Source: Bacteroidota bacterium (GTDB lineage Bacteria > Bacteroidota > Bacteroidia > B-17B0 > Aurantibacillaceae). From it: 64,000 nucleotides of DNA. Positions within the stretch are counted from its first letter, which is position 1, and each line of letters starts with the position of its first letter. The translations under genes were made by a program, and so were the position numbers. Location: contig CANFTW010000004.1 in the NCBI GenBank assembly GCA_947450025.1, forward strand, positions 186,001-250,000, read 5' to 3'. The notes beneath the pieces are model-generated. The model saw nothing but the letters and a program-made list of their open reading frames with translations. It did no database searches and was not told the DNA's origin. Shown here piece after piece: positions 1-64,000 of the stretch.

Positions 1-1853
1 AACACTTGGATTGGAACTCCTGAAAAGTTGGACACTTTTGTCCAACTAACGCCACCATTTTCTGTTACCTGAATTAATCCATCATCTGTACCTACCACTA
101 TTAATTGTTCGTTTAATGGCGATTCAGATAAAGCGGTTATATTGCCGTAAATAGAAGTGGATTGATTTTTAGCAACCGCATCCATACTCCATACTTTACC
201 CATCACTGGTAATTTATTTCTATCAATACCTGCTGTTAAATCAGGACTTATAACTTTCCATGAATTTCCTCTATCGTCACTTCTAAATAATTTATTAGCA
301 GCAAAGTAAATACGCTTATTATCAAATTTGCTAATGATTAAAGGCGCATCCCAATTAAAACGATAGGCAGGTTCCCCATTTTTTTCCATTGGTTTAATGT
401 CAATAGCTTCTCCATTTTTTCGATCGTAACGCACTAAGCCTCCATACTGCCATTGGCTGTATACAATGTTTGGTTCAGTTGGGTCAACTCGTGATTGAAA
501 ACCATCACCACCAACGGTAACAAACCAATCGGCATTAGTAATTCCGCTAGCGCTAATCGTTCTGTTAGGCCCACCTAAGGTATTGTTATCTTGTGTGCCA
601 CCATACACATAATAAAATGGTTTGCTATTATCTACACATACTCTATAAAACTGAGTAATTGGTAAGTTTGAGCAAAAACGCCATGTTTGAGCACCATCCA
701 TACTTTCGTATAAACCACCATCGCAACCCATAATTAAGTGTCCTGTATTTCTTGGATCAATATATAAAGCATGATTATCGACATGTTTATTTTTTTCTCC
801 AACCCCTCTAAAAGTTTTACCACCATCTGTTGTTACTTGCGCCCAGGTATCTAAACTATATACTTTGTTTTCATCTTTTGGATCGGCAACAATTTCTTGA
901 TAATAATTTCCGGCTGTTGACCAATCATTTTGTTTTTCCCAACTAGCACCACGGTTGGTACTTTTATAAAATCCTTTGCCTTCGGCAGCTTCCACAATGG
1001 CATACACATAATCTGTGTTCGCTGGAGAAATTGCTAAACCAATTCTTCCCACATCACCACTAGGTAAACCATTGGTTAATTTATTCCAAGTCACACCATA
1101 GTCGGTACTTTTATAAATAGCACTTTCGGGTCCGCCACTAATGTAAGTGTATTCATGACGACGACGCTGATGTGCCGAAGCATACACAATGTTAGGATGC
1201 TTCATATCAATTAATACATCATTGCAACCTGTGTTTTCGCTAATGGTTAATGTTTGTTTCCAGGTTTTTCCACCATCGGTTGTTTTATAAATACCACGCT
1301 CACCGCCGGCATTCCATAAAGGACCATAAGCCGCCACATACACAATATCAGAGTTTGTTGGATCAACCGAAATTCTTCCGATGTGTTCAGACTTTTCTAA
1401 GCCCATGTTTTTCCAAGTTTTTCCACCATCCTCACTTTTATAAACCCCATCTCCATATCCTACGGCACGTTGATTATTATTTTCTCCAGAGCCTACCCAA
1501 ATAACGTTTGAGTTACTAGGGTCAATGGTAATACAACCAATAGAATAAGAATTTTGATTATCAAAAATTGGGTAAAACGAAACCCCAGCATTATCTGTTT
1601 TAAAAACACCACCAGCAGCCGCTACAACATACCATTGATTTCGATTATTGGGATTAACCGCAATATCCCCTACTCGGCCTGATGTTACTGCAGGACCTAA
1701 GGAACGAAAGGATAAAGCCGAATAAGTTTCGGATTTAAACAAAGGATTAGTTTGTTCAGATTTAGAATCTTTAAAACTAGTTGTTTTTTGAGCATTAAGC
1801 GATATGGCGCTTGTTAACGCTATAGAAACTATTAAATTGGTAGATAACTTCAT
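1..1853 (-). CDS. BNR/VPS10-like beta-propeller exported protein, 5' part only (runs off window edge)
   Basis: The minus-strand frame is open from an ATG at 1853 to position 1, giving at least 617 residues; the stop lies outside the window. Residues 1-22 form a signal peptide ending near LNAQ. The rest carries repeated Asp-box motifs (SEDGGKTW, TTDGGKTW, STDYGVTW, TENGGVSW), each marking a turn in a sialidase/VPS10-type beta-propeller blade. Motifs GGTQDN and VGGDGF resemble the large Bacteroidota 'glycosyl hydrolase, BNR repeat / sortilin-like' proteins, usually about 1000 residues, so roughly the C-terminal third or more is missing. A surface or periplasmic location is likely; the substrate is unknown. 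It is divergent from the PyrR-like gene. No catalytic sialidase residues were identified, so an enzymatic role is not claimed. Confidence 0.85.
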   Translation of the reverse strand, partial: MKLSTNLIVSIALTSAISLNAQKTTSFKDSKSEQTNPLFKSETYSALSFRSLGPAVTSGRVGDIAVNPNNRNQWYVVAAAGGVFKTDNAGVSFYPIFDNQNSYSIGCITIDPSNSNVIWVGSGENNNQRAVGYGDGVYKSEDGGKTWKNMGLEKSEHIGRISVDPTNSDIVYVAAYGPLWNAGGERGIYKTTDGGKTWKQTLTISENTGCNDVLIDMKHPNIVYASAHQRRRHEYTYISGGPESAIYKSTDYGVTWNKLTNGLPSGDVGRIGLAISPANTDYVYAIVEAAEGKGFYKSTNRGASWEKQNDWSTAGNYYQEIVADPKDENKVYSLDTWAQVTTDGGKTFRGVGEKNKHVDNHALYIDPRNTGHLIMGCDGGLYESMDGAQTWRFCSNLPITQFYRVCVDNSKPFYYVYGGTQDNNTLGGPNRTISASGITNADWFVTVGGDGFQSRVDPTEPNIVYSQWQYGGLVRYDRKNGEAIDIKPMEKNGEPAYRFNWDAPLIISKFDNKRIYFAANKLFRSDDRGNSWKVISPDLTAGIDRNKLPVMGKVWSMDAVAKNQSTSIYGNITALSESPLNEQLIVVGTDDGLIQVTENGGVSWTKVSNFSGVPIQV

Positions 1854-1989
1854 GGATTAAGTTTTAGTTATACAAAACTATTCTTTTTAGCGAAAGCTTA
1901 TTAACCTTTTATTGACATTTAATAATTACCTCATGCTGAATATATTTCAACAGTTGTTCAGGATAAATGAAAATCAATTAGATTTGTAT

Positions 1990-2493
1990 ATGGAAAAAAC
2001 TAAGATTTTAGATTCGGTACAAATCAGTCAAAAATTAAATCGTATGGCTTACCAAGTATACGAGAATAATTTCAAGGAAAAAGAATTACTGATTGTTGGC
2101 ATTGAAGGTAATGGCTATAAAGTAGCCGAAAAAATAGTGGCTATTTTAAATTCCATTTCTCCTGTAAAAACCAAATTGGGAAAAATTAAAATTGACAAAG
2201 AAAATCCATGGAGCTTTGAACCAAAAATTGATTTTACAGAAAAAGATTTCGAAAACAAATCGGTGATTTTGGTAGATGATGTTTTAAATAGTGGAAAAAC
2301 TTTAATTTATGCGGTTAAACTGTTTTTAAATAAACCAGTGAAACAATTAAACACCTTAGTATTAGTTGATAGAAGCCACACTCGTTTTCCTGTAAAAGCA
2401 GATTTTGTAGGCCTATCCTTATCAACGACTTTACAAGAAAGAATCGATACCGATTTTTCGAAAAAAGGAAAAGAAGCGGTTTATTTAGTTTAA
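1990..2493 (+). CDS. PyrR-like phosphoribosyltransferase
   Basis: A 167-residue type I phosphoribosyltransferase. The PRPP-binding loop is visible as VILVDDVLNSGKT (about residues 92-104), with two acidic residues followed by a Gly-Lys-Thr turn. The N-terminal segment LLIVGIEGNG fits the usual beta-strand and loop of the fold. An open frame extends upstream to a TTG at 1912, but that extension (ending NENQLDLY) resembles no family member, so the ATG at 1990 is preferred. Relatives are annotated as PyrR-type or hypoxanthine/xanthine-type; the substrate cannot be decided here, and no pyrimidine genes are adjacent. A perfect terminator hairpin follows the stop. Confidence 0.75.
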   Translation: MEKTKILDSVQISQKLNRMAYQVYENNFKEKELLIVGIEGNGYKVAEKIVAILNSISPVKTKLGKIKIDKENPWSFEPKIDFTEKDFENKSVILVDDVLNSGKTLIYAVKLFLNKPVKQLNTLVLVDRSHTRFPVKADFVGLSLSTTLQERIDTDFSKKGKEAVYLV

Positions 2494-2517
2494 TCCAAGA
2501 CATTATTTATTATTAAA

Positions 2518-2548
2518 AAAAATCCCCGAAGGTTCTTCGGGGATTTTT
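2518..2548. terminator. Bidirectional intrinsic terminator
   Basis: A perfect 14-bp stem (AAAAATCCCCGAAG / CTTCGGGGATTTTT) closes a 3-nt loop. The A-run on one side and T-run on the other give a U-tract on either strand. It lies between the convergent stops of the PyrR-like gene and the PKD adhesin, so it probably serves both. Confidence 0.9.
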
Positions 2549-2551
2549 AAT

Positions 2552-5500
2552 TTATTTCAATAAAGTGACATGACCTATATATTCATGTTTCTTACCAAGT
2601 ACATCTTTCAATTTCACTTTCCAAGTATACACATCTTGTTTTCCTTCGGCATTTTTTCCTTGAACTTTACCGTTCCAACCTTTGGTAATATCATCCGTGT
2701 AAAAAATCATCGCACCCCAACGATCAAAAATCCACATTTCATAATGTGCAATACCAATACCTGAACCATTAAAATAATCATTAATACCATCTTCATTAGT
2801 TGGTGTAAAAGCATTAGGTATGTAGAATGTAAATTCAGGTGCTATCTCCACTGGTACAATCGCTGTGTCTCTGCAACCATATTGATTTTCAATAATAATA
2901 TTAGAATAATAGGTTGCCGCTGTTACATCATTATAAAAATGTTCTGGATTAATATGTGTAGAATCTATTTTAATAGGTCCATCACCAAATGTCCACCACC
3001 ATTTAACGTAATCATGAGATTGATTGTTGAATGTAATTAATGGCGTTAAAATACTACCTGGACTAGGACTCACATAATAACTTGCTACAGGCACAGGGAA
3101 CACGGTAACGTATGCTAATTTATTATTTGTGTTAACACATCCACTATCCGTAGTCACGGTTAAACTAATATCAAATTGAGCTAACTGACTACTGCTATTA
3201 TTTGTATAACAATGATTCACACTAGCGTTTGTAGGATTTGTTACACTTGATCCATCTCCTAATGACCATTGCCATTGTGAAATTCTTGCAGGACCCGTAA
3301 TGGCAGGCGTAGCATCGGTAAACGTAACGCAATGTTTAGGACATCCATCTGGATCATTCACACTAAACATTGGACTAGGGTTATAATTCACATAAATTGT
3401 TTTTTTTATGGTATCTCTACATCCATTATTTGTTACTGATACCAAACCTATGGTTTGTGTACCTGCCCCACTAAATGTATTATTAGCACTTTGGCCATTC
3501 GCTTCAATAGTGCTGATTGAATTATTAAAATCCCAGAACCAATTTGTAATCGTACCACTATTAGCTAATGTTTGAGCCGAGAATGTCATCGCCACTTGAT
3601 CACAAGCAGATGCATTAGCAATTCGCACCAATGGTTTTGGATAAATTTGAACTTGTTTAACCACAGTTGCTTGACATCCTAAATCGGAAGTTACCGATAA
3701 CGTTGCATTATAGGTTCCAGCTAATAAGTAGGTATGTGTTGTAATTGCAGAAGCTGTCGATGAGAATGTTCCTCCATCTCCAAAACTCCAAGCGTAAACA
3801 GTATTTGTGCCAACAGGGATTGTTGTCGTCGAGCCGTCAAATGATACAGGTTGATTATTGATACACTTATTTGCATAAGTGAAATCAGGAACTGGTGACG
3901 GATTAATACTAACTGTTCTAGTAATAGTTGCTGTACAAGAAGTATTAGACATAATATTTAAGGTGATGTTTTTCACACCACTTGTAGAATATATTAAAGG
4001 ACTTGGATTAGCTGACGTTGATGTAGCAGGGCTAGCTCCTGTGTCAAAATTCCAACTATAACTTGTAATATTATTTGGTGCAGAAACGCTTGATGTGTTA
4101 TTTAATAAAATATTAGAATTTGTACAAGCACCTACCGGATTAAACGTTGCTATAGGAACGGCACCAACGTTAACAGGTATTAACACACTATCTCGGCAAC
4201 CATTGTTGGTGACGACACTTAACTCGACACTATAGGTTCCTGCAACAGTATAAGTGTTGGTTGGTGTTTGAGTGGTATTATCAACAATCCCATTATTATC
4301 AAAATCCCATGACCAATTGGTAATATTATCAGGAGCAGAAACACTAGAGGTATTTCCAAAGGTAGTTGCTAAACCTAAACAAACTGTATTGGCAGAGATA
4401 GCAGCGGTTGGATTTGGATAAACCGTTAATGTTTTTGTAATAATACCATGACATCCGCTTGAATTTGTAACGGTGTAAGTCACATTTTTGATACCAGGAG
4501 TCGTATAAGTATGAGAAGGATTTGCTCCAGTCCCATGTGGGGTTCCATCTCCATAATCCCAATCATGAGCCGCTATACCAGTTGTTGGTGAAGCCGCACT
4601 AGTAAAATTAGTAACGGTATTTAAACAGGCATTAGAAGTTAAAAAATCAGCATTAATAGCAGAAGAAACAGACAATACTTGAGTAATACTATCGGTACAT
4701 CCACCATTTGACACCAATAACTGCACACTATACGTACCTGGTGTTGTGTATGTGTTGGTAGGGCTTTGTGTTGTATTATCTGTAATCCCATCATTATTAA
4801 AATCCCAATAATAATTTGAAATTGGAGGGCCACCGTTTACTGAAGTTGTATTGACAAATGGTACACTCAAGCCATTAGCACATGGGTTTGTTGAGAAGGT
4901 GAAATTGGCCAATGGATTGGGGACAATATTAAATGTAGAATACAAGACGGGACTCTGACAACTGGTTCCCTGCATACCGAGCGTGACGGAATAGGTTCCG
5001 GAGGTGGAAGTGGTAATACATTGATTGGTGTTTCCCGTGGCCCCTGGCCCGGTCCATGAATAGGAGGTAAAGCCTGGTGGTGCACATAAAGTATTGGTGA
5101 CCGTAGAACACATATTAGTGGTAGTTTGACCAACCGGAATATCCGTACCATTTAAATTTAAAGTCATTGGATCACAAGCGGCGTCAATATAACAATATCC
5201 AGGATGGGCGCCCTGAGCTGCGACACATCCCCCAACTGTAAACTCAATATTTACACACTGACCAATATAATTGGTTAAATCAAATGAACGTGTTTGCCAT
5301 GGCAAATAACTCCAAGCTGCTCCACTAGAAGCATTTGTATAAGATATAAAGTTAGGATCTCCACTTGAACAAGCAGAACCTTGCTGCGCCACTTGATATT
5401 GAGCACAAGGAATAACGACGTTGTTACAAGTTTCGAATTTGATATTAAAGAACGGTTGATCTGAACAAGCATGTCCGCCATCCTGCAAAATAACAGCGTA

Positions 5501-6097
5501 TTTATATACAAATACGGAGTTTGCTGCCGTTACCGTAAAAGTTTGATTTAATCGATAAGAAACACCACCTGTGCCAGTTTGACCTAAACGACAAGCGAAA
5601 TTTCCTCCACCAGGAGGCACTGTAGCTACTAAAGGCACATTAGGATCAGTTCCCGGACCTACAAGAACTGCTTGAGTTGTAGCTGCTGCGCAACAGCCAG
5701 CCATGGTAATTGAATTATTGTTAGTACCTTCTAGAGCTGTCCAGCCTGCTAAAGTTCCAGTCTCAAAGCCAGGGTTAGTACAAGGAGCTTGAACAGTAGG
5801 ATTTGGGGCATTTGTTCTTAATCCAAAATGAAAATCAATATAATTTCTCTTTAAAACGGCAACAATTCGTCTTTGCTTCCACAACTCATTTGTATTCATT
5901 TGAGCTTGAACCCATGCAGCATCTTCATCAAATCCAATTAATGAGTCTGCTGAAAACTCATAGGGCAAGTAAAACTTGTCAATATTTTCGCCATTCAAGC
6001 CTTTATGCTCATGATGACTGTCTGTTTGAGCAAATCCAAGTTTTGATAAACCCAACAAGTAAATAAAAACAACAAATACTTTATAAAAACGTTTCAT
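2552..6097 (-). CDS. PKD-repeat adhesin with type B T9SS C-terminal sorting domain
   Basis: 1181 residues, with a signal peptide at 1-24 (ending GFAQ). After it come a Cys-rich N-terminal region of about 300 residues and an Ig-like segment. About eight PKD-type repeats follow, recognisable by W(D/S)FGDG-like and HTYxxxGTY motifs plus a recurrent GCxD turn. The C-terminal 90 residues match the gliding-motility-associated C-terminal domain: YIPNAFTPTNEDGINDYF, IFDRWG, YTWKVKLKD, GHVTLLK. In Bacteroidota this domain targets proteins through the type IX secretion system to the cell surface. A surface adhesin or matrix protein is inferred. Repeats one and three are very similar, suggesting recent duplication. 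A segment at about 4951-5090 is unusually GC-rich. No T9SS machinery gene is in the window. Confidence 0.9.
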   Translation of the reverse strand: MKRFYKVFVVFIYLLGLSKLGFAQTDSHHEHKGLNGENIDKFYLPYEFSADSLIGFDEDAAWVQAQMNTNELWKQRRIVAVLKRNYIDFHFGLRTNAPNPTVQAPCTNPGFETGTLAGWTALEGTNNNSITMAGCCAAATTQAVLVGPGTDPNVPLVATVPPGGGNFACRLGQTGTGGVSYRLNQTFTVTAANSVFVYKYAVILQDGGHACSDQPFFNIKFETCNNVVIPCAQYQVAQQGSACSSGDPNFISYTNASSGAAWSYLPWQTRSFDLTNYIGQCVNIEFTVGGCVAAQGAHPGYCYIDAACDPMTLNLNGTDIPVGQTTTNMCSTVTNTLCAPPGFTSYSWTGPGATGNTNQCITTSTSGTYSVTLGMQGTSCQSPVLYSTFNIVPNPLANFTFSTNPCANGLSVPFVNTTSVNGGPPISNYYWDFNNDGITDNTTQSPTNTYTTPGTYSVQLLVSNGGCTDSITQVLSVSSAINADFLTSNACLNTVTNFTSAASPTTGIAAHDWDYGDGTPHGTGANPSHTYTTPGIKNVTYTVTNSSGCHGIITKTLTVYPNPTAAISANTVCLGLATTFGNTSSVSAPDNITNWSWDFDNNGIVDNTTQTPTNTYTVAGTYSVELSVVTNNGCRDSVLIPVNVGAVPIATFNPVGACTNSNILLNNTSSVSAPNNITSYSWNFDTGASPATSTSANPSPLIYSTSGVKNITLNIMSNTSCTATITRTVSINPSPVPDFTYANKCINNQPVSFDGSTTTIPVGTNTVYAWSFGDGGTFSSTASAITTHTYLLAGTYNATLSVTSDLGCQATVVKQVQIYPKPLVRIANASACDQVAMTFSAQTLANSGTITNWFWDFNNSISTIEANGQSANNTFSGAGTQTIGLVSVTNNGCRDTIKKTIYVNYNPSPMFSVNDPDGCPKHCVTFTDATPAITGPARISQWQWSLGDGSSVTNPTNASVNHCYTNNSSSQLAQFDISLTVTTDSGCVNTNNKLAYVTVFPVPVASYYVSPSPGSILTPLITFNNQSHDYVKWWWTFGDGPIKIDSTHINPEHFYNDVTAATYYSNIIIENQYGCRDTAIVPVEIAPEFTFYIPNAFTPTNEDGINDYFNGSGIGIAHYEMWIFDRWGAMIFYTDDITKGWNGKVQGKNAEGKQDVYTWKVKLKDVLGKKHEYIGHVTLLK

Positions 6098-6153
6098 ATA
6101 TGATAATGATTAATTGTACTAAATATAAAATTTCAAAAAATAGGAACTTCATC

Positions 6154-6179
6154 ATTTTTATGGAAAAAACCATAAAAAT
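6154..6179. terminator. AT-rich hairpin between asnB operon and PKD gene
   Basis: ATTTTTATGG and CCATAAAAAT form a perfect 10-bp inverted repeat around six A residues. It lies in the 253-base gap after the asnB stop and upstream of the PKD adhesin. The stem is mostly A/T, so a weak terminator for the minus-strand operon is possible but not secure. The rest of this gap (6098-6350) shows no gene. Confidence 0.35.
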
Positions 6180-6350
6180 TAGCATTACAATAATAAAGCA
6201 TTTTTAGAGATTTATCAATATCTAAACTAAAAAAATGAGGATGCTAACTAATTTTTAGAGGGGTTTCACCCATTACTATTCTGAAGAAATCTGGAAGATT
6301 AGTCGATTGGTCGAATTTAAAGATGGAATCTGAAACATTGAATTTGCTGA

Positions 6351-8246
6351 TTAAATCAAAGAATAAACCTTTTTCCAAACCGCAAAAGAATATAATCTGA
6401 GGATAAAATTTGGTTTTTGAGCCAATAATTGATTGAAATTCTTAGAAAGATGGTTCAAATCTACAAAATTGAGCTGCTGATGGATCGTATCCAAGATTTC
6501 TGTTTGATGTGATAAAAGCCATTTTTGAACTGGAGCTTCAAAACCTATTTTATCTCTTCGCTGGTAAATTTCAATTGGAAGATATGCCTTAGAAGCTTCT
6601 CGCAATAAATATTTAGAAATACCATTCCTTATTTTCTTATTTCCTTCAATTGAAAACACGTAATTAACTAACTCCACATCATCGGCAAAAGGCACACGAC
6701 TTTCAATGCCAAAAGCCATACTACAGCGATCTTCACATTTTAAATAAGATTTCAGTCTACCATGATAGTCGATTCGTAATTGCTGATTAAGCGATTTCGC
6801 AATCTTTTCACTTTGACTTTTTCCGAATTGTTTTTTATCAGATGTAAAATATTGAGCATAAGTAAGACTTAACCCAAACGTATCTTTTAAGAGTGTTTTA
6901 CCCAATAATGCATAGCCATTTGGCACAGTTTGTTTAGATTCAGCTATTTGTTTTAAAGATGCCAATCCTAAATTCTCTTTCCACTGAGCCATAAAATGAT
7001 GTGAGTATCCTCCAAATAATTCATCTGCTCCTTGTCCATCTAAAAGCACTTTTACACCATGCTCAGCGGCCAACTTCATCACTCTGTGCTGAGTATACGT
7101 ACTGGTACTCCATACAGGCAAATCCTGATAATAATTTAAACTTTCGATATCTCTAAAAAATTCATCGGCAGTTGGACTAACTGTTCTCCAATTACCTCCC
7201 ACAAAATCAGATACTTTTTTGGCATATTGCGTTTCATCAAATGATTCATTTGGAAAAACAGCGGTAAATAGTTTTAAAGATTTATCTGGCTGCAAATGCT
7301 TAACCATGCCCGCAATAATGGAACTATCTAAACCTCCACTCAAACAAGATCCAACTTCCACATCACTTCTTAATCTCAAATCAATCGCATGGAGTAATTT
7401 TTTCTCAATCGCTTGAATGATTTCAGAATCTGATTTTGAAGACAAGGTTTTATGAGGAAGCGAATAATAATTAGTGATTTTTATGGAATGATTGTCTAAT
7501 TGATAAACCAAATAATGAGATGGTTTTAATTCATAAATGCCTTTAAATAATGACTGATCCGTTGTTTCTAAATTTCCATTAACAATAAAATCAAACTGCG
7601 AAATTTCGTTAATTTCAAACTCCACTAATTTAGATTTTATAAAAGCTTTATACTCACTTGCAAATGCAAAAGCATCTGTTGTATTTGAATAATAAAAAGG
7701 CTTTACCCCCACCCGATCTCTAGCACAAAACACTTGATTGTTTTTTTTATCAAACAATGCAAACGCAAACATGCCATTAAACTTCTGTAAACATTTAAAA
7801 CCCCATTCTTTATAAGCTTCGATGACAACTTCTGTATCTGTTTGAGTGACAAAAAAATGTCCTTTTTGTTTTAACTCCTCTCGCAGTTCTATGTAGTTAA
7901 AAACTTCTCCATTAAACGTAATCCAATAATCACCTTGTGCATCACACATCGGTTGATGACCTGATTCTGACAAATCAATGATTGATAATCGTCGGTGAGC
8001 TAAAACAAAATCATAATTAGTGTCGATATTTTGAAAAGATGATTTGGGATTAAATAAAAAAGTATCCCGCTCTTTATTAACTAATGGAGTCTCATTTGAA
8101 TAAACCGGCACCGAATTTGTTTTTGAAAAAAAAGCAAAACCTTCTCCATCAGGCCCTCTATGCTTAATAGCTTGGTTCATAGCAAATACAGCATCTTTAA
8201 GAGATACTGTATTTGTCTTTGAAATAATTCCGGCTATACCACACAT
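6351..8246 (-). CDS. asnB: AsnB-type glutamine-hydrolysing asparagine synthetase / amidotransferase
   Basis: 631 residues. Cys2 of MCGIAG is the glutaminase nucleophile of class II amidotransferases, followed by HRGPDGEG and LAHRRLSIID. The synthetase domain carries the ATP pyrophosphatase loop SGGLDSS at about 303-309, LLDGQGADELFGGY, and GIESRVPFAD. About 35 extra residues (roughly 41-78) separate HRGPDGEG from LAHRRL, compared with the short linker of E. coli AsnB. The gene follows two tandem deacetylases with a 14-nt gap, so it is probably the last gene of their operon. Free asparagine synthesis is the family default. The context also allows amidation of a uronic acid in an envelope glycan, as AsnB homologues in polysaccharide loci are thought to do. 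Confidence 0.9.
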   Translation of the reverse strand: MCGIAGIISKTNTVSLKDAVFAMNQAIKHRGPDGEGFAFFSKTNSVPVYSNETPLVNKERDTFLFNPKSSFQNIDTNYDFVLAHRRLSIIDLSESGHQPMCDAQGDYWITFNGEVFNYIELREELKQKGHFFVTQTDTEVVIEAYKEWGFKCLQKFNGMFAFALFDKKNNQVFCARDRVGVKPFYYSNTTDAFAFASEYKAFIKSKLVEFEINEISQFDFIVNGNLETTDQSLFKGIYELKPSHYLVYQLDNHSIKITNYYSLPHKTLSSKSDSEIIQAIEKKLLHAIDLRLRSDVEVGSCLSGGLDSSIIAGMVKHLQPDKSLKLFTAVFPNESFDETQYAKKVSDFVGGNWRTVSPTADEFFRDIESLNYYQDLPVWSTSTYTQHRVMKLAAEHGVKVLLDGQGADELFGGYSHHFMAQWKENLGLASLKQIAESKQTVPNGYALLGKTLLKDTFGLSLTYAQYFTSDKKQFGKSQSEKIAKSLNQQLRIDYHGRLKSYLKCEDRCSMAFGIESRVPFADDVELVNYVFSIEGNKKIRNGISKYLLREASKAYLPIEIYQRRDKIGFEAPVQKWLLSHQTEILDTIHQQLNFVDLNHLSKNFNQLLAQKPNFILRLYSFAVWKKVYSLI

Positions 8247-8260
8247 AACATTTTTTGTAT

Positions 8261-9577
8261 TTATTTATAATCAATATTTTGTTTGGATAATATTAATGAT
8301 CTTTTATATACATCAATCCATTCTTTTTGAGTGCTAACAAAACTATCATTATGCCAAACAGAAACAAATTCTCCTCCTTGTTTTTTCACCGTTCTTAAAA
8401 GTTGATCAATAAATTGATTAGCCTGTTCTACATTATATCCATTATAATCTCTCAACGTCCCTTCCATGATTGTACTAGGATGTATCATTAACGAAGTTGG
8501 TTCGTTTTTTTGCAAATCAAACCAAGGATAAGGCGTGCATAATCCAGATCTGAATCCAGATTCAGAAGCATAAATCATCGTATAATCATCCGTAATTCCA
8601 GCCTGAATAAATGCCCTATATGTTTCTGGAAACTTTACTCGTAAAAAATGACAGCGCGCTGAAGTCACTTTTTTTTCAATGATATTTTCTAATCGTTGCT
8701 TTTCTAATTCAATTTTTTCTATATCATTAAATGATTCATAGGATGGATGAAGACCCATCGTATGATCATTTGATAATTTTTTTAATAATTTTCTAAAACC
8801 ATTACTTTGATAATGAGGATTCTTATCATACTTAGAATAATCACCAATCAATACAAAATACTGCAATTGAGTTTGTGTTTCTTTACTTAGCGTATTAATG
8901 AATTGAAATGTATTATAAGGATCTTTTTCTTCGTTTAAATTACTAACGATACGTTGAGTTACTTGGTTAAGTTTTAAAGAAAAAACATCTTTTAATAATC
9001 CTCCGATGTTACGTTTTAATCCTTTATGAGCAAATGCAAAAGCATTATCGATATCAATCGTTGAGACAAAATTAAATTCTCTTTGGTGAAATTTCAAAGA
9101 AGGATAATAATGATTTAACTTTTCGCTAAATTGCTGAATCGCACTATTTAAAAAAGGAATTCGCAAACAATTGTATTGATAGGCAATGCTGCATTCTGCT
9201 TTAAATCGCTGATGTTCATCTAAATCTGAGTTTAGATATTCCTCATAACGTGATGCAAAATAAAACGTCATCGCGAAAATATCATACCCTAAAAAGTCTG
9301 AAGAATTTGATTTAAAAAATTTAGGAAAATCTATAACATCAATCTCAGCCTCGATTATTTTAGATTTGATGTCTGATTCAAATAATAAATTGTCTGATTG
9401 AATAAACACATCACACTTTTGATGAATTGAAGTATAAGCCATCTTTGGAAGAGGACTACTCAAAAAATCTTCTTGATGATCAGTTAATTGAAAGGCAGTC
9501 TTCAAGATTTGTCCAAACACCAAGTCCATAGCATACGAAACACGTGGTGTGATATGATGGGTGTAAATTAATATCAT
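8261..9577 (-). CDS. Polysaccharide-deacetylase-like protein, second of tandem pair
   Basis: 438 residues, no signal peptide, predicted cytoplasmic. The N-terminus MILIYTHHITPRVSY and the core motifs STIDIDNAF (about 172-180), MGLHPSY, IHPSTI and VWHND match a Bacteroidota polysaccharide-deacetylase-related family found in glycan loci. TIDID corresponds to the first Asp motif of the NodB fold. The usual H-x3-H metal pair is not evident: GLHPSYES has a single histidine. The start ATG overlaps the stop of the upstream paralogue (ATGA), so the two are translationally coupled. By eye the two proteins share roughly a third or more of their residues, concentrated in the N-terminus and the motifs. 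Substrate unknown. Confidence 0.75.
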   Translation of the reverse strand: MILIYTHHITPRVSYAMDLVFGQILKTAFQLTDHQEDFLSSPLPKMAYTSIHQKCDVFIQSDNLLFESDIKSKIIEAEIDVIDFPKFFKSNSSDFLGYDIFAMTFYFASRYEEYLNSDLDEHQRFKAECSIAYQYNCLRIPFLNSAIQQFSEKLNHYYPSLKFHQREFNFVSTIDIDNAFAFAHKGLKRNIGGLLKDVFSLKLNQVTQRIVSNLNEEKDPYNTFQFINTLSKETQTQLQYFVLIGDYSKYDKNPHYQSNGFRKLLKKLSNDHTMGLHPSYESFNDIEKIELEKQRLENIIEKKVTSARCHFLRVKFPETYRAFIQAGITDDYTMIYASESGFRSGLCTPYPWFDLQKNEPTSLMIHPSTIMEGTLRDYNGYNVEQANQFIDQLLRTVKKQGGEFVSVWHNDSFVSTQKEWIDVYKRSLILSKQNIDYK

Positions 9578-10899
9578 GACTGAGGAGCGGCTAATTCAAT
9601 AATTTCTTCGTAAACATTTTTCCAATCAATCCAATCAACAGCTGTTCCCATCGTATCATTATGAAATATCGTAATTAACTCTCCATTATATTTCTTCACT
9701 TCATCTATAATTGGTTTCGCAAACGCTGATATCGTTTGTGGGGTTGCATGATCTTTAAACCTTAACGAGGTTTCGCTCAAACAAAAAGGATGAATTTTCA
9801 ATCCCGTTTCCAATTCATCATCTAAATCATACCAATAAAATGGCATACATAAACTCGCCCTAAACCCATTAAAATTAGCATAGCCCATTGAATAATCATG
9901 TGTGATTCCAAGTTCCAATAAGGTTGCATAAGTATCTGGGAATTTTAACATCGAAAAATGTTGTCGTGAATTAAAAACATCTCGGTGAGTAATTTTAGCC
10001 AAACGATTAATCTCAACTTTAACTTGATTCATATTTCCATTAGACCCAAATGAAGGATGAATGCCTATTGAGGCATAATCTGCCAAATGCTTTATTAATT
10101 GCTGAAATCCATAATTATTAGACGGATGATTTTTGTCATTCATTCCATAATCTCCTAATAAAAAGAAATAAATGACTTTTAATTTATATTTCCTCTGCAA
10201 TTCTAATTGCTTTTCATAGGAATCAAATGGGTCTTTTTCGTTTTTAAAAACAACGGCTGTTCTCTGCTTTAAATCTTCCTTATCAAATCGTAAAAACGAT
10301 TTTAGATATCCTCCTATTGAGCGCATGACGCCTTTTTCTTGATACTTATAAGCTGTATCAATATCTATGGTTGAAACAAAGGAGTATGCATTGTGAGACG
10401 TTATTAATTTAGGAAATCTAGAAAGTAATAATTTTTCAAATTCAGAAATCCATAAGTTAACGATGGGTATATTTAAAAAATCATATTGGTACGCTAAACT
10501 ATTTTCTGCTTCAAATCGATTAAAAGCATCCGGCATAAAAGGTAAATATTCTTCATATCGACTCACCAAATAAAAAGAAGCTGCAAAGACATCAAAAGGT
10601 AAAACGTTATGATAAGTCTTAAAAAAATATTTAAAATAAGCTTCATGATTTTGCATTTGAATGGTTTGTTCTTTTATTCCTGATTCAAACAATAATGAAT
10701 GAGCTACAATATGAAAGTCACTTTCAACCTCCTGGTGCGTATACGATAATTTATATCCTTCAAAAGCTTTATAATCATCTAAATTATTAGTTAAAGAAAA
10801 TTCTAAACCTAAACAATCTTTAAAAATTAAGTTAAAGGTATATTTTACTCTAGGAGTAATCTTGTGAGTATATATAAATATGTGTGAATTGGGATTCAA
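9574..10899 (-). CDS. Polysaccharide-deacetylase-like protein, first of tandem pair
   Basis: 441 residues and a paralogue of the next gene. Shared landmarks are IFIYTHKITPRVKY, LLFES, SRYEEYL, FEAENSLAYQYD, STIDIDTAY (about 176-184), IGIHPSF, RQHFSMLKFPDTY, GFRASLC and IFHND. The TIDID motif is the likely metal/catalytic Asp site of the NodB-like fold; the second canonical histidine is missing from the HPSF motif. No signal peptide is seen, so it probably acts on a cytoplasmic or lipid-linked precursor, if it is an enzyme at all. It is first of a three-gene operon ending with asnB. A -7 promoter element lies about 20 bases upstream. Confidence 0.75.
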   Translation of the reverse strand: MNPNSHIFIYTHKITPRVKYTFNLIFKDCLGLEFSLTNNLDDYKAFEGYKLSYTHQEVESDFHIVAHSLLFESGIKEQTIQMQNHEAYFKYFFKTYHNVLPFDVFAASFYLVSRYEEYLPFMPDAFNRFEAENSLAYQYDFLNIPIVNLWISEFEKLLLSRFPKLITSHNAYSFVSTIDIDTAYKYQEKGVMRSIGGYLKSFLRFDKEDLKQRTAVVFKNEKDPFDSYEKQLELQRKYKLKVIYFFLLGDYGMNDKNHPSNNYGFQQLIKHLADYASIGIHPSFGSNGNMNQVKVEINRLAKITHRDVFNSRQHFSMLKFPDTYATLLELGITHDYSMGYANFNGFRASLCMPFYWYDLDDELETGLKIHPFCLSETSLRFKDHATPQTISAFAKPIIDEVKKYNGELITIFHNDTMGTAVDWIDWKNVYEEIIELAAPQS

Positions 10900-10919
10900 A
10901 TACTATTTAAGTGTTTTAA

Positions 10920-10927
10920 CAAATATA
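10920..10927 (-). promoter_or_regulatory. Bacteroidota -7 promoter element for the deacetylase-asnB operon
   Basis: TATATTTG on the minus strand matches the phylum -7 consensus TAnnTTTG. It lies 21 bases before the ATG at 10899, implying a short leader. No convincing -33 TTG is seen upstream. Confidence 0.5.
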
Positions 10928-10991
10928 ACTTAATAGCGTAAAACGAAAAGAGTGTTCTAAAATTGTTATTTATACAGAATTGTTAATTAAT

Positions 10992-11018
10992 ATTGATATT
11001 GAATCAACCAATATCAAT
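10992..11018. promoter_or_regulatory. 9-bp inverted repeat upstream of ftcD (possible operator)
   Basis: ATTGATATT and AATATCAAT form a perfect inverted repeat separated by 9 bases, about 56 bases before ftcD and in the divergent region shared with the deacetylase operon. No T-run follows, so it is not a terminator. The arm spacing gives half-site centres about 18 bases apart, compatible with a dimeric regulator; which one is unknown. Confidence 0.35.
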
Positions 11019-11074
11019 CATCCCAGACTTAATTTTTATTACTTTTAAACCTCATATTTTAAACTTTTGAAGCT

Positions 11075-12763
11075 ATGCAACAACTAATAGAATGCGTTCC
11101 TAATTTTTCTGAAGGACTTGATTTGTTAATTATACAACAAATTACCAATGAAGTTGAATCTATAGAAGGTGTTAGACTGTTAAATGTTGATCCAGGAAAA
11201 GCTACAAACAGAACCGTTGTGACATTTGTAGGAAACCCACAAGCAGTTATTAACGCTGCATTTTTAGCAATTAAAAAAGCAGGCGAATTAATTGATATGA
11301 GCAAACATAAAGGAGAACATCCGCGTATGGGTGCAACCGATGTTTGTCCTTTAATTCCTATTGCCAATATTAGCATGGAAGAAACTGCAAAATGGGCTCA
11401 GAAATTAGGTGAACGTGTTGGTAAAGAATTACAAATACCTATCTATTTATATGAAGCAGCTCAATCTAACAAAGAAAGAAGTAACCTTTCGGTCATTAGA
11501 GCTGGAGAATATGAAGGATTTTTCAAAAAAATAAAATTACCTGAATGGAAACCTGATTTTGGTCCTGCTGAGTTTGACGCTAAACGTGGGGCAACCGTTA
11601 TTGGAGCTCGTGATTTTTTGGTAGCCTATAATGTTAATTTAAACACAACCTCAACACGTCGAGCAAACTCTATAGCTTTTGATGTTCGAGAAGCAGGGCG
11701 TGTTAAACGAGAAGGTGATCCTATTAACGGAAAAGTGGTGACTGATGCTAGTGGCAATTCTGTTTCTATTTCAGGTTCATTAAAATCAGTGAAAGCAATT
11801 GGCTGGTTTATTGAGGAATATGGTGTTGCCCAAATTTCCATGAACTTAACCAACATCAACATTACTCCACTGCATATTGCGTTTGATGAAGTATGTAAAA
11901 AAGCCACCGAACGAGGTATTAGAGTAACAGGTTCTGAATTAGTGGGATTAGTTCCTTTAAAATCATTATTGGATGCAGGTAAATATTTCTTACAAAAACA
12001 ACAACGTTCAACTGGTGTATCTGAAAAAGAGTTAATTAAAATAGCTATTAAAACAATGGGTTTAGATGAATTAGGGCCATTTAAACCAGAAGAACGCATC
12101 ATTGAATATTTACTAAAAGATAAAGCCGACAGTAAATTAGTTAATATGACTTTAACTGATTTTGCTAATGAAACTGCTAGTGAAAGTCCAGCGCCAGGAG
12201 GAGGTTCTATTTCCGCATACGTTGGTTCATTAGGGATTTCATTAGCAACGATGGTGGCCAATTTATCATCTCACAAAAAAGGTTGGGATGCTCGTTGGGA
12301 AGAGTTTAGTGTGTGGGCAGAAAAAGGACAAAACATAAAAGATGAATTAACCAAGTTAGTTGATTTAGATACAGCAGCATTTAATAAAATCATGTCAGCT
12401 TTTAGTTTGCCAAAAGGGACAGACGAAGAAAAAGCCGCTCGTAAACAAGCCATACAAGACGCTACCAAATTTGCCATTGAAGTGCCGTTCAAAGTGATGC
12501 AATTATCTTATGATAGCTTAACAATTATTAAAGCCATGGCTGAAATAGGCAATCCGAATTCTGTTTCAGATGCTGGCGTTGGTGCTTTATGCGCACGAAG
12601 TGCTGTGATGGGAGCATTTATGAATGTTCGTATTAATGTAAGTGGATATGATGATAAAACTTTTGTTAATGATATCATTTCTAAAGGAAAAGAAATAGAA
12701 AACAATACTGTGACTTTAGAAACAGAAATTTTAAAAATCGTGAATAAAAAAATTGGAGTGTAA
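11075..12763 (+). CDS. ftcD: Bifunctional glutamate formimidoyltransferase / formimidoyl-THF cyclodeaminase
   Basis: 562 residues. The first ~300 form the formiminotransferase domains: LIECVPNFSEG, VTFVGNP, and KGEHPRMGATDVCPLIP, which carries the conserved folate/formimino-binding histidine region. From about residue 365 comes the cyclodeaminase domain, with the Gly-rich SPAPGGGSISAY signature and a helical bundle. In Bacteroidota the two activities are commonly fused like this. Together they move the formimino group of formiminoglutamate from histidine breakdown to tetrahydrofolate and convert it to methenyl-THF. folD, which processes methenyl-THF, lies 3 kb downstream. No hutH, hutU or hutI is in the window, so any histidine pathway must be encoded elsewhere. 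An inverted repeat precedes it. Confidence 0.93.
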   Translation: MQQLIECVPNFSEGLDLLIIQQITNEVESIEGVRLLNVDPGKATNRTVVTFVGNPQAVINAAFLAIKKAGELIDMSKHKGEHPRMGATDVCPLIPIANISMEETAKWAQKLGERVGKELQIPIYLYEAAQSNKERSNLSVIRAGEYEGFFKKIKLPEWKPDFGPAEFDAKRGATVIGARDFLVAYNVNLNTTSTRRANSIAFDVREAGRVKREGDPINGKVVTDASGNSVSISGSLKSVKAIGWFIEEYGVAQISMNLTNINITPLHIAFDEVCKKATERGIRVTGSELVGLVPLKSLLDAGKYFLQKQQRSTGVSEKELIKIAIKTMGLDELGPFKPEERIIEYLLKDKADSKLVNMTLTDFANETASESPAPGGGSISAYVGSLGISLATMVANLSSHKKGWDARWEEFSVWAEKGQNIKDELTKLVDLDTAAFNKIMSAFSLPKGTDEEKAARKQAIQDATKFAIEVPFKVMQLSYDSLTIIKAMAEIGNPNSVSDAGVGALCARSAVMGAFMNVRINVSGYDDKTFVNDIISKGKEIENNTVTLETEILKIVNKKIGV

Positions 12764-12832
12764 TCCGGTTTTTATACCAGGGTATTTTTAAAAATTCAAA
12801 AAAACAGAGCGCTATCATAAACTAAAAAAGCC

Positions 12833-14248
12833 ATGAAAAATTTTATAAAACATCATGGCCTAGCCATTTCTATATTAATTATATTTTTTGGTTTATTAAG
12901 TTACTTTGCATATTTCAACGAATGCTCTGAAGGCGGAGGTGATAATGCCTTTCATTATTTTTTTTCTAGGTATGCATTTCAGTATCCGAAATTTTTTCTA
13001 GAACACTGGGCAAAACCATTATTTGTTTTGTTAAGTTCTCCTTTCTCTGCCGTTGGAGGAGTATATGGCACAAACTTATTTAATATATTAATTGGTATCG
13101 CTTCTGCCTCTTTGGTTTATAAATTCGCAAACGACATGGGATTAAAATTTAGTTGGCTATCCATTATTATTTTATTGTCATTCCCTTCTTACTTCTTTAT
13201 GCTACAAAGTGCCATGACAGAGCCTTTGATGAGCTTCATTATCATTCTTTCTTTTTACCTATTATATCAAGAAAAATACTTACCCGCAGCAATCATCATG
13301 TCATTTTCTTTATTCTCACGATCGGAAGGCATGTTTTTAACGGCGTATGTATTATTTTATTTAGCCTTAATCAAACAATGGAAATATATTCCCTTTTTAA
13401 CTTTAGGGTTTTTCTTATACGCATTTGTTGGCTTTTTTTCAGGAAGAGATTTTTTATGGTATTTTACTGAAAATCCATACAGTGCCATAAGTCCTTATGG
13501 TTATGGCGAATGGATTCATTTTTTCTCAAAATACGACTATATGTGGGGCTTACCACAAACAATTGCATTAACTATTGGATTATTGACAATTACTTTATTA
13601 TCTTTTTTTAAAATAAAAAAACTGAAGTTTCAAGCATTAGAACCAGAACATAAATTTTTTATTCTTGTGGTGACTCCTGCTGCTATCTTTTTTCTGTTTC
13701 ATGTAATTGTATGGAAATATGGATGGTGTGCTTCTTATGGCTTAGAAAGAGTTATGAATTGCATTGCACCTCTAATAGCCTTAATCATAGCATATGGAAT
13801 AAATTATGTGATGCTCATTAGATTACCAAAATACATTTCCTTAATTTTTATTTCAGTCTTTCTATATTTTTCATTTTTAGCAACTGTCAAATTTGTAACC
13901 TATCCCACAAGAGCATATGGAATAGATAAATTAATTTATAACGCTTCAAAATGGTATAAGCAATCATGCAAACCAAACGGGATTATATATTATTCTCATG
14001 CATCGCTTATGCTAAATCTTGATAGAAATATTTTTGATACCATTCACAATCCAGGTTTATCTAAATTAGATTTAGATAAACCTTTGGTCTCAGGCAATCC
14101 TATTTATATTTTTTGGGATTCTCAATTTTCGGAATCAGAACAGCAAATGAAATTAGAAACATTGCAAAACCATCGTTCATTAAGGCTTATATATCATCCT
14201 AAGGAAGACTATGGATCTAATTTATATGTTTTTGAAAAAATTCAATAA
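12833..14248 (+). CDS. Multi-pass membrane protein, GT-C glycosyltransferase-like
   Basis: 471 residues with about ten hydrophobic segments; the first is residues ~10-28. The first extracytoplasmic loop holds ECSEGGGDNAFHYFFSRY, with acidic residues placed as in the catalytic loop of GT-C enzymes (ArnT/PMT/GT39-like). The C-terminal ~100 residues are soluble (KWYKQSCKPNGIIYY onward), as in many such enzymes. A lipid-linked sugar donor and transfer at the periplasmic face are inferred from the fold only. The gap to ftcD is 69 bases with no terminator seen, so read-through is possible. The acceptor cannot be predicted. Confidence 0.6.
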   Translation: MKNFIKHHGLAISILIIFFGLLSYFAYFNECSEGGGDNAFHYFFSRYAFQYPKFFLEHWAKPLFVLLSSPFSAVGGVYGTNLFNILIGIASASLVYKFANDMGLKFSWLSIIILLSFPSYFFMLQSAMTEPLMSFIIILSFYLLYQEKYLPAAIIMSFSLFSRSEGMFLTAYVLFYLALIKQWKYIPFLTLGFFLYAFVGFFSGRDFLWYFTENPYSAISPYGYGEWIHFFSKYDYMWGLPQTIALTIGLLTITLLSFFKIKKLKFQALEPEHKFFILVVTPAAIFFLFHVIVWKYGWCASYGLERVMNCIAPLIALIIAYGINYVMLIRLPKYISLIFISVFLYFSFLATVKFVTYPTRAYGIDKLIYNASKWYKQSCKPNGIIYYSHASLMLNLDRNIFDTIHNPGLSKLDLDKPLVSGNPIYIFWDSQFSESEQQMKLETLQNHRSLRLIYHPKEDYGSNLYVFEKIQ

Positions 14249-14268
14249 TTAAAGTTTTTTTATTTTCC

Positions 14269-14276
14269 TATCTTTG
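14269..14276 (+). promoter_or_regulatory. -7 promoter element for ffh-folD
   Basis: TATCTTTG, an exact TAnnTTTG match, lies 22 bases before the ffh ATG. No TTG is found at the usual -33 distance. Confidence 0.5.
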
Positions 14277-14297
14277 CACCCTTAAAACAAAAACACC

Positions 14298-15638
14298 ATG
14301 TTTGACAATTTATCCGATAAACTCGAAAGAGCGCTTAAAACCCTTAAAGGTCAAGGAAAAATAACTGAAATTAATGTTGCCGAAACATTAAAAGAAGTTC
14401 GTAAAGCCTTGTTAGATGCCGATGTTAACTACAAAGTAGCTAAAACATTTACAGATACGGTAAAAGAAAAAGCATTAGGGCAAAACGTTTTAACGGCAGT
14501 TTCTCCAAGCCAATTATTAGTAAAAATCACTCATGATGAGTTAACTCAATTAATGGGTGGTCAAATGGAAGAGATTTTCCTTGGAGGAAATCCAACCATT
14601 ATTTTAATGAGTGGACTGCAGGGTTCTGGTAAAACAACCTTCACTGGAAAATTAGCTAATTTCTTAAAAACAAAAAAAGGCAAAAAGCCTTTATTAGTTG
14701 CTTGTGACGTTTATCGTCCGGCAGCCATAGATCAATTACATGTTTTAGGGGAGCAAATTGGAGTTGATGTTTTTTCAAATAAAGAAGAAAAAAATCCAAT
14801 TAAAATAGCTGAAGCAGCCATCAAACAAGCTAAAGAAAACGGAAATAGTATTGTATTAATAGATACAGCTGGTCGTTTAGCAGTTGATGAGCAAATGATG
14901 AACGAAATTGCTGATTTAAAAGCAGCAATTAAACCTAACGAAATTTTATTTGTAGTTGACTCGATGACAGGGCAAGATGCTGTAAATACAGCAAAAGCCT
15001 TTAATGATCGTTTAGATTTTGATGGTGTTGTTTTAACAAAATTAGATGGTGATACTCGTGGTGGAGCAGCTTTATCAATTAAATCCGTCGTTAATAAACC
15101 TATTAAATTCATCGGTACTGGTGAAAAAATGGAAGCTTTGGATATTTTCTATCCTGAGCGTATGGCTGACCGTATCTTAGGTATGGGTGACGTTGTATCC
15201 CTAGTCGAACGCGCTCAGGAACAATTTAATGAAGAAGAAGCTAGAAAATTATCTAAGAAAATTGCCAAAAATCAATTCGATTTTAATGACTTCTTAGGGC
15301 AATTACAACAAATCAAAAAAATGGGTAACATTAAAGATTTAGTTGGAATGATTCCAGGCGTTGGTAAAGCCATGAAAGATGCAGAAATTAACGATGATGC
15401 ATTTAAAGGAATTGAGGCTATTATTGGCTCTATGACCCCAAAAGAACGATCAAATCCTGATTTAATAAATGGCTCTCGTCGTCAACGTATTGCAAAAGGA
15501 AGCGGACAAACTATTCAAGAAGTGAATAAATTACTGAAACAATTTGAAGATACTCGCAAAATGATGCGCATGATGGGTGATAAAAACCAAATGGCAAAAT
15601 TAATGCGTAATATGCCAGGTGGAATGCCTAAAATGTAA
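14298..15638 (+). CDS. ffh: Signal recognition particle protein Ffh (SRP54)
   Basis: 446 residues of standard length and order: N domain to about 95, GTPase G domain with P-loop GLQGSGKTT (106-114) and DTAGR (189-193), [10 protein letters not shown], then the Met-rich M domain ending in [11 protein letters not shown]. The M domain binds 4.5S RNA and signal sequences; Ffh delivers nascent membrane proteins to FtsY. The folD start lies 5 bases after the stop, so the two are co-transcribed. The ATG follows a good -7 element. Confidence 0.98.
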
Positions 15639-15643
15639 TAACC

Positions 15644-16519
15644 ATGATTTTAATAGACGGAAAAAAAATATCACTTCAATTGCAGTCTGAAATTGCTCAA
15701 GAAGTAAAAGACATGATTGCCAAAGGCAATAAACAACCGCATTTAGCCGCTATTTTAGTAGGGGATGATCCTGCTTCACAAACCTATGTGGGAAGTAAAG
15801 TAAAAGCCTGTGAAAATGTTGGCTTTAAATCAACCTTAGTTACTTTTGAGGCATATGTATCTGAACAAAAATTATTAGCTAAAATCGAAGAATTAAATAA
15901 CGACGATGATATTGACGGTTATATTGTTCAATTACCATTACCTCGTCACATTTCTGAACAAAAAATTATTGAAGCCATTAAACCAAGCAAAGATGTTGAT
16001 GGCTTTCATCCTATCAATGTTGGACGTTTAGTTTTAAATTTGCCGACATACGTGAGTGCAACTCCGTTTGGAATTGTTCAATTATTAGAACGTTACAATA
16101 TTCCAACTGACGGAAAACACTGTGTAGTGATAGGCAGAAGTCATATTGTTGGCTCGCCAATGAGTATTTTAATGGCTAAAAATACCAATTTAGGTAACTG
16201 TACAGTTACTCTTTGCCATAGTCATACGCAAAACCTAAAAGAACATACTTTAAATGCTGATATTATCATTGCGGCAATTGGGAAACCTAATTTTGTAACG
16301 GCAGATATGGTAAAAGAAGGGGCTGTTATTATTGATGTGGGTATTAACCGCGTGGATGATGTTACTAAAAAAAGTGGCTTTAAATTAGTAGGAGATGTTC
16401 AGTTTGATGAAGTATCTAAAAAAGCTGGTTACATCACACCTGTTCCCGGCGGTGTTGGACCAATGACCATTGCCTCTTTATTAAAAAACACCCTCATCGC
16501 AGCTAAAAAGGAATTCTAA
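15644..16519 (+). CDS. folD: Methylene-THF dehydrogenase / methenyl-THF cyclohydrolase
   Basis: 291 residues. Signatures include a Tyr-x3-Lys (YVGSKVKAC), [20 protein letters not shown], the Rossmann motif [13 protein letters not shown] and the C-terminal [15 protein letters not shown]. It interconverts methylene-, methenyl- and formyl-THF in the cytoplasm, supplying formyl-THF for purines (purH is also in this window) and formyl-Met. It is coupled to ffh by a 5-base gap and followed by a strong terminator. Confidence 0.98.
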
Positions 16520-16538
16520 TCAAATTAGGTATTTATAA

Positions 16539-16570
16539 AAAAAGTCTCGGCCACTACCCCGAGACTTTTT
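16539..16570. terminator. Intrinsic terminator after folD
   Basis: A 12-bp stem (AAAAAGTCTCGG / CCGAGACTTTTT) with an 8-nt loop and T-runs on both strands. It sits between folD and the convergent FadL-type gene, so it can serve both. Confidence 0.88.
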
Positions 16571-16601
16571 ACTAACTAATTAATCGAGAACAAAAACTAA
16601 A

Positions 16602-18098
16602 CTAAAACTTACTGCCTAAAGTAAGAGCAATTGTTGTGCCGGAATTTTTTAAAGTGGATTTGTCGACAAAATTAGGGTTATACATATAATAATTTTCATT
16701 ACTTATACTTTTTATAAAGGAAATATCTAAATACAGTTTCTCTCTTCTAAACCCTATACCTCCTGTGTAAAATGTTTTTACAAAATCGCCATTAAACGTT
16801 TCACCAAAGGGACTTCCGTACATCGCATAACCTAAACGAACAAACATTGGCTTTAAATTAGCTTCTAGCCCTACTCTTAAGTTTGAAGTTTGATTGTATT
16901 TATTTCGTATGGTTGCATTAACACTTGTAAATTCCTGAGGTGAACTTTGTAAAGAAGCTTGTTTATAGTTAATGATATCATAATCTATATTAACTACTGC
17001 CAATTTCTTATATAATAAAGCAATACTGCCTGTAAATTTCATAGGGGTAATAATTTGATAATTAAACCTTCCTCCATTATCAGGAGGATATTGTGTAGTG
17101 AATGAACCTCCCTCGTCATAATTAGCAGTCATTTTATATAAATATCCGTCTGTTAAATTATAAACCGTTGGTGAATGAAAACTAGCGCCTAATCGAATAA
17201 AATCAGCAGCTCTGTATATAATCCCTAATTTCAAATTATATCCTGTTCCCGATGTTTTGTAGGTTTCTTGATAAGACATACTTTTAAATCCACCCACTCC
17301 TACTGTTGGATAATAATAACTTGGAGAACCATTTGTATTGAGTCTCATAGAATCTTTACTATCTACCTCTGAATAAACCGAATTATGGCTAAAACTAACT
17401 GTTGGAATTCCTAATGAAGCGCCTATATATAATTTATCTTGGTAACCATAAGCATAATTAAAATTCCATTCATTAATTCTTCCACGAGTTTCAATAGATT
17501 TAGACTGAATTAAATCGTATTTAGTATTAATTAAACTACAGTATTTATTATTTATAGTATCATAAACATCAATTAGGTAGTTATCGTATGCCATTCCTGT
17601 ATAACTATTATCTAAATTAGATAAAGACTTCCCATTAGCTGAAGATAAAAAATCATTTGCTATACTCTTAAAATTGGCATTACCCTCAATGGTAACGTTA
17701 CTATTAAAATTAGCAATTTGATTACATGATAAACCTAAAGCATGATGATTATCTGGCTGCACTTTGCTGTCCCATGCGCCTACTAAGGTTAACCCATCAA
17801 ATGGCACACTAGATTTAAAATTACGATTGACCGTCCCATTATGGGTTGCATCCACAGAATAAAATTTTAAGCCAAATGACAAATTAATATCGCCCTTTTT
17901 ATATAAACCTATCCCTGCCGGATTACTCCCCATACATGACCCATCAGCTCCTAATGCTCCAAAAGAACCTGCCATCGCTTTACTTCTAGAGGTGCCGCCA
18001 AAATAAGTTTGAGAATACCTCATCGCATCAATGTCATTTTGAGATATAAGAGATAACGACAAGAAGCTAAATGCCGCTACACTAAGAAATAATTTCAT
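16602..18098 (-). CDS. OmpP1/FadL-family outer membrane transporter
   Basis: 498 residues with a signal peptide of about 20 residues (ending LISQ). The N-terminal block DIDAMRYSQ, GTSRSKAMAGSFGALGAD and GSNPAGIGLYKKGDI is characteristic of the OmpP1/FadL/TodX family, in which it forms the plug and first strands of a 14-stranded barrel for hydrophobic substrates. The C-terminus ends in Phe (TLGSKF), as expected for BAM-inserted barrels. It lies 43 bases downstream of the lipoprotein gene on the same strand and is probably co-transcribed with it. Substrate unknown; relatives are often labelled hemin receptor without proof. Confidence 0.85.
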   Translation of the reverse strand: MKLFLSVAAFSFLSLSLISQNDIDAMRYSQTYFGGTSRSKAMAGSFGALGADGSCMGSNPAGIGLYKKGDINLSFGLKFYSVDATHNGTVNRNFKSSVPFDGLTLVGAWDSKVQPDNHHALGLSCNQIANFNSNVTIEGNANFKSIANDFLSSANGKSLSNLDNSYTGMAYDNYLIDVYDTINNKYCSLINTKYDLIQSKSIETRGRINEWNFNYAYGYQDKLYIGASLGIPTVSFSHNSVYSEVDSKDSMRLNTNGSPSYYYPTVGVGGFKSMSYQETYKTSGTGYNLKLGIIYRAADFIRLGASFHSPTVYNLTDGYLYKMTANYDEGGSFTTQYPPDNGGRFNYQIITPMKFTGSIALLYKKLAVVNIDYDIINYKQASLQSSPQEFTSVNATIRNKYNQTSNLRVGLEANLKPMFVRLGYAMYGSPFGETFNGDFVKTFYTGGIGFRREKLYLDISFIKSISNENYYMYNPNFVDKSTLKNSGTTIALTLGSKF

Positions 18099-18141
18099 AA
18101 TACTGTTTTTAAAAAATTAAAATGGGAATGTAATTCTCTAT

Positions 18142-19452
18142 TTATCTAGGACGATGAGATCCTCCGCCGCCGCCGCCATTATTACCAGGAGAATTTCCAC
18201 CTCCGCCATTATTACTTGGGAAATTAGGGGTAGGACTTTGTCTAACAGGAGCCTCATAACGTGGTGTTTCTAATATCTGAGGTCTCACCTTCTCGGGTTC
18301 TTGAGTTTTAATAGGATTTTGTCTAGTTGGAGTAGATTGATCTGAATTCCGAATAGGCTGATCTTTTATTGGATTTGAATTAATATCTCTAACAGGATTA
18401 TTCCTAGAAGGTTCGGTTGTTCTTATAGGTTCGTCAATTGTTGAATTTGAATGAGATTGATTGATTCCTCCATTTCTTATTGGAACACCATTGTTATTTA
18501 CTCTTACAGGTTCATTCATAGTGGCATTACCTCTTGGCGAAGAAATCTCTGAGAATTTAACTGCTCTACCTTGTTGTTCGGCCACACCGTCAACAAACTT
18601 TTGTGCATATGAATCTCTTTTTTCAACCAGTCCAGGATTTGAAGTTCGATGACTATTTCCACCTCCATGGGATGATCTTGGACCATATGTATAGCTACTA
18701 TTATAATCATAACTATTATAATAACCCCAACCATTATTATATCCATAACCACCATAACCATACGGGTAACCATAACCACTGAAACCACCATATCCATAAT
18801 TCCCATATCCAAAGCCAAAACCAAATGAATTTCCATAACCGTAAGGATTACCATAACCATAGTAATTGCCATAATATCCATTGTGAAACCCATTATTATA
18901 TCCCTGCATGTAACCCGCCATATATGGATTATATCCACCATACCCATAATTTGGAGAACAACCCCAGCCCCAATTATTATAAAAATTAATGGATGGATTA
19001 TAGCTATACGAATTATAACTAGACCCCCACCAGCTGTAACCATTATAAACACTCACACCATAATTATAAGGATTATTACTATACCAATATGAATTAGTGT
19101 AATAATTATCATAATAACTCAATCCATTAATATTATTATTGAAACGTTTTACACGAGTTGCGTATTCATAGTCATAATAATCGTCGTACTTAAACTCTCT
19201 ATCTTTATAATAGGGATTAGCATCATCTTTTTCTTTTTGAGCTTTTTTGACAGCCGCTATTGAATCATTATAACGCTTATCTGACGCTTCTTTAGCTTGT
19301 TTTTTTATTGCCGCAATACGAGCTGCCTCTATTCTATCTTCTTTCGGATTAGCATATACATCATCATTATAAGATGAAACCCCTTGTTTTTGAGTAACAC
19401 ATGAAGATAAAAGCACTAAGGCTACATTAAATATGATAACTAATTTTTTCAT
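18142..19452 (-). CDS. Low-complexity Tyr/Gly/Asn-rich lipoprotein, function unknown
   Basis: 436 residues. A lipobox (VLLSSC, Cys18) predicts a lipid anchor. Residues ~35-75 are charged and helical (EAARIAAIKKQAKEASDKRY). Residues ~88-265 are almost entirely Tyr, Gly, Asn and Ser (NYGYGGYNPYM, GYGNPYGYGN), and the tail is Pro/Arg/Asn-rich, ending in poly-Gly and RPR. No catalytic domain is visible. It precedes the FadL-type porin and is divergent from proS. The composition resembles phase-separating or amyloid-prone segments, but that is inference. It could be a surface-scaffold or matrix lipoprotein. The divergent upstream region holds two inverted repeats. Confidence 0.75.
   Translation of the reverse strand: MKKLVIIFNVALVLLSSCVTQKQGVSSYNDDVYANPKEDRIEAARIAAIKKQAKEASDKRYNDSIAAVKKAQKEKDDANPYYKDREFKYDDYYDYEYATRVKRFNNNINGLSYYDNYYTNSYWYSNNPYNYGVSVYNGYSWWGSSYNSYSYNPSINFYNNWGWGCSPNYGYGGYNPYMAGYMQGYNNGFHNGYYGNYYGYGNPYGYGNSFGFGFGYGNYGYGGFSGYGYPYGYGGYGYNNGWGYYNSYDYNSSYTYGPRSSHGGGNSHRTSNPGLVEKRDSYAQKFVDGVAEQQGRAVKFSEISSPRGNATMNEPVRVNNNGVPIRNGGINQSHSNSTIDEPIRTTEPSRNNPVRDINSNPIKDQPIRNSDQSTPTRQNPIKTQEPEKVRPQILETPRYEAPVRQSPTPNFPSNNGGGGNSPGNNGGGGGGSHRPR
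18690..18990. repeat. Low-complexity imperfect DNA repeats within the Tyr/Gly-rich coding region
   Basis: The segment is dominated by degenerate CCATAACCATA/CCATATCC units, which encode the Gly-Tyr-Gly-Asn blocks on the minus strand. There is no uniform spacer, so it is a coding low-complexity tract prone to slippage and not a CRISPR array. Confidence 0.7.
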
Positions 19453-19474
19453 TTTATTAGTTTTTAAAATATCA

Positions 19475-19486
19475 GACGTAAACGTC
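19475..19486. promoter_or_regulatory. Inverted repeat GACGT-AA-ACGTC upstream of the lipoprotein gene
   Basis: A 5-bp inverted repeat with a 2-base spacer, 22 bases before the lipoprotein ATG at 19452. It is short, so the match could be chance; it is noted because a second palindrome lies 33 bases away in the same divergent region. Confidence 0.25.
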
Positions 19487-19497
19487 CAATAAAAGTT

Positions 19498-19505
19498 TAA
19501 ATTTG
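19498..19505 (+). promoter_or_regulatory. -7 promoter element for the proS operon
   Basis: TAAATTTG matches TAnnTTTG and lies 81 bases before the proS ATG, giving a leader that contains the 14-bp palindrome. No clear -33 element is seen. Confidence 0.4.
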
Positions 19506-19519
19506 CACGGGGAATGCAA

Positions 19520-19533
19520 TGGTAAATTTACCA
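19520..19533. promoter_or_regulatory. Perfect 14-bp palindrome in the proS leader / lipoprotein-proS divergent region
   Basis: TGGTAAATTTACCA reads identically on both strands. It lies 15 bases after the proS -7 element and 53 bases before the ATG, where a bound repressor would block early transcription. No T-box or other RNA leader is recognised. Confidence 0.35.
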
Positions 19534-19586
19534 AATTAAGTGCCAACCCGATTATAAAATTTATTATTTAACATTTGTTAATAAAC

Positions 19587-21065
19587 ATGAGTAAAGAATT
19601 AACGTCTCGCGCTGAAGATTACAGTAAATGGTATAATGACATTGTGGTTAAGGCTGACTTAGCAGACCATTCTGCGGTTAGAGGTTGTATGGTGATTAAA
19701 CCATACGGCTATGGTATCTGGGAAAACATGCAAAAAACATTAGATAAGATGTTTAAAGAAACTGGTCATCAAAACGCTTATTTTCCCCTATTCATTCCAA
19801 AAAGTTTATTTGAAGCGGAAGAGAAAAATGCAGAAGGATTTGCTAAAGAATGCGCTGTGGTTACTCACTATCGTTTAAAAACAAATCCGAATGATAAATC
19901 GAAATTAATTGTAGATCCAGAAGCTAAATTAGAAGAAGAATTAATTGTTCGTCCTACCAGTGAAGCTATTATTTGGAATACCTACAAAGGTTGGATTCAA
20001 TCTTACCGTGATTTACCTATTTTAGTAAATCAATGGGCAAATGTGGTGCGTTGGGAAATGCGTACTCGTTTATTTTTACGAACAGCTGAATTCCTATGGC
20101 AAGAAGGACATACCGCTCATGCTACAAAAGAGGAGGCTATTTCAGAAACCAAACAAATGTTAGAGGTTTATGCTGACTTTGTAGAAAATTGGATGGCTGT
20201 GCCGGTTGTTAAAGGAGTAAAATCGGCTAATGAACGATTTGCAGGTGCAGATGACACATATTGTATTGAAGCCATGATGCAAGATGGTAAAGCCTTACAA
20301 GCGGGAACATCTCATTTTTTAGGGCAGAATTTCGCTAAAGCATTTGATGTAAAGTATGTGACTAAAGACAATAAGCAAGAATTTGTTTGGGCAACATCTT
20401 GGGGAGTTTCTACTCGTTTAATTGGGGCATTAATTATGAGTCACAGTGATGATAATGGATTAGTATTGCCTCCAAAATTAGCTCCTATACAGGTTGTTAT
20501 TGTTCCGATTTATAAGGGTGATGACGGTTTAGCGAAAGTGTCTGAAACAGCAAATGACATTAAAAAGAAATTACAAGCAAAAGGTATTTCTGTAAAATAT
20601 GATGACAGAGACTCACAAAGACCAGGTTGGAAATTTGCAGAATATGAATTAAAAGGTGTGCCAGTTCGAATTGCAATTGGAGAAAGAGATTTAGCAAATG
20701 GTACTGTAGAAATTGCTCGAAGAGATACTTTAACTAAAGAAACTGTAAACATTGAAGGCATCGATTCATTAATAGAAAATTTATTAAATGATATTCAATT
20801 AAATTTATTTAATAAAGCAAAAGCTCGTAATCAAGAATTAACAACTACTGTAAATTCATACGAAGAATTTAAAAAAGTATTAGACGAAAAAACTGGCTTT
20901 GTTTATGCACATTGGGATGGTACTCCAGAAACAGAAGAAAAAATAAAAGAAGAAACAAAAGCAACGATTCGTTGTATTCCATTAAATAATGTGCAAGAAG
21001 CTGGTGTTTGCATATATAGCGGTAAACCAAGCACACAACGTGTATTATTTGCAAGAGCATATTAA
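19587..21065 (+). CDS. proS: Prolyl-tRNA synthetase, archaeal/eukaryal-type (ProS type 3)
   Basis: 492 residues from the ATG at 19587; an in-frame TTG at 19575 would add only four residues and is not preferred. The N-terminus [49 protein letters not shown] (motif 2 region), WRTAEF-like [17 protein letters not shown] and [10 protein letters not shown] are typical of the short class IIa enzyme. It lacks the editing insertion of E. coli ProS and ends in the C-terminal domain containing the Tyr end (ARAY). It charges tRNA-Pro. It leads an operon with gpmA, a HAD phosphatase and map. Confidence 0.96.
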
Positions 21066-21098
21066 AAATAAATTGTTAAACTATATTAGAATTATAAA

Positions 21099-21704
21099 AT
21101 GGCAACTTTAATTATCTTTCGTCACGGACAAAGCGTTTGGAATTTAGAAAATAAATTTACTGGATGGGTAGATGTTGAATTAACAGAAAAAGGAATTCAA
21201 GAAGCAAGAAATGCAGGTGAAAAATTAAAACCGTTTAAATTTGATTTAGCCTTTGCTTCTGATTTGCAACGTGCGCAAAATACACTAAAATTAGCATTAG
21301 AGGTTTCGAATCAACCAAGTGTCCCAACTACATACAACAAAGCTTTAAATGAGCGTATGTATGGCGATTTACAAGGCTTAGACAAAACTGAAACTGCACT
21401 AAAATTTGGAGAAGACCAAGTTAAAATTTGGAGAAGAAGTTATGATATTGCTCCTCCAAATGGAGAAAGCTTAAAAGATACGGCTGCTCGTGTAATCCCC
21501 TATTTTAAATCTGAAATTGAGCCTAAATTAAAAGAAGGAAAAAACATTGTGATAGCAGCTCATGGAAATAGTTTACGTGCGCTAATTATGTATTTAGAAA
21601 ACATGACACCTCAACAAATTTTAGAATTTGAAATTGGCACAGCAATCCCGCGTCATTATGAACTAGATTCAGAATTAAACGTTTTAAAAGCCGAAAATTT
21701 ATAA
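21099..21704 (+). CDS. gpmA: 2,3-bisphosphoglycerate-dependent phosphoglycerate mutase
   Basis: 201 residues. The phosphohistidine motif IFRHGQSVWN, then FTGWVDVELTEKG, catalytic-Glu region LNERMYGDLQG, PPNGESLKD and AAHGNSLRAL are all present. The length is slightly short of E. coli GpmA (about 250) but usual for Bacteroidota and related phyla. It interconverts 3- and 2-phosphoglycerate in glycolysis and gluconeogenesis. The gap after proS is 33 bases, and the next gene starts 2 bases after its stop, so it is embedded in an operon. Confidence 0.93.
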   Translation: MATLIIFRHGQSVWNLENKFTGWVDVELTEKGIQEARNAGEKLKPFKFDLAFASDLQRAQNTLKLALEVSNQPSVPTTYNKALNERMYGDLQGLDKTETALKFGEDQVKIWRRSYDIAPPNGESLKDTAARVIPYFKSEIEPKLKEGKNIVIAAHGNSLRALIMYLENMTPQQILEFEIGTAIPRHYELDSELNVLKAENL

Positions 21705-21706
21705 AA

Positions 21707-22165
21707 ATGGAAGCTCAATTCATAAATAATAATAGCAAAACTATTGCCATTGATTTTGATGGAACCATTGTTGAACATCAATATCCTCGAATAGGAAAAG
21801 AAATGCTGTTTGCATTTGCTACAATCAAAGAATTACAAAAAAAAGGACACAAATTAATTTTACACACCTATCGCACTGGCTCTCTTTTGGATGAGGCTGT
21901 AGAATATTGTAAACAAAATGGAGTAGAGTTTTATGCCGTGAATAAAAATTATCCTGAAGAAGTAATTACTGAGGATACTCCAAGAAAATTAAATGTAGAT
22001 ATTTTTATTGATGACAGAAATGTTGGTGGATTTTTAGGATGGAGCACCACATGGCAAATATTACATCCTGAAGGAGGAGAATTTAATCACATGGTTAAAA
22101 ATCCTGAAGCGCATCACAATTACAAACAAGAAAAAACATTTTTCCAAAAATTATTCGGCAAATGA
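21707..22165 (+). CDS. Small HAD-superfamily hydrolase
   Basis: 152 residues. Motif I is AIDFDGTIVEH near residue 15, motif II is a Thr in LILHTYRTG, and motif IV is FIDDRNVGG; only a minimal cap is possible at this length. The tail HHNYKQEKTFFQKLFGK is basic. Such small HAD proteins in Bacteroidota resemble a family of BT0820-like phosphatases with unknown substrates. It is 2 bases after gpmA and overlaps map by 4 bases (ATGA), so it is translationally coupled to a methionine aminopeptidase. Whether that pairing is functional is unknown. Confidence 0.8.
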   Translation: MEAQFINNNSKTIAIDFDGTIVEHQYPRIGKEMLFAFATIKELQKKGHKLILHTYRTGSLLDEAVEYCKQNGVEFYAVNKNYPEEVITEDTPRKLNVDIFIDDRNVGGFLGWSTTWQILHPEGGEFNHMVKNPEAHHNYKQEKTFFQKLFGK

Positions 22166-22947
22166 TAACGATAAAAACACGAGAAGAAATTGAATTGATG
22201 AGAGAAGCTGCCTTAAGCGTCTCTAAAACATTAGGCATCGTTGCTAAAGAAATTAAACCAGGCGTATCGACTCTTTACTTAGATAAAATTGCTGAACAGT
22301 ATATTAGAGATAATGGAGGTATTCCTGCCTTTAAAGGATATGGGCATAAGAAAAACCCCTTTCCTGCAACACTCTGCATGTCTTTAAACGCTGCTGTTGT
22401 TCATGGAATCCCAAATGACAAACCATTGGAAGAGGGTGATATTATTTCTGTAGATTGTGGTGTTGTGAAGAACGGATATTTCGGAGATCATGCTTATACT
22501 TTTGGAGTTGGACAAATTGCACCAGAAGTTCAAAAACTACTAGATGTTACAAAAGAATCTCTTTATGTTGGGATTGAGCAAATGAAAAGTGGAAACCGCA
22601 TTGGAGATATTAGCTACGCGATTCAACAATACGCCGAAAAACATGGTTATGGAGTAGTCAGAGAATTATGTGGGCATGGTTTAGGTAAAAACTTACATGA
22701 AGAACCAGAGGTTCCAAATTATGGCAAACGCGGAGATGGCCCTAAATTAAGAGACGGGATGGTTTTGGCTATTGAACCGATGATTAATATGGGCAAAAGA
22801 AATATAAAATTTTTAAATGACGGTTGGACTGTTTTAACATCTGATGGCCTTCCTTCAGCACATTTTGAGCATGATGTGGCATTAATAGATGGGAAACCTG
22901 AAATCCTATCATCATTCAAATACGTAGAAGAAGCATTGGGTATTTAA
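22162..22947 (+). CDS. map: Methionine aminopeptidase type I
   Basis: 261 residues. The metal ligands are visible in order: Asp in ISVDCGV, Asp in FGDHAYTF, His in CGHGLGKNLHEEP, Glu in AIEPM and Glu in FEHDVAL. The N-terminus MITIKTREEIELMREAA is the family norm, supporting the ATG that overlaps the HAD gene stop. It removes the initiator Met from nascent proteins. No terminator hairpin is obvious in the 95-base gap that follows. Confidence 0.97.
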   Translation: MITIKTREEIELMREAALSVSKTLGIVAKEIKPGVSTLYLDKIAEQYIRDNGGIPAFKGYGHKKNPFPATLCMSLNAAVVHGIPNDKPLEEGDIISVDCGVVKNGYFGDHAYTFGVGQIAPEVQKLLDVTKESLYVGIEQMKSGNRIGDISYAIQQYAEKHGYGVVRELCGHGLGKNLHEEPEVPNYGKRGDGPKLRDGMVLAIEPMINMGKRNIKFLNDGWTVLTSDGLPSAHFEHDVALIDGKPEILSSFKYVEEALGI

Positions 22948-23042
22948 ATAGATTTTTGTCAATAAGTGCAACTATTATTATTTGGCTATATCATTAAAAA
23001 TTACTTACTTGCATAGGTTTTTTAGCAATAAACATTTAAATT

Positions 23043-23963
23043 ATGACGATGAACATTAAAAAAATTAAGTTAAACACAAAAATAATCGCTTTTGGATTAG
23101 CTTCTTTATTAATCTATTCTTGCGGAGATTCTAAATCAACTGTTACTGAAGCTAGTGGAGATGATTTAGCAGATACCGACACGGTTAAAGCAGTTGCTTT
23201 AAATGTAGGTGGCGAATTATTTAGCGTTCCGTCTCCTATTCAAACAGCTTTATTGATTCAAAAATCTGGTATTGCTTATGACAAAACCATTTTAAATGCA
23301 AGTAATAAAAATGGGCAATATACAACTGAATTTGCAAAATCTTTAAACTTAGGGATTTATGGTGCAGATTTAGGATATGTGAGTATGTATAATCAAACTC
23401 AAGATGCTTTAGGCTATTTAGGTGCCGTTAAACAATTGGCTGACAAATTAGGTGTTTCTGCAGCGTTTGATCAAACGACTATGAAGCGCATTAATGACAA
23501 TATTTCTAATAAGGATAGTATGTTGGTTTTGGTTGGACTTGCCTACAGAGCTAGTGATTCTTTCTTAAAAACAAATAAACGTCCTGAAATTAGTAGTTTA
23601 ATATTAACAGGTGGTTGGATAGAAAGTATGAATTTTTCCGTTCTTGCTTACAAGAAAAAACAAACTTCTGAAATCAAAAATCGTATTGCTGGGCAAAAAC
23701 AAGCATTAAATAGTATTATTAAATTGATGAATTCTCACAATTTACAAGCAGCAACTGACTTAATGAAACAATTTGAAGAATTATCAAAAATATATGAAGG
23801 TGTAACTACTAAATATACATTTGTTGAACCGACAACTGACGAAGCTAAAAAAATCACTTATATCAATAGTGTTAGTGAAGTATTGATTACTGATGAGCAA
23901 ATAGAAAAAATAGCAGTAATTATCACATCTATTCGCGAAAAAATCATTAACGCAAAATCTTAA
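23043..23963 (+). CDS. Predicted lipoprotein, function unknown
   Basis: 306 residues. A signal sequence ends in LIYSCGDS (lipobox Cys at about 27). The acidic linker ASGDDLADTDT is followed by a largely helical domain (repeated KQLADKLGV, IKLMNSHNLQAATDLMKQFEEL, IREKIINA) without known catalytic motifs. A second ATG two codons downstream is equally possible. It is followed 15 bases later by another exported unknown protein, so the two probably form an operon. Similar proteins occur widely in Bacteroidota as conserved hypotheticals. Confidence 0.7.
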   Translation: MTMNIKKIKLNTKIIAFGLASLLIYSCGDSKSTVTEASGDDLADTDTVKAVALNVGGELFSVPSPIQTALLIQKSGIAYDKTILNASNKNGQYTTEFAKSLNLGIYGADLGYVSMYNQTQDALGYLGAVKQLADKLGVSAAFDQTTMKRINDNISNKDSMLVLVGLAYRASDSFLKTNKRPEISSLILTGGWIESMNFSVLAYKKKQTSEIKNRIAGQKQALNSIIKLMNSHNLQAATDLMKQFEELSKIYEGVTTKYTFVEPTTDEAKKITYINSVSEVLITDEQIEKIAVIITSIREKIINAKS

Positions 23964-23978
23964 TAATTATAATCAAAG

Positions 23979-24410
23979 ATGAAAAAGAATTTATACAAAG
24001 GCCTTTTAATTTTATCTATTATAGGCTTATCAAATAAAGCTAATGCACAATGTGATTCTATTGCCAATATTTGTGCAAAACATATTATTGCTCAGTTTAT
24101 TTCAGATGGACAATCATACCGTTCATTGTTATTGAATTCAGAAGAGATGGCTGAATTTCATACCACTTTTTTTGGAGAAACTACTTATCGTTTAGCTGCT
24201 TGTAGTGGCAAAACGGATGGTAATTTAATATTCAATATTTATGACCAAGACCGTCATTTATTATTCACGAATAAAAACCATGCTAATGCACCTTATTGGG
24301 ATTTTAAGATAAAATCAACTTTAGATTGTATTATAGAAGCTCAATTGGACCCAAACAAAAATGCTGGTTCAGGATGTGCGGTTATTTTAATCGGATTTAA
24401 ACAAAAATAA
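23979..24410 (+). CDS. Small exported protein, function unknown
   Basis: 143 residues with a signal peptide ending NKANAQ (about residue 24). Cysteines occur at CDSIANIC near the mature N-terminus, in AACSG, in LDCI and in SGCAV, suggesting disulfides in the periplasm. The tail ILIGFKQK has the hydrophobic end of a beta-sandwich. No recognised domain. Paired with the preceding lipoprotein gene. Confidence 0.65.
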   Translation: MKKNLYKGLLILSIIGLSNKANAQCDSIANICAKHIIAQFISDGQSYRSLLLNSEEMAEFHTTFFGETTYRLAACSGKTDGNLIFNIYDQDRHLLFTNKNHANAPYWDFKIKSTLDCIIEAQLDPNKNAGSGCAVILIGFKQK

Positions 24411-24422
24411 ATACCAAAATAT

Positions 24423-24451
24423 AAGCTTAAATAAAAATATTATTTGTGCTT
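24423..24451. terminator. Weak bidirectional hairpin between convergent genes
   Basis: AAGC..AAATAA and TTATTT..GCTT form an imperfect AT-rich hairpin between the stops of the small exported protein and the TonB receptor. It is the only terminator candidate in this 44-base gap; stability is doubtful. Confidence 0.35.
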
Positions 24452-24454
24452 GAA

Positions 24455-26890
24455 TTAAAATTTAAGATTTAAGCCTATCATAAAATGAGTTGGTGCAGCA
24501 GGGGCTAAATAATTTGATGAATACATTTTTTTATCGCCACTGCCATCTGTCATCAAATACGTGTAGTTATAGCCATTAGTTTCATAGACTGTATTAGAAA
24601 TATTATAAATCACAGCAATGAAATTAATCTCTTTTACTAATTTAGTATAAATGGTATAATTAATTCTTAAATCTGATACTAAATAATCGTGAATCGATCT
24701 TTGATTATTTGAAGTATTATCTAAGTATTGTTTGCCAACATATTTATTTAAAAATCCTATTTCTAAATTTTTAATTGGTTTAAAAATAAAATTTGCAGCA
24801 GCAATAACATTGGGAGAAAAAGAAATATCGGTATTAGTATGCTTAACCGTATCCTGCACGTAGGTGTCGTAATTATCAATAAACTCAGAAATTGCTTTTA
24901 CTTTATTTTGCGATAAGGTTATATTTCCATTAAAGGTAAAATACTTTGACATATTTGCACTTAGCTCAAACTCCACTCCTCTTCTGTAACTAGTTTCTAC
25001 ATTTATTCTATTATAGGCGCCAACATCATTAATTTGTCCATTCAGTACTAATTGATTTTTATATTCCATATCATATAAGTTTAACCCAATACTTATATTT
25101 TTTAAACGATGGTTTACTCCGATTTCTAAATCATTTAACTGTTCTGATTTTGGTCTACTCTTAACAGTTGATTGAACAAAATCATCTCTGTTAGGTTCTT
25201 TATTTGCGATAGCATAGCTTACATAAATATTGGTGTTCTTTGTAAGTAAGTAATTTAATCCAACTTTAGGATTAAAAAATCCATATTTCGCATTTAACTC
25301 TTGCGCCACCACTAAAGATGTATCAAAACCCATAAATTTATAACCTACCACACGATATTGTAGATCAATAAATGCTGTTAATTTATCTGTAGGCCGAATC
25401 GTTGTTTTTAAATATACATTTCCATCCGTTTTAGTTGCTTTGTCATTATAATAGCGTGGTCGAAAATCATTGACATTACTAAACTGCGCCCAAATAACAT
25501 CACCATAATGTTTTCCTATATAAGTATTATAACCACCACCTAAAACAAAATTTAATAGTGTATTCGGTTTATAATTAATGTTTCCTATAACGCCTGTAAA
25601 ATCATTGTCTAACCATTTTTGTCTAATTAAATCGGTTGTGGTAATTGTATCATGAGCGGTTATAATATTAGGCATATTATACTCGTTTAAAATTTGAGAC
25701 TGTTTGTATTGCTCGTAATAACCTTTTCCTTTTGTATAATGGCCGGTTACATTGATTGTCAATTTATTATTTAACGCATGAATAAAATGTAATTGATAAT
25801 TGTCTTGCTTATAATTATCTGTTTCATTACTATAATATTTAATATTTCCATTTGCATCATAATATGTGCCACAAGAATTGTCTGTTCTATTACCATTCTT
25901 GATACTATCTTGCAAAACATAATTCCAAGCTTGGTAAGTTTTTTCCCAACCACTATACATAATGGCTTTTACAGATGTCTTTTTTCCGTAGTAACCAGCC
26001 GCAACATAAAATGAATTTAAATTTGATTTGGCTCTATCAATATAGCCATCGCTGTTGATACGGGAAGCTCTAGCATCAAATGTGAAATGATTATTAATTA
26101 AACCTGTTCCAGCGGCGATGGTATTTTTCATGGTGTTAAATGAGCCATAACTATTATTAATTTGCGCATAAGCTTTTTCGTTTAGCTGGTTAGTTTGCAT
26201 ATTAATACTCGCACCAAAAGCACCGGCACCATTTGCAGATGTTCCTACACCGCGTTGAACTTGTATATTATTGGTTGATGATAAAAAGTCTGGCATATCT
26301 ACAAAATAAGTGCCTTGACTTTCTGCATCATTTACAGGAACCCCATTTATAGTCACATTAATACGTGTTCCATCTGTTCCTCTAATTCGCATTCCGGTAT
26401 ATCCAACACCATTGCCTGCGTCGGAATTAATAACAACTGAGGCCATTGAATTTAAAGCATAAGGTAAATCTTGTCCTACATTTTGTTTTTTAATTTCTTC
26501 CGCACTTAAATCAGTGTGAGCAAAACCAGAGGTATTATCCACTCTAGTTGAATTTACCACAACTTCATCTAATGATTTATCATCTTGATTCATGGTAATT
26601 TCGATTGTCATATTATCTTTAATATCAATAGAATCTTCTTTTACTTTGTAACCAACACATTTAGTAACCAATACATATTTACCAGACTTTAAATTTGTGA
26701 ATTCAAATAATCCTGATGCATTTGATTGCGTTGATAAAAACGTGTTTTTTATTCCTATTACCGAAAAAGGAATTGGTTTTTTGTCAGGGTCAGATACAAA
26801 TCCACTTAATGTGACTTGTGCTTGCAAGATATACGAGCAAGATGAAAACATGGCTAAAGCCATCGCTTTTTTAATTGTTTTAAAGTTCAT
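24455..26890 (-). CDS. TonB-dependent outer membrane receptor, thiamine-riboswitch controlled (Omr1-like)
   Basis: 811 residues. A signal peptide (to about 24, ending LQAQ) is followed by a carboxypeptidase-like regulatory domain (VTLSGFVSDPDKKPIPFSVIGI, about 25-110). Next come a plug domain with VVVNSTRVD, GMRIRGTDGTRINVTINGVPVNDAESQGTYFVDMP, a long beta-barrel, and the C-terminal strand ending in LNLKF. No SusD partner is adjacent. A TPP riboswitch in the leader makes thiamine, a thiamine phosphate or a precursor the likely substrate, as proposed for the thiamin-regulated receptor Omr1 of Bacteroidetes. Expression should fall when TPP is abundant. Confidence 0.92.
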   Translation of the reverse strand: MNFKTIKKAMALAMFSSCSYILQAQVTLSGFVSDPDKKPIPFSVIGIKNTFLSTQSNASGLFEFTNLKSGKYVLVTKCVGYKVKEDSIDIKDNMTIEITMNQDDKSLDEVVVNSTRVDNTSGFAHTDLSAEEIKKQNVGQDLPYALNSMASVVINSDAGNGVGYTGMRIRGTDGTRINVTINGVPVNDAESQGTYFVDMPDFLSSTNNIQVQRGVGTSANGAGAFGASINMQTNQLNEKAYAQINNSYGSFNTMKNTIAAGTGLINNHFTFDARASRINSDGYIDRAKSNLNSFYVAAGYYGKKTSVKAIMYSGWEKTYQAWNYVLQDSIKNGNRTDNSCGTYYDANGNIKYYSNETDNYKQDNYQLHFIHALNNKLTINVTGHYTKGKGYYEQYKQSQILNEYNMPNIITAHDTITTTDLIRQKWLDNDFTGVIGNINYKPNTLLNFVLGGGYNTYIGKHYGDVIWAQFSNVNDFRPRYYNDKATKTDGNVYLKTTIRPTDKLTAFIDLQYRVVGYKFMGFDTSLVVAQELNAKYGFFNPKVGLNYLLTKNTNIYVSYAIANKEPNRDDFVQSTVKSRPKSEQLNDLEIGVNHRLKNISIGLNLYDMEYKNQLVLNGQINDVGAYNRINVETSYRRGVEFELSANMSKYFTFNGNITLSQNKVKAISEFIDNYDTYVQDTVKHTNTDISFSPNVIAAANFIFKPIKNLEIGFLNKYVGKQYLDNTSNNQRSIHDYLVSDLRINYTIYTKLVKEINFIAVIYNISNTVYETNGYNYTYLMTDGSGDKKMYSSNYLAPAAPTHFMIGLNLKF

Positions 26891-26948
26891 TTTTTACTTT
26901 TTTAATTGTTAATAATAATATCGCAAGGGGATGCGGTATCGTTGTTAA

Positions 26949-27066
26949 CTGTTTCCCTACGCAGGCATTACCCTGATCAGGTGCATACACACAAACGTTT
27001 GGCGTTTACATGTAATGGGTATAATCTCAGCTTTAAATAATAATTTATTTAAAGCACCCCTAAAGA
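26949..27066 (-). promoter_or_regulatory. TPP (thiamine pyrophosphate) riboswitch
   Basis: On the minus strand the conserved THI-box blocks appear in order: GGGGTGC, an 11-bp P3 hairpin (GCTTTAAATAA / TTATTTAAAGC), GCTGAGA, TATACCC, ACCTGATCAGGGTAATGCC and TGCGTAGGGA. GGGT/ACCC gives P2. An optional extra stem (AAACG / CGTTT) lies between ACCC and ACCTGATC. It sits 59 bases before the TonB receptor ATG. Downstream, CGCA-TCCCCT-TGCG can form a small hairpin, and its CCCC could alternatively pair with the aptamer GGGG, a possible expression platform. Confidence 0.96.
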
Positions 27067-27073
27067 TCTGCGG

Positions 27074-27081
27074 CAAATGTA
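27074..27081 (-). promoter_or_regulatory. -7 promoter element for the riboswitch-TonB receptor transcript
   Basis: TACATTTG on the minus strand matches TAnnTTTG and would start transcription right at the 5' edge of the riboswitch, which supports the pairing. No -33 TTG at standard distance was found. Confidence 0.55.
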
Positions 27082-27108
27082 ATTATTTTTTAGAAATAAA
27101 ATGAGAAA

Positions 27109-27951
27109 TTATAAACTCAAATGTTTCGACTTTACCTCTTGTCCGAAAAACAATGAAGCATGACTATTAAATAACTCCGTACTATCCGTTGTTAAAAAAT
27201 TTAAGGAGTTCGTTTTAGAAATTCGCGCTTCCATTTCTGGGTGACGAACTAAATAATCCCTTAAACCCTCAGCAACGATATGTCCTTGAGTTAATACAGT
27301 AACTCCTTCAGGTAAGTATTTTTCTATTAAAGGTTTCAATAAAGGATAATGCGTGCAACCTAATATAACTGTATCAATATTTTTTGATTGAGAAAACAAT
27401 TGCTGAACATGCTTCTCTACAAAATAATTAGCGCCTACTCCAACCAACTCATTATTTTCAATTAATGGCACCCACATTGGGCAAGCCTCTTGAAACACTT
27501 GAATTTCCTGGAAAAACTTTTCTATCTCGATAACATATGATTGCGATGTAACAGTTCCACTAGTCGCAAAAATTCCAATCTCTTTAGTTTTGGTATAATT
27601 TCCAACGATTTCAGTGGTTGGCCTAATAACACCTAACACTCTTTTATGAGAAGCAATACTTGGCAAATCTTTTTGCTGAATAGTTCGTAATGCTTTTGCA
27701 GAAGCTGTGTTGCAAGCTAATATCACTAATTCACAACCTTGATCAAATAATGCTTTTACACTTTGTAATGTATATTCATAAACCGTATCAAATGACCTGG
27801 AGCCATATGGAGCGCGGGCATTATCACCCAAATATAAATAATCATATTGAGGCAATGTTTGAACCAACTCTTTTAAAATCGTTAAGCCTCCGTAACCAGA
27901 ATCAAAAACTCCAATGGGCGAATATGTTTTAGGATTGCTAATAATTAGCAA
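27109..27951 (-). CDS. murI: Glutamate racemase
   Basis: 280 residues. IGVFDSGYGGLTIL (first catalytic region), YLGDNARAPYGSRS, LACNTASAKAL (catalytic Cys) and VILGCTHYPLL (second catalytic Cys) are present. It makes D-glutamate for peptidoglycan. The only possible start before the FDSG motif is TTG at 27951; in-frame codons upstream up to the stop contain no ATG or GTG. The gene is divergent from the desaturase. Confidence 0.96.
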   Translation of the reverse strand: MLIISNPKTYSPIGVFDSGYGGLTILKELVQTLPQYDYLYLGDNARAPYGSRSFDTVYEYTLQSVKALFDQGCELVILACNTASAKALRTIQQKDLPSIASHKRVLGVIRPTTEIVGNYTKTKEIGIFATSGTVTSQSYVIEIEKFFQEIQVFQEACPMWVPLIENNELVGVGANYFVEKHVQQLFSQSKNIDTVILGCTHYPLLKPLIEKYLPEGVTVLTQGHIVAEGLRDYLVRHPEMEARISKTNSLNFLTTDSTELFNSHASLFFGQEVKSKHLSL

Positions 27952-28043
27952 TATTAATAAAATTATCTATTGACTAATAAGGTTTTTTGAGTATTTTTAG
28001 AAACTCATCAGAGCTATACTGCTCTTTTGAAAATAAAAAAACT

Positions 28044-29159
28044 ATGACATTTACTCCTATTCGATTTGTTGACAACAACAAAGATAAGGCTCTTTTTTTC
28101 TCGACACTTCGCAAACGAGTAGATTCTTACTTTAAAGAAAATAAAATCTCTAAACATTACAATGCAACCATGGTTATTAAAACCATTGTGGTTATCGGAG
28201 CCTATCTCATTCCTTTTATTGCAATTCTTGCATTTAATCCTTCCTTCAAAATTGCATTACTACTTTGGGCAATAATGGGCTTCGCTCTATCTGGCGTAGG
28301 CATGAGTGTGATGCATGATGCTAATCATGGAGCCTACTCTACCAATCATAAAGTAAATTATTGGTTAGGTCATACCTTAAATTTATTAGGCGGCTCAGTG
28401 TTTAATTGGAAACTACAGCATAATGTAATGCATCATACTTACACAAATATTATTGATTATGATGATGATATTGCGGATAAACTAATTTTAAAATTCAACC
28501 CTCATACTCAGGTTAGATGGTACCATAAATTACAATTTATTTATGCCTTCTTATTTTATGGAATATTAACTCTTTATTGGGCATTATTAAAGGATTTCGT
28601 TCAATTTCACAAATACACCAAACAAGGCGTAAATACTAGTACTAAAGAACAAAATCGAATTATTTGGATTAAAATACTTTTAAGTAAAGTAGTTTATTGG
28701 GCATTTTTTTTCGCGTTACCTGTTTTTGTATTTCATATTCCGTTTATGCAAATACTATGGGGATATTTATTAATGCAATTTATTTCTGGAGTTGTGTTAA
28801 CTGTTGTCTTTCAACTAGCTCACACCGTTGAAGGTACAACACATCCAGTGCACAATGAAAACTACACCATTGAAAACAATTGGGCTATTCATCAGTTAAA
28901 TACAACAGTTAATTTTTCTCGAAAAAACAAATGGATTTCATGGTATGTTGGAGGATTAAACTTTCAAGTAGAGCACCATTTGTTTCCAAATATTTGCCAT
29001 GTACATTACCCTGCCGTTTCTGAAATTGTAAAGCAAACTTGCGAAGAGTTTAATGTGCCTTATTTAGAAAACCCAACTTTCTTTTCAGCTTTAAAATCTC
29101 ATGTAAAAGCAATCATTAGTTTCGGTAAACTACCAAATATTAATGAAGCTATAGGATAA
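28044..29159 (+). CDS. Membrane fatty acid desaturase (acyl-CoA/acyl-lipid desaturase-like)
   Basis: 371 residues from the ATG at 28044; an in-frame TTG at 27987 adds 19 unlikely residues. Three histidine boxes of the membrane di-iron desaturases are visible: HDANH (91-95), HNVMHH (126-131) and QVEHHLFPN (about 302). Hydrophobic segments at about 45-65, 70-90, and two more past 190 give the usual four-helix topology. The QxxHH third box places it in the front-end/linoleoyl-CoA desaturase-type group, though the double-bond position cannot be read from sequence. It probably adjusts membrane fluidity. Convergent with panB. Confidence 0.9.
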   Translation: MTFTPIRFVDNNKDKALFFSTLRKRVDSYFKENKISKHYNATMVIKTIVVIGAYLIPFIAILAFNPSFKIALLLWAIMGFALSGVGMSVMHDANHGAYSTNHKVNYWLGHTLNLLGGSVFNWKLQHNVMHHTYTNIIDYDDDIADKLILKFNPHTQVRWYHKLQFIYAFLFYGILTLYWALLKDFVQFHKYTKQGVNTSTKEQNRIIWIKILLSKVVYWAFFFALPVFVFHIPFMQILWGYLLMQFISGVVLTVVFQLAHTVEGTTHPVHNENYTIENNWAIHQLNTTVNFSRKNKWISWYVGGLNFQVEHHLFPNICHVHYPAVSEIVKQTCEEFNVPYLENPTFFSALKSHVKAIISFGKLPNINEAIG

Positions 29160-29218
29160 TATGTTTATAAAAGATAATCCTTGAACAGCTAGATAATTTT
29201 CAATTGCAAAAACCTTAT

Positions 29219-30034
29219 CTAATATTGTTCTTGATCATTAGGAAAATCTTTACTTTTCACATCTTTAATGTATTGCTGAAAAGCATTACTCATACTTTCG
29301 TACAAACTCAAATATCTTCTTAAAAAACGAGGGCTAAATTCATGCGTCATCCCTAACATATCATGAGTTACCAAAACCTGACCATCTACACCACCACCAG
29401 CGCCAATTCCTATAACTGGTATTGTAATACTTTTGGCAACCTGCTCTGCTAACTTTGCTGGAATTTTTTCTAAAACTAAAGCAAAGCAACCACTTTCTTC
29501 TAAAATTTTAGCATCCTCCAATAATCGTTTTGCTTCTTCTTCTTCTTTAGCTCTTACAGTGTAGGTGCCAAATTTATAAATTGACTGTGGGGTTAATCCT
29601 AAATGTCCCATTACAGGAATGCCAGCTGATAGAATGCGTTCGATAGAGTCTTTAATTTCTCTTCCTCCTTCTAACTTAACAGCATGCCCACCACTCTCTT
29701 TCATAATTTTAATGGCTGATGTTAAGGCTTCTTTAGAATTTCCTTGATAAGACCCAAAAGGCAAATCAACCACCACTAAGGCTCTATCTACTGCCCTTAC
29801 AACAGATGAAGCATGATAAATCATTTGATCCAAGGTAATTGGAAGAGTTGTCTCATGTCCAGCCATCACATTACTAGCACTATCACCCACCAAAATTACA
29901 TCAATACCAGCATGATCAATAATTTTAGCCATGGTATAATCATAGGCTGTAAGCATCGAGATTTTTTCGCCACGGCGTTTCATCTCTTGTAATTGATGGG
30001 TTGTTACCTTTTTAACTTCTTTATGAACTGACAT
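29219..30034 (-). CDS. panB: 3-methyl-2-oxobutanoate hydroxymethyltransferase
   Basis: 271 residues. [41 protein letters not shown] contains the ketopantoate hydroxymethyltransferase signature, with metal-binding Asp residues; [21 protein letters not shown] and [16 protein letters not shown] follow. It transfers a hydroxymethyl group from methylene-THF to ketoisovalerate in pantothenate synthesis, linking to folD upstream in function only. The start ATG is 66 bases from the divergent DUF4249 promoter elements. Confidence 0.97.
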
Positions 30035-30077
30035 AGTTTGATGTATTCTGGTATTTTTTGTAAAATTACTGAATTAA

Positions 30078-30107
30078 TTTGGAGTTAACCTAAAAATGGT
30101 AACTTTG
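30078..30107 (+). promoter_or_regulatory. Complete Bacteroidota promoter (-33 TTTG / -7 TAACTTTG)
   Basis: TTTG at 30078-30081 and TAACTTTG at 30100-30107 are separated by 18 bases, matching the phylum consensus TTTG-N17-20-TAnnTTTG. It lies 18 bases before the DUF4249 lipoprotein ATG. This is the best complete promoter in the window. Confidence 0.65.
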
Positions 30108-30125
30108 CTATCCTATTACGCGAAA

Positions 30126-31256
30126 ATGAAAAAAACAACATATTATATTGGATTATTAGCTTTATCAATAATCACCTTATCATCATGCAAAAATGATCTT
30201 GAAGTATTAGCTCCTGGAAAGGAAGCTGTATCGGTATACGGTGTCTTAAATCCTAATGAAACTATTCAAAACATTAGAATAAATAAGGTCTATTTAACTG
30301 ATGGAGATGCTCTTGTTGCGGGTCAAGATGTTAATCAAATTAATTACGGTGCAGGGGAGCTATTAGTAACCTTACAACGTTTTATGCCCGGAAGTACAAC
30401 ACCAACTTTAACAACAATTGGAAATAACACAAAAAAAGAAATTGTTTTAACTGAAACAGTGGTTACCACAGCAAGTGGTAATTTCAATTCTAATCAACGA
30501 ATTTGGCAGACTACCGACAAATTATACGGAACTGGGGAATATAAATTAACCATCAAAAACATAAGTACTGGTGCTCTATTTTATGCTCAAACCTCAATGA
30601 TAGATAGCGTTAGATCATACTCTAGCAAACCTTTTATTCATAATATTCCTAATTATCCTGGTCATGGACAGTATATCATAACTGGCGCTAATCCTACACC
30701 TCAAAGCGGATATATTGATTATTCTGTGCTTACAGCAAATCAAAAAATCAAATTCGTATCTGTTGCAAAAGCTAAGCTTTATAATGTTATTATGCGCTTA
30801 CATTATATAGATTCATTAATAAGCGGGGGTTTTAATTATAATTATGTTGATTATAATTTTCCAACTCAAAAATCACTAAGCATAGCTGGTGGTGAAGCAA
30901 TGGAAGTTTCCTTTTTAGCTAACGATTTTTATACAAATATTGCAGCTGAAATTTCTAAAAAACCAGTAACTAGTATAAAAAATAGAAGAGTTATTTACAT
31001 CGAATATAAAATTACAACAGGGTCAGATGAACTAAATACCTTTTTACAAGTTAATGAGCCTTCAAACTCAATTGCACAAGACAAACCTTATTATACAAAT
31101 ATTAATGGAGGTGTAGGTATTTTTGCATCAAGCTCTCGATCAATCATTACCCATGATTTATGGAACAACTTTATTGATAAAATCGCTTGTCACCCAAGTA
31201 CTAATCCATTATTATTTTGCAACAGCTCTGGAGTAACAACCAGTGTTTGCCCTTAA
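30126..31256 (+). CDS. DUF4249-family outer-membrane-associated lipoprotein
   Basis: 376 residues from the ATG at 30126; an earlier in-frame GTG/ATG-like start at 30096 overlaps the promoter and is rejected. Lipobox ITLSSC gives Cys21. The mature protein opens with the beta-rich AVSVYGVLNPNETIQNIRINKVYL typical of DUF4249, a Bacteroidota family usually paired with TonB-dependent receptors. No receptor is adjacent here, so the partner is not known. A strong terminator follows the stop. Confidence 0.8.
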   Translation: MKKTTYYIGLLALSIITLSSCKNDLEVLAPGKEAVSVYGVLNPNETIQNIRINKVYLTDGDALVAGQDVNQINYGAGELLVTLQRFMPGSTTPTLTTIGNNTKKEIVLTETVVTTASGNFNSNQRIWQTTDKLYGTGEYKLTIKNISTGALFYAQTSMIDSVRSYSSKPFIHNIPNYPGHGQYIITGANPTPQSGYIDYSVLTANQKIKFVSVAKAKLYNVIMRLHYIDSLISGGFNYNYVDYNFPTQKSLSIAGGEAMEVSFLANDFYTNIAAEISKKPVTSIKNRRVIYIEYKITTGSDELNTFLQVNEPSNSIAQDKPYYTNINGGVGIFASSSRSIITHDLWNNFIDKIACHPSTNPLLFCNSSGVTTSVCP

Positions 31257-31279
31257 AATATGACAAAATTCACTCTTTT

Positions 31280-31314
31280 AACCGCCTAAAATGACATATT
31301 TTAGGCGGTTTTTT
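31280..31314 (+). terminator. Intrinsic terminator after the DUF4249 gene
   Basis: A 13-bp perfect stem (AACCGCCTAAAAT / ATTTTAGGCGGTT) with a 5-base loop, followed by a T-run. Confidence 0.92.
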
Positions 31315-31322
31315 ATTGATTG

Positions 31323-31373
31323 TGTCAGGCTGTCAGAATTGCAGTAATTTTTTGAATTGGCACAAACATTGAC
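31323..31373 (+). promoter_or_regulatory. Sigma-54-like element with tandem TGTCAG upstream of dnaK
   Basis: TTGGCAC (31357-31363), five bases, then TTGAC (31369-31373) resembles a -24/-12 sigma-54 promoter (TTGGCAC-N5-TTGCT), with GA replacing the -12 GC. Two direct TGTCAG copies at 31323 and 31331 precede it, eight bases apart. No CIRCE inverted repeat and no good TAnnTTTG are seen between the terminator and dnaK. This may be the heat-shock promoter; the sigma factor is not proven. Confidence 0.45.
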
Positions 31374-31423
31374 TAAAGTACTGCGTAATTTAAAAACACG
31401 TAAACAACTAAAACACATATATT

Positions 31424-33334
31424 ATGGGAAAAATTATAGGAATAGATTTAGGTACAACAAATAGCTGCGTAGCGGTTATGGAAGGTAACGAGGCTGTTGT
31501 TATTGCAAATAACGAAGGAAAAAGAACGACTCCATCAGTCGTAGCATTTGTTGAAGGTGGCGAGCGTAAAGTAGGAGATCCTGCTAAACGTCAAGCAATC
31601 ACTAACCCAACAAAAACGATTTCTTCTATTAAGCGTTTTATGGGAACTTCTTTTGACGAAGCTCAAAAAGAAATTCCTCGTATGACTTACAAAGTAGTTA
31701 AAGGCGACAATGGAACTCCAAGAGTATCTATTGACGACAGAAACTACTCTGCTCAAGAGATTTCGGCTATCATTTTACAAAAAATGAAAAAAACAGCTGA
31801 AGATTTCTTAGGAACAACTGTTGATGAAGCTGTTATTACAGTTCCTGCGTACTTTAACGATGCTCAACGTCAAGCTACTAAAGAAGCTGGTGAAATTGCT
31901 GGTTTAAAAGTAAAACGTATCATCAATGAGCCTACTGCTGCTGCTTTAGCTTACGGTATGGACAAAAAAGGTAAAGACATGAAAATTGTTGTGTTTGACT
32001 GCGGTGGTGGTACACATGACGTGTCTGTTTTAGAATTAGGTGATGGTGTATTTGAAGTAAAATCTACTGACGGTGATACTCACTTAGGTGGTGATGACTT
32101 TGATAACTTAATTATTGACTGGTTAGCTGACGAATTTAAAAAAGACGAAGGCATTGATTTACGTCAAGACCCAATGGCTTTACAACGTTTAAAAGAAGCG
32201 GCAGAAAAAGCTAAAATTGAATTATCTAGCACGACAACTTCTGAAATTAACTTGCCTTACATTATGCCAGTTAACGGAATTCCAAAACATTTAGTAAAAC
32301 AATTAACACGTGCTAAATTTGAACAATTAGCAGATAGTTTAATTCAACGTACAATTGATCCTTGTAAATCAGCATTAAAAAATGCAGGTTTATCAACTTC
32401 CGATATTGATGAAATTATTTTAGTAGGTGGTTCAACTCGTATTCCAGCTATTCAAGCGGCAGTTGAAAAATTCTTTGGAAAATCTCCAAGCAAAGGAGTT
32501 AACCCTGATGAGGTTGTAGCTTTAGGTGCTGCTATTCAAGGTGGTGTATTAACAGGAGAAGTAAAAGACGTCTTATTACTAGATGTAACCCCTTTATCTT
32601 TAGGTATCGAAACTTACGGTGGAGTGTTCACTAAATTAATCGAATCTAATACAACGATTCCTTCTAAAAAAACAGAAACATTCTCAACTGCTAGTGATAA
32701 CCAACCAAGTGTACAATTGCATGTATTACAAGGTGAGCGTCCAATGGCAAAAGATAACAGAACAATTGGTCAGTTTAACTTAGATGGTATTATGCCAGCT
32801 CCACGTGGAGTTCCACAAGTTGAAGTAACATTTGATATTGATGCAAACGGTATCTTATCTGTATCAGCAAAAGATAAAGCAACAGGTAAAGCTCAAAACA
32901 TTCGTATCGAAGCTTCTTCTGGATTAAGCAAAGAAGAAATTGAAAAAATGAAACGTGAAGCAGAGATGAATGCGGATGCTGATAAAAAAGCAAAAGAAGA
33001 AGTTGAAAAATTAAATGCTGCCGACGGATTAATTTTCCAATCAGAAAAACAATTAAAAGATTACGGAGATAAAATTCCAGCTGAGAAAAAAGCAACGATT
33101 GAAAGTGCTCTAGCAACTTTAAAAACGGCTCACGATAGCAAAGATTTAGTAGCTATTGATTCAGCAACAACAGCATTAAACGCTGCATGGGAAGCTGCAT
33201 CTCAAGAAATGTATGCGGCAATGAATGAGCAACAAGGTGACGCTGCTAACCCAGGTGCTGAAGGATCTGCAAATGCAGATGCTGGCAATAAAGGTGAGAA
33301 CGTAACGGATGTTGACTACGAAGAAGTAAAATAA
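31424..33334 (+). CDS. dnaK: Hsp70 chaperone DnaK
   Basis: 636 residues, full family length. The N-terminus [51 protein letters not shown] and [12 protein letters not shown] form the actin-like ATPase; [12 protein letters not shown] starts the substrate-binding domain, and the lid ends in a Gly/Ala-rich tail with DVDYEEVK. The phosphate-2 loop reads GGGTHD where E. coli has GGGTFD, a single conservative change. dnaJ and grpE are not adjacent. A possible sigma-54-like promoter precedes it and a terminator follows. Confidence 0.99.
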
Positions 33335-33357
33335 ATTTAGTTAAACTCTTATAAAGT

Positions 33358-33394
33358 AAAATCCCCTCATGAGAAATCTCGAGGGGATTTTTTA
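33358..33394 (+). terminator. Intrinsic terminator after dnaK
   Basis: AAAATCCCCTC pairs with GAGGGGATTTT around an inner GAGA/TCTC stem, followed by a T-run. Confidence 0.88.
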
Positions 33395-33436
33395 TATTTA
33401 CTTTATTATAAATTTTAATAGTCTCAAATAGAGAAC

Positions 33437-33991
33437 ATGAAAAAAATTCTTTTTATCACAATTATATTTTTAAACATCACTAATTTCAAATCATTTGCTA
33501 GTGACTCGCTAAACATTATTAACAAAAAAGTGAATTTTGGCTTTGCAACTAACAGTAATCGCAGCATTAATAGTGTAATTGTTCATTCAACCTTTAATAA
33601 TTCGGGAGGGGATAAATACGATATTGATTTAGTGATTAAACAATTTTCTACTTACGTTGTATCTGCGCATTATGTGATTGGACGTGACGGAGAAATATAT
33701 CAGTTAGTGGATGAAAAAGATAATTCATATCACGCTGGCAAGAGTAGTTTACCGGATGGCACCACTAACGTTAATTCTTGCTCCATTGGTATTGAGTTAA
33801 TGACTTCCTACACAGAAAGTCCAACCGAAGAGCAAACAAAGGCTTTATTAAACTTAATTAATGATATTAAAACACGCTATCCAATAAAATACGTTCTTCG
33901 TCACAGCGACATTGCTCCTGTTAGAAAAACAGATCCTTGGAATTTTGATTGGGACTCCTTTAAAAAAAGATTGGAAGCAATAAAAAAATAA
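33437..33991 (+). CDS. N-acetylmuramoyl-L-alanine amidase (Amidase_2/PGRP type)
   Basis: 184 residues with a signal peptide ending KSFA (about 22). Zn ligands of the T7-lysozyme/AmpD fold are visible: His in VIVHST, His in VLRHSDIAP and Asp in KTDPWNFDW; the Lys before that Asp and the Glu in IGIELM are the catalytic partners. SAHYVIGRDGEIYQLVDE is also typical. It should cleave the lactyl-Ala amide of peptidoglycan in the periplasm, in recycling or remodelling. It has a single domain with no cell-wall anchor. Confidence 0.92.
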   Translation: MKKILFITIIFLNITNFKSFASDSLNIINKKVNFGFATNSNRSINSVIVHSTFNNSGGDKYDIDLVIKQFSTYVVSAHYVIGRDGEIYQLVDEKDNSYHAGKSSLPDGTTNVNSCSIGIELMTSYTESPTEEQTKALLNLINDIKTRYPIKYVLRHSDIAPVRKTDPWNFDWDSFKKRLEAIKK

Positions 33992-33997
33992 TTTGAC

Positions 33998-34945
33998 CTA
34001 ATTACCTCCGAATTGTTTGCCAAATAATATTCCCCACTTAAAGGAGACATATCCATTACCTGCACTTGCAACTTTAACACCTGGCATTAAGCCAAGTTCC
34101 AATCCATAAATAAATCCAACTTTACTAAATTTAAATGTTTCAAAACCAACATTAAATCCAAATTTTGACATGGTTACATTACCATTTAAAACATATTGAT
34201 GTACCAGTGGGTTACTAGAGCCATAACCTTCTGTATAATACACATCTTCTAACTTATTTTTAGTAGCAATTAATACATTTGCATAAAATCGTTTGAAATA
34301 TTGTGTTTTTCTTACGCCAAGTCCACTAAAATCTGCTTCAACATCCACTATTTTTCCAAAACTAGGACCAATGTTAATCCATCCATACTGCATATAGGTA
34401 GTCATACCCGCATCTGTTTTTATTGTACCAGTTGATGGCAAATAATAATCAGTTACATTCACTCCTTGAGGAATCGTTAAATGACTAAATCCACTTTTAT
34501 AACCTAATTGCACTCCCATTATTTTATTATACTTAGCATTAACGTAAGTATAATGAGTGACTTTACTGGTTGACTTCAAATTGACTCTTACCTTTCCTTC
34601 AGTTTCTTTTTGATGAAAATAACCTAATGTAATATCAGCATTTCTAGATTTTGTGGGGTTGTAAATCGAATATCCTCTAATATTTTGGGTAGAAGAAGCT
34701 TCAGCTAAATTATCAAGGTAATGAAATTCATAATTTGTACTAACATACAATCCATTCATATAAAATCTACCTCCCACTCCTCCTGAAAATGTCATTCGAG
34801 AGGTTGATAATAAAATATCCCAAACTGAAAGTTTCGCTTGTGCAAATTTAATATCAGTATTTTCTTTATTTAGAATATAGGTTAAGTTTTGAGATTGAGT
34901 TGTAATGGCAACAAATGTCAATATATATAGATAGATTTTTTTCAT
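33998..34945 (-). CDS. Predicted outer-membrane beta-barrel-like protein, unknown function
   Basis: 315 residues with a signal peptide ending TQSQ (about 19). The mature protein alternates hydrophobic and polar residues with many aromatics (GGRFYMNGLYVSTNYEFHY, YAYxxAKYNKIMGVQLGYK), consistent with beta-strands. It ends FKWGILFGKQFGGN rather than in a terminal Phe, so a barrel assignment is tentative. It lies 28 bases downstream of the Cys-motif lipoprotein gene on the same strand and is probably its operon partner. No known family recognised. Confidence 0.6.
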   Translation of the reverse strand: MKKIYLYILTFVAITTQSQNLTYILNKENTDIKFAQAKLSVWDILLSTSRMTFSGGVGGRFYMNGLYVSTNYEFHYLDNLAEASSTQNIRGYSIYNPTKSRNADITLGYFHQKETEGKVRVNLKSTSKVTHYTYVNAKYNKIMGVQLGYKSGFSHLTIPQGVNVTDYYLPSTGTIKTDAGMTTYMQYGWINIGPSFGKIVDVEADFSGLGVRKTQYFKRFYANVLIATKNKLEDVYYTEGYGSSNPLVHQYVLNGNVTMSKFGFNVGFETFKFSKVGFIYGLELGLMPGVKVASAGNGYVSFKWGILFGKQFGGN

Positions 34946-34973
34946 AAATTATTTTATTTTTTACACTAGGATT

Positions 34974-35543
34974 TTATGGGCAAGAAACATTACCAACTAA
35001 ATTCAAATCAGTACTAGTTACCCACGAATGAGTGACACCATTACAAATAGTTGCATGATAAACACCTCCAACTTGAGAAAAATATACATTTCCAGAAACC
35101 AACATTAAGTTACCATAGCTAAAGTCATTAAATACAACTGAGGCTTCTATAACTCCTGGAACAGATGAATACACAACATTGTAAGCTGTTGATATATTAG
35201 GAGCATTATTTCCTATTTGAATTGTATAAGTCCCATTCGAATATGAGCCTACCATAGAATAATTACCTCCAGCTAAACCACAACTAGATCCTGTTGTTGC
35301 ATAATTTGTATTACCAATAGTAACAATATTAGCCGTCGTTGTACAAGGTGCAACAACTACATTACAAGCTTGACATGGTCCACCACAATCTATTCCAGTT
35401 TCACTAGAATCTTGAGTACCATTATAACATTGTCCTGGATACTGAACTAATTTATCTCCGTGTTCTAATTCACGAAGATTTTGTTTTCTATTACATGAAA
35501 TAATAGACACTAAAGTTAAAATAATTATAATGGTGTTTTTCAT
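34974..35543 (-). CDS. Small lipoprotein with CxNGxxDxxETGxDCGGPCxxC motif
   Basis: 189 residues; lipobox VSIISC gives Cys17. Residues ~39-61 carry a six-residue-spaced Cys/Asp cluster, QCYNGTQDSSETGIDCGGPC followed by QAC. This CxNGxxDGxETGxDCGG motif recurs in exported Bacteroidota and myxobacterial proteins and looks like a disulfide-bonded or calcium-binding turn. The C-terminal ~110 residues are beta-rich (STSAYNVVY, VSGNVYFSQ) and contain a further Cys pair. Function unknown; co-oriented with the neighbouring barrel-like gene. Confidence 0.6.
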   Translation of the reverse strand: MKNTIIIILTLVSIISCNRKQNLRELEHGDKLVQYPGQCYNGTQDSSETGIDCGGPCQACNVVVAPCTTTANIVTIGNTNYATTGSSCGLAGGNYSMVGSYSNGTYTIQIGNNAPNISTAYNVVYSSVPGVIEASVVFNDFSYGNLMLVSGNVYFSQVGGVYHATICNGVTHSWVTSTDLNLVGNVSCP

Positions 35544-35585
35544 ACTATGAAATTGTTTAATTTATAACGAATGTAATAAATTAAT

Positions 35586-36053
35586 TCAATATCCTAACTC
35601 CATTTGATACAAATCCAAACCTTTTGCCCAATGATCTTTTTCAAAGGCAACTGTTTTAAAACCATACTTTTCAAAAAACTTAAAAGTATGTTGAGTAGTA
35701 CCTAAAGCAATTTTAATTCCAGGATACATTTGTTTGGCTTGCTCTATTCTGTGCAATAAAAGCAGTTTACCTATGCCTTCTTTATGATGTGCATTATCTA
35801 CCATGCCCCATGTCATAATCACATGTGGTTCGTTGGTATATTTTGTTGGTTGATTTAAAGCAATTCCTCCACACCCAACAATCTTGTCATCTTTAATAAT
35901 TAAAGAATAAGGGCCTCTAATACTCGCATCTCTATCTAAAAAACCATCAAACAAGGCAACTTCTTCTTCAGCAAAATAAAGTGGCATATTGCTTTTAAAA
36001 ATTTCAAGCAACCTACTCTTTGTTTCAGGCGAATATAGTTTAATGATTGTCAA
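35586..36053 (-). CDS. GNAT-family N-acetyltransferase
   Basis: 155 residues. The acetyl-CoA loop is recognisable around VDNAHHKEGIGKLLLLHRIEQAK (Gly-x-Gly-Lys form), preceded by IKDDKIVGCGGIAL and followed by ALGTTQHTFKFFEKYGFK. Substrate unknown. The first codon is TTG at 36053, inside gatC (14-base overlap with its end); the next Met is at residue 23, which would remove the first strand of the fold, so TTG is preferred. Third gene of the plsC-gatC-GNAT operon. Confidence 0.85.
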   Translation of the reverse strand: MTIIKLYSPETKSRLLEIFKSNMPLYFAEEEVALFDGFLDRDASIRGPYSLIIKDDKIVGCGGIALNQPTKYTNEPHVIMTWGMVDNAHHKEGIGKLLLLHRIEQAKQMYPGIKIALGTTQHTFKFFEKYGFKTVAFEKDHWAKGLDLYQMELGY

Positions 36054-36339
36054 TTACTTTTGGAACTTTAAAGTAATCGGAATCTTTTTTAGGTGCATTT
36101 TTTAATGCTTCTTTTTGTGTTAAAGTTTCTTTTGGAATATCGTCACGCATTACGTTTTTCTCATCCGTCATGTATATTAATGGTTCTATACCATCTGTGT
36201 CCATTTCGTTAAGCTTATCTACAAAAGCTAACATACGATTCATATCATTTAAGATTTCTGCCTTGCCTTCTTCACTAAATTCTAATCGAGCTAAGTGTGC
36301 TACTTCATCTACTGTTTTAATATCAATTTTTTGTGCCAT
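36040..36339 (-). CDS. gatC: Asp/Glu-tRNA amidotransferase subunit C
   Basis: 99 residues, normal GatC length. IDIKTVDEVAHLARLEFSEE is the family N-terminus; MLAFVDKLNEMDTDGIEPL and VMRDDIPKET follow. GatC holds the GatA-GatB complex that converts Glu-tRNA-Gln (or Asp-tRNA-Asn) to the amidated form. gatA and gatB are not in the window. It overlaps plsC by 17 bases and the GNAT gene by 14 bases, so all three are translationally coupled. Confidence 0.93.
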   Translation of the reverse strand: MAQKIDIKTVDEVAHLARLEFSEEGKAEILNDMNRMLAFVDKLNEMDTDGIEPLIYMTDEKNVMRDDIPKETLTQKEALKNAPKKDSDYFKVPKVIDNH

Positions 36340-37075
36340 TGTATTCGTGTAAAGTGTCGTTTATTAATTTAAAAACTCGTTCTCGCAAATTTACTAAATT
36401 TTCTTCAGTCATGCCTTTGGTTTCAATAGGTTCTAAAATTACTGATTTAGCCACCCCAAAACATCCATTACTTTTAAAATAACCTCCATTTTGAAGCAAC
36501 TCCCAGTTATTTAAATTAACAACGGGTACAATTGGCACTTGCTTTTCAATTGCTAATTTAAATGGTCCATTCTTAAACGGCTTTAATTTTCCATGACTAG
36601 AAATTGTTCCCTCAGGATAAATCACTATACTTCTGCCCTTATCAATTTCTTCGCCAGCTTTCGTAAAGGCACGATGTGAATCTTTAATACTTTTACGATT
36701 AACCGTAATATCCATTCCCTTAAAAAAGGTTTTAAATAAAGGTGCTTTTAAAAGTTCAGCTTTACCCATATATAGAGCTAAATGATCTATATAAAATGTA
36801 CTTAATACAATATCTAAATAAGACGTATGATTGCCAACAAATACGCAAGGCTGGGGCATTTTTTTGTTTTTGGATTTATAGATTAGTTTAGGAAACACAA
36901 ATGATCCATAAGCAATACAATAAGACCAAATACGTTTAATTTTAAATGTCGTATTTAAGTGCTGAGTTTTAATGGTAATATAAAAGAAAGGGTAAAGTAT
37001 CAAAAACGAAATAACAAACACGGTAAAAAACCATGTTTTCCATATTGGGGCAAATATTTGCTTAATTATTTTCAA
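36323..37075 (-). CDS. plsC: 1-acyl-sn-glycerol-3-phosphate acyltransferase (PlsC)
   Basis: 250 residues. The HX4D acyltransferase motif is NHTSYLD, and the glycerol-phosphate block is IVIYPEGTIS; VNRKS and FKNGPFKLAI fit blocks II and IV. Two N-terminal hydrophobic segments (about 10-35) anchor it in the inner membrane. It makes phosphatidic acid from lysophosphatidic acid. The start is TTG at 37075, since in-frame codons upstream reach a stop without ATG. Its 3' end overlaps gatC. Confidence 0.93.
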   Translation of the reverse strand: MKIIKQIFAPIWKTWFFTVFVISFLILYPFFYITIKTQHLNTTFKIKRIWSYCIAYGSFVFPKLIYKSKNKKMPQPCVFVGNHTSYLDIVLSTFYIDHLALYMGKAELLKAPLFKTFFKGMDITVNRKSIKDSHRAFTKAGEEIDKGRSIVIYPEGTISSHGKLKPFKNGPFKLAIEKQVPIVPVVNLNNWELLQNGGYFKSNGCFGVAKSVILEPIETKGMTEENLVNLRERVFKLINDTLHEYNGTKN

Positions 37076-37237
37076 GGCTATAAAGATACAAAAAATAGTT
37101 ATGAGTCATAAATTCATACTTGTAGTGTATTAGGAGAACTTCAAACAAAAAAAGAACTCACGAAAAAATCTTAACTCTAGTTAAAGTGAGAAAATCAATC
37201 ATTCTTTTTATTACTTTTATATGCTATATCATTTATT

Positions 37238-37873
37238 TTGCAAAACTCTATTACCATACAAGTTACTAAAGCTGGAAAAAAATTTGGCAGAGAATGGATT
37301 TTCAGACATGTAGATTTAGATATAAAACCTACTGATAAAATTGTTATTTTAGGGTTAAATGGTTCTGGCAAATCTACCCTATTGCAAGCCATCACTGGGT
37401 ACTTAGCATTAAACGAAGGCTCTGTGACTTTCTATGATAACCAACAAAAACTAGAAGAAGAACACGTTTACAAACTTATTAGTTTAGCTTCACCCTACTT
37501 GGAATTGGTTGAAGATTTTACTTTACAAGAACAAATTGAGCATGCTCACATTTATAAGCCTTTTTTAACCCATTTAAGTATCAATCAAGTTATTGAACTA
37601 TCTGGCTTGTCTGCCCACAAAAACAAATTCATCAAACTCTTTTCGAGTGGCATGAGACAGCGTTTAAAATTAACCTTATCCATATTAGCAGATGCTCCCA
37701 TTTTATTTTTAGATGAGCCGACCACTAATTTAGATGCTACGGTTATTGATTGGTATAAACTGATGATTGCTACTTATGCTATGCATAAAACCATTATAGT
37801 ATGTTCAAATTCCATTAAAGACGAGTATGCATTTTGCAATCGCATCATCACAATGGAAGATTTTAAGAAATAA
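37238..37873 (+). CDS. ABC transporter ATP-binding protein without adjacent permease
   Basis: 211 residues. Walker A ILGLNGSGKST (about 44), signature-like FSSGMRQRLKLTLS (about 133), Walker B APILFLDEPTTNLD (about 151) and an H-loop region with CSNSI at the end. The start is TTG at 37238; the frame closes upstream at a stop with no ATG. No permease gene is next to it, so the partner is encoded elsewhere or it is a cytosolic regulator of the heme-export CcmA type, which it resembles in size. The next gene begins 2 bases after its stop. Confidence 0.85.
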   Translation: MQNSITIQVTKAGKKFGREWIFRHVDLDIKPTDKIVILGLNGSGKSTLLQAITGYLALNEGSVTFYDNQQKLEEEHVYKLISLASPYLELVEDFTLQEQIEHAHIYKPFLTHLSINQVIELSGLSAHKNKFIKLFSSGMRQRLKLTLSILADAPILFLDEPTTNLDATVIDWYKLMIATYAMHKTIIVCSNSIKDEYAFCNRIITMEDFKK

Positions 37874-37874
37874 C

Positions 37875-38357
37875 ATGAAAAAATTATTTCTCATTAGGCA
37901 TGCCAAATCCGATTGGACCAACCCTGAACTAAAAGATAGCGAAAGATTTTTAAACGAACGAGGTTATAGCAATGCCAATATGATGGCTTCGAAATTTAAG
38001 TATAAAACAGATTTAATAATAACGAGTCCTGCGATTAGAGCTATCAGTACTGCCTTAATTTTTGCAAGAAATATAAATTACAACAGTAACAATATTTGCA
38101 TAAAACAAGAGTTGTATGAAAGCTCTGTGAAAAAATATTTAGATGTTATCCATGAGATTGATAATGCTTTTGAAACTATATTACTATTTGCTCATAATCC
38201 TACCATCAGTGATTTAGCTCAGCAGTTAACACACGCCTTACCTATGGAACTTCCAACTTGCGCTATTGTAGGAATTAATTTTGATGTGAGTGATTGGAAG
38301 AAAGTAAAAGAAGGAGATTTGTTTTTGTTTGATTATCCGAAAAAAAATCAATCCTAA
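37875..38357 (+). CDS. SixA-like histidine phosphatase
   Basis: 160 residues from the ATG at 37875; an upstream in-frame start inside the ABC gene would add 16 unlikely residues. The catalytic motif LIRHAKSDW at residues ~6-14, Arg in ITSPAIRAIST and the second His in FAHNPTISDLAQ define the SixA branch of the phosphoglycerate-mutase superfamily. SixA dephosphorylates a phosphohistidine carrier in E. coli; whether that holds here is unknown. Stop-start spacing from the ABC gene is one base, so they share a transcript. Confidence 0.88.
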   Translation: MKKLFLIRHAKSDWTNPELKDSERFLNERGYSNANMMASKFKYKTDLIITSPAIRAISTALIFARNINYNSNNICIKQELYESSVKKYLDVIHEIDNAFETILLFAHNPTISDLAQQLTHALPMELPTCAIVGINFDVSDWKKVKEGDLFLFDYPKKNQS

Positions 38358-38370
38358 TTTCTTTAATTAA

Positions 38371-38487
38371 AATGATCAAACTATTTGATGATATAGTAAA
38401 AAAGACAAATGGTAAAATTACTTACCATCTATTAACCTATTTTACAATCGTACTTCTAATCATCTTTTCCATGATTATTTTTTTATA
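38371..38487 (+). CDS. Possible 38-residue single-span membrane peptide
   Basis: An ATG 13 bases after the SixA stop opens a frame of 38 codons. Residues 1-19 are basic and polar (MIKLFDDIVKKTNGKITYH), and 20-38 are a continuous hydrophobic helix (LLTYFTIVLLIIFSMIIFL) running to the last residue. Charge distribution favours cytoplasmic N-terminus. It sits downstream of SixA and could be co-transcribed. Many short AT-rich frames encode hydrophobic residues by chance, so this needs conservation or expression support. Confidence 0.4.
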
Positions 38488-38529
38488 ACTATTAAATATT
38501 ACTGCACACAAAAATGTTTATTGAGATGT

Positions 38530-40176
38530 TTACAATACTACGTCATTCAACTTACTTTTTTTGTAGCCATATAATAAATATACTACAAGCCCAATAACAA
38601 GCCATATTCCAAACATCATCCAATTAGTCCACCCCATGCCTGTTAATAAATAACAACATGATAGAAGCCCTAGAACCGGAATTAAAGAATAACTTTTTAT
38701 AAATGAAAAAACAGCTAATAATATCCAAACAATATAAAATATAATCATTGGAAAATTATAGGAAGTATAATCATTTACAACCATACTCACATGATTATAA
38801 AAAATAACGATCAAAGAAATAATGGTTATAAAAGGAATAATATATTTAGAATTAATATAAGGCATTTTAAATTTCCCCTTTTCTTTTGCATCCATATTAC
38901 GAGGCAAAATTAAAACACCACCGCACACTAAAACAAAGGCAAACAATGTTCCGATACTTGTGAAATCTAAAACAAATTTTGGCGTTGTAAAAAAAATAGG
39001 TATACCAACTACCAAACCTGTAATTAAAGTTGAAAAAGCGGGTGTTTTATATTTAGGATGAATCTCAGCAAATTTCTTTGGCAATAGGCCATCTCTACTC
39101 ATCGCCATCCAAATACGTGGCTGTCCCATTTGAAATACTAAAATCACACTTGTCATTGCCACAACCGCTGCGATGGAGACAATAAACAACATCCACTTAA
39201 TGCCTTTTAATGCAAATACTTCTGCTAATGGGTCTGATACATTTAAAGCAGTATAAGAGACCATTCCTGTTAATACTAACGCTAAAATGATAAACACAAC
39301 TGTACAAATAATTAAGGAGTAAATCATCCCACGAGGTAAATCTCGTTGAGGATTTTTACTTTCTTCTGCTAATGTAGATACCGCATCAAAACCTATGTAT
39401 GCAAAAAATACACCAGATACACCTGCCATTACGCCGCTAAATTGATTAGGCATAAAAGGGGTCCAATTATTAATATCTACATATGATGCGCCAACAATAA
39501 TAACCAATAAAATAATAGCCAGTTTAATTATCACCATCACATTACTTGCATTTCGAGATTCTTTAGTCCCAACATATACCAACCAAGTCACTAAAATATT
39601 AATCATCACTGCTGGTGTGTCTACAATAATTTTTAATCCTGCAATAACTGGGGCCGTACTCCATGCTTGACTTAATTTCCCAGAAGTCCCATCTAAAAAT
39701 GCTTGATGTGCATCAGAATAATTATTGGTTAACCAAACAGGAATATGCAAACCAAAACTTTCTATTAAATTGACAAAATATCCACTCCACGAAAAGGCTA
39801 CATATATATTACCAATAGAATATTCCATTAACAAAGCCCATCCGATGATCCAGGCAGCTAATTCTCCAAACGACACATACGCATACGTATAGGCACTTCC
39901 AGATGCGGGCACACGTGTTGCAAAATCAGCGTAGCACATTGCTGTAAACCCACAAGCAATAGCACAAATAATGAATAAAAAAATAACTGCAGGGCCACCT
40001 GAAAAACAAGCTGAACCAATGCTACTAAAACTACCGGCTCCAATAATTGCTGCAATTCCAAAAAATGTTAAGTCTCTAACGGTTAACACTCTGTGTAATC
40101 CTGATTCATGACCTTCGGCATCTGTTATGGCAGAAACTGATTTTCTACGAAATAAATTATTAAAAATAAAGCCCAT
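38530..40176 (-). CDS. APC-superfamily amino acid permease (CAT-like)
   Basis: 548 residues, about 14 membrane segments. TFFGIAAIIGAGSFSSIG near residue 40 is the APC first-helix Gly-rich motif. FAYIGFDAVSTLAEESKNPQRDLPRG is the conserved loop of the cationic amino acid transporter branch, and CYADFATRVPASGSAYTYAY matches helix 3. Probably imports amino acids by proton symport at the inner membrane; the substrate is not resolved. The N-terminus has a 40-residue soluble head with GHESGLHRVLTVRD, as in CAT-like bacterial members. Confidence 0.9.
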   Translation of the reverse strand: MGFIFNNLFRRKSVSAITDAEGHESGLHRVLTVRDLTFFGIAAIIGAGSFSSIGSACFSGGPAVIFLFIICAIACGFTAMCYADFATRVPASGSAYTYAYVSFGELAAWIIGWALLMEYSIGNIYVAFSWSGYFVNLIESFGLHIPVWLTNNYSDAHQAFLDGTSGKLSQAWSTAPVIAGLKIIVDTPAVMINILVTWLVYVGTKESRNASNVMVIIKLAIILLVIIVGASYVDINNWTPFMPNQFSGVMAGVSGVFFAYIGFDAVSTLAEESKNPQRDLPRGMIYSLIICTVVFIILALVLTGMVSYTALNVSDPLAEVFALKGIKWMLFIVSIAAVVAMTSVILVFQMGQPRIWMAMSRDGLLPKKFAEIHPKYKTPAFSTLITGLVVGIPIFFTTPKFVLDFTSIGTLFAFVLVCGGVLILPRNMDAKEKGKFKMPYINSKYIIPFITIISLIVIFYNHVSMVVNDYTSYNFPMIIFYIVWILLAVFSFIKSYSLIPVLGLLSCCYLLTGMGWTNWMMFGIWLVIGLVVYLLYGYKKSKLNDVVL

Positions 40177-40206
40177 ATGATTGATTAATGCTTAAAACAA
40201 ATATAA

Positions 40207-41730
40207 CTAATTAACGTACGATTTGATAAATGGTATTTTTTTATAAAAATCTGGATTTAAATACGATAAAGGAATCATTAATAAAAATGGAATAAATGGC
40301 ACCTTATAACGCACAATCGCTCCTGTAACAGTGGTAGTTAATCCTATTAAAACAAAGGAGGATAATATGATAACTATGCAAAATACTAGAAGATTTTTAT
40401 CTATTAATCGTTTATCAATAAAGATAAAACATATCACAAAAAATAAAATAAAACATAGATTCTCAAACGAAGCCATCAGTTCCAAAACAGAACGACTATC
40501 AAAAAATAATGGTTTACATAATACATTATAAAAAGATTCTGGTATCAATTTAGCAAACGATGACCAAGAATATTGTAACCTATCAATATAGATAGCAGAC
40601 CCCGAAGGAGCACAAATTGTTTTTAAATAAAAATAAGAAGTATCCTTATTATTCGTTTCAATAATTGTATCTCTTAAATTATGAGTATTCCAATACATAA
40701 ATGCGGAATGCCTATTCAATTGACATAATTTTTGAGCAGTATCAACTAAGCGATAGTTTGCAGAATCTTTACATTCCAATCTAACATATTTATCTCCTCT
40801 TATGAAAAAAATCCCCCCTTTACTTAAACTCACAAAATCATTCTGTCGAACCACAATCGTATTTAATACATCTTTTTGAAACCCAAATTTTAAAACAAAA
40901 AAGCCTAAACCGTAAACTAATATGATAGAACTAATATAAAACGACAATACTCTTTTGATTTCGTATCGTTTAACTAATGTAAATAATATCAAGGGTACTA
41001 ATAATAAAACTAAAATATATGGCTTAATAATTAAAAACAAAAACAATGAAGAAACAAATAATACTATATGTTTTAATTTATAATTCAGATGAATAAAAAT
41101 TTTAAAATAGGCATACATCATTAATCCCATCAAACACATCGCAATAGGCTCTTTTAAAACACCAGATGTCCAAAATAAAACTGATGGTGTTAAAAAAATG
41201 ATAATCGACAATAAGATCTCTTTCTTAGGAAAATACGACTTAAATGTTTTATAAAATGCAAATTGACCAATAAACGAAAGCATAAGCATAACCAAAGCAT
41301 GTACAGCATACTTACCAAATGAAAACAGCATAATGACAGCATTTAAACGAATAGGTGTTCTATTATCGTTTAAAAAGAAATCAGAAGTTACATCAGCTCT
41401 TCCCCACTTTTCTATCTTATCAAAATAAGGCTGATATAATGGATCAGTGTCTAATTCTGAATGCCATCCGAAAATCATTTTTATAAAATCCATTGGGTGA
41501 TTTGGCAGGGCATCGTACATAATTTTAGCATCATGTAAGGTCGAGACGCTATCTCCATTTATTCCTGGCGGATAATAACAAAAATACACCCAGTAGTATG
41601 CGCCACAAGATAGACCTTTAATAATTAAAACAACAAAGATTAACTTAAGCGTTAATTGTTCATCTTTAAAAAAAGATATTTTGCTAATAATAAAGCAACA
41701 GAAAGTAAAGTATATAATAGCTAAAATCAA
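40207..41730 (-). CDS. Multi-pass membrane protein, GT-C/GT39-like
   Basis: 507 residues with around 12 hydrophobic segments. The first loop contains YYPPGINGDSVSTLHDAK with an Asp in the place of the GT-C catalytic motif, and LTPSVLFWTSGVLKEPIAMCLMGLMM is the helix pair typical of GT39-type enzymes. A large periplasmic loop (about 300-380) precedes the last spans. It starts with TTG at 41730, overlapping the GNAT stop as TTGA, and is last in a four-gene operon with GNAT, PD40 and PAP2. Glycan or lipid glycosylation is inferred, not shown. Confidence 0.6.
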   Translation of the reverse strand: MILAIIYFTFCCFIISKISFFKDEQLTLKLIFVVLIIKGLSCGAYYWVYFCYYPPGINGDSVSTLHDAKIMYDALPNHPMDFIKMIFGWHSELDTDPLYQPYFDKIEKWGRADVTSDFFLNDNRTPIRLNAVIMLFSFGKYAVHALVMLMLSFIGQFAFYKTFKSYFPKKEILLSIIIFLTPSVLFWTSGVLKEPIAMCLMGLMMYAYFKIFIHLNYKLKHIVLFVSSLFLFLIIKPYILVLLLVPLILFTLVKRYEIKRVLSFYISSIILVYGLGFFVLKFGFQKDVLNTIVVRQNDFVSLSKGGIFFIRGDKYVRLECKDSANYRLVDTAQKLCQLNRHSAFMYWNTHNLRDTIIETNNKDTSYFYLKTICAPSGSAIYIDRLQYSWSSFAKLIPESFYNVLCKPLFFDSRSVLELMASFENLCFILFFVICFIFIDKRLIDKNLLVFCIVIILSSFVLIGLTTTVTGAIVRYKVPFIPFLLMIPLSYLNPDFYKKIPFIKSYVN

Positions 41731-42164
41731 TATTTCTCAAATGGTTTAATTTCCATAAATCGGTTTGGTTCACTTAAAGGCGTAAATCCAAACTGTGAAT
41801 ATAAGTTATGAGCGTCTAAAGTTGCTAACATAAATCTTCGCAATTTTTTAATCATTGGATGTTCCTTTATAAATATCATTAATTCTTTTGATAAGCCTTT
41901 TTCACGAAAATCTTTATCTACAAACACATCCGCTAAATATCCAAAAGTAGCATAATCTGTTATAATACGAGCAAAACCAACTTGCTGATTCTTATAGTAT
42001 ATACCAAAACAAAGACTGCCCTCTATAGATTTTTGAACTGTTGCGTAAGGTATGTTTTTTGCCCAATAACTTTCTACTGATAGATACTGATGAATAAAAT
42101 CAATATTCAACCTATGCTGATCAGTCGAATAAACAAAATTTCCTATTTGTTTTTCAATAATCAT
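41727..42164 (-). CDS. GNAT-family acetyltransferase
   Basis: 145 residues. CFGIYYKNQQVGFARIITDYATFGYLADVFVDKDFREKGLSKELMIF contains the GNAT beta-strand and the acetyl-CoA Arg/Gly loop (FREKGLS), followed by LRRFMLATLDAHNLYSQFGF. No substrate clue. It overlaps the PD40 gene by 4 bases (ATGA) and the downstream membrane protein by 4 bases (TTGA). Confidence 0.88.
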   Translation of the reverse strand: MIIEKQIGNFVYSTDQHRLNIDFIHQYLSVESYWAKNIPYATVQKSIEGSLCFGIYYKNQQVGFARIITDYATFGYLADVFVDKDFREKGLSKELMIFIKEHPMIKKLRRFMLATLDAHNLYSQFGFTPLSEPNRFMEIKPFEKY

Positions 42165-43021
42165 AAATTACTAACAATCGCTAATTGTTTTGTTTTAGAA
42201 TCAAATACAAAACGAGTTATTTTTTTAATACCTACATTAGAAAAAGAGAACAACACTTCCCAAGCAGATGTTTTCTGGTTAAATAGCAATAAATCTGCCC
42301 CTTCTGATTTAATTAATCCTAACTCGGAATGCCATATAAAATCTTCATTTACTGAAGGGTAAGTAGTGTAAAGAGTACTTTCTTTCAAGGCAGGATTATA
42401 ATTTCTAAATTGTGTTGATACAGAATCTTTAATACCATAAATAAATTGAGATGTATTTTTAACTTGTTTAAAAGCCCTTGTTGGATGATTACAAATCCAA
42501 ACATCTTTATTTGTTTTTAAATCAAGTGAACGCAACGAATGAGGTTCCGTTAATTTATAATACAGCATTGTATCAGTATTTAACCAAGTGTGATATCCTA
42601 TAGAATCAGTCCCTTCATGAACAATTTTTTGAAAGGTTCCGTCCATCGCAAATTGCCAAACACGTTGAGAGGAGTCTTTTTCAACAACTACTGAACTGAA
42701 ATACAATCCTCCTGGCATTATGGTTGGTGAGTATTCGCTTACACGAGATTTAGTTAAATTAACACTTGTTTTTTTAAAAATATGATATTGATAAATGTCC
42801 GCTTGTTTAGATGAATCAATACTCACATACAAGATAGATTTATCATCTAAGGCAAAAGCTGGTTGATTATCATAACCTAAACGATGAGTAATATTTAAAG
42901 GGTTAGTGGCGAAATACTTACCTTCTTTTTTTTCAATCTTAAACAACCAAATATCCGTTTCTGGAAATTGAGCAAAAGCTGTTAAAGACAAAAACAAACA
43001 AACTATAAATGGCTTTATCAT
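42161..43021 (-). CDS. Exported PD40/TolB-like beta-propeller protein
   Basis: 286 residues with a signal peptide ending LTAFAQ (about 18). Repeats such as ITHRLGYDNQPAFALDDKSILYVS and VSEYSPTIMPGGLYFSS are PD40-like blades (TolB family pattern: x-P-x-F-x-x-D-G). Tentatively a periplasmic beta-propeller. It overlaps PAP2 by one base (TAATG) and GNAT by four. Only about four to five blades fit in this length, so it may not close a full propeller. Function unknown. Confidence 0.7.
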   Translation of the reverse strand: MIKPFIVCLFLSLTAFAQFPETDIWLFKIEKKEGKYFATNPLNITHRLGYDNQPAFALDDKSILYVSIDSSKQADIYQYHIFKKTSVNLTKSRVSEYSPTIMPGGLYFSSVVVEKDSSQRVWQFAMDGTFQKIVHEGTDSIGYHTWLNTDTMLYYKLTEPHSLRSLDLKTNKDVWICNHPTRAFKQVKNTSQFIYGIKDSVSTQFRNYNPALKESTLYTTYPSVNEDFIWHSELGLIKSEGADLLLFNQKTSAWEVLFSFSNVGIKKITRFVFDSKTKQLAIVSNL

Positions 43022-43605
43022 TATACTTCAATGGTTTCGTGAAACTTTTGCTTAAACGTGAATTGAATCAATCTATATATAACATATCCCCAAAACAGTC
43101 CAACAATAAATCCAACGAATATATCCGAGGGATAATGAACGCCAAGATAAATACGAGAATAGGCTGTCAATGCGGCCCAAGCAAAAAAAGTCGCTCTAAA
43201 TAGCATAGATTCTTTGCTAAAAATTAAAAATAATAACATGGCTACACCAAATGTATTGGTAGAATGACCTGAAAAAAATCCATACAACCCACCTTTATAA
43301 TCATTAACCGTATGAACCTGAGATTGAATTTCAAGATTATGAGTTGGCCGATAGCGTTTAATCGCATGCTTTGTCAAATTAGATGTTTGATCCGTTAGCA
43401 ATACCAGTAATGCTAAAAAGCCTAATAACATCAATAGTTTTTTAAGTTTATAGCGATGAAATACCATGTAAAGCCAATATGCAAAAACTGGTGCAAACAC
43501 CCATATTTTAGAAACATAATACATCAAATTATCAAACATAGGTGCATGCCATCCATTAATAGCTAAAAACAATTGCCTATCTAATAATTCTAATTTGTCT
43601 AACAT
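43021..43605 (-). CDS. PAP2-family phosphatase (membrane)
   Basis: 194 residues, about five hydrophobic segments. The three motifs of the type 2 phosphatidic acid phosphatase superfamily are present: KHAIKRYRP, FFSGHSTN and SRIYLGVHYPSDIFVG, with the Arg, His and Asp of the catalytic triad. Likely substrates are undecaprenyl diphosphate, phosphatidylglycerol phosphate or lipid A phosphate in the periplasmic leaflet. First of the four-gene operon. No promoter matching TAnnTTTG was confirmed upstream. Confidence 0.9.
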   Translation of the reverse strand: MLDKLELLDRQLFLAINGWHAPMFDNLMYYVSKIWVFAPVFAYWLYMVFHRYKLKKLLMLLGFLALLVLLTDQTSNLTKHAIKRYRPTHNLEIQSQVHTVNDYKGGLYGFFSGHSTNTFGVAMLLFLIFSKESMLFRATFFAWAALTAYSRIYLGVHYPSDIFVGFIVGLFWGYVIYRLIQFTFKQKFHETIEV

Positions 43606-43741
43606 CTCTTAAAAGTAAAAAAAAGACTTTAAAAACTTAAAAAATTCGATTAAAAGCAAATTGTTAAAAACTTGTTATTAATTGATTTATATAGATTTTT
43701 AAGCACTTTTCAACAAAGTGCCAATAAGCCCTGCGAACAAT

Positions 43742-43749
43742 TATCTTTG
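43742..43749 (+). promoter_or_regulatory. -7 promoter element for purH
   Basis: TATCTTTG matches TAnnTTTG, 17 bases before the purH ATG at 43766. It lies inside the upstream extension of the open frame, supporting the later start. No -33 TTG is seen. Confidence 0.55.
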
Positions 43750-43765
43750 TGTTTTACTACAATTT

Positions 43766-45295
43766 ATGAGCAATTTAAAGAAGATAAACAGTGCCTTGAT
43801 ATCCGTTTTTTACAAGGATAATTTAGAACCAGTTATTAAAAAATTAAATGAGTTAGGTGTAACCATATACAGTACCGGTGGAACTCAAACATTTATAGAA
43901 AATCTTGGAGCACCTGTAAAATCAGTAGAAGGCTTAACGTCTTTTCCTGAAATTTTAGGTGGGAGAGTTAAGACATTGCATCCGAAAATATTTGGTGGAA
44001 TATTAGGCCGTAGAGAATTAGACACTGATGTTGCTCAAATGGAACAACACGAAATCCCAACGATTGATTTAGTGATTGTGGATTTATATCCTTTTGAAGA
44101 AACTTTAGCGAGCGGTGCTTCAGAAGAAGACATTATTGAAAAAATAGATATTGGCGGAATTTCATTAATCAGAGCTGCTGCAAAAAATTACAATGATGTG
44201 GTAATTGTCTCTTCTAGAAATGATTATTCTTCTCTATTAAATTTATTGAATAACAAAAATGGTTTCTCTGATATTTCAGATCGTAAAACGTTTGCTGCAA
44301 AAGCTTTTGCAATGAGCAGTCATTATGATTCTGCAATCTTTAACTATTTTAATACAACTGAGCAATTACCTGTTTTAAAGCAAAGCATCAATGATGGCGT
44401 AACTTTACGTTATGGAGAAAACCCTCATCAAAAAGGTGTGTTTTATGGCAACATGGATGCAATGTTTGAAAAATTAAATGGCAAAGAATTATCTTATAAT
44501 AATTTATTAGACGTTGATGCTGCCGTTAATTTAATGGCTGATTTTACAACTGAACCAACGTTTGCTATTTTAAAACATAATAACGCTTGTGGTGTTGCCA
44601 GTCGATCAAAAATATTAAATGCATATATGGATGCATTGGCTGGAGATCCTGTATCGGCTTTTGGAGGAATTTTAATTAGCAATACTGAAATTGATTTTGA
44701 AACAGCTGAAGAGATTCATAAATTATTTTGCGAAGTAGTCATTGCACCTAGTTATTCAGCAACCGCATTAACCTTATTGAAATCTAAAAACAATCGTATT
44801 GTTTTAGTTCAAAAACCAGTTGCATTGCCAAGTAAGCAAATTAGAACATTACTAAACGGCATTGTTGAGCAAGATAAAGATGCCGCAAGTGAAACAGAAG
44901 CAAATTTAACTGTAGTGACTAAAGTTGCTCCAACTGAAGCGCAGATTAAAGATTTATTATTTGCTAATAAATTAGCTAAACATACCAAATCCAACACGAT
45001 TGTCATTGCAAAAAATAATCAATTAATTGCTAGTGGAACCGGTCAAACATCTCGTGTAGATGCCTTAAAACAAGCCATCAACAAAGCATTAGCTTTTGGA
45101 TTTGATTTAAAAGGTGCTGTCATGGCGAGTGACGCTTTTTTTCCATTTGCTGATTGCGTAGAAATTGCTCATAAAATTGGAATTGACACAGTTATTCAAC
45201 CAGGAGGTTCAATAAAAGATAAAGACAGTATCGAATATTGTGATGCTAAAAGTATGAGTATGGTATTTACTGGAACAAGACATTTTAAACACTAA
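43766..45295 (+). CDS. purH: Bifunctional AICAR transformylase / IMP cyclohydrolase
   Basis: 509 residues from the ATG at 43766; the frame is open further upstream but the earlier segment overlaps the promoter. MGS-fold cyclohydrolase domain at 1-~150 with YSTGGTQ and GGRVKTLHPKIFGGIL, then the transformylase domain with RYGENPHQKG, AILKHNNACGVA (Lys-His catalytic motif), SDAFFPFADCV and VIQPGGSIKDKDSI. It performs the last two steps of IMP synthesis using formyl-THF. It precedes mreB by 26 bases. Confidence 0.97.
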   Translation: MSNLKKINSALISVFYKDNLEPVIKKLNELGVTIYSTGGTQTFIENLGAPVKSVEGLTSFPEILGGRVKTLHPKIFGGILGRRELDTDVAQMEQHEIPTIDLVIVDLYPFEETLASGASEEDIIEKIDIGGISLIRAAAKNYNDVVIVSSRNDYSSLLNLLNNKNGFSDISDRKTFAAKAFAMSSHYDSAIFNYFNTTEQLPVLKQSINDGVTLRYGENPHQKGVFYGNMDAMFEKLNGKELSYNNLLDVDAAVNLMADFTTEPTFAILKHNNACGVASRSKILNAYMDALAGDPVSAFGGILISNTEIDFETAEEIHKLFCEVVIAPSYSATALTLLKSKNNRIVLVQKPVALPSKQIRTLLNGIVEQDKDAASETEANLTVVTKVAPTEAQIKDLLFANKLAKHTKSNTIVIAKNNQLIASGTGQTSRVDALKQAINKALAFGFDLKGAVMASDAFFPFADCVEIAHKIGIDTVIQPGGSIKDKDSIEYCDAKSMSMVFTGTRHFKH

Positions 45296-45321
45296 AAAAC
45301 AAACTTTAATAACTAGAAAAC

Positions 45322-46344
45322 ATGGGGTTATTTGATTTTTTAACACAAGATATTGCAATTGACTTAGGTACTGCCAATACAATTATTATTCATAATGAAA
45401 AAGTTGTTGTAGATCAACCAAGTATTGTAGCTGTTGATAGAACAACTGGTAAAGTAATTGCAGTTGGGAAACAAGCTCAGATGATGCATGGAAAAACTCA
45501 CGAAAATATTAAAACCATTCGTCCATTGCGCGATGGTGTAATTGCCGATTTCCAAGCAGCTGAAGAAATGATTAAAGGAATGATCAAAATGATTAATCCT
45601 GGAAATCGTTTTTTTAAACCATCATTACGTATGGTAATTTGTATTCCAAGTGGTATTACTGAGGTTGAAAAACGTGCAGTAAGAGATAGCGCAGAACATG
45701 CGGGTGCTAAAGAAGTATACATGATTCACGAACCTATGGCAGCAGCTATTGGTATGGGAATAGATGTAGAAGAACCGATGGGTAATATGATTATTGATAT
45801 TGGTGGTGGTACTTCCGAAATTGCCGTGATGGCTTTAGGTGGTATTGTTTGCGATAAATCTACTCGTATTGCAGGCGATGATTTTAATGCAAATATTGAA
45901 GAGTATATGCGTCGTCAACACAATATTTTAATTGGAGAGCGCAGTGCTGAACAAGTTAAGATTGAAGTTGGAGCAGCCATGACAGAAATTGAAAATCCAC
46001 CTGCAGATTTTGCTGTTCAAGGGCGTGATTTAATGAGTGGAATTCCAAAAGAAGTTTTTGTAAGCTATGTAGAAATTGCTCATTGTTTAGATAAATCAAT
46101 TTCTAAAATTGAAGAAGCTATTTTAAATGCCTTAGAAATGACACCTCCTGAATTAGCTGCTGATATTTACCGTACTGGTATTTATATGGCTGGAGGCGGT
46201 TCCTTATTAAGAGGATTAGATAAACGTATTTCTTTAAAAACTAAATTACCAGTTCATGTTTGCGAAGATCCTTTAAGAGCTGTAGCAAGAGGGACAGGCA
46301 TTGCGTTAAAAAACATTCACAAATTCCCTTTCTTAATCAAATAA
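45322..46344 (+). CDS. mreB: Rod-shape-determining actin homologue MreB
   Basis: 340 residues. DIAIDLGTANTIIIH (phosphate 1), MIHEPMAAAIGMGIDV (connect 1), MIIDIGGGTSEIAV (phosphate 2) and MAGGGSLLRGLDKRI (adenosine) are the actin-superfamily motifs. MreB filaments guide lateral peptidoglycan synthesis. It is the first gene of mreB-mreC-mreD-mrdA-rodA, with a 99-base gap before mreC. No terminator or promoter is confirmed in that gap. Confidence 0.98.
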   Translation: MGLFDFLTQDIAIDLGTANTIIIHNEKVVVDQPSIVAVDRTTGKVIAVGKQAQMMHGKTHENIKTIRPLRDGVIADFQAAEEMIKGMIKMINPGNRFFKPSLRMVICIPSGITEVEKRAVRDSAEHAGAKEVYMIHEPMAAAIGMGIDVEEPMGNMIIDIGGGTSEIAVMALGGIVCDKSTRIAGDDFNANIEEYMRRQHNILIGERSAEQVKIEVGAAMTEIENPPADFAVQGRDLMSGIPKEVFVSYVEIAHCLDKSISKIEEAILNALEMTPPELAADIYRTGIYMAGGGSLLRGLDKRISLKTKLPVHVCEDPLRAVARGTGIALKNIHKFPFLIK

Positions 46345-46443
46345 CATAATTTAAAATTATATAGAAAACTTTTTTAGTTATCATATATAATATTTATATA
46401 CCTAAACCACTTTTAAATTTTAATCGATCATTTATAAATAATA

Positions 46444-47283
46444 ATGAAAAACCTTTTAAATTTTTTATATAGAAACAATTTCTTTTTTGTGTTTCTATTA
46501 TTAGAATTTATTTGTGTAATTATTATGATTAAAAACAATGGGTATCAAGGTTCAAGTTTATTAAACTCTTCGAATAAAATTAGCGCTAAAATTTACGAAA
46601 CTGAAGCTAGTGCAAAAGAATATTTGTTACTGAAAGATGAAAACGAACGTTTATCTAAAATGAATACCTACTTATTGAATAGAATGAAATTAGGCTACGC
46701 TGCTATTCCTTTAAAAACCTATAAAAAAAATGACACACTCTATAAACAAGAATATGAGTTCATGAGTGGAAAAGTGATTAATAACTCCGTAAATAAAAGA
46801 AACAACTATTTAACTTTGAATATTGGTTCTACTCAAGGCGTCACACATGATATGGCTGTAATTACAAGCGACGGTATTATAGGGATTGTAAAAGATGTTT
46901 CAGAGAATTTTGCATCAGCAATGTCTATCTTACACAAAGATGTGAGAGTTAATTGTCAGCTAAAAAAAGATGGGATTTACGGACCATTAATTTGGGATGG
47001 AATGGACTATCGTTTTTCAAATCTAACAGACATTCCTACCCATGCTAAAATCAAAAAAGGAGATACTGTGATTACAAGTTCTTTATCTGGAATTTTCCCT
47101 GAAGGTTTATTAGTTGGATTTGTTGATAGCTATGAACAAAAACCGAATGAGTCTTACTATACAGTAAAAGTAAAATTAAGTGCTGATTTCAAAAAAGTGA
47201 ATCATATTTCCGTTGTTAAATATAATTACAAAACCGAAAGAGATAGTTTAGAAACGAAATCGCAAATACAAAGTGATAAATAG
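46444..47283 (+). CDS. mreC: Rod-shape-determining protein MreC
   Basis: 279 residues. One membrane helix at about 10-32 (NFFFVFLLLEFICVIIMI) is followed by a coiled-coil stretch (AKEYLLLKDENERLSKM, ~50-75) and the periplasmic beta-domain with YLTLNIGSTQGV, DMAVITSDGIIGIV and VITSSLSGIFPEGLLVGFV, which is the MreC fold. It links MreB to the periplasmic synthases. Length is normal. Confidence 0.96.
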   Translation: MKNLLNFLYRNNFFFVFLLLEFICVIIMIKNNGYQGSSLLNSSNKISAKIYETEASAKEYLLLKDENERLSKMNTYLLNRMKLGYAAIPLKTYKKNDTLYKQEYEFMSGKVINNSVNKRNNYLTLNIGSTQGVTHDMAVITSDGIIGIVKDVSENFASAMSILHKDVRVNCQLKKDGIYGPLIWDGMDYRFSNLTDIPTHAKIKKGDTVITSSLSGIFPEGLLVGFVDSYEQKPNESYYTVKVKLSADFKKVNHISVVKYNYKTERDSLETKSQIQSDK

Positions 47284-47791
47284 TGTAATAAAAAATAGCA
47301 TCCGATTTGTTCTGCTAGTGCTTCTTCAAGTACTAATAGTTCAAAATATACGTTTAGGATCCTATATTATTTTATTCCCATATCTATTATTCATTTTATT
47401 ATTACCATTTGAAACTCCTAAATTAATTGTACTACTCTGCGCCTTTATAACAGGATTAACCATCGATATGTTTTATGACACAGCAGGTATGCATACAGCA
47501 GCCTGTACATTAATTGGATTTGCAAGATACTTCATATTAAAATTACTTTCGCCTCGCGAAGGATATGACCCTGGATTAATTCCCAATGTTGATTCTATGG
47601 GGTCATTGTGGTTTATAACCTATGCTGGATTAATCATATTTATTCATCACTTATTTTTCTTCTATCTCGAGATTTTTAGATTTAATGAATTTTTCAGAAC
47701 TTTATTACGAGTTATCTTAAGTACGATAGGCACTTTTAGTTTTGTTTATATTGTTCAATTTTTATTTTATAAAACAGATAGAAATAAATAA
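47273..47791 (+). CDS. mreD: Rod-shape-determining protein MreD
   Basis: 172 residues with four to six hydrophobic segments covering most of the protein; YIILFPYLLFILLLPFETPKLIVLL and FITGLTIDMFYDTAGMHTAA resemble the MreD core. It starts with GTG at 47273 inside mreC (11-base overlap), and its stop shares a base with the mrdA ATG. Position between mreC and mrdA makes the assignment secure although the sequence itself is weakly conserved. Confidence 0.9.
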   Translation: MINSVIKNSIRFVLLVLLQVLIVQNIRLGSYIILFPYLLFILLLPFETPKLIVLLCAFITGLTIDMFYDTAGMHTAACTLIGFARYFILKLLSPREGYDPGLIPNVDSMGSLWFITYAGLIIFIHHLFFFYLEIFRFNEFFRTLLRVILSTIGTFSFVYIVQFLFYKTDRNK

Positions 47792-49668
47792 TGAATAACA
47801 ATTCTCATTTAGCAGACAGGAAATATATTATCAGTGGTTTCTTTATCGTTATTGCCATAGTATATATTTGTCGTTTATTTTATATTCAAATCATAGACGA
47901 TAAGTATAAATTAGATGCTAGAAATAATGCATTTAGAAACCGAACAGAATATCCTTTAAGAGGATATATTTATGATCGAAATGGAAAACTGCTAGTTCAA
48001 AATGTATTATCTTATGATTTACTTGTTACTCCTAAATTAGCAAAAGATTGCGATACAATGGCTCTTTGTACTATTTTAGAAATCACAAAAGAAGAGTTTT
48101 TACGCAAAATGAAGAAGGCTTGTCAAGCGCCAAATTCACCTCGTAAAGAAAGTATTTTTGAAAAACAATTATCTAATAAAGTGTATGCTGCTTTGCAAGA
48201 AAAATTGTATCGCTTTAAAGGATTTGATGTACAATCTAGAACTGTCAGAAGATACCCAAGACCAATTGCAGCTCATTTATTAGGTTATGTAGGGGAGGTT
48301 ACAAAAGAAAAAGCTGCAAAAGATAATTATTATAGAGAAGGTGATTATATTGGTATTAGTGGCATCGAAAAATCATACGAAGAAGAGTTACGTGGAATAA
48401 AAGGCAAACAAATAGTCATGGTTGACGTTCATAGCAAAACAAAAGGACGTTATATGAACGGATTATACGATACAGCAGCTATTGCTGGTAAGCCATTATT
48501 CAGCAGCATTGATATTGAACTACAAGAATATGGAGAAAAATTAATGAAAGGTAAAAAAGGTGCAATTGTTGCTATTGAACCAAATACTGGAGAAATTTTA
48601 TGTTTAATCTCTAGTCCAGGCTATGATCCAAATTTATTAGTAGGAGGAAAAGAACGTTCAAGAAACTATACAAAATTATATTATGATTCACTAAACTTAC
48701 CATTATTTAATAGAGCTCTGACAGCGATGTATCCTCCGGGCTCTACCTTTAAATTAATCGATGCTTTAATTGCACAACAAGACGGGTTAATTACCAGATC
48801 AACTGTTTTTCCTTGTCATGGTGGTTATCCTCCAATGGGAGGCCATCCTAAATGCCACCCTCATCCTTCAACTGATTTACCTGGCTCTATTGCTACCTCA
48901 TGTAACTCTTATTACAGCTACGTATTTAGAGAAATTGTAGATCAAAAAAAATATCCAAAATTTGAAGATGGATACAATCATTGGAGAGATGCGGTTCGAT
49001 CTTTTGGTCCAAATACAAAATTAGGTACCGACTTACCTTTTGATAAACCAGGTAACGTTCCGTCTGTAGAATATTATAATAAAATATTTGGAAAAAATCA
49101 TTGGAGGAGTAATACCGTAGTATCATTAGGTATTGGACAAGCAGAATTAACACTTGTGCCTCTGCAGATGGCGAATGTTGTGGCAAGTATTGCAAATCGC
49201 GGATACTTTTACACACCTCATTGTATTAAAGGAGTGGGCATTGAAAAATCACTAGACTCTAGATTTAAAGAAAGACATTATACGTATGTTCAAAGTAAAG
49301 AAGCCTATGATAATGTATTAGATGGTATGCAAAAATGTTTTGATGCAGGAACTGCCTCAGCATCAAAAGTTCCAGGTGTGGTAGCATGTGGTAAAACAGG
49401 AACTGCTGAAAATCCACATGGTAAAGATCATGCAGTCTTTTCAGCCTTCGCGCCTCGCGATAAGCCTAAAATTGCTATCGTTTGCTTTGTTGAAAATGCT
49501 GGATTTGGTGGAACTTGGTCTGCTCCAATTGTTAGTTTAATGATTGAAAAATATTTATCAGGAAAAATTACCAGACCAGAATTAGAAAAAAGAATGATGG
49601 AAGCAGACCTAATAGGTGGCAAAAATTTATTAGGTAAACAAACTACCACAACTAAAAAGAAACATTGA
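47791..49668 (+). CDS. mrdA: Penicillin-binding protein 2 (peptidoglycan transpeptidase)
   Basis: 625 residues. A membrane anchor at about 14-33, then dimerisation domain with YPLRGYIYDRNGKLL and HLLGYVGEV, then the transpeptidase with STFK (active Ser in YPPGSTFKL), SCN and KTGT motifs. The insertion PCHGGYPPMGGHPKCHPHPS has two Cys and several His residues, as in many MrdA with a Zn-like site. The elongasome partner of RodA; the stop overlaps the rodA TTG (TTGA). Confidence 0.97.
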   Translation: MNNNSHLADRKYIISGFFIVIAIVYICRLFYIQIIDDKYKLDARNNAFRNRTEYPLRGYIYDRNGKLLVQNVLSYDLLVTPKLAKDCDTMALCTILEITKEEFLRKMKKACQAPNSPRKESIFEKQLSNKVYAALQEKLYRFKGFDVQSRTVRRYPRPIAAHLLGYVGEVTKEKAAKDNYYREGDYIGISGIEKSYEEELRGIKGKQIVMVDVHSKTKGRYMNGLYDTAAIAGKPLFSSIDIELQEYGEKLMKGKKGAIVAIEPNTGEILCLISSPGYDPNLLVGGKERSRNYTKLYYDSLNLPLFNRALTAMYPPGSTFKLIDALIAQQDGLITRSTVFPCHGGYPPMGGHPKCHPHPSTDLPGSIATSCNSYYSYVFREIVDQKKYPKFEDGYNHWRDAVRSFGPNTKLGTDLPFDKPGNVPSVEYYNKIFGKNHWRSNTVVSLGIGQAELTLVPLQMANVVASIANRGYFYTPHCIKGVGIEKSLDSRFKERHYTYVQSKEAYDNVLDGMQKCFDAGTASASKVPGVVACGKTGTAENPHGKDHAVFSAFAPRDKPKIAIVCFVENAGFGGTWSAPIVSLMIEKYLSGKITRPELEKRMMEADLIGGKNLLGKQTTTTKKKH

Positions 49669-50966
49669 GAAAACAAGAACATAGTTTATTTTACGGTATA
49701 GATAGAGTTACTGTACTAGCCTATGCCCTTTTGGTATTGATGGGCTGGATGAATATTTATGCTGCGGTTTATAACGAGGAACATCAAAATATTTTTGACA
49801 CTTCTCAAAAATACGGTATGCAATTAATATGGATTGGAAGTGCTTTTTTTATTGCAATTCTTATCTTAATAATTGACGCAGGATTTTTTACAGTATTCGC
49901 CTATTTTTTCTACGCTTTTCTATTACTCGCTTGTATTGCCGTGCCATACCTAGGCAGAGAGGTTAAAGGAAGTCGGTCATGGTTTAGATTTGGTTCATTT
50001 GGAATACAACCTGCAGAATTCATGAAATTTGCCACAAACCTTGCATTGGCTAAATATCTAAGTAATGTCAATATAGAAGTTGATAATTCTAGAAGAAACA
50101 GAATATCTGACTTAGTAAAAAATTACAAGAATACATTTATTGCTGTAATAATATTAGGTCTTCCTTTATTAATTATAAAAATACTACAAGATGAAACTGG
50201 ATTAGCAATCGTTTTTGTAGCCTTTATAATTACATTATATAGAGAAGGCCTGTCTGTAAATTTTTTAATATTTGGGCTAATATCAGCTTTAATATTTGTT
50301 CTCTCTTTAGTTATAGCCTCTCAAACACTCATTATTACTTTTAGTATAATTGGGGTCTTAGCATTTCTATTCATTAAACGTTCCCGAAAAAACTTTATCA
50401 TTGTCTCTATAATTTTTGCAACCGCAAGCGGTGTCGTTTTAGGGACTAATTATGTTTATGAACATCTAGAATCGCATCAAAGAGACCGAATCGATATTTT
50501 ATTAGGAAAAAAAATTGACCCAAAAGGTAAAGGCTATAATGTTAGTCAATCAAAAATAGCAATTGGCTCAGGTGGCTTTTTTGGCAAAGGTTATTTACAA
50601 GGCACACAAACTAAATACGATTTTGTTCCTGAACAAGACACGGATTTTATTTTTTGTACTGTGGGAGAGGAATGGGGATTTGTTGGAACAAGCACAGTTA
50701 TTATGTTAGAGCTATTTTTAATTATTAAAGTCATTTTTATGGCCGAGAGACAGCGTTCTCCTTTTAGCCGAATTTACGGTTATGGCGTTGCCTCCGTCTT
50801 ATTTTTCCATGTGGCGATCAATGTTGGAATGACTATCGGGCTAGTTCCTGTAATAGGTATTCCTTTACCATTTTTTAGCTATGGCGGATCATCGCTTTGG
50901 TCATTTACCATTTTGCTTTTCATTTTTATAAAATTAGATGCTAATCGATTAGTGATTTTAAGATAA
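49665..50966 (+). CDS. rodA: Rod-shape-determining glycosyltransferase RodA (SEDS)
   Basis: 433 residues, ten or more hydrophobic segments. SEDS motifs: GREVKGSRSWFRFGSFGIQPAEFMKFATNLALAKYLS (with the catalytic Asp region at VKGSRSWF...E), GSGGFFGKGYLQGTQTKYDFVPEQDTDFIFCTVGEEWGF, and PFFSYGGSSLW. It polymerises glycan strands with PBP2. The start is TTG at 49665, overlapping the mrdA stop; the next Met is within the first helix. Confidence 0.96.
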   Translation: MRKQEHSLFYGIDRVTVLAYALLVLMGWMNIYAAVYNEEHQNIFDTSQKYGMQLIWIGSAFFIAILILIIDAGFFTVFAYFFYAFLLLACIAVPYLGREVKGSRSWFRFGSFGIQPAEFMKFATNLALAKYLSNVNIEVDNSRRNRISDLVKNYKNTFIAVIILGLPLLIIKILQDETGLAIVFVAFIITLYREGLSVNFLIFGLISALIFVLSLVIASQTLIITFSIIGVLAFLFIKRSRKNFIIVSIIFATASGVVLGTNYVYEHLESHQRDRIDILLGKKIDPKGKGYNVSQSKIAIGSGGFFGKGYLQGTQTKYDFVPEQDTDFIFCTVGEEWGFVGTSTVIMLELFLIIKVIFMAERQRSPFSRIYGYGVASVLFFHVAINVGMTIGLVPVIGIPLPFFSYGGSSLWSFTILLFIFIKLDANRLVILR

Positions 50967-51017
50967 GTTGAAGAATGAAGAAATAATTTAATATTTTAGC
51001 GCTTGCAATTTTAATCC

Positions 51018-51368
51018 ATGAACTCGCTAAGAAAAAAAATAGAACTCATCCTTCTAAAAGAAAATTATACATTCTCACAATTAGCAGATTATTTAAATTT
51101 GTCTGAACAAGAACTAGAAGAAGGCTTAGAAAACAAAACGCTTGAGCTTCGACATCTAGAAGATATTTCGAAAAATTTAAAAGTACCTTTATATAGTTTT
51201 TTTAGGAGCCAACCTACAATAATTAATATTAAAGAGCAGCCATTTTTTACAAATAAATTATGGAATGATCATGATGAATTGAGCCCTCAGAAACTTACTG
51301 AAGAAATTCATCTTTTAAAACAGGTAATTTCTTATAAAGAAGCTGAACTAACTAAAAGACTCAAGTAA
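51018..51368 (+). CDS. XRE-type HTH protein with C-terminal coiled coil
   Basis: 116 residues. N-terminal 1-60 resembles an XRE helix-turn-helix (KIELILLKENYTFSQLADYLNLSEQELEEGLENKTLELRHLEDISKNLKVPLYSFF), the usual lambda-Cro type layout. The C-terminal 80-116 is a predicted coiled coil (LTEEIHLLKQVISYKEAELTKRL). It lies 51 bases after rodA and may be co-transcribed with the elongasome genes. It could autoregulate or regulate the cluster; no operator is identified. Confidence 0.7.
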   Translation: MNSLRKKIELILLKENYTFSQLADYLNLSEQELEEGLENKTLELRHLEDISKNLKVPLYSFFRSQPTIINIKEQPFFTNKLWNDHDELSPQKLTEEIHLLKQVISYKEAELTKRLK

Positions 51369-51383
51369 CATTGGTGTAGTATA

Positions 51384-51416
51384 TTGCTTTAATTCGTCTT
51401 TAAATTGCTATATTTG
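51384..51416 (+). promoter_or_regulatory. Promoter of the CNNM/CorC-type gene
   Basis: TATATTTG at 51409-51416 matches TAnnTTTG, with a TTG at 51384-51386, 22 bases upstream (a little long). It is 20 bases before the ATG. Confidence 0.45.
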
Positions 51417-51436
51417 TAAGAGGATATTTATTATAT

Positions 51437-52735
51437 ATGTTTGCAGACTTATTTCTTACTTTTTTATTGGTTTTATTAAATGGTTTTTTTGTTGCCGCAG
51501 AATTCGCCCTTGTTAAAGTGAGATCTTCTCAATTAGACCTATTAGCTCAAAAAGGCAGCAAAAGAGCAAAGGCTGCTCAGCAACTAGTTCAAAAACTAGA
51601 TTCATACCTATCTGCTACTCAATTAGGTATTACATTAGCAAGTTTAGGATTAGGTGCATTTGGAGAACATGTGATGAGTAGACTAGTTGGTGATTTATTT
51701 GTTAATTTTAATATTACGGTAAATCCTCACTTAGTAACTGTTCCTATTGCCTTTACCTTGATAACATTTTTCCATATTACCATTGGAGAGCAAGTCCCTA
51801 AAATGTTTGGTATTAAGTATCCACTAGAGATGGTATTATTTATTTCATGGCCAATGCGAATTTTCTTTTTTGTATTTGGTCCATTTATATGGCTACTTAA
51901 TCAATCTTCAAATCTATTTTTGAGAATGTTAGGCATTAAAAAAGTTGGAGAAGAAGATGTTCATACCGAAGAAGAATTACGATTAATTTTAACAGAAAGT
52001 GAAGAAGGTGGGGCTATAAAACCAAGTGAAAATGAATTAATTCAAAATGTTTTTGATTTTGACGATCGATTAGTAAAACAAATAATGGTTCCTCAAAACC
52101 GAGTAACCGCTATTGATATTGAAGCTTTAGACAAAGAGGGTATTGTACAAAAAATATCTGAAGAAGGATTTTCTCGTTATCCAATTTATATTGGAGATAT
52201 TGACAACATAATAGGTGTTATTTATGCAAAAGATTTGTTTAAAGAACTCATCTCTAAAAAATTCAGAACAATCAAAGATATCATGCGACCTGCTCATTTT
52301 GTTCCTGAAAGCATGAAAATAAATGATTTGTTACGTGATTTTCAAAAACTACATATGCAGATTGCTATTGTTACCAATGAATTTGGGGCAACGGCGGGAA
52401 TTGTGACGATGGAAGATATTATTGAAGAGTTAGTGGGTGAAATTCAAGATGAACATGATGAAGAAAAGCCTACGGTAGAAAAAAAGAGTGAAACTGAATA
52501 TATTGTCAATGCGCATAGCGGTATTGGAGACGTTAATGAATCCTTACCAATGTCCCTTCCTGAAAGTCCAAAATATGAAACAATATCAGGGCTTATTAAT
52601 TTTTTATGGGGAAGAATTCCTGGCGTAAACGAAAAAAGAAAATATGGTGGCTATGAAATCACAATATTACAGCGAAAAAAACAAACTGTGGAATCCGTTA
52701 AATTAAGAGTTTTAGAAGCTGATAAAGTAGAATAA
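51437..52735 (+). CDS. CNNM/CorC-type membrane protein (DUF21-CBS-CorC_HlyC)
   Basis: 432 residues. DUF21 transmembrane domain at 1-~190 with FFVAAEFALVKVRSSQLDLLA and ATQLGITLASLGLGAFGEHV; two CBS domains at about 205-325 (MVPQNRVTAID, RYPIYIGDIDNIIGVIYAKDLF, QIAIVTNEFGATAGIVTMEDIIEELVGEI) and a C-terminal CorC_HlyC domain (340-425). The family is often annotated hemolysin, but better-studied members handle Mg2+ or other cation transport. Convergent with the GWxTD gene. Confidence 0.93.
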   Translation: MFADLFLTFLLVLLNGFFVAAEFALVKVRSSQLDLLAQKGSKRAKAAQQLVQKLDSYLSATQLGITLASLGLGAFGEHVMSRLVGDLFVNFNITVNPHLVTVPIAFTLITFFHITIGEQVPKMFGIKYPLEMVLFISWPMRIFFFVFGPFIWLLNQSSNLFLRMLGIKKVGEEDVHTEEELRLILTESEEGGAIKPSENELIQNVFDFDDRLVKQIMVPQNRVTAIDIEALDKEGIVQKISEEGFSRYPIYIGDIDNIIGVIYAKDLFKELISKKFRTIKDIMRPAHFVPESMKINDLLRDFQKLHMQIAIVTNEFGATAGIVTMEDIIEELVGEIQDEHDEEKPTVEKKSETEYIVNAHSGIGDVNESLPMSLPESPKYETISGLINFLWGRIPGVNEKRKYGGYEITILQRKKQTVESVKLRVLEADKVE

Positions 52736-52742
52736 CATTTTA

Positions 52743-54020
52743 CTAATTATCTAAATAAACTCTTCCTTGACGCCACATATCAACAGCCTGATACCAGGGT
52801 GACTTAAAAATATCACTTCTTTCTAAGTAATAATCATTGTCCGTAAAAGGATTAATAACCTTTATAAAATCAAATACGATTGAATTAGGATTACCAATTT
52901 CTCCATAAGTCCATATTTCACCATTTTTTCTTTTAGTCACTTTACTTGGAGCGCCAAATACAATATATATCATGCCTCTATCTGTTTTCCATCCTTCTTG
53001 AAAACTTGAAAATAATTTATTAGACTCTTGTACTCTGCCGTAATATTTCTTAATTAATTCCTTTGCGCGTTCATTACTTCCACCAATCTCTAACCAAAAT
53101 TTATCAATCGCAGCTTTTTTATCCGCTGCTTGCATACAATTATCAAATTCTTTTTTTGCCATAATATATCTTGTCGACAATATCATTTGATCAGCATTTT
53201 TAATTTTCGGAAATGACGATTCATATACAAAAAAAGTAACCCCTTCTTTCGTTTCTTTATTTGTTTTTAAATGAACAAAGCCAGTTTTAGGCAACTGTAC
53301 TTCCATTAAATCATTTTGTTTACTGATGGCATATGTAGAATCTGGTTTATAACTAAAATGCGGCATGAGTTCCATCGAAAATGGAGGTAATGCAATTTTA
53401 AAATCACCTTTAAATACATCAACGTTATACAACTGTTCTTTATTTCTAATAGTCTGTAAATAGATTAATTCTTCGGGTTTATAGTAAGAATTATAAAAAA
53501 TTTCATTTCTGTAGTTAGTTACTAAAAAATTTTGTCGAGAATTTATATTTTCTTTATTGCAATAAAAACTTTGACTATAAATCGTTTTTTTATGATTATC
53601 GATTACATTGATATCCAGATCATAATTACTACCATTATCAAGATTAAGAAAAATAAAACCTTTTAAAAATTTCACTACAGCATCCGACTGCCTATCAATT
53701 ATTTTAATTGATACCGTATCCTTAACCGAATTTAAATTATCTTCAGAACTAATTTTGACTAACAATTTAACATCACTATAAAAATAATTACTTGTATCCG
53801 TTCTTTTATAAACCAAAACTTCATTCGAGATTTCAAAAAACAATTCACTAACACTATCATTTAGGTGATATAATGTAAACTTAGAGTTCAACTCATTATT
53901 CTCCTTTTTATATAATCGATCTTTATTAGATTGATTGATTTTTTGAGTGGAACAAGAGTTCAAAAAAATACATACAAACAGTATGATAGGATATGTAATT
54001 TTATTCAAAAACATCTCCAA
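52743..54020 (-). CDS. GWxTD-domain lipoprotein
   Basis: 425 residues. Lipobox CIFLNSC places Cys at about 23. The GWxTD domain is visible near residue 335: FQEGWKTDRGMIYIVFGAPSKV, followed by WTYG. The N-terminal ~300 residues are beta-rich and poorly conserved. Known only as a Bacteroidota/Acidobacteria-associated domain in exported proteins, function unknown. It is downstream of the HMA lipoprotein and the deacetylase gene on the same strand (36-base gap). Confidence 0.85.
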   Translation of the reverse strand: MEMFLNKITYPIILFVCIFLNSCSTQKINQSNKDRLYKKENNELNSKFTLYHLNDSVSELFFEISNEVLVYKRTDTSNYFYSDVKLLVKISSEDNLNSVKDTVSIKIIDRQSDAVVKFLKGFIFLNLDNGSNYDLDINVIDNHKKTIYSQSFYCNKENINSRQNFLVTNYRNEIFYNSYYKPEELIYLQTIRNKEQLYNVDVFKGDFKIALPPFSMELMPHFSYKPDSTYAISKQNDLMEVQLPKTGFVHLKTNKETKEGVTFFVYESSFPKIKNADQMILSTRYIMAKKEFDNCMQAADKKAAIDKFWLEIGGSNERAKELIKKYYGRVQESNKLFSSFQEGWKTDRGMIYIVFGAPSKVTKRKNGEIWTYGEIGNPNSIVFDFIKVINPFTDNDYYLERSDIFKSPWYQAVDMWRQGRVYLDN

Positions 54021-54056
54021 TGAAGGTACAAAATAATATGAAATTTGAATCGAAAA

Positions 54057-54407
54057 TTATTTCAATTCGAATGGCTTTCTATCATATTGACAGCAAGATT
54101 CTAATTTGCCGTAGGCATAATCATCGCCATAATATGCATCATTATCATAACCTGCCTTTGCAACTAATTCCTGAATATGATCCAACGTGATTTTGGTTGT
54201 ATCAAATTTAACAGTCATTAATGTCGATTCAACATTCCAATTTTTCTCAACAACACCATCAACATTGCAAGAAGATTCAATGGTTGTTTTACATTTTTCA
54301 CAATTTCCCCACACTTTAAATGAGGCAGTTTTTTCAGAATTTCCAGTTGTTTTACAAGATGTTACAACCAAAGAAAAAAACATTAAAAGAGATATTACCG
54401 TTTTCAT
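54057..54407 (-). CDS. HMA-domain lipoprotein (metal-binding)
   Basis: 116 residues from the ATG at 54407; an in-frame start further upstream runs into the neighbouring gene. Lipobox VVTSC gives Cys18. A heavy-metal-associated fold follows, with the metal motif GNCEKCK (MxCxxC-like, Met replaced by Asn) and typical strands (VESTLMTVKFDTTKITLDHIQELVAKAGYDND). The C-terminus has an extra CCQY pair. It probably binds Cu, Zn or similar in the periplasm or outer membrane. It lies 13 bases after the NodB deacetylase. Confidence 0.8.
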   Translation of the reverse strand: MKTVISLLMFFSLVVTSCKTTGNSEKTASFKVWGNCEKCKTTIESSCNVDGVVEKNWNVESTLMTVKFDTTKITLDHIQELVAKAGYDNDAYYGDDYAYGKLESCCQYDRKPFELK

Positions 54408-54420
54408 TTTGAAATAGCCA

Positions 54421-55032
54421 TTATAGAACTGCAAATTTATAATTTAATTTCAAAAAATGTTCAATATATTGAGGAAGTGCATATTTTAAATTTTTCTCAG
54501 CCTTAATATTGTCATGAAAAACAATAATACTTCCATTTCTAGTATATTTTATACTGTTTGCTAAACATTTAGATGGAGTCATCAATTTATCGTAATCATA
54601 ACTTAAGACATCCCAAAACACAATCTTGTAGTCTTTTAAAAGCTCTTTAACCTGACTTTTTTTGATTCTGCCATAAGGTGGGCGAAATAAATTAGTTTTT
54701 GTTAATGTCTGACACTTAGCAATATTTTCAAAATAAAACTCCTTATTAACCTGCCAACCTTTCACGTGATTAAAGGTATGATTCCCTACTTGATGACCTT
54801 CGTTCAAAATTCTCTCGAAAATATTTGGATGCTTACTAATATTATCTCCAACACAAAAAAAAGTAGCTTTTACATTATACTGAGCCAAGACATCCAAAAC
54901 CCATGGCGTTAATTCTTCTATAGGACCATCATCAAATGTAAGATAAATATGAGGCGACTGTTTATCCATCCGCCATAAGGAGCCTTTATAAAATTTCCGT
55001 AAAATTTGAGGAGGCCTCACTAATAATTTCAT
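54421..55032 (-). CDS. NodB-type polysaccharide deacetylase
   Basis: 203 residues from the ATG at 55032; the longer frame would begin with TTG 15 codons upstream and is less likely. NodB motifs: TFDDGPI (catalytic Asp and metal Asp), GNHTFNHV (metal His pair) and RPPYGR (Arg). No signal peptide is evident at this start, unlike most peptidoglycan or chitin deacetylases, so the location is uncertain. The canonical motifs contrast with the tandem atypical pair at 8.3-10.9 kb. First gene of the row with the HMA and GWxTD lipoproteins. Confidence 0.88.
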   Translation of the reverse strand: MKLLVRPPQILRKFYKGSLWRMDKQSPHIYLTFDDGPIEELTPWVLDVLAQYNVKATFFCVGDNISKHPNIFERILNEGHQVGNHTFNHVKGWQVNKEFYFENIAKCQTLTKTNLFRPPYGRIKKSQVKELLKDYKIVFWDVLSYDYDKLMTPSKCLANSIKYTRNGSIIVFHDNIKAEKNLKYALPQYIEHFLKLNYKFAVL

Positions 55033-55183
55033 TGATTTTCTATTCTTATACTTTCTTAAAATGACGAACACCCTCAAATAGTAAAATGAGGTTAGGTTCG
55101 ATAAATTTAAGAATAATTTCAGATAAGGTTAAGAAAACAAAAAAAGACTACTATTAACAAATCAATAGCCTGAATAATATTAT

Positions 55184-55471
55184 TTAGAGCGTGATTTTAT
55201 AAATTCTATTGATAGGGATAACAACTCCTTGTTTTAAAATAACTCTTTTATCGGTAACACCCCAAACAGTAGTCTCAACTAGCTTCCGTGACTGATCATC
55301 TTGAAAAAATATCTTTATTTTAATATTTTCTAAATTCCCAAGAGCTAAAGCTCTATTTAATTCTGCCGAACGCTCAGAAATTAAATGCGAATCTATTAAA
55401 ACCTCATCTTTTGGAAACTTAAGCTTTTCGATATTTTCTTTTTCAATAATTTCAAAATCAGTCGTATTCAT
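55184..55471 (-). CDS. Small conserved-type protein, function unknown
   Basis: 95 residues, no signal peptide, mixed charge, soluble. The C-terminal half (ETTVWGVTDKRVILKQGVVIPINRIYKITL) looks like a small beta-barrel resembling PH- or bacterial YcfA-like folds. It is codon-consistent with its neighbours. It is isolated from both flanking genes by about 90-150 bases. Nothing in the sequence fixes a function. Confidence 0.65.
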   Translation of the reverse strand: MNTTDFEIIEKENIEKLKFPKDEVLIDSHLISERSAELNRALALGNLENIKIKIFFQDDQSRKLVETTVWGVTDKRVILKQGVVIPINRIYKITL

Positions 55472-55560
55472 AGCTAAAAATAAATTAAAAAGGTTATTAC
55501 ATTATAGTTTAACCTAATAAATTAAAAATAGTTACAAGAAATCATAAAAAAAGATGTTTT

Positions 55561-56967
55561 TTATTTATGTTCTAATAAAACAACATTTTCGACATGGGCG
55601 GTTTGAGGAAACATATCAACAGGCTGAATACTCCTTATCTCATAATCTTCCATCATCATCGCTAAATCTCTAGCCTGTGTTGCCGGATTACAACTCACAT
55701 AAACCACTTTTTTTGGCGCAGCTTTTAAAATTACCCGAACAACATCTTCATGCATACCAGCGCGAGGAGGGTCAGTGATAATAACATCAGGTTTACCGTG
55801 TTTTTCAATAAAAGTTTCATTTAAAACATCCTTCATATCACCTGCATAAAACAGTGTATTATCTATTGCATTAAATTGGGAATTATTTTTAGCATCAATC
55901 ACAGCATCTTCAACATACTCAACCCCTACCACACGTTTCGCCTTTTTAGCAACAAAATTCGCTATGGTTCCAGTGCCTGTATACAAATCATACACTGTTT
56001 CATTCCCAGTTAAACCACATAAATCACGTGTAATTTTATAGAGCTCGTATGCTTGAGGAGAATTTGTTTGATAAAATGATTTGGCTGAAATTTTAAATTT
56101 TAAACCTTCCATCTCCTCAAAAATATGATCTCTTCCATAAAAAGTGATAATGTCTAAATCTTGTAACGTATCATTTCCTTTTTGATTAATAACATATTGT
56201 AATGATGTGATTTGAGGAAATTTAGTTTTCAAATGAGTTAACAATAAATCTATATTTTCTGGTTGTTTTTCAAAAAACTGAATTAATACCATTAACTCTC
56301 CATTACTTGACGAACGAATCATTAAGGTTCGCAATAATCCTGTTTTATCTCGAACACCAAAAAAGGTAAGGCCATTTTTATTAGCAAAATCACGTATTTC
56401 ATTTCGGATAGAGTTTGAAGGCTCCTCTTGCAAATAACAATTTTTAATATCTAATATTTTATCAAACATTTTAGGAATGTGAAATCCTAAGGCATTACGA
56501 TTATCTATCTCTAAACCACTCTTCACTTCTTCATTCGTTAACCACTTTTTATCCGAAAACGAAAACTCTAATTTATTTCGGTAGTAATAACTCTCTTTGT
56601 TACCAAAAATTGGCTTTAGGGTTGATATATCTAAATGTCCTATTCTAGTTAATGCGTCTGAAACTGTTTTTTGTTTAAATAATAATTGAGTTTCATAATT
56701 CATATGCTGCCATTTGCAGCCTCCACAATACCCAAAATGCTCACATTTTGCCTCTAACCTATTTGGCGATGGTGTTTTTAAAGTAACCACATGTCCTTCG
56801 GCATAACTATTTTTTTTACGTGTAATCATCACGTCAGCAACGTCTCCTGGTACTCCACCGTCAACAAAAATAACCATCCCATCAACTTTAGCCACAGATT
56901 TTCCTTCAGAAGAAATATCAACGATCTCTGCATTTTCAACAAAAATATTTTTCTTTATTTTACTCAT
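55561..56967 (-). CDS. rlmD: 23S rRNA uracil-C5 methyltransferase (RlmD/TrmA family)
   Basis: 468 residues from the ATG at 56967; a longer frame extends upstream but its 33 extra residues are hydrophobic and atypical. TRAM-like domain at ~1-60, Fe-S cysteines Cys75, Cys81, Cys84 (CEHFGYCGGC), plus a distal Cys in DIKNCYLQ; SAM-binding YDLYTGTGTIANF, ITDPPRAGMH and catalytic Cys in VYVSCNPATQ. RlmD versus RlmC versus an RlmCD-like single enzyme is not decided by sequence alone. Confidence 0.9.
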   Translation of the reverse strand: MSKIKKNIFVENAEIVDISSEGKSVAKVDGMVIFVDGGVPGDVADVMITRKKNSYAEGHVVTLKTPSPNRLEAKCEHFGYCGGCKWQHMNYETQLLFKQKTVSDALTRIGHLDISTLKPIFGNKESYYYRNKLEFSFSDKKWLTNEEVKSGLEIDNRNALGFHIPKMFDKILDIKNCYLQEEPSNSIRNEIRDFANKNGLTFFGVRDKTGLLRTLMIRSSSNGELMVLIQFFEKQPENIDLLLTHLKTKFPQITSLQYVINQKGNDTLQDLDIITFYGRDHIFEEMEGLKFKISAKSFYQTNSPQAYELYKITRDLCGLTGNETVYDLYTGTGTIANFVAKKAKRVVGVEYVEDAVIDAKNNSQFNAIDNTLFYAGDMKDVLNETFIEKHGKPDVIITDPPRAGMHEDVVRVILKAAPKKVVYVSCNPATQARDLAMMMEDYEIRSIQPVDMFPQTAHVENVVLLEHK

Positions 56968-57140
56968 AAGGCTCAAAGATAAAAGAAATGATATAAAAGA
57001 CCTAAGTGAAACAAAGAGTTTTAGATGAATCTCAAAAAATCTTAAAAAAAGAGAACAATCGGTCAAATAAGATTAATATGATTAAATTTATGAACTGAAA
57101 AATGAAACCAAGTCAATTTCCGCTTCAAAAGATATTAAAC

Positions 57141-58667
57141 ATGAAAAAAACTGTATTGATGGGTTTTCTTTTTCTATGGTCCCTACTCGGATTTTCTCAA
57201 ACTAAAGTCAACAATGCCAATAATAAACCTGGAAAATTAATAACTATTAAACACGCTGGAAGTTTATCCTTTGACAAGTCTTTAGGTATTGATGCAAAAC
57301 GTTTGAAAGGCGATGTGATTTGTGAGCACGAAGGTTCTATAATGAGATGTGATAGCGCTTACTTGTACAGTGATAAAAAATTAGAGGCTTTTGGACATAT
57401 TAGTATTGTAAAGGGAGATAGTATATTTGTTTATGGTGATTCTTTACGTTACGATGCTTTTACAAAACTTGCCAACTTAAAAGGAAATGTGCGTTGTATT
57501 GAAAAAGACATGACTCTAACAACTAACACCTTAATTTATGATGTTGGAAATTCAGTAGCTAGTTATTATAACGGAGGAATTATTGTTAATAAGGAGAATA
57601 CCCTAAAAAGTAAAAACGGACACTATTATTCGGCTAGTAAGGAGTTAACCTTTCATTACGATGTGACACTAACAAATCCTGATTACAAAATGAGAGGAGA
57701 TACACTAAAATACAATACCATTAACAAAACATCCTATTTTATTGGGCCTTCTATTATTAATAGTAAAGAAAATTACATTTACTGTGAAAACGGATGGTAT
57801 GATACTGAAAAAGAAATTTCTAGATTTAGTAAAAATGCAGTCATTGTTACCAAAGACCAAAAACTAAAGGGTGATAGTATTTTTTACGACAGAAAAAAAG
57901 GATATGGTAGAGCAACAAAAAATGTTCAAATTTTTGACACAACTAATAAATCCTTTATTGTGGGTGATTTTGCTGAACATTTTGAAAAAGGAAATAAAGC
58001 TATCGTAACAGGTCATGCCATTTATGGAAGAAAAATTGAGTTAGATACCTTGTTTATGTCGGCAGACACCTTGTTTTATGACGAACCAGATTCTACTCAT
58101 TCATTTGTAAAAGCTTATAAGCATGTAAAAATCTTCAAAAAAGATTTACAAGGTCTTTGCGATTCATTATCCTACTTTGTTCACGACTCTCTAATGACGA
58201 TGTACAATTCCCCTACTCTTTGGTCAAAAAATGGACAAATTACTGCCAAACTCATTAAGGTGGTTGCAGGTCAAACTGGTATTAAATATTTTGAATTAAT
58301 TAACAATGCACTTGTTATTCAAAAATCGGACAGTTTAGATGAAAATAAATACAATCAAATTGAAGGTAAACGAATGGAAGGTGTTTTCTCAAATGATTCA
58401 ATTAGAAAATTAAATGTTATTGGTAATGCTCAAATCATTTATTATCTAAAACAAAAATCGAATTACAAAGGAGTTAATAAAACTATATGTAGCGATTTAT
58501 CTATTTGGTTTGATAGTGATGGTGTGGATAGAGCTACTTTCAGAAATAAGCCTGAGTCTACCGTATTTCCTTTATCTGAAATTAAAGATGAAGACATGCG
58601 CCTAAAACATTTTATTTGGCTTGAAAATAAACGCCCCAAGAAAAAATCTGATATTTTAATAAGATAA
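57141..58667 (+). CDS. OstA/LptA-like exported protein
   Basis: 508 residues from the ATG at 57141, with a signal peptide ending LLGFSQ (about 20). A long run of beta-jellyroll strands repeats a pattern such as GDVICEHEGSIMRCDSAYLYSDKKLEAFGHISIVKGDSIFVYGDSLRYD and KLKGDSIFYDRKKGYGRATKNVQIFD, the OstA/LptA fold, in tandem over most of the protein. The LptA domain is duplicated into a long fibre. Likely bridges periplasm for LPS export. Divergent from rlmD; the gap to fabG is 89 bases. Confidence 0.85.
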   Translation: MKKTVLMGFLFLWSLLGFSQTKVNNANNKPGKLITIKHAGSLSFDKSLGIDAKRLKGDVICEHEGSIMRCDSAYLYSDKKLEAFGHISIVKGDSIFVYGDSLRYDAFTKLANLKGNVRCIEKDMTLTTNTLIYDVGNSVASYYNGGIIVNKENTLKSKNGHYYSASKELTFHYDVTLTNPDYKMRGDTLKYNTINKTSYFIGPSIINSKENYIYCENGWYDTEKEISRFSKNAVIVTKDQKLKGDSIFYDRKKGYGRATKNVQIFDTTNKSFIVGDFAEHFEKGNKAIVTGHAIYGRKIELDTLFMSADTLFYDEPDSTHSFVKAYKHVKIFKKDLQGLCDSLSYFVHDSLMTMYNSPTLWSKNGQITAKLIKVVAGQTGIKYFELINNALVIQKSDSLDENKYNQIEGKRMEGVFSNDSIRKLNVIGNAQIIYYLKQKSNYKGVNKTICSDLSIWFDSDGVDRATFRNKPESTVFPLSEIKDEDMRLKHFIWLENKRPKKKSDILIR

Positions 58668-58756
58668 CATTTTTTAATTCGTTTAAAACTTTAAATACCT
58701 GCCCAAAGACAATAAAATGATAATTTGTATATTTAAACTTTAATTTTTAAACACAT

Positions 58757-59506
58757 ATGAAATTATTACAAAATAAAGTGGCCATTATTACTGGCGCATC
58801 AAGAGGAATTGGCAAAGGTATTGCTGAAAAATTTGCAGAACAAGGTTGCAACATTGCATTTACCTTTTTATCATCTGTAGAAAAAGCAAAAGCCTTTGAA
58901 ACTGAATTAGCTACTAAATATGGCGTAAAAGTAAAAGGTTATCAAAGTGATGCTGCAGATTTTAAAGCTGCAGATCAATTAGTAACAGACGTTGTTGCTG
59001 AGTTTGGAACTGTGGATGTACTAGTAAATAATGCAGGAATCACTCGCGATACCTTACTTATGCGCATGAGCGAACAACAATGGGATGAAGTAATTAATGC
59101 CAATTTAAAATCTGTATTTAATTTAACTAAAGCGGTCCAAAAACCAATGCTAAAAGCACGTAGTGGCTCAATAATCAATATGAGTTCGGTGGTTGGCGTA
59201 AAAGGAAATGCTGGTCAGGCAAATTACTCTGCATCAAAAGCTGGTATTATTGGATTTACAAAATCCGTTGCTTTAGAATTAGGCTCTAGAAATATCAGAA
59301 GTAATGCCATTGCTCCAGGTTTTATTGAAACCGAAATGACTGGTGCTTTAGATGAAAAAACAGTTCAATCTTGGAGAGATTCAATTCCTTTGAAACGCGG
59401 AGGCTCAGCTGAGGATGTTGCCAATTTAACCTTGTTTTTAGCAAGCGACATGAGTGCTTATATTACTGGACAATGCATCAATGTATGCGGAGGAATGCTA
59501 ACCTAA
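58757..59506 (+). CDS. fabG: 3-oxoacyl-ACP reductase
   Basis: 249 residues. The NADP-binding motif GASRGIGKG near 13, NNAG near 90 and the catalytic S-Y-K set (MSSVVGVKGNAGQANYSASKAG) are in standard order; the C-terminus reads GQCINVCGGMLT. It reduces beta-ketoacyl-ACP in fatty-acid elongation. Expected short-chain dehydrogenase length. No other fab gene adjoins. Confidence 0.96.
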   Translation: MKLLQNKVAIITGASRGIGKGIAEKFAEQGCNIAFTFLSSVEKAKAFETELATKYGVKVKGYQSDAADFKAADQLVTDVVAEFGTVDVLVNNAGITRDTLLMRMSEQQWDEVINANLKSVFNLTKAVQKPMLKARSGSIINMSSVVGVKGNAGQANYSASKAGIIGFTKSVALELGSRNIRSNAIAPGFIETEMTGALDEKTVQSWRDSIPLKRGGSAEDVANLTLFLASDMSAYITGQCINVCGGMLT

Positions 59507-59585
59507 AATTTGATTTAAGAAATAAAATATAGAAACTGTCATAAACTCTAAATCTTATTTCTAACTTCATATATCTTGAATATAA

Positions 59586-61637
59586 ATGGAATTCATCTCT
59601 AATTATCCGTGGTATTATACCCTGTTATGTTTGGTAGCAGGGTTTATTTTTACTGCCATGTTATATTTTAGAGACAAACACTATTCCGATCGATCATCTT
59701 TATTTAGATATAGTCTGATTGGATTTCGATTTTTATCTATTAGTTTAATCGCTTTATTGCTAATGGATATCTTCATAAAACAATTAGTTAATGAAACCGA
59801 AAAGCCAATCATCATTATTACCCAAGATAATTCTTCTTCTATTGTCGCAGGAAAAGATTCTAATGAATTAAAAACAAATTATTGTTCTAATTTAAGTTCT
59901 TTTATTACTCATATTAAAGAAAAATATGATGTTAAATCATATCAATTTGATTCTGAATTAAAACCTTCTGATAGCTTTAACTTTAAAGGAAAAGAATCAG
60001 ATATTTCTAATTTATTTTTAGACATTGAAAATAATTATGCGAATAAAAATATTGGAGCTATTATATTAGCAAGTGACGGTATTTATAATAAAGGGAATAA
60101 TCCGCTATATCAAATCAAAAACATTAATGCTCCTATTTATACCATAGCACTTGGTGACACCTTACCGTTAAAAGATGTTCGAATACAAACTATTAACCAT
60201 AATCAGGTAGCTTATTTAGGAAACTCATTTCCACTTGAAGTTGTTTTAAACGCAACCGACTTAAAAGATAAAAAAGTATCCGTAGACATCTCATATCATG
60301 GCAAAATTCTGAAGTCAGAATCAGTTTTCATTAATTCTAATAATTTTAATACAACCATTAACTATGTTTTGGATGCCAATCAACCTGGTATTCAAAAATA
60401 TACAGTAACAGTTTCGCAACTAGATGAAGATAAAAACAAACAAAATAATATACAGTCTTTTGTAATTGATGTCATTGATAATCGCGAAAAAATACTCATC
60501 CTAGCTAATGCCCCTCACCCAGACATAGCAGCAATTGAACAAGGTATTTCTTCTTCTCAAACCTACGAAGTTGAAACCGCATTAATGAATGACTTTTCAA
60601 AGCCTTTAAAACCCTACTCCTTAATTATTATTCATCAAGTAACTAGTATCCCTCAACGAATTAGTAATGAACTAAAAGCTAATAATCAATCGGTTTTTTT
60701 TATAGGTGGTAATTATTCTGATATTACTAAACCTAAATCTTTATTTTCTAATAAGTCTAATGATGTGGAGGGAGTATATCAAAAAGATTTTTCATTATTT
60801 ACGCTGAGTGATGGATTGAAAAATTACATTAAAAATTTTCCAGCGGTTATTTGCCCTTTAAAAAATAATCCTTTGCCAAATGGCTCCAATATTTTAATGA
60901 CTCAAAAAATTGGCGTTGTAGAAACCGATGAACCATTGATGGTATTTTCAGAAATTAATGGCATAAAACATGGAAGTTTCATTGGTGATGGAATATGGCG
61001 CTGGCGCATGAGGGATTATGCAGAGCATGGTAATCATAATTTATTTAATGAACTAATCAGTAAAACGGTACAGTACCTTTCGGTAAAAGCAGATAAAAGT
61101 TTTTTTAGAGTGTTCACTAAAAAAATAATTAATGAAAATGAACCTATTGATTTTACAGCAGAAGTTTATAACCAAAGTTATGAATTAACGACAGAACCCG
61201 ATGTAACTTTAAGTTTAAAAGACGAGAAAAATAAACTATACAACTATACATTTAATAAAAAACAAACAATGTATCAGCTTTCTGCAGGACAATTTCCAGC
61301 AGGAGAATATCAATATGAAGCAAAAGTAAAATATGGCGATAAGTTTTATTCAAAAAGTGGAATCATTATCATCAAAGAAATAGTATCGGAACAAATTAAT
61401 ACCGTTGCTAACCACCAATTATTATTTCAACTATCAAAACAAAGTGGTGGTAAATTATTTTACAAAAATCAGTTTAACGAATTAGAGAAAAATATATTAG
61501 ATAATGATTCCATTAAATCAATAACCTATTCTCACAAACAACTTACTGATTTAGTGAGCTTAAAATGGGTGTTTTTTATCATTTTGGCTTTACTATCCTT
61601 AGAATGGTTTTTAAGGAAATACAATGGAAAATTATAA
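59586..61637 (+). CDS. BatA-like membrane protein with VWA/MIDAS motif, unknown function
   Basis: 683 residues. Hydrophobic segments at ~12-28 and ~42-62 in the N-terminus and one near 655-675 put the bulk in the periplasm. After the second span, IIIITQDNSSSIVAG carries a D-x-S-x-S MIDAS (Asp81-Ser83-Ser85), and AIILASDGIYNKG gives the later Thr/Asp-like site of a von Willebrand A domain. A glutamine amidotransferase-like Rossmann region (ILILANAPHPDIAAIEQG) follows at ~295-420. Common in Bacteroidota, not assigned a role. It lies 79 bases after fabG. Confidence 0.75.
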   Translation: MEFISNYPWYYTLLCLVAGFIFTAMLYFRDKHYSDRSSLFRYSLIGFRFLSISLIALLLMDIFIKQLVNETEKPIIIITQDNSSSIVAGKDSNELKTNYCSNLSSFITHIKEKYDVKSYQFDSELKPSDSFNFKGKESDISNLFLDIENNYANKNIGAIILASDGIYNKGNNPLYQIKNINAPIYTIALGDTLPLKDVRIQTINHNQVAYLGNSFPLEVVLNATDLKDKKVSVDISYHGKILKSESVFINSNNFNTTINYVLDANQPGIQKYTVTVSQLDEDKNKQNNIQSFVIDVIDNREKILILANAPHPDIAAIEQGISSSQTYEVETALMNDFSKPLKPYSLIIIHQVTSIPQRISNELKANNQSVFFIGGNYSDITKPKSLFSNKSNDVEGVYQKDFSLFTLSDGLKNYIKNFPAVICPLKNNPLPNGSNILMTQKIGVVETDEPLMVFSEINGIKHGSFIGDGIWRWRMRDYAEHGNHNLFNELISKTVQYLSVKADKSFFRVFTKKIINENEPIDFTAEVYNQSYELTTEPDVTLSLKDEKNKLYNYTFNKKQTMYQLSAGQFPAGEYQYEAKVKYGDKFYSKSGIIIIKEIVSEQINTVANHQLLFQLSKQSGGKLFYKNQFNELEKNILDNDSIKSITYSHKQLTDLVSLKWVFFIILALLSLEWFLRKYNGKL

Positions 61638-61698
61638 TTTTAGCCCCTATTTTTAGTTTTTAAGAATCCTATTTTACTCCTCTAATATGGCATTTTAA

Positions 61699-61730
61699 TT
61701 GTAACACAAAATGCTAAATCACTATATTTG
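61699..61730 (+). promoter_or_regulatory. Promoter of the TlpA-DUF6029 pair
   Basis: TTG at 61699-61701 and TATATTTG at 61723-61730 with 21 bases between, near the Bacteroidota consensus, 24 bases before the ATG. Confidence 0.55.
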
Positions 61731-61753
61731 TTTAACTTTTAATACTCCATAAC

Positions 61754-62269
61754 ATGAAAAAATTACTGATCCTTTCCTCTGCTATTATTTTATTCTTTTC
61801 AGCCTTTACAACTTCTGATGGCGATAAAATCCCTTCGGCAACTGTAAAAAAACTAGATGGTTCTACTACAAACTCCAATACATTTTCAAACAATGGCAAA
61901 CCTATGATTATCAGTTTTTGGGCTACTTGGTGTAAACCTTGTAAAAAAGAATTAGATGCTATTAATGAAGAATATGCTGATTTAGTAAAGGAAACTGGTG
62001 TTAAATTAATTGCTATTTCTATTGATGATGCGCGTAGCTCAGGTAAAGTAGTGACTGATGTTAAAGTAAAAGGATGGTCTTATGAAGTATACATTGACGA
62101 AAACCAAGATTTTAAACGTGCTATGAACGTTAATAATGTCCCTCACACATTTTTAGTAAATGGCGACGGTCAAATTGTTTGGAGTCATAATTCTTATGCA
62201 GAAGGTGACGAAGAAAAATTATTTGAAAATGTTAGAAAATTAGCAAAAGGAGAAAAACTGTCTCATTAA
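61754..62269 (+). CDS. TlpA/ResA-like thiol-disulfide oxidoreductase
   Basis: 171 residues, signal peptide at 1-~19 (ending FSAFTT). Active-site WCKPC with Cys60 and Cys63 in IISFWATWCKPCKKEL; NVNNVPHTFLVNGDGQIVW contains the cis-Pro loop. The mature protein is a periplasmic thioredoxin fold. It is followed 32 bases later by the DUF6029 gene, probably in one transcript, suggesting it reduces or oxidises the cysteines of an exported protein. Confidence 0.92.
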   Translation: MKKLLILSSAIILFFSAFTTSDGDKIPSATVKKLDGSTTNSNTFSNNGKPMIISFWATWCKPCKKELDAINEEYADLVKETGVKLIAISIDDARSSGKVVTDVKVKGWSYEVYIDENQDFKRAMNVNNVPHTFLVNGDGQIVWSHNSYAEGDEEKLFENVRKLAKGEKLSH

Positions 62270-62300
62270 TTATTTATACCACAAATCATCATCATTTTAT

Positions 62301-64000
62301 ATGTCTTTAAAATCCACTACTAGACTTCTATTTATTGCCACTGTGAGTTTATTTTACAGTTCATCGTTCGCTCAATTGAAAGATGAATTAGGGGCTATTC
62401 ATGGTAATTTTCAAATAGATGCTGCTAACTATCAAAGAGATACTATTATTGGTGCGGATCCCGGAAGTGAAGTATTTAGGTATAACGCATTTGGTAATAT
62501 TAATTATCAAAAAGGTGGGTTCAGTGCAGGCGTTCGTTTTGAGAGCTACAACCCTCCATTGTTGGGGTACCTTCCAGGATACAAAGGATCTGGTGTACCA
62601 TATCGATTTGCTAGATATAAACATAAAGACATTGACATTACTATAGGTAACTTTTATGAACAGTTTGGTAGTGGAATTACTTTAAGAGCTTATGAAAATA
62701 GAGGATTATTATATGATAACGCTCTGGATGGAATGCGTGTGATTTTTACACCAAAAAATGGTATAACCTTAAAAGGTTTAGTTGGAAAACAACGTACCTA
62801 TTTCTCATTATCACCCGGAGTTGTAAGAGGAATTGATGGGGAAGTAAATTTCATGGAATTATTTGATTCAATTTTAGGGAAATCAAAAACAAAAATAATT
62901 ATTGGTGGAAGCTTTGTCAGTAAATATCAACAGGATCAAAATCCAACTTTAGTGCTTCCACAAAATGTTGGAACTAGTGCTGGTCGTTTTACAGTTATAA
63001 GAGGTGGTTTTAATTTTAATGCAGAGTATGCTTATAAAATAAACGATCCATCTTATCAAAATAAATATAGTTATAAAGAAGGTCAAGCAATAATTGCTTC
63101 CACCTCATATGGTACAGATGGATTTTCAATTATGTTTTCAGGAAAAATGTTGGATAACATGAGTTTTAGAAGTGATAGAGATGCTCAAAATACGATTGAC
63201 ATGATTAATTATCAACCTGACTTTAGCAAATTTCACACCTATTCTTTAATGGCCTATTATCCTTATGCCACACAAGCTAATGGAGAAGTAGGAGGAACTG
63301 GAGAAGTACAGTACAAATTTAAAAAAGGAACATTATTGGGTGGGAAATATGGAATGGATATTACCATCAATGGTTCTGCATATTACGCTTTAGATACTAT
63401 AGGAATTGCACCAATTGATGACACCTTAAGAAACTACAAATATTCGACTAATTATGGTAATGTTGGTAATGAATATTATCATGATTTTAATATTGAAATT
63501 ACAAAGAAATTAAGCAAAAAATTAAAATTCACTTTAATGTATGCGAATCAATTTTTAAATCAATCTATTGTTCAATTTAATACTCCTGATAAAGAAGAAC
63601 ATCCAGACATCACTTCTCATATTGGCGTTTTAGATGTTACTTACAGATACAAAACGGGTTCTGCTATTCGAATAGAAACTCAGGGTTTTTTCGGAAAATA
63701 TAATTACGGCGAACATCAATACAATGCAGCAGGAGAAAAAAACATCACAAACAACACGGGCTCTTGGGCATCAGGCTTAATAGAATGGACACCAAACACA
63801 CATTGGAGTGTAACGATTGCCGATCAATACAATTATAACAATCCAGTTGTAGCTAAGCGCGTGCATTACTATTATGGTATGATAGGGTATGTAAATGGTC
63901 CTACCCGCATATCCGTTAGCTATGGACGTCAACGTCAAGGTATTTTTTGCGCAGGTGGTGTTTGTCGTTTTGTGCCAGCATCTAGTGGTTTAACCATCAG
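62301..64000 (+). CDS. DUF6029-family exported protein, 5' part (runs off window edge)
   Basis: At least 566 residues with an open frame to the last base. Signal peptide ends SSSFAQ (about 25). The mature protein is rich in alternating beta-strands and aromatics (GVRFESYNPPLLG, ITIGNFYEQFGSGITLRAYENRGLLYDNALDGMRV), consistent with an outer membrane barrel. The last visible residues, IFCAGGVCRFVPASSGLTI, are the conserved near-terminal motif of DUF6029, so only a short tail is missing. The CAGGVC pair sits beside the upstream TlpA gene, a plausible redox partner. Function unknown. Confidence 0.8.
   Translation, partial: MSLKSTTRLLFIATVSLFYSSSFAQLKDELGAIHGNFQIDAANYQRDTIIGADPGSEVFRYNAFGNINYQKGGFSAGVRFESYNPPLLGYLPGYKGSGVPYRFARYKHKDIDITIGNFYEQFGSGITLRAYENRGLLYDNALDGMRVIFTPKNGITLKGLVGKQRTYFSLSPGVVRGIDGEVNFMELFDSILGKSKTKIIIGGSFVSKYQQDQNPTLVLPQNVGTSAGRFTVIRGGFNFNAEYAYKINDPSYQNKYSYKEGQAIIASTSYGTDGFSIMFSGKMLDNMSFRSDRDAQNTIDMINYQPDFSKFHTYSLMAYYPYATQANGEVGGTGEVQYKFKKGTLLGGKYGMDITINGSAYYALDTIGIAPIDDTLRNYKYSTNYGNVGNEYYHDFNIEITKKLSKKLKFTLMYANQFLNQSIVQFNTPDKEEHPDITSHIGVLDVTYRYKTGSAIRIETQGFFGKYNYGEHQYNAAGEKNITNNTGSWASGLIEWTPNTHWSVTIADQYNYNNPVVAKRVHYYYGMIGYVNGPTRISVSYGRQRQGIFCAGGVCRFVPASSGLTI

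Follow-up and report, generated by a model that had tools for sequence, protein, structure and literature searches.

A conserved operon of two VimE-like candidate deacetylases and an AsnB-type amidotransferase in a Bacteroidota genome

The window analysed in this work is a stretch of 64,000 nucleotides from a Bacteroidota bacterium. It hosts a tight minus-strand operon of three genes, the first two of which encode the related proteins DacA and DacB (names that we coin here) and the last an AsnB. The operon, its flanks and the residues discussed below are as follows.

2552-6097, minus strand: T9SS type-B cargo gene, 1181 residues (TIGR04131 44.1 bits, cut-off 35)
6351-8246, minus strand: AsnB, ORF of 631 residues, glutamine amidotransferase-like, last gene of the operon
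7032-7034, minus strand: AsnB Q405, aligned with Glu348 of E. coli AsnB
8261-9577, minus strand: DacB, ORF of 438 residues, the second VimE-like protein
8747-8749, minus strand: DacB H277, histidine of motif 2 (family alignment)
9047-9055, minus strand: DacB D175-x-D177, motif 1 (family alignment)
9574-10899, minus strand: DacA, ORF of 441 residues with a TTG start, first gene of the operon
9958-9966, minus strand: DacA R312-x-H314, invariant in 78/78 aligned relatives
10057-10059, minus strand: DacA H281, histidine of motif 2 (alignment of 78)
10357-10365, minus strand: DacA D179-x-D181, NodB motif 1, invariant in 78/78 (coordinates computed from the ORF start)
11075-12763: FtcD, the other flank of the operon, beyond DacA

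DacA and DacB overlap by four bases and DacB is separated from AsnB by 14. The ORF list thus bears out what the sequence-only reading of this DNA had described, two overlapping paralogous deacetylase-like ORFs followed 14 bases later by a 631-residue AsnB. It had also remarked that no glycosyltransferase operon is adjacent, and this holds, since the flanks are the T9SS type-B cargo gene and FtcD. A scan for regulatory sites returned 28 promoter-like sequences (29.4 expected) and 2 terminator-like sequences (1.9 expected), which is not above shuffles.

The cargo gene comes after AsnB and shares its strand, and a T9SS cargo-like gene is found downstream of AsnB in nine loci of the same genus. 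We do not claim it as part of the pathway, and we discarded it as proof of a T9SS role because it is of type B, for which anchoring is said to be unclear (in a passage of PMC9143113), and because a similar gene follows AsnB in a genome where AsnB is located away from the DacA-DacB pair (G018, locus L348).

The complete DacA-DacB-AsnB order recurs in 14 of 19 congeners, with three more loci compatible with it and interrupted by contig ends, so the arrangement is not due to chance. The remaining two congeners have DacA-DacB without an adjoining AsnB, and 16 loci keep operon gaps of 1-60 bases. The sequence-only reading had made its interpretation depend on the pair being conserved beside asnB. 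This is true within the genus, and fails for 8 of 10 genomes outside it, where no VimE-type gene is found within the sequence inspected (at least 11 kb around the orthologous AsnB; clade members L329 and L331, which have short loci, are left out of this count). In the other two, AsnB either directly follows a VimE-type gene after a gap of 3 bases (G024) or is separated from it by two genes (G035). In four other-genus genomes AsnB adjoins FtcD or is one gene away from it (L332, L344, L349 and L350).

DacA and DacB are 38% identical over 421 residues, and both carry a DUF7033 and a NodB-type domain. DUF7033 (PF23019; 109.5 bits for DacA, 94.5 for DacB) is the sole Pfam match at E values up to 1, with none to Polysacc_deac_1 (PF01522). 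The sole strong NCBIfam match of either protein is VimE (NF053580; 134 bits for DacA, 169 for DacB), and neither reaches the equivalog cut-off of 440 bits. Both retain the TIDID motif and lack the second histidine of the H-x3-H motif (HPSFG in DacA, HPSYE in DacB), as had been noted from the sequence. Is this a peculiarity of these paralogues? A histidine at H+4 is found in 0 of 78 aligned family members, so its absence is a family trait and we reject the idea of a specially broken NodB enzyme. The alignment, which left out ORFs of 350 residues or fewer, has D-x-D, H, R-x-H, R and H invariant in 78/78 relatives. These include DacA, DacB and a VimE that scores above the NF053580 cut-off and has RecA and a VimA-like gene nearby (L116). 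DacA H314 (DacB H310) is a candidate for the replacement metal ligand.

Confident AlphaFold models were obtained for both proteins (pLDDT 94.3 for DacA and 95.4 for DacB), from alignments that took 63 (DacA) and 67 (DacB) of 84 available relatives. The fold search was run on the DacB model alone, residues 166-436 of which match the NodB/CE4 fold. The relatives are HP0310 (Foldseek E 3.5e-07; VIA Z 18.1, rmsd 2.9, 211 aligned), ArnD (Z 17.1) and Bordetella WbmS (Z 16.3), which is annotated as a putative O-antigen deacetylase. A PDB sequence search with DacB gave just two weak matches (E 0.026 and 0.084). Given the VimE relatives and the NodB fold of DacB, DacA and DacB are most likely cytoplasmic N-deacetylases that act on an envelope-sugar precursor. 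The original proposal of cytoplasmic NodB-like deacetylases working on a glycan precursor is strengthened accordingly, also by the pathway candidates in the same genome that are described below.

The two genes have separate histories. In the VimE tree (64 of the 78 aligned rows, with 14 left out, plus nine rows of a different second type, VimE2; midpoint root only, several outer branches long) the 18 DacB rows form a genus clade, the neighbour of which is a protein from another family, L085, the only VimE-type match in its genome (G049). The DacA branches follow the species order and are shorter than those of DacB. The separate DacB clade next to L085, set against the species-ordered DacA, rules out a recent tandem duplication. 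Outside the genus, 7 of 17 genomes from other genera of the family carry a DacA-type gene and a VimE2 (G020, G024, G026, G028, G029, G032 and G035), and the others have one VimE type, or one plus weak matches. We therefore reject the notion that every genome of the family has two VimE-type genes. In two related genera (G024 and G028) genes for an amino-acid adenylation enzyme and for a phosphopantetheine carrier protein lie between the DacA-type gene and the second VimE-type gene. In G024 these lie on one strand, in the order DacA-type, aminoacyl genes, second VimE-type and AsnB, ending in AsnB like the operon in the window.

The affinities of AsnB are more difficult to read. It scores 483 bits with TIGR01536 (cut-off 267.1) and 359.5 bits with TIGR03108, the WbpS/eps_aminotran_1 model, which is below both the cut-off of 816.9 and its own TIGR01536 score. 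For an AsnB paralogue on contig C8, which lies in a separate O-antigen-like cluster, the scores are reversed (580 for TIGR03108, 482 for TIGR01536). Among the Bacteroidota AsnB-like proteins compared this is the only one to prefer TIGR03108, the cut-off of which is passed by none of the 10 proteins compared with the window's AsnB. An AsnB search of nine chosen genomes for a WbpS reference found none in G403 (E 1e-25). The window's AsnB belongs to a vertically inherited clade of 29 rows with support of 100/100, in a tree of ORFs of at least 560 residues with duplicates dropped. Owing to the model scores, this clade and the leaning of the C8 paralogue, we do not accept AsnB as a proven WbpS.

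The longer linker that had been ascribed to AsnB is partly borne out. A HMMER alignment with E. coli AsnB gives about 27 extra residues between the glutaminase and synthetase domains, while some 37 further residues lie inside the glutaminase domain (around 38-78). The N-terminal cysteine and the other glutaminase residues checked are kept. Q405 takes the place of the binding or catalytic E. coli Glu348, which by our reading of the SGEGSDE motif would correspond to Glu364 of human ASNS, and part of PMC6748925 reports human E364Q to be inactive with aspartate. All 29 clade members have this glutamine, the window's included. As an argument against asparagine synthesis it is a weak one, because it is shared by 8 of 13 further Bacteroidota rows, every one selected for its likeness to this AsnB. 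The product may be a uronamide or plain asparagine. AsnB might also be an amidase of peptidoglycan mDAP like the one that a passage of PMC8554201 describes in Listeria. In P. gingivalis the linking sugar is known to include an amide (PMC7468200, in part).

Evidence for a pathway comes from the relatives of DacA. DacA is an orthologue of a VimE-like gene that elsewhere often adjoins WbpI-like and VimA-like genes. In a scan of genome contigs, 42 of the 80 best of 571 DacA-relative loci have a VimA-like gene within two genes and 38 do not, and a WbpI/WecB-like gene is equally near in 24 of the same 80. In the window's own genome this linkage is missing because the pathway genes sit on different contigs (C4, C6, C7, C8 and C14), the VimA-like gene also being on a different contig from DacA-DacB. 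Candidates are nevertheless present: a WbpE-like protein (top PDB match WbpE, 347 bits), a WbpB-like one (a dehydrogenase, 193 bits), a WbpD-like one (an LPS biosynthesis acetyltransferase, 224 bits), a WbpI-like one (UDP-2,3-diacetamido-glucuronate 2-epimerase, 357 bits), a WbpA-like one, a VimA-like protein (197 bits) and PorU (1271 bits). The WbpA, B, D and E candidates, on C14 and C8, are assigned by similarity and gene order only. The names WbpA and WbpB lean on PDB likeness and gene order, since both fall short of the cut-off in each specific NCBIfam model that they hit, WbpB matching an inositol dehydrogenase model best. The VimA-like protein is divergent, with no match in Pfam (E 0.001) or NCBIfam (1e-8).

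Across the phylum, 111 of the 395 Bacteroidota genomes sampled carry VimE-type genes, the genome of the window being one of them. A PorU match accompanies them in 99 of these 111, compared with 169 of the 284 genomes that are VimE-negative (Fisher p 2.4e-9, uncorrected for kinship). Since 12 VimE-positive genomes have no PorU match, further uses of the sugar are probable.

We consider it fairly probable that DacA and DacB act in a Wbp/Vim-like route as cytoplasmic N-deacetylases of the VimE type, and that the sugar of this route serves to anchor T9SS cargo. The basis for this is the family, the DacB fold and the invariant residues, together with the VimA-like and WbpI-like genes found near DacA relatives, the pathway and PorU candidates, and the conservation of the operon. 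In such a route WbpA, WbpB, WbpE and WbpD would produce UDP-2,3-diacetamido-2,3-dideoxy-glucuronate, which the WbpI-like enzyme could epimerise to the manno form. DacA, and DacB on this sugar or a sister one, would then take off one acetyl group; we infer this substrate and which N-acetyl leaves, the proposed position in the known case being N-2. The VimA-like acyltransferase would put an amino acid onto the freed amine. The finished sugar would cap an LPS or O-antigen chain and offer its amine to PorU, the sortase that would attach it to T9SS cargo at the C-terminus. AsnB, encoded in the same operon, may convert the uronate into a uronamide, like WbpS in P. gingivalis. The T9SS end use, the way in which DacA and DacB share the work, and this amidation are likewise what we infer.

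AsnB is the weak link of this picture, its part in a sugar pathway being unproven. The chances are about even that it is an ordinary asparagine synthase and a passenger of the operon, with DacA and DacB acting without it. Its TIGR01536 score, the reversed preference of the C8 paralogue and the vertical clade are all as expected of a passenger, as is its place by FtcD in four other-genus genomes, FtcD being the far flank in the window too. An AsnA match is lacking in 57 of the 60 genomes screened for it, this one among them, and in the sections of PMC7468200 and PMC13086638 covered here P. gingivalis cargo attachment does without WbpS. Against a mere passenger speak the short gaps preserved in 16 loci, the recurrence in G024 of DacA-type, second VimE-type and AsnB genes with the aminoacyl genes between, and, as a weaker point, the glutamine at the Glu348 position. 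That DacB is a degenerate or regulatory copy with no activity of its own strikes us as very improbable. Second VimE-type genes do come and go in the family and the DacB branches are longer than those of DacA. DacB nevertheless keeps all positions with a conservation of 85% or more among the aligned relatives, its model is confident, and its nearest outside relative serves G049 as the sole VimE-type match.

A different destination for the sugar is conceivable, though we think it unlikely: the deacetylases may serve an acyl-exchanged or aminoacylated sugar that decorates O-antigen or capsule instead of anchoring T9SS cargo. This would suit the VimE-positive genomes in which PorU is missing, the fold relative WbmS, an acetamidino-modification trio in the C8 cluster, and the neighbours of the VimA-like gene here, which comprise glycosyltransferases, a protein with an O-antigen ligase domain and an initiating sugar transferase. 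The presence of PorU in this genome and its association with VimE in the phylum sample argue for anchoring. The two ideas overlap, because the P. gingivalis linking sugar is itself on O-polysaccharide (a passage of PMC13086638). Returning to the Wbp/Vim-like anchoring route, a bolder version of it is a long shot. Two VimE-type deacetylases of separate ancestry would free two amines, acyltransferases would recharge them and AsnB would amidate the uronate, giving a doubly edited T9SS linking sugar. The amines could both belong to one diacetamido-uronate, at N-2 and N-3, or there could be one each on a gluco and a manno sugar. This would apply to the window's genus and some sister genera, which are uncultured Bacteroidota, and in some genera a carrier protein loaded with an amino acid would supply the recharging. 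If true, the anchor sugar would have a carrier-protein aminoacyl donor and would be unlike those of P. gingivalis or T. forsythia.

Overall, the interpretation first offered for this locus is partly supported. If the anchoring route is right, a way of fixing proteins that is used by gum-disease bacteria is also used by their environmental relatives. The chemistry of T9SS cargo anchoring has so far been worked out in a few oral bacteria, and gene content now predicts which of the environmental Bacteroidota may anchor cargo in the Wbp/Vim manner and which hold a second deacetylase. With such gene-by-gene predictions the diversity of anchor sugars becomes testable by mass spectrometry. The carrier-protein cluster is a lead on the aminoacyl donor, a component unnamed in the literature passages covered.

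How does the operon compare with known systems? AsnB resembles asparagine synthetase in passing the TIGR01536 cut-off and in its N-terminal cysteine and checked glutaminase residues, and differs in its clade-wide glutamine for Glu348 and its glutaminase insertion. With WbpS (PGN_1234)/eps_aminotran_1 it shares the linkage of an AsnB-type amidotransferase to a VimE-type gene; unlike WbpS it favours TIGR01536 and is not beside wbpE/wzx, and the paralogue that leans to TIGR03108 is on C8. The NodB/CE4 enzymes HP0310, ArnD and WbmS have the fold of DacB, the D-x-D and the first histidine of motif 2, whereas the family to which DacB belongs lacks the second histidine, and DacA and DacB have an extra N-terminal DUF7033 and do not match Polysacc_deac_1. 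Closest is VimE (PGN_1055) of the P. gingivalis and Tannerella forsythia Wbp/Vim pathway, an enzyme whose deacetylation of UDP-2,3-diacetamido-uronate in P. gingivalis is itself called putative. Likeness extends to the NCBIfam match, the invariant residues, the VimA-like neighbours of DacA relatives elsewhere (42 of the best 80 of 571 loci) and the Wbp candidates in the genome. The differences are scores below the equivalog cut-off, two copies per operon, an AsnB in the same operon and scattered pathway genes. That the modification is wholly new, which the sequence-only reading left as a possibility, is not supported, as the Wbp/Vim pathway is the closest known relative of what we propose (both points from part of PMC7468200). 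A 2025 study of Prevotella intermedia, in the part covered here, describes a different linking sugar and suggests that there may be several pathways across the phylum (PMC11969387).

The tandem genes that a sequence-only reading had singled out as a deacetylase pair, and the AsnB gene behind them, are borne out in this order by the following open reading frames:

9574-10899, minus strand: DacA, first operon gene
8261-9577, minus strand: DacB, second operon gene
6351-8246, minus strand: AsnB, third operon gene
2552-6097, same strand, downstream of AsnB: repeat-rich T9SS type-B sorting-domain protein, 1181 aa

DacA and DacB, as we call these VimE-like proteins, are 38% identical; their genes overlap by 4 bases, and 14 bases separate DacB from AsnB. 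The three genes share a single contig in 14 of the 19 congeners, counting one (G003) whose DacA runs off the contig, and in three more (G011, G017 and G019) the visible part agrees with this order, a contig end interrupting it. G013 and G018 keep DacA-DacB with AsnB not adjoining: in G018 an AsnB of 59% identity lies on a different contig, followed by a gene resembling the window's T9SS cargo gene, and in G013 no AsnB of the window-type clade was found, the best match being 37%. DacB-AsnB spacing is 1-60 bases across 16 loci, the window included, and a similar T9SS type-B gene likewise lies downstream of AsnB in nine congener loci.

As a whole, we consider it moderately probable that the pair are VimE-type deacetylases of a route resembling the Wbp/Vim system, which with the PorU sortase ties T9SS cargo to the surface in P. 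gingivalis and T. forsythia. The earlier interpretation is supported in part, the VimE-type identity being the firmest element of our account and the role of AsnB the weakest.

DUF7033 was the sole match in Pfam searches of both proteins. The NCBIfam VimE model matches DacB at 169 bits and DacA at 134 bits, both below its cut-off of 440, and these are the only VimE matches in their whole genome (E up to 1). AlphaFold models are confident (pLDDT 95.4 for DacB, 94.3 for DacA), and a fold search, made with the DacB model only, places a NodB fold at residues 166-436, its top relatives including HP0310 (a H. pylori deacetylase), ArnD and WbmS, a putative O-antigen deacetylase of Bordetella. Across the 78 members of the family alignment, among them an above-cut-off VimE (locus L116) with RecA and a VimA-like gene in its vicinity, the invariant residues are D-x-D, the His of motif 2, R-x-H, an Arg farther on and a C-terminal His. 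The second His of H-x3-H is indeed missing from the pair, but it is present in none of the 78 members, so its absence is a family trait and not a peculiarity of these two proteins. A useful contrast is the ordinary NodB deacetylase at window positions 54421-55077 (PF01522, 100 bits), in whose translation TFDDGP and H-x3-H are visible.

In other families, DacA-like genes often adjoin a UDP-GlcNAc-2-epimerase-type gene and an acyltransferase that clusters with the L116 VimA (the single one scanned was Acetyltransf_6). Among the best 80 of 571 DacA-relative loci from a search of genome contigs, 42 have a VimA-like gene no more than two genes away, 24 the epimerase and 5 an AsnB-like gene, three of the last being of the window-genus type and two merely 23-26% identical. 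The window's own genome has an epimerase matching this neighbour on contig C6 (709 bits), whose best solved relative, at 357 bits, is the UDP-2,3-diacetamido-2,3-dideoxy-glucuronic acid 2-epimerase, the WbpI reaction. WbpA-, WbpB- and WbpD-like genes lie together on C14, B and D being separated by a single ORF of 305 residues; the candidates for WbpA and WbpB match specific NCBIfam models, but score below the cut-offs. A WbpE-like gene lies on C8 (WbpE itself is its best solved relative, 347 bits), a VimA-like gene on C7 (197 bits) amid glycosyltransferases, an O-antigen-ligase-domain protein and an initiating sugar transferase, and PorU is present (1271 bits). These matches, though scattered, provide candidates for precursor synthesis, for the second Vim enzyme and for the sortase. 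The eight dehydrogenase-gene neighbourhoods examined in other genomes hold WbpA, B and D together (six), A, B and E (one) or A alone (one). In a congener (L186, 8714-11445), the glycosyltransferase cluster groups a VimA-like protein with a FemAB protein and with a protein of 278 aa that begins MKVIVSHDIDH and has no Pfam match; similar sets recur in further congeners, and of these proteins the VimA-like one alone is present there in the window's genome.

VimE-type genes occur in 111 of 395 genomes and PorU in 268 (E 1e-10; 257 above the family cut-off), own genome counted in both. Comparing the lists by hand and then recounting gave PorU in 99 of 111 VimE-positive against 169 of 284 VimE-negative genomes (Fisher p 2.4e-9, genomes not being independent). 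Because 12 VimE-positive genomes have no PorU match, the family seems also to serve without T9SS.

In a 73-row tree DacA tracks the species order. The DacB rows form a clade of the genus, whose neighbour comes from another family and is the only VimE-type gene in G049; a third type, VimE2, is carried by other genera of the window's family. DacA-type and VimE2-type genes are combined in 7 of the 17 genomes of those genera, the rest being without this combination. In G026 VimE2 stands in a same-strand run with an epimerase, a glycosyltransferase and another AsnB-like gene, an order repeated in G032. In two genomes, G024 and G028, an aminoacyl module separates the DacA-type and VimE2 genes; two loci with this arrangement are:

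L108, 7935-12121: adenylation enzyme, carrier protein, GNAT and Antibiotic_NAT protein between two VimE-type genes
L079, 8437-12657: the same four between two VimE-type genes

The best match of the G024 adenylation enzyme is the amino-acid adenylation model (270 bits, under the cut-off of 317), and the carrier proteins match the phosphopantetheine site at 28.4 and 20.9 bits (cut-off 20.8). The gene after VimE2 is AsnB in G024, which thus has the window order with the module inserted, and a VimA-like one in G028. These clusters support a putative aminoacyl-sugar chemistry where VimE genes are paired, and leave room for a sugar role of AsnB. L108 additionally has a GH127-like protein, and the family name 'aminoglycoside 3-N-acetyltransferase' is probably misleading in the sugar context of both loci. 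At L332, L334 and L338, in other genera, VimE2 directly precedes a gene pair similar in size to the lipoprotein-like gene and DnaK at window positions 30096-33334, before which VimE2 is absent; at L332 and L334 the pair was judged by eye to be the same genes.

The putative coupling of AsnB to the pair is seen as adjacency in most congeners. Outside it, 8 of 10 genomes examined have no VimE-type gene in the stretch around the orthologous AsnB, the exceptions being G024, where the two adjoin, and G035, with two genes between; FtcD is next to AsnB or one gene away in four of the ten. We give roughly even chances to AsnB being a housekeeping asparagine synthase, a reading favoured by the AsnA search, which gave no match in 57 of 60 genomes, the window's own included. 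The protein, in a 29-row clade with 100/100 support, passes TIGR01536 (483 bits) against 359.5 for the WbpS-type model, whereas a paralogue on C8 shows the reverse (580 for the WbpS-type model, 482 for TIGR01536). Near that paralogue (L131, 7956-10515) lie HisH, AglZ/HisF2 and WbuX-type genes for sugar acetamidino modification. Against a housekeeping role speaks the residue that we align to human Glu364, which is Gln in all 29 clade members; the E364Q change inactivates the human enzyme, according to the portion of PMC6748925 consulted. This is not decisive, because 8 of 13 other Bacteroidota rows, all selected by similarity, share the Gln; the genome's other two full-length AsnB-like proteins have Leu and Asp. 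Uronamide synthesis by AsnB is a serious prospect, if short of even.

We found no paper on DUF7033 in the open-licence literature, and the papers listed there on VimE, VimA, T9SS and related subjects mostly concern oral species, alongside reviews of T9SS and some studies of it in flavobacteria; the portions consulted gave no survey of VimE in Bacteroidota beyond oral species. As described in the excerpts available of the 2020 paper (PMC7468200), the linking sugar is a 2-N-seryl, 3-N-acetylglucuronamide in P. gingivalis and a 2-N-glycyl, 3-N-acetylmannuronic acid in T. forsythia, made by WbpA-B-E-D, the putative deacetylase VimE and VimA, with WbpS for the amide; cargo attachment proceeds without WbpS, and vim homologues in proteobacteria (Pseudomonas, Aeromonas, Vibrio) are discussed. 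Excerpts of later work place this sugar at the terminus of a pentasaccharide on O-polysaccharide (PMC13086638), and those of PMC11969387 report a different linking sugar in P. intermedia, without VimA and VimE. Compared with this known system, the chemistry of the window genes would be the same; what is new here is that two putative deacetylases of different descent share one operon with an amidotransferase.
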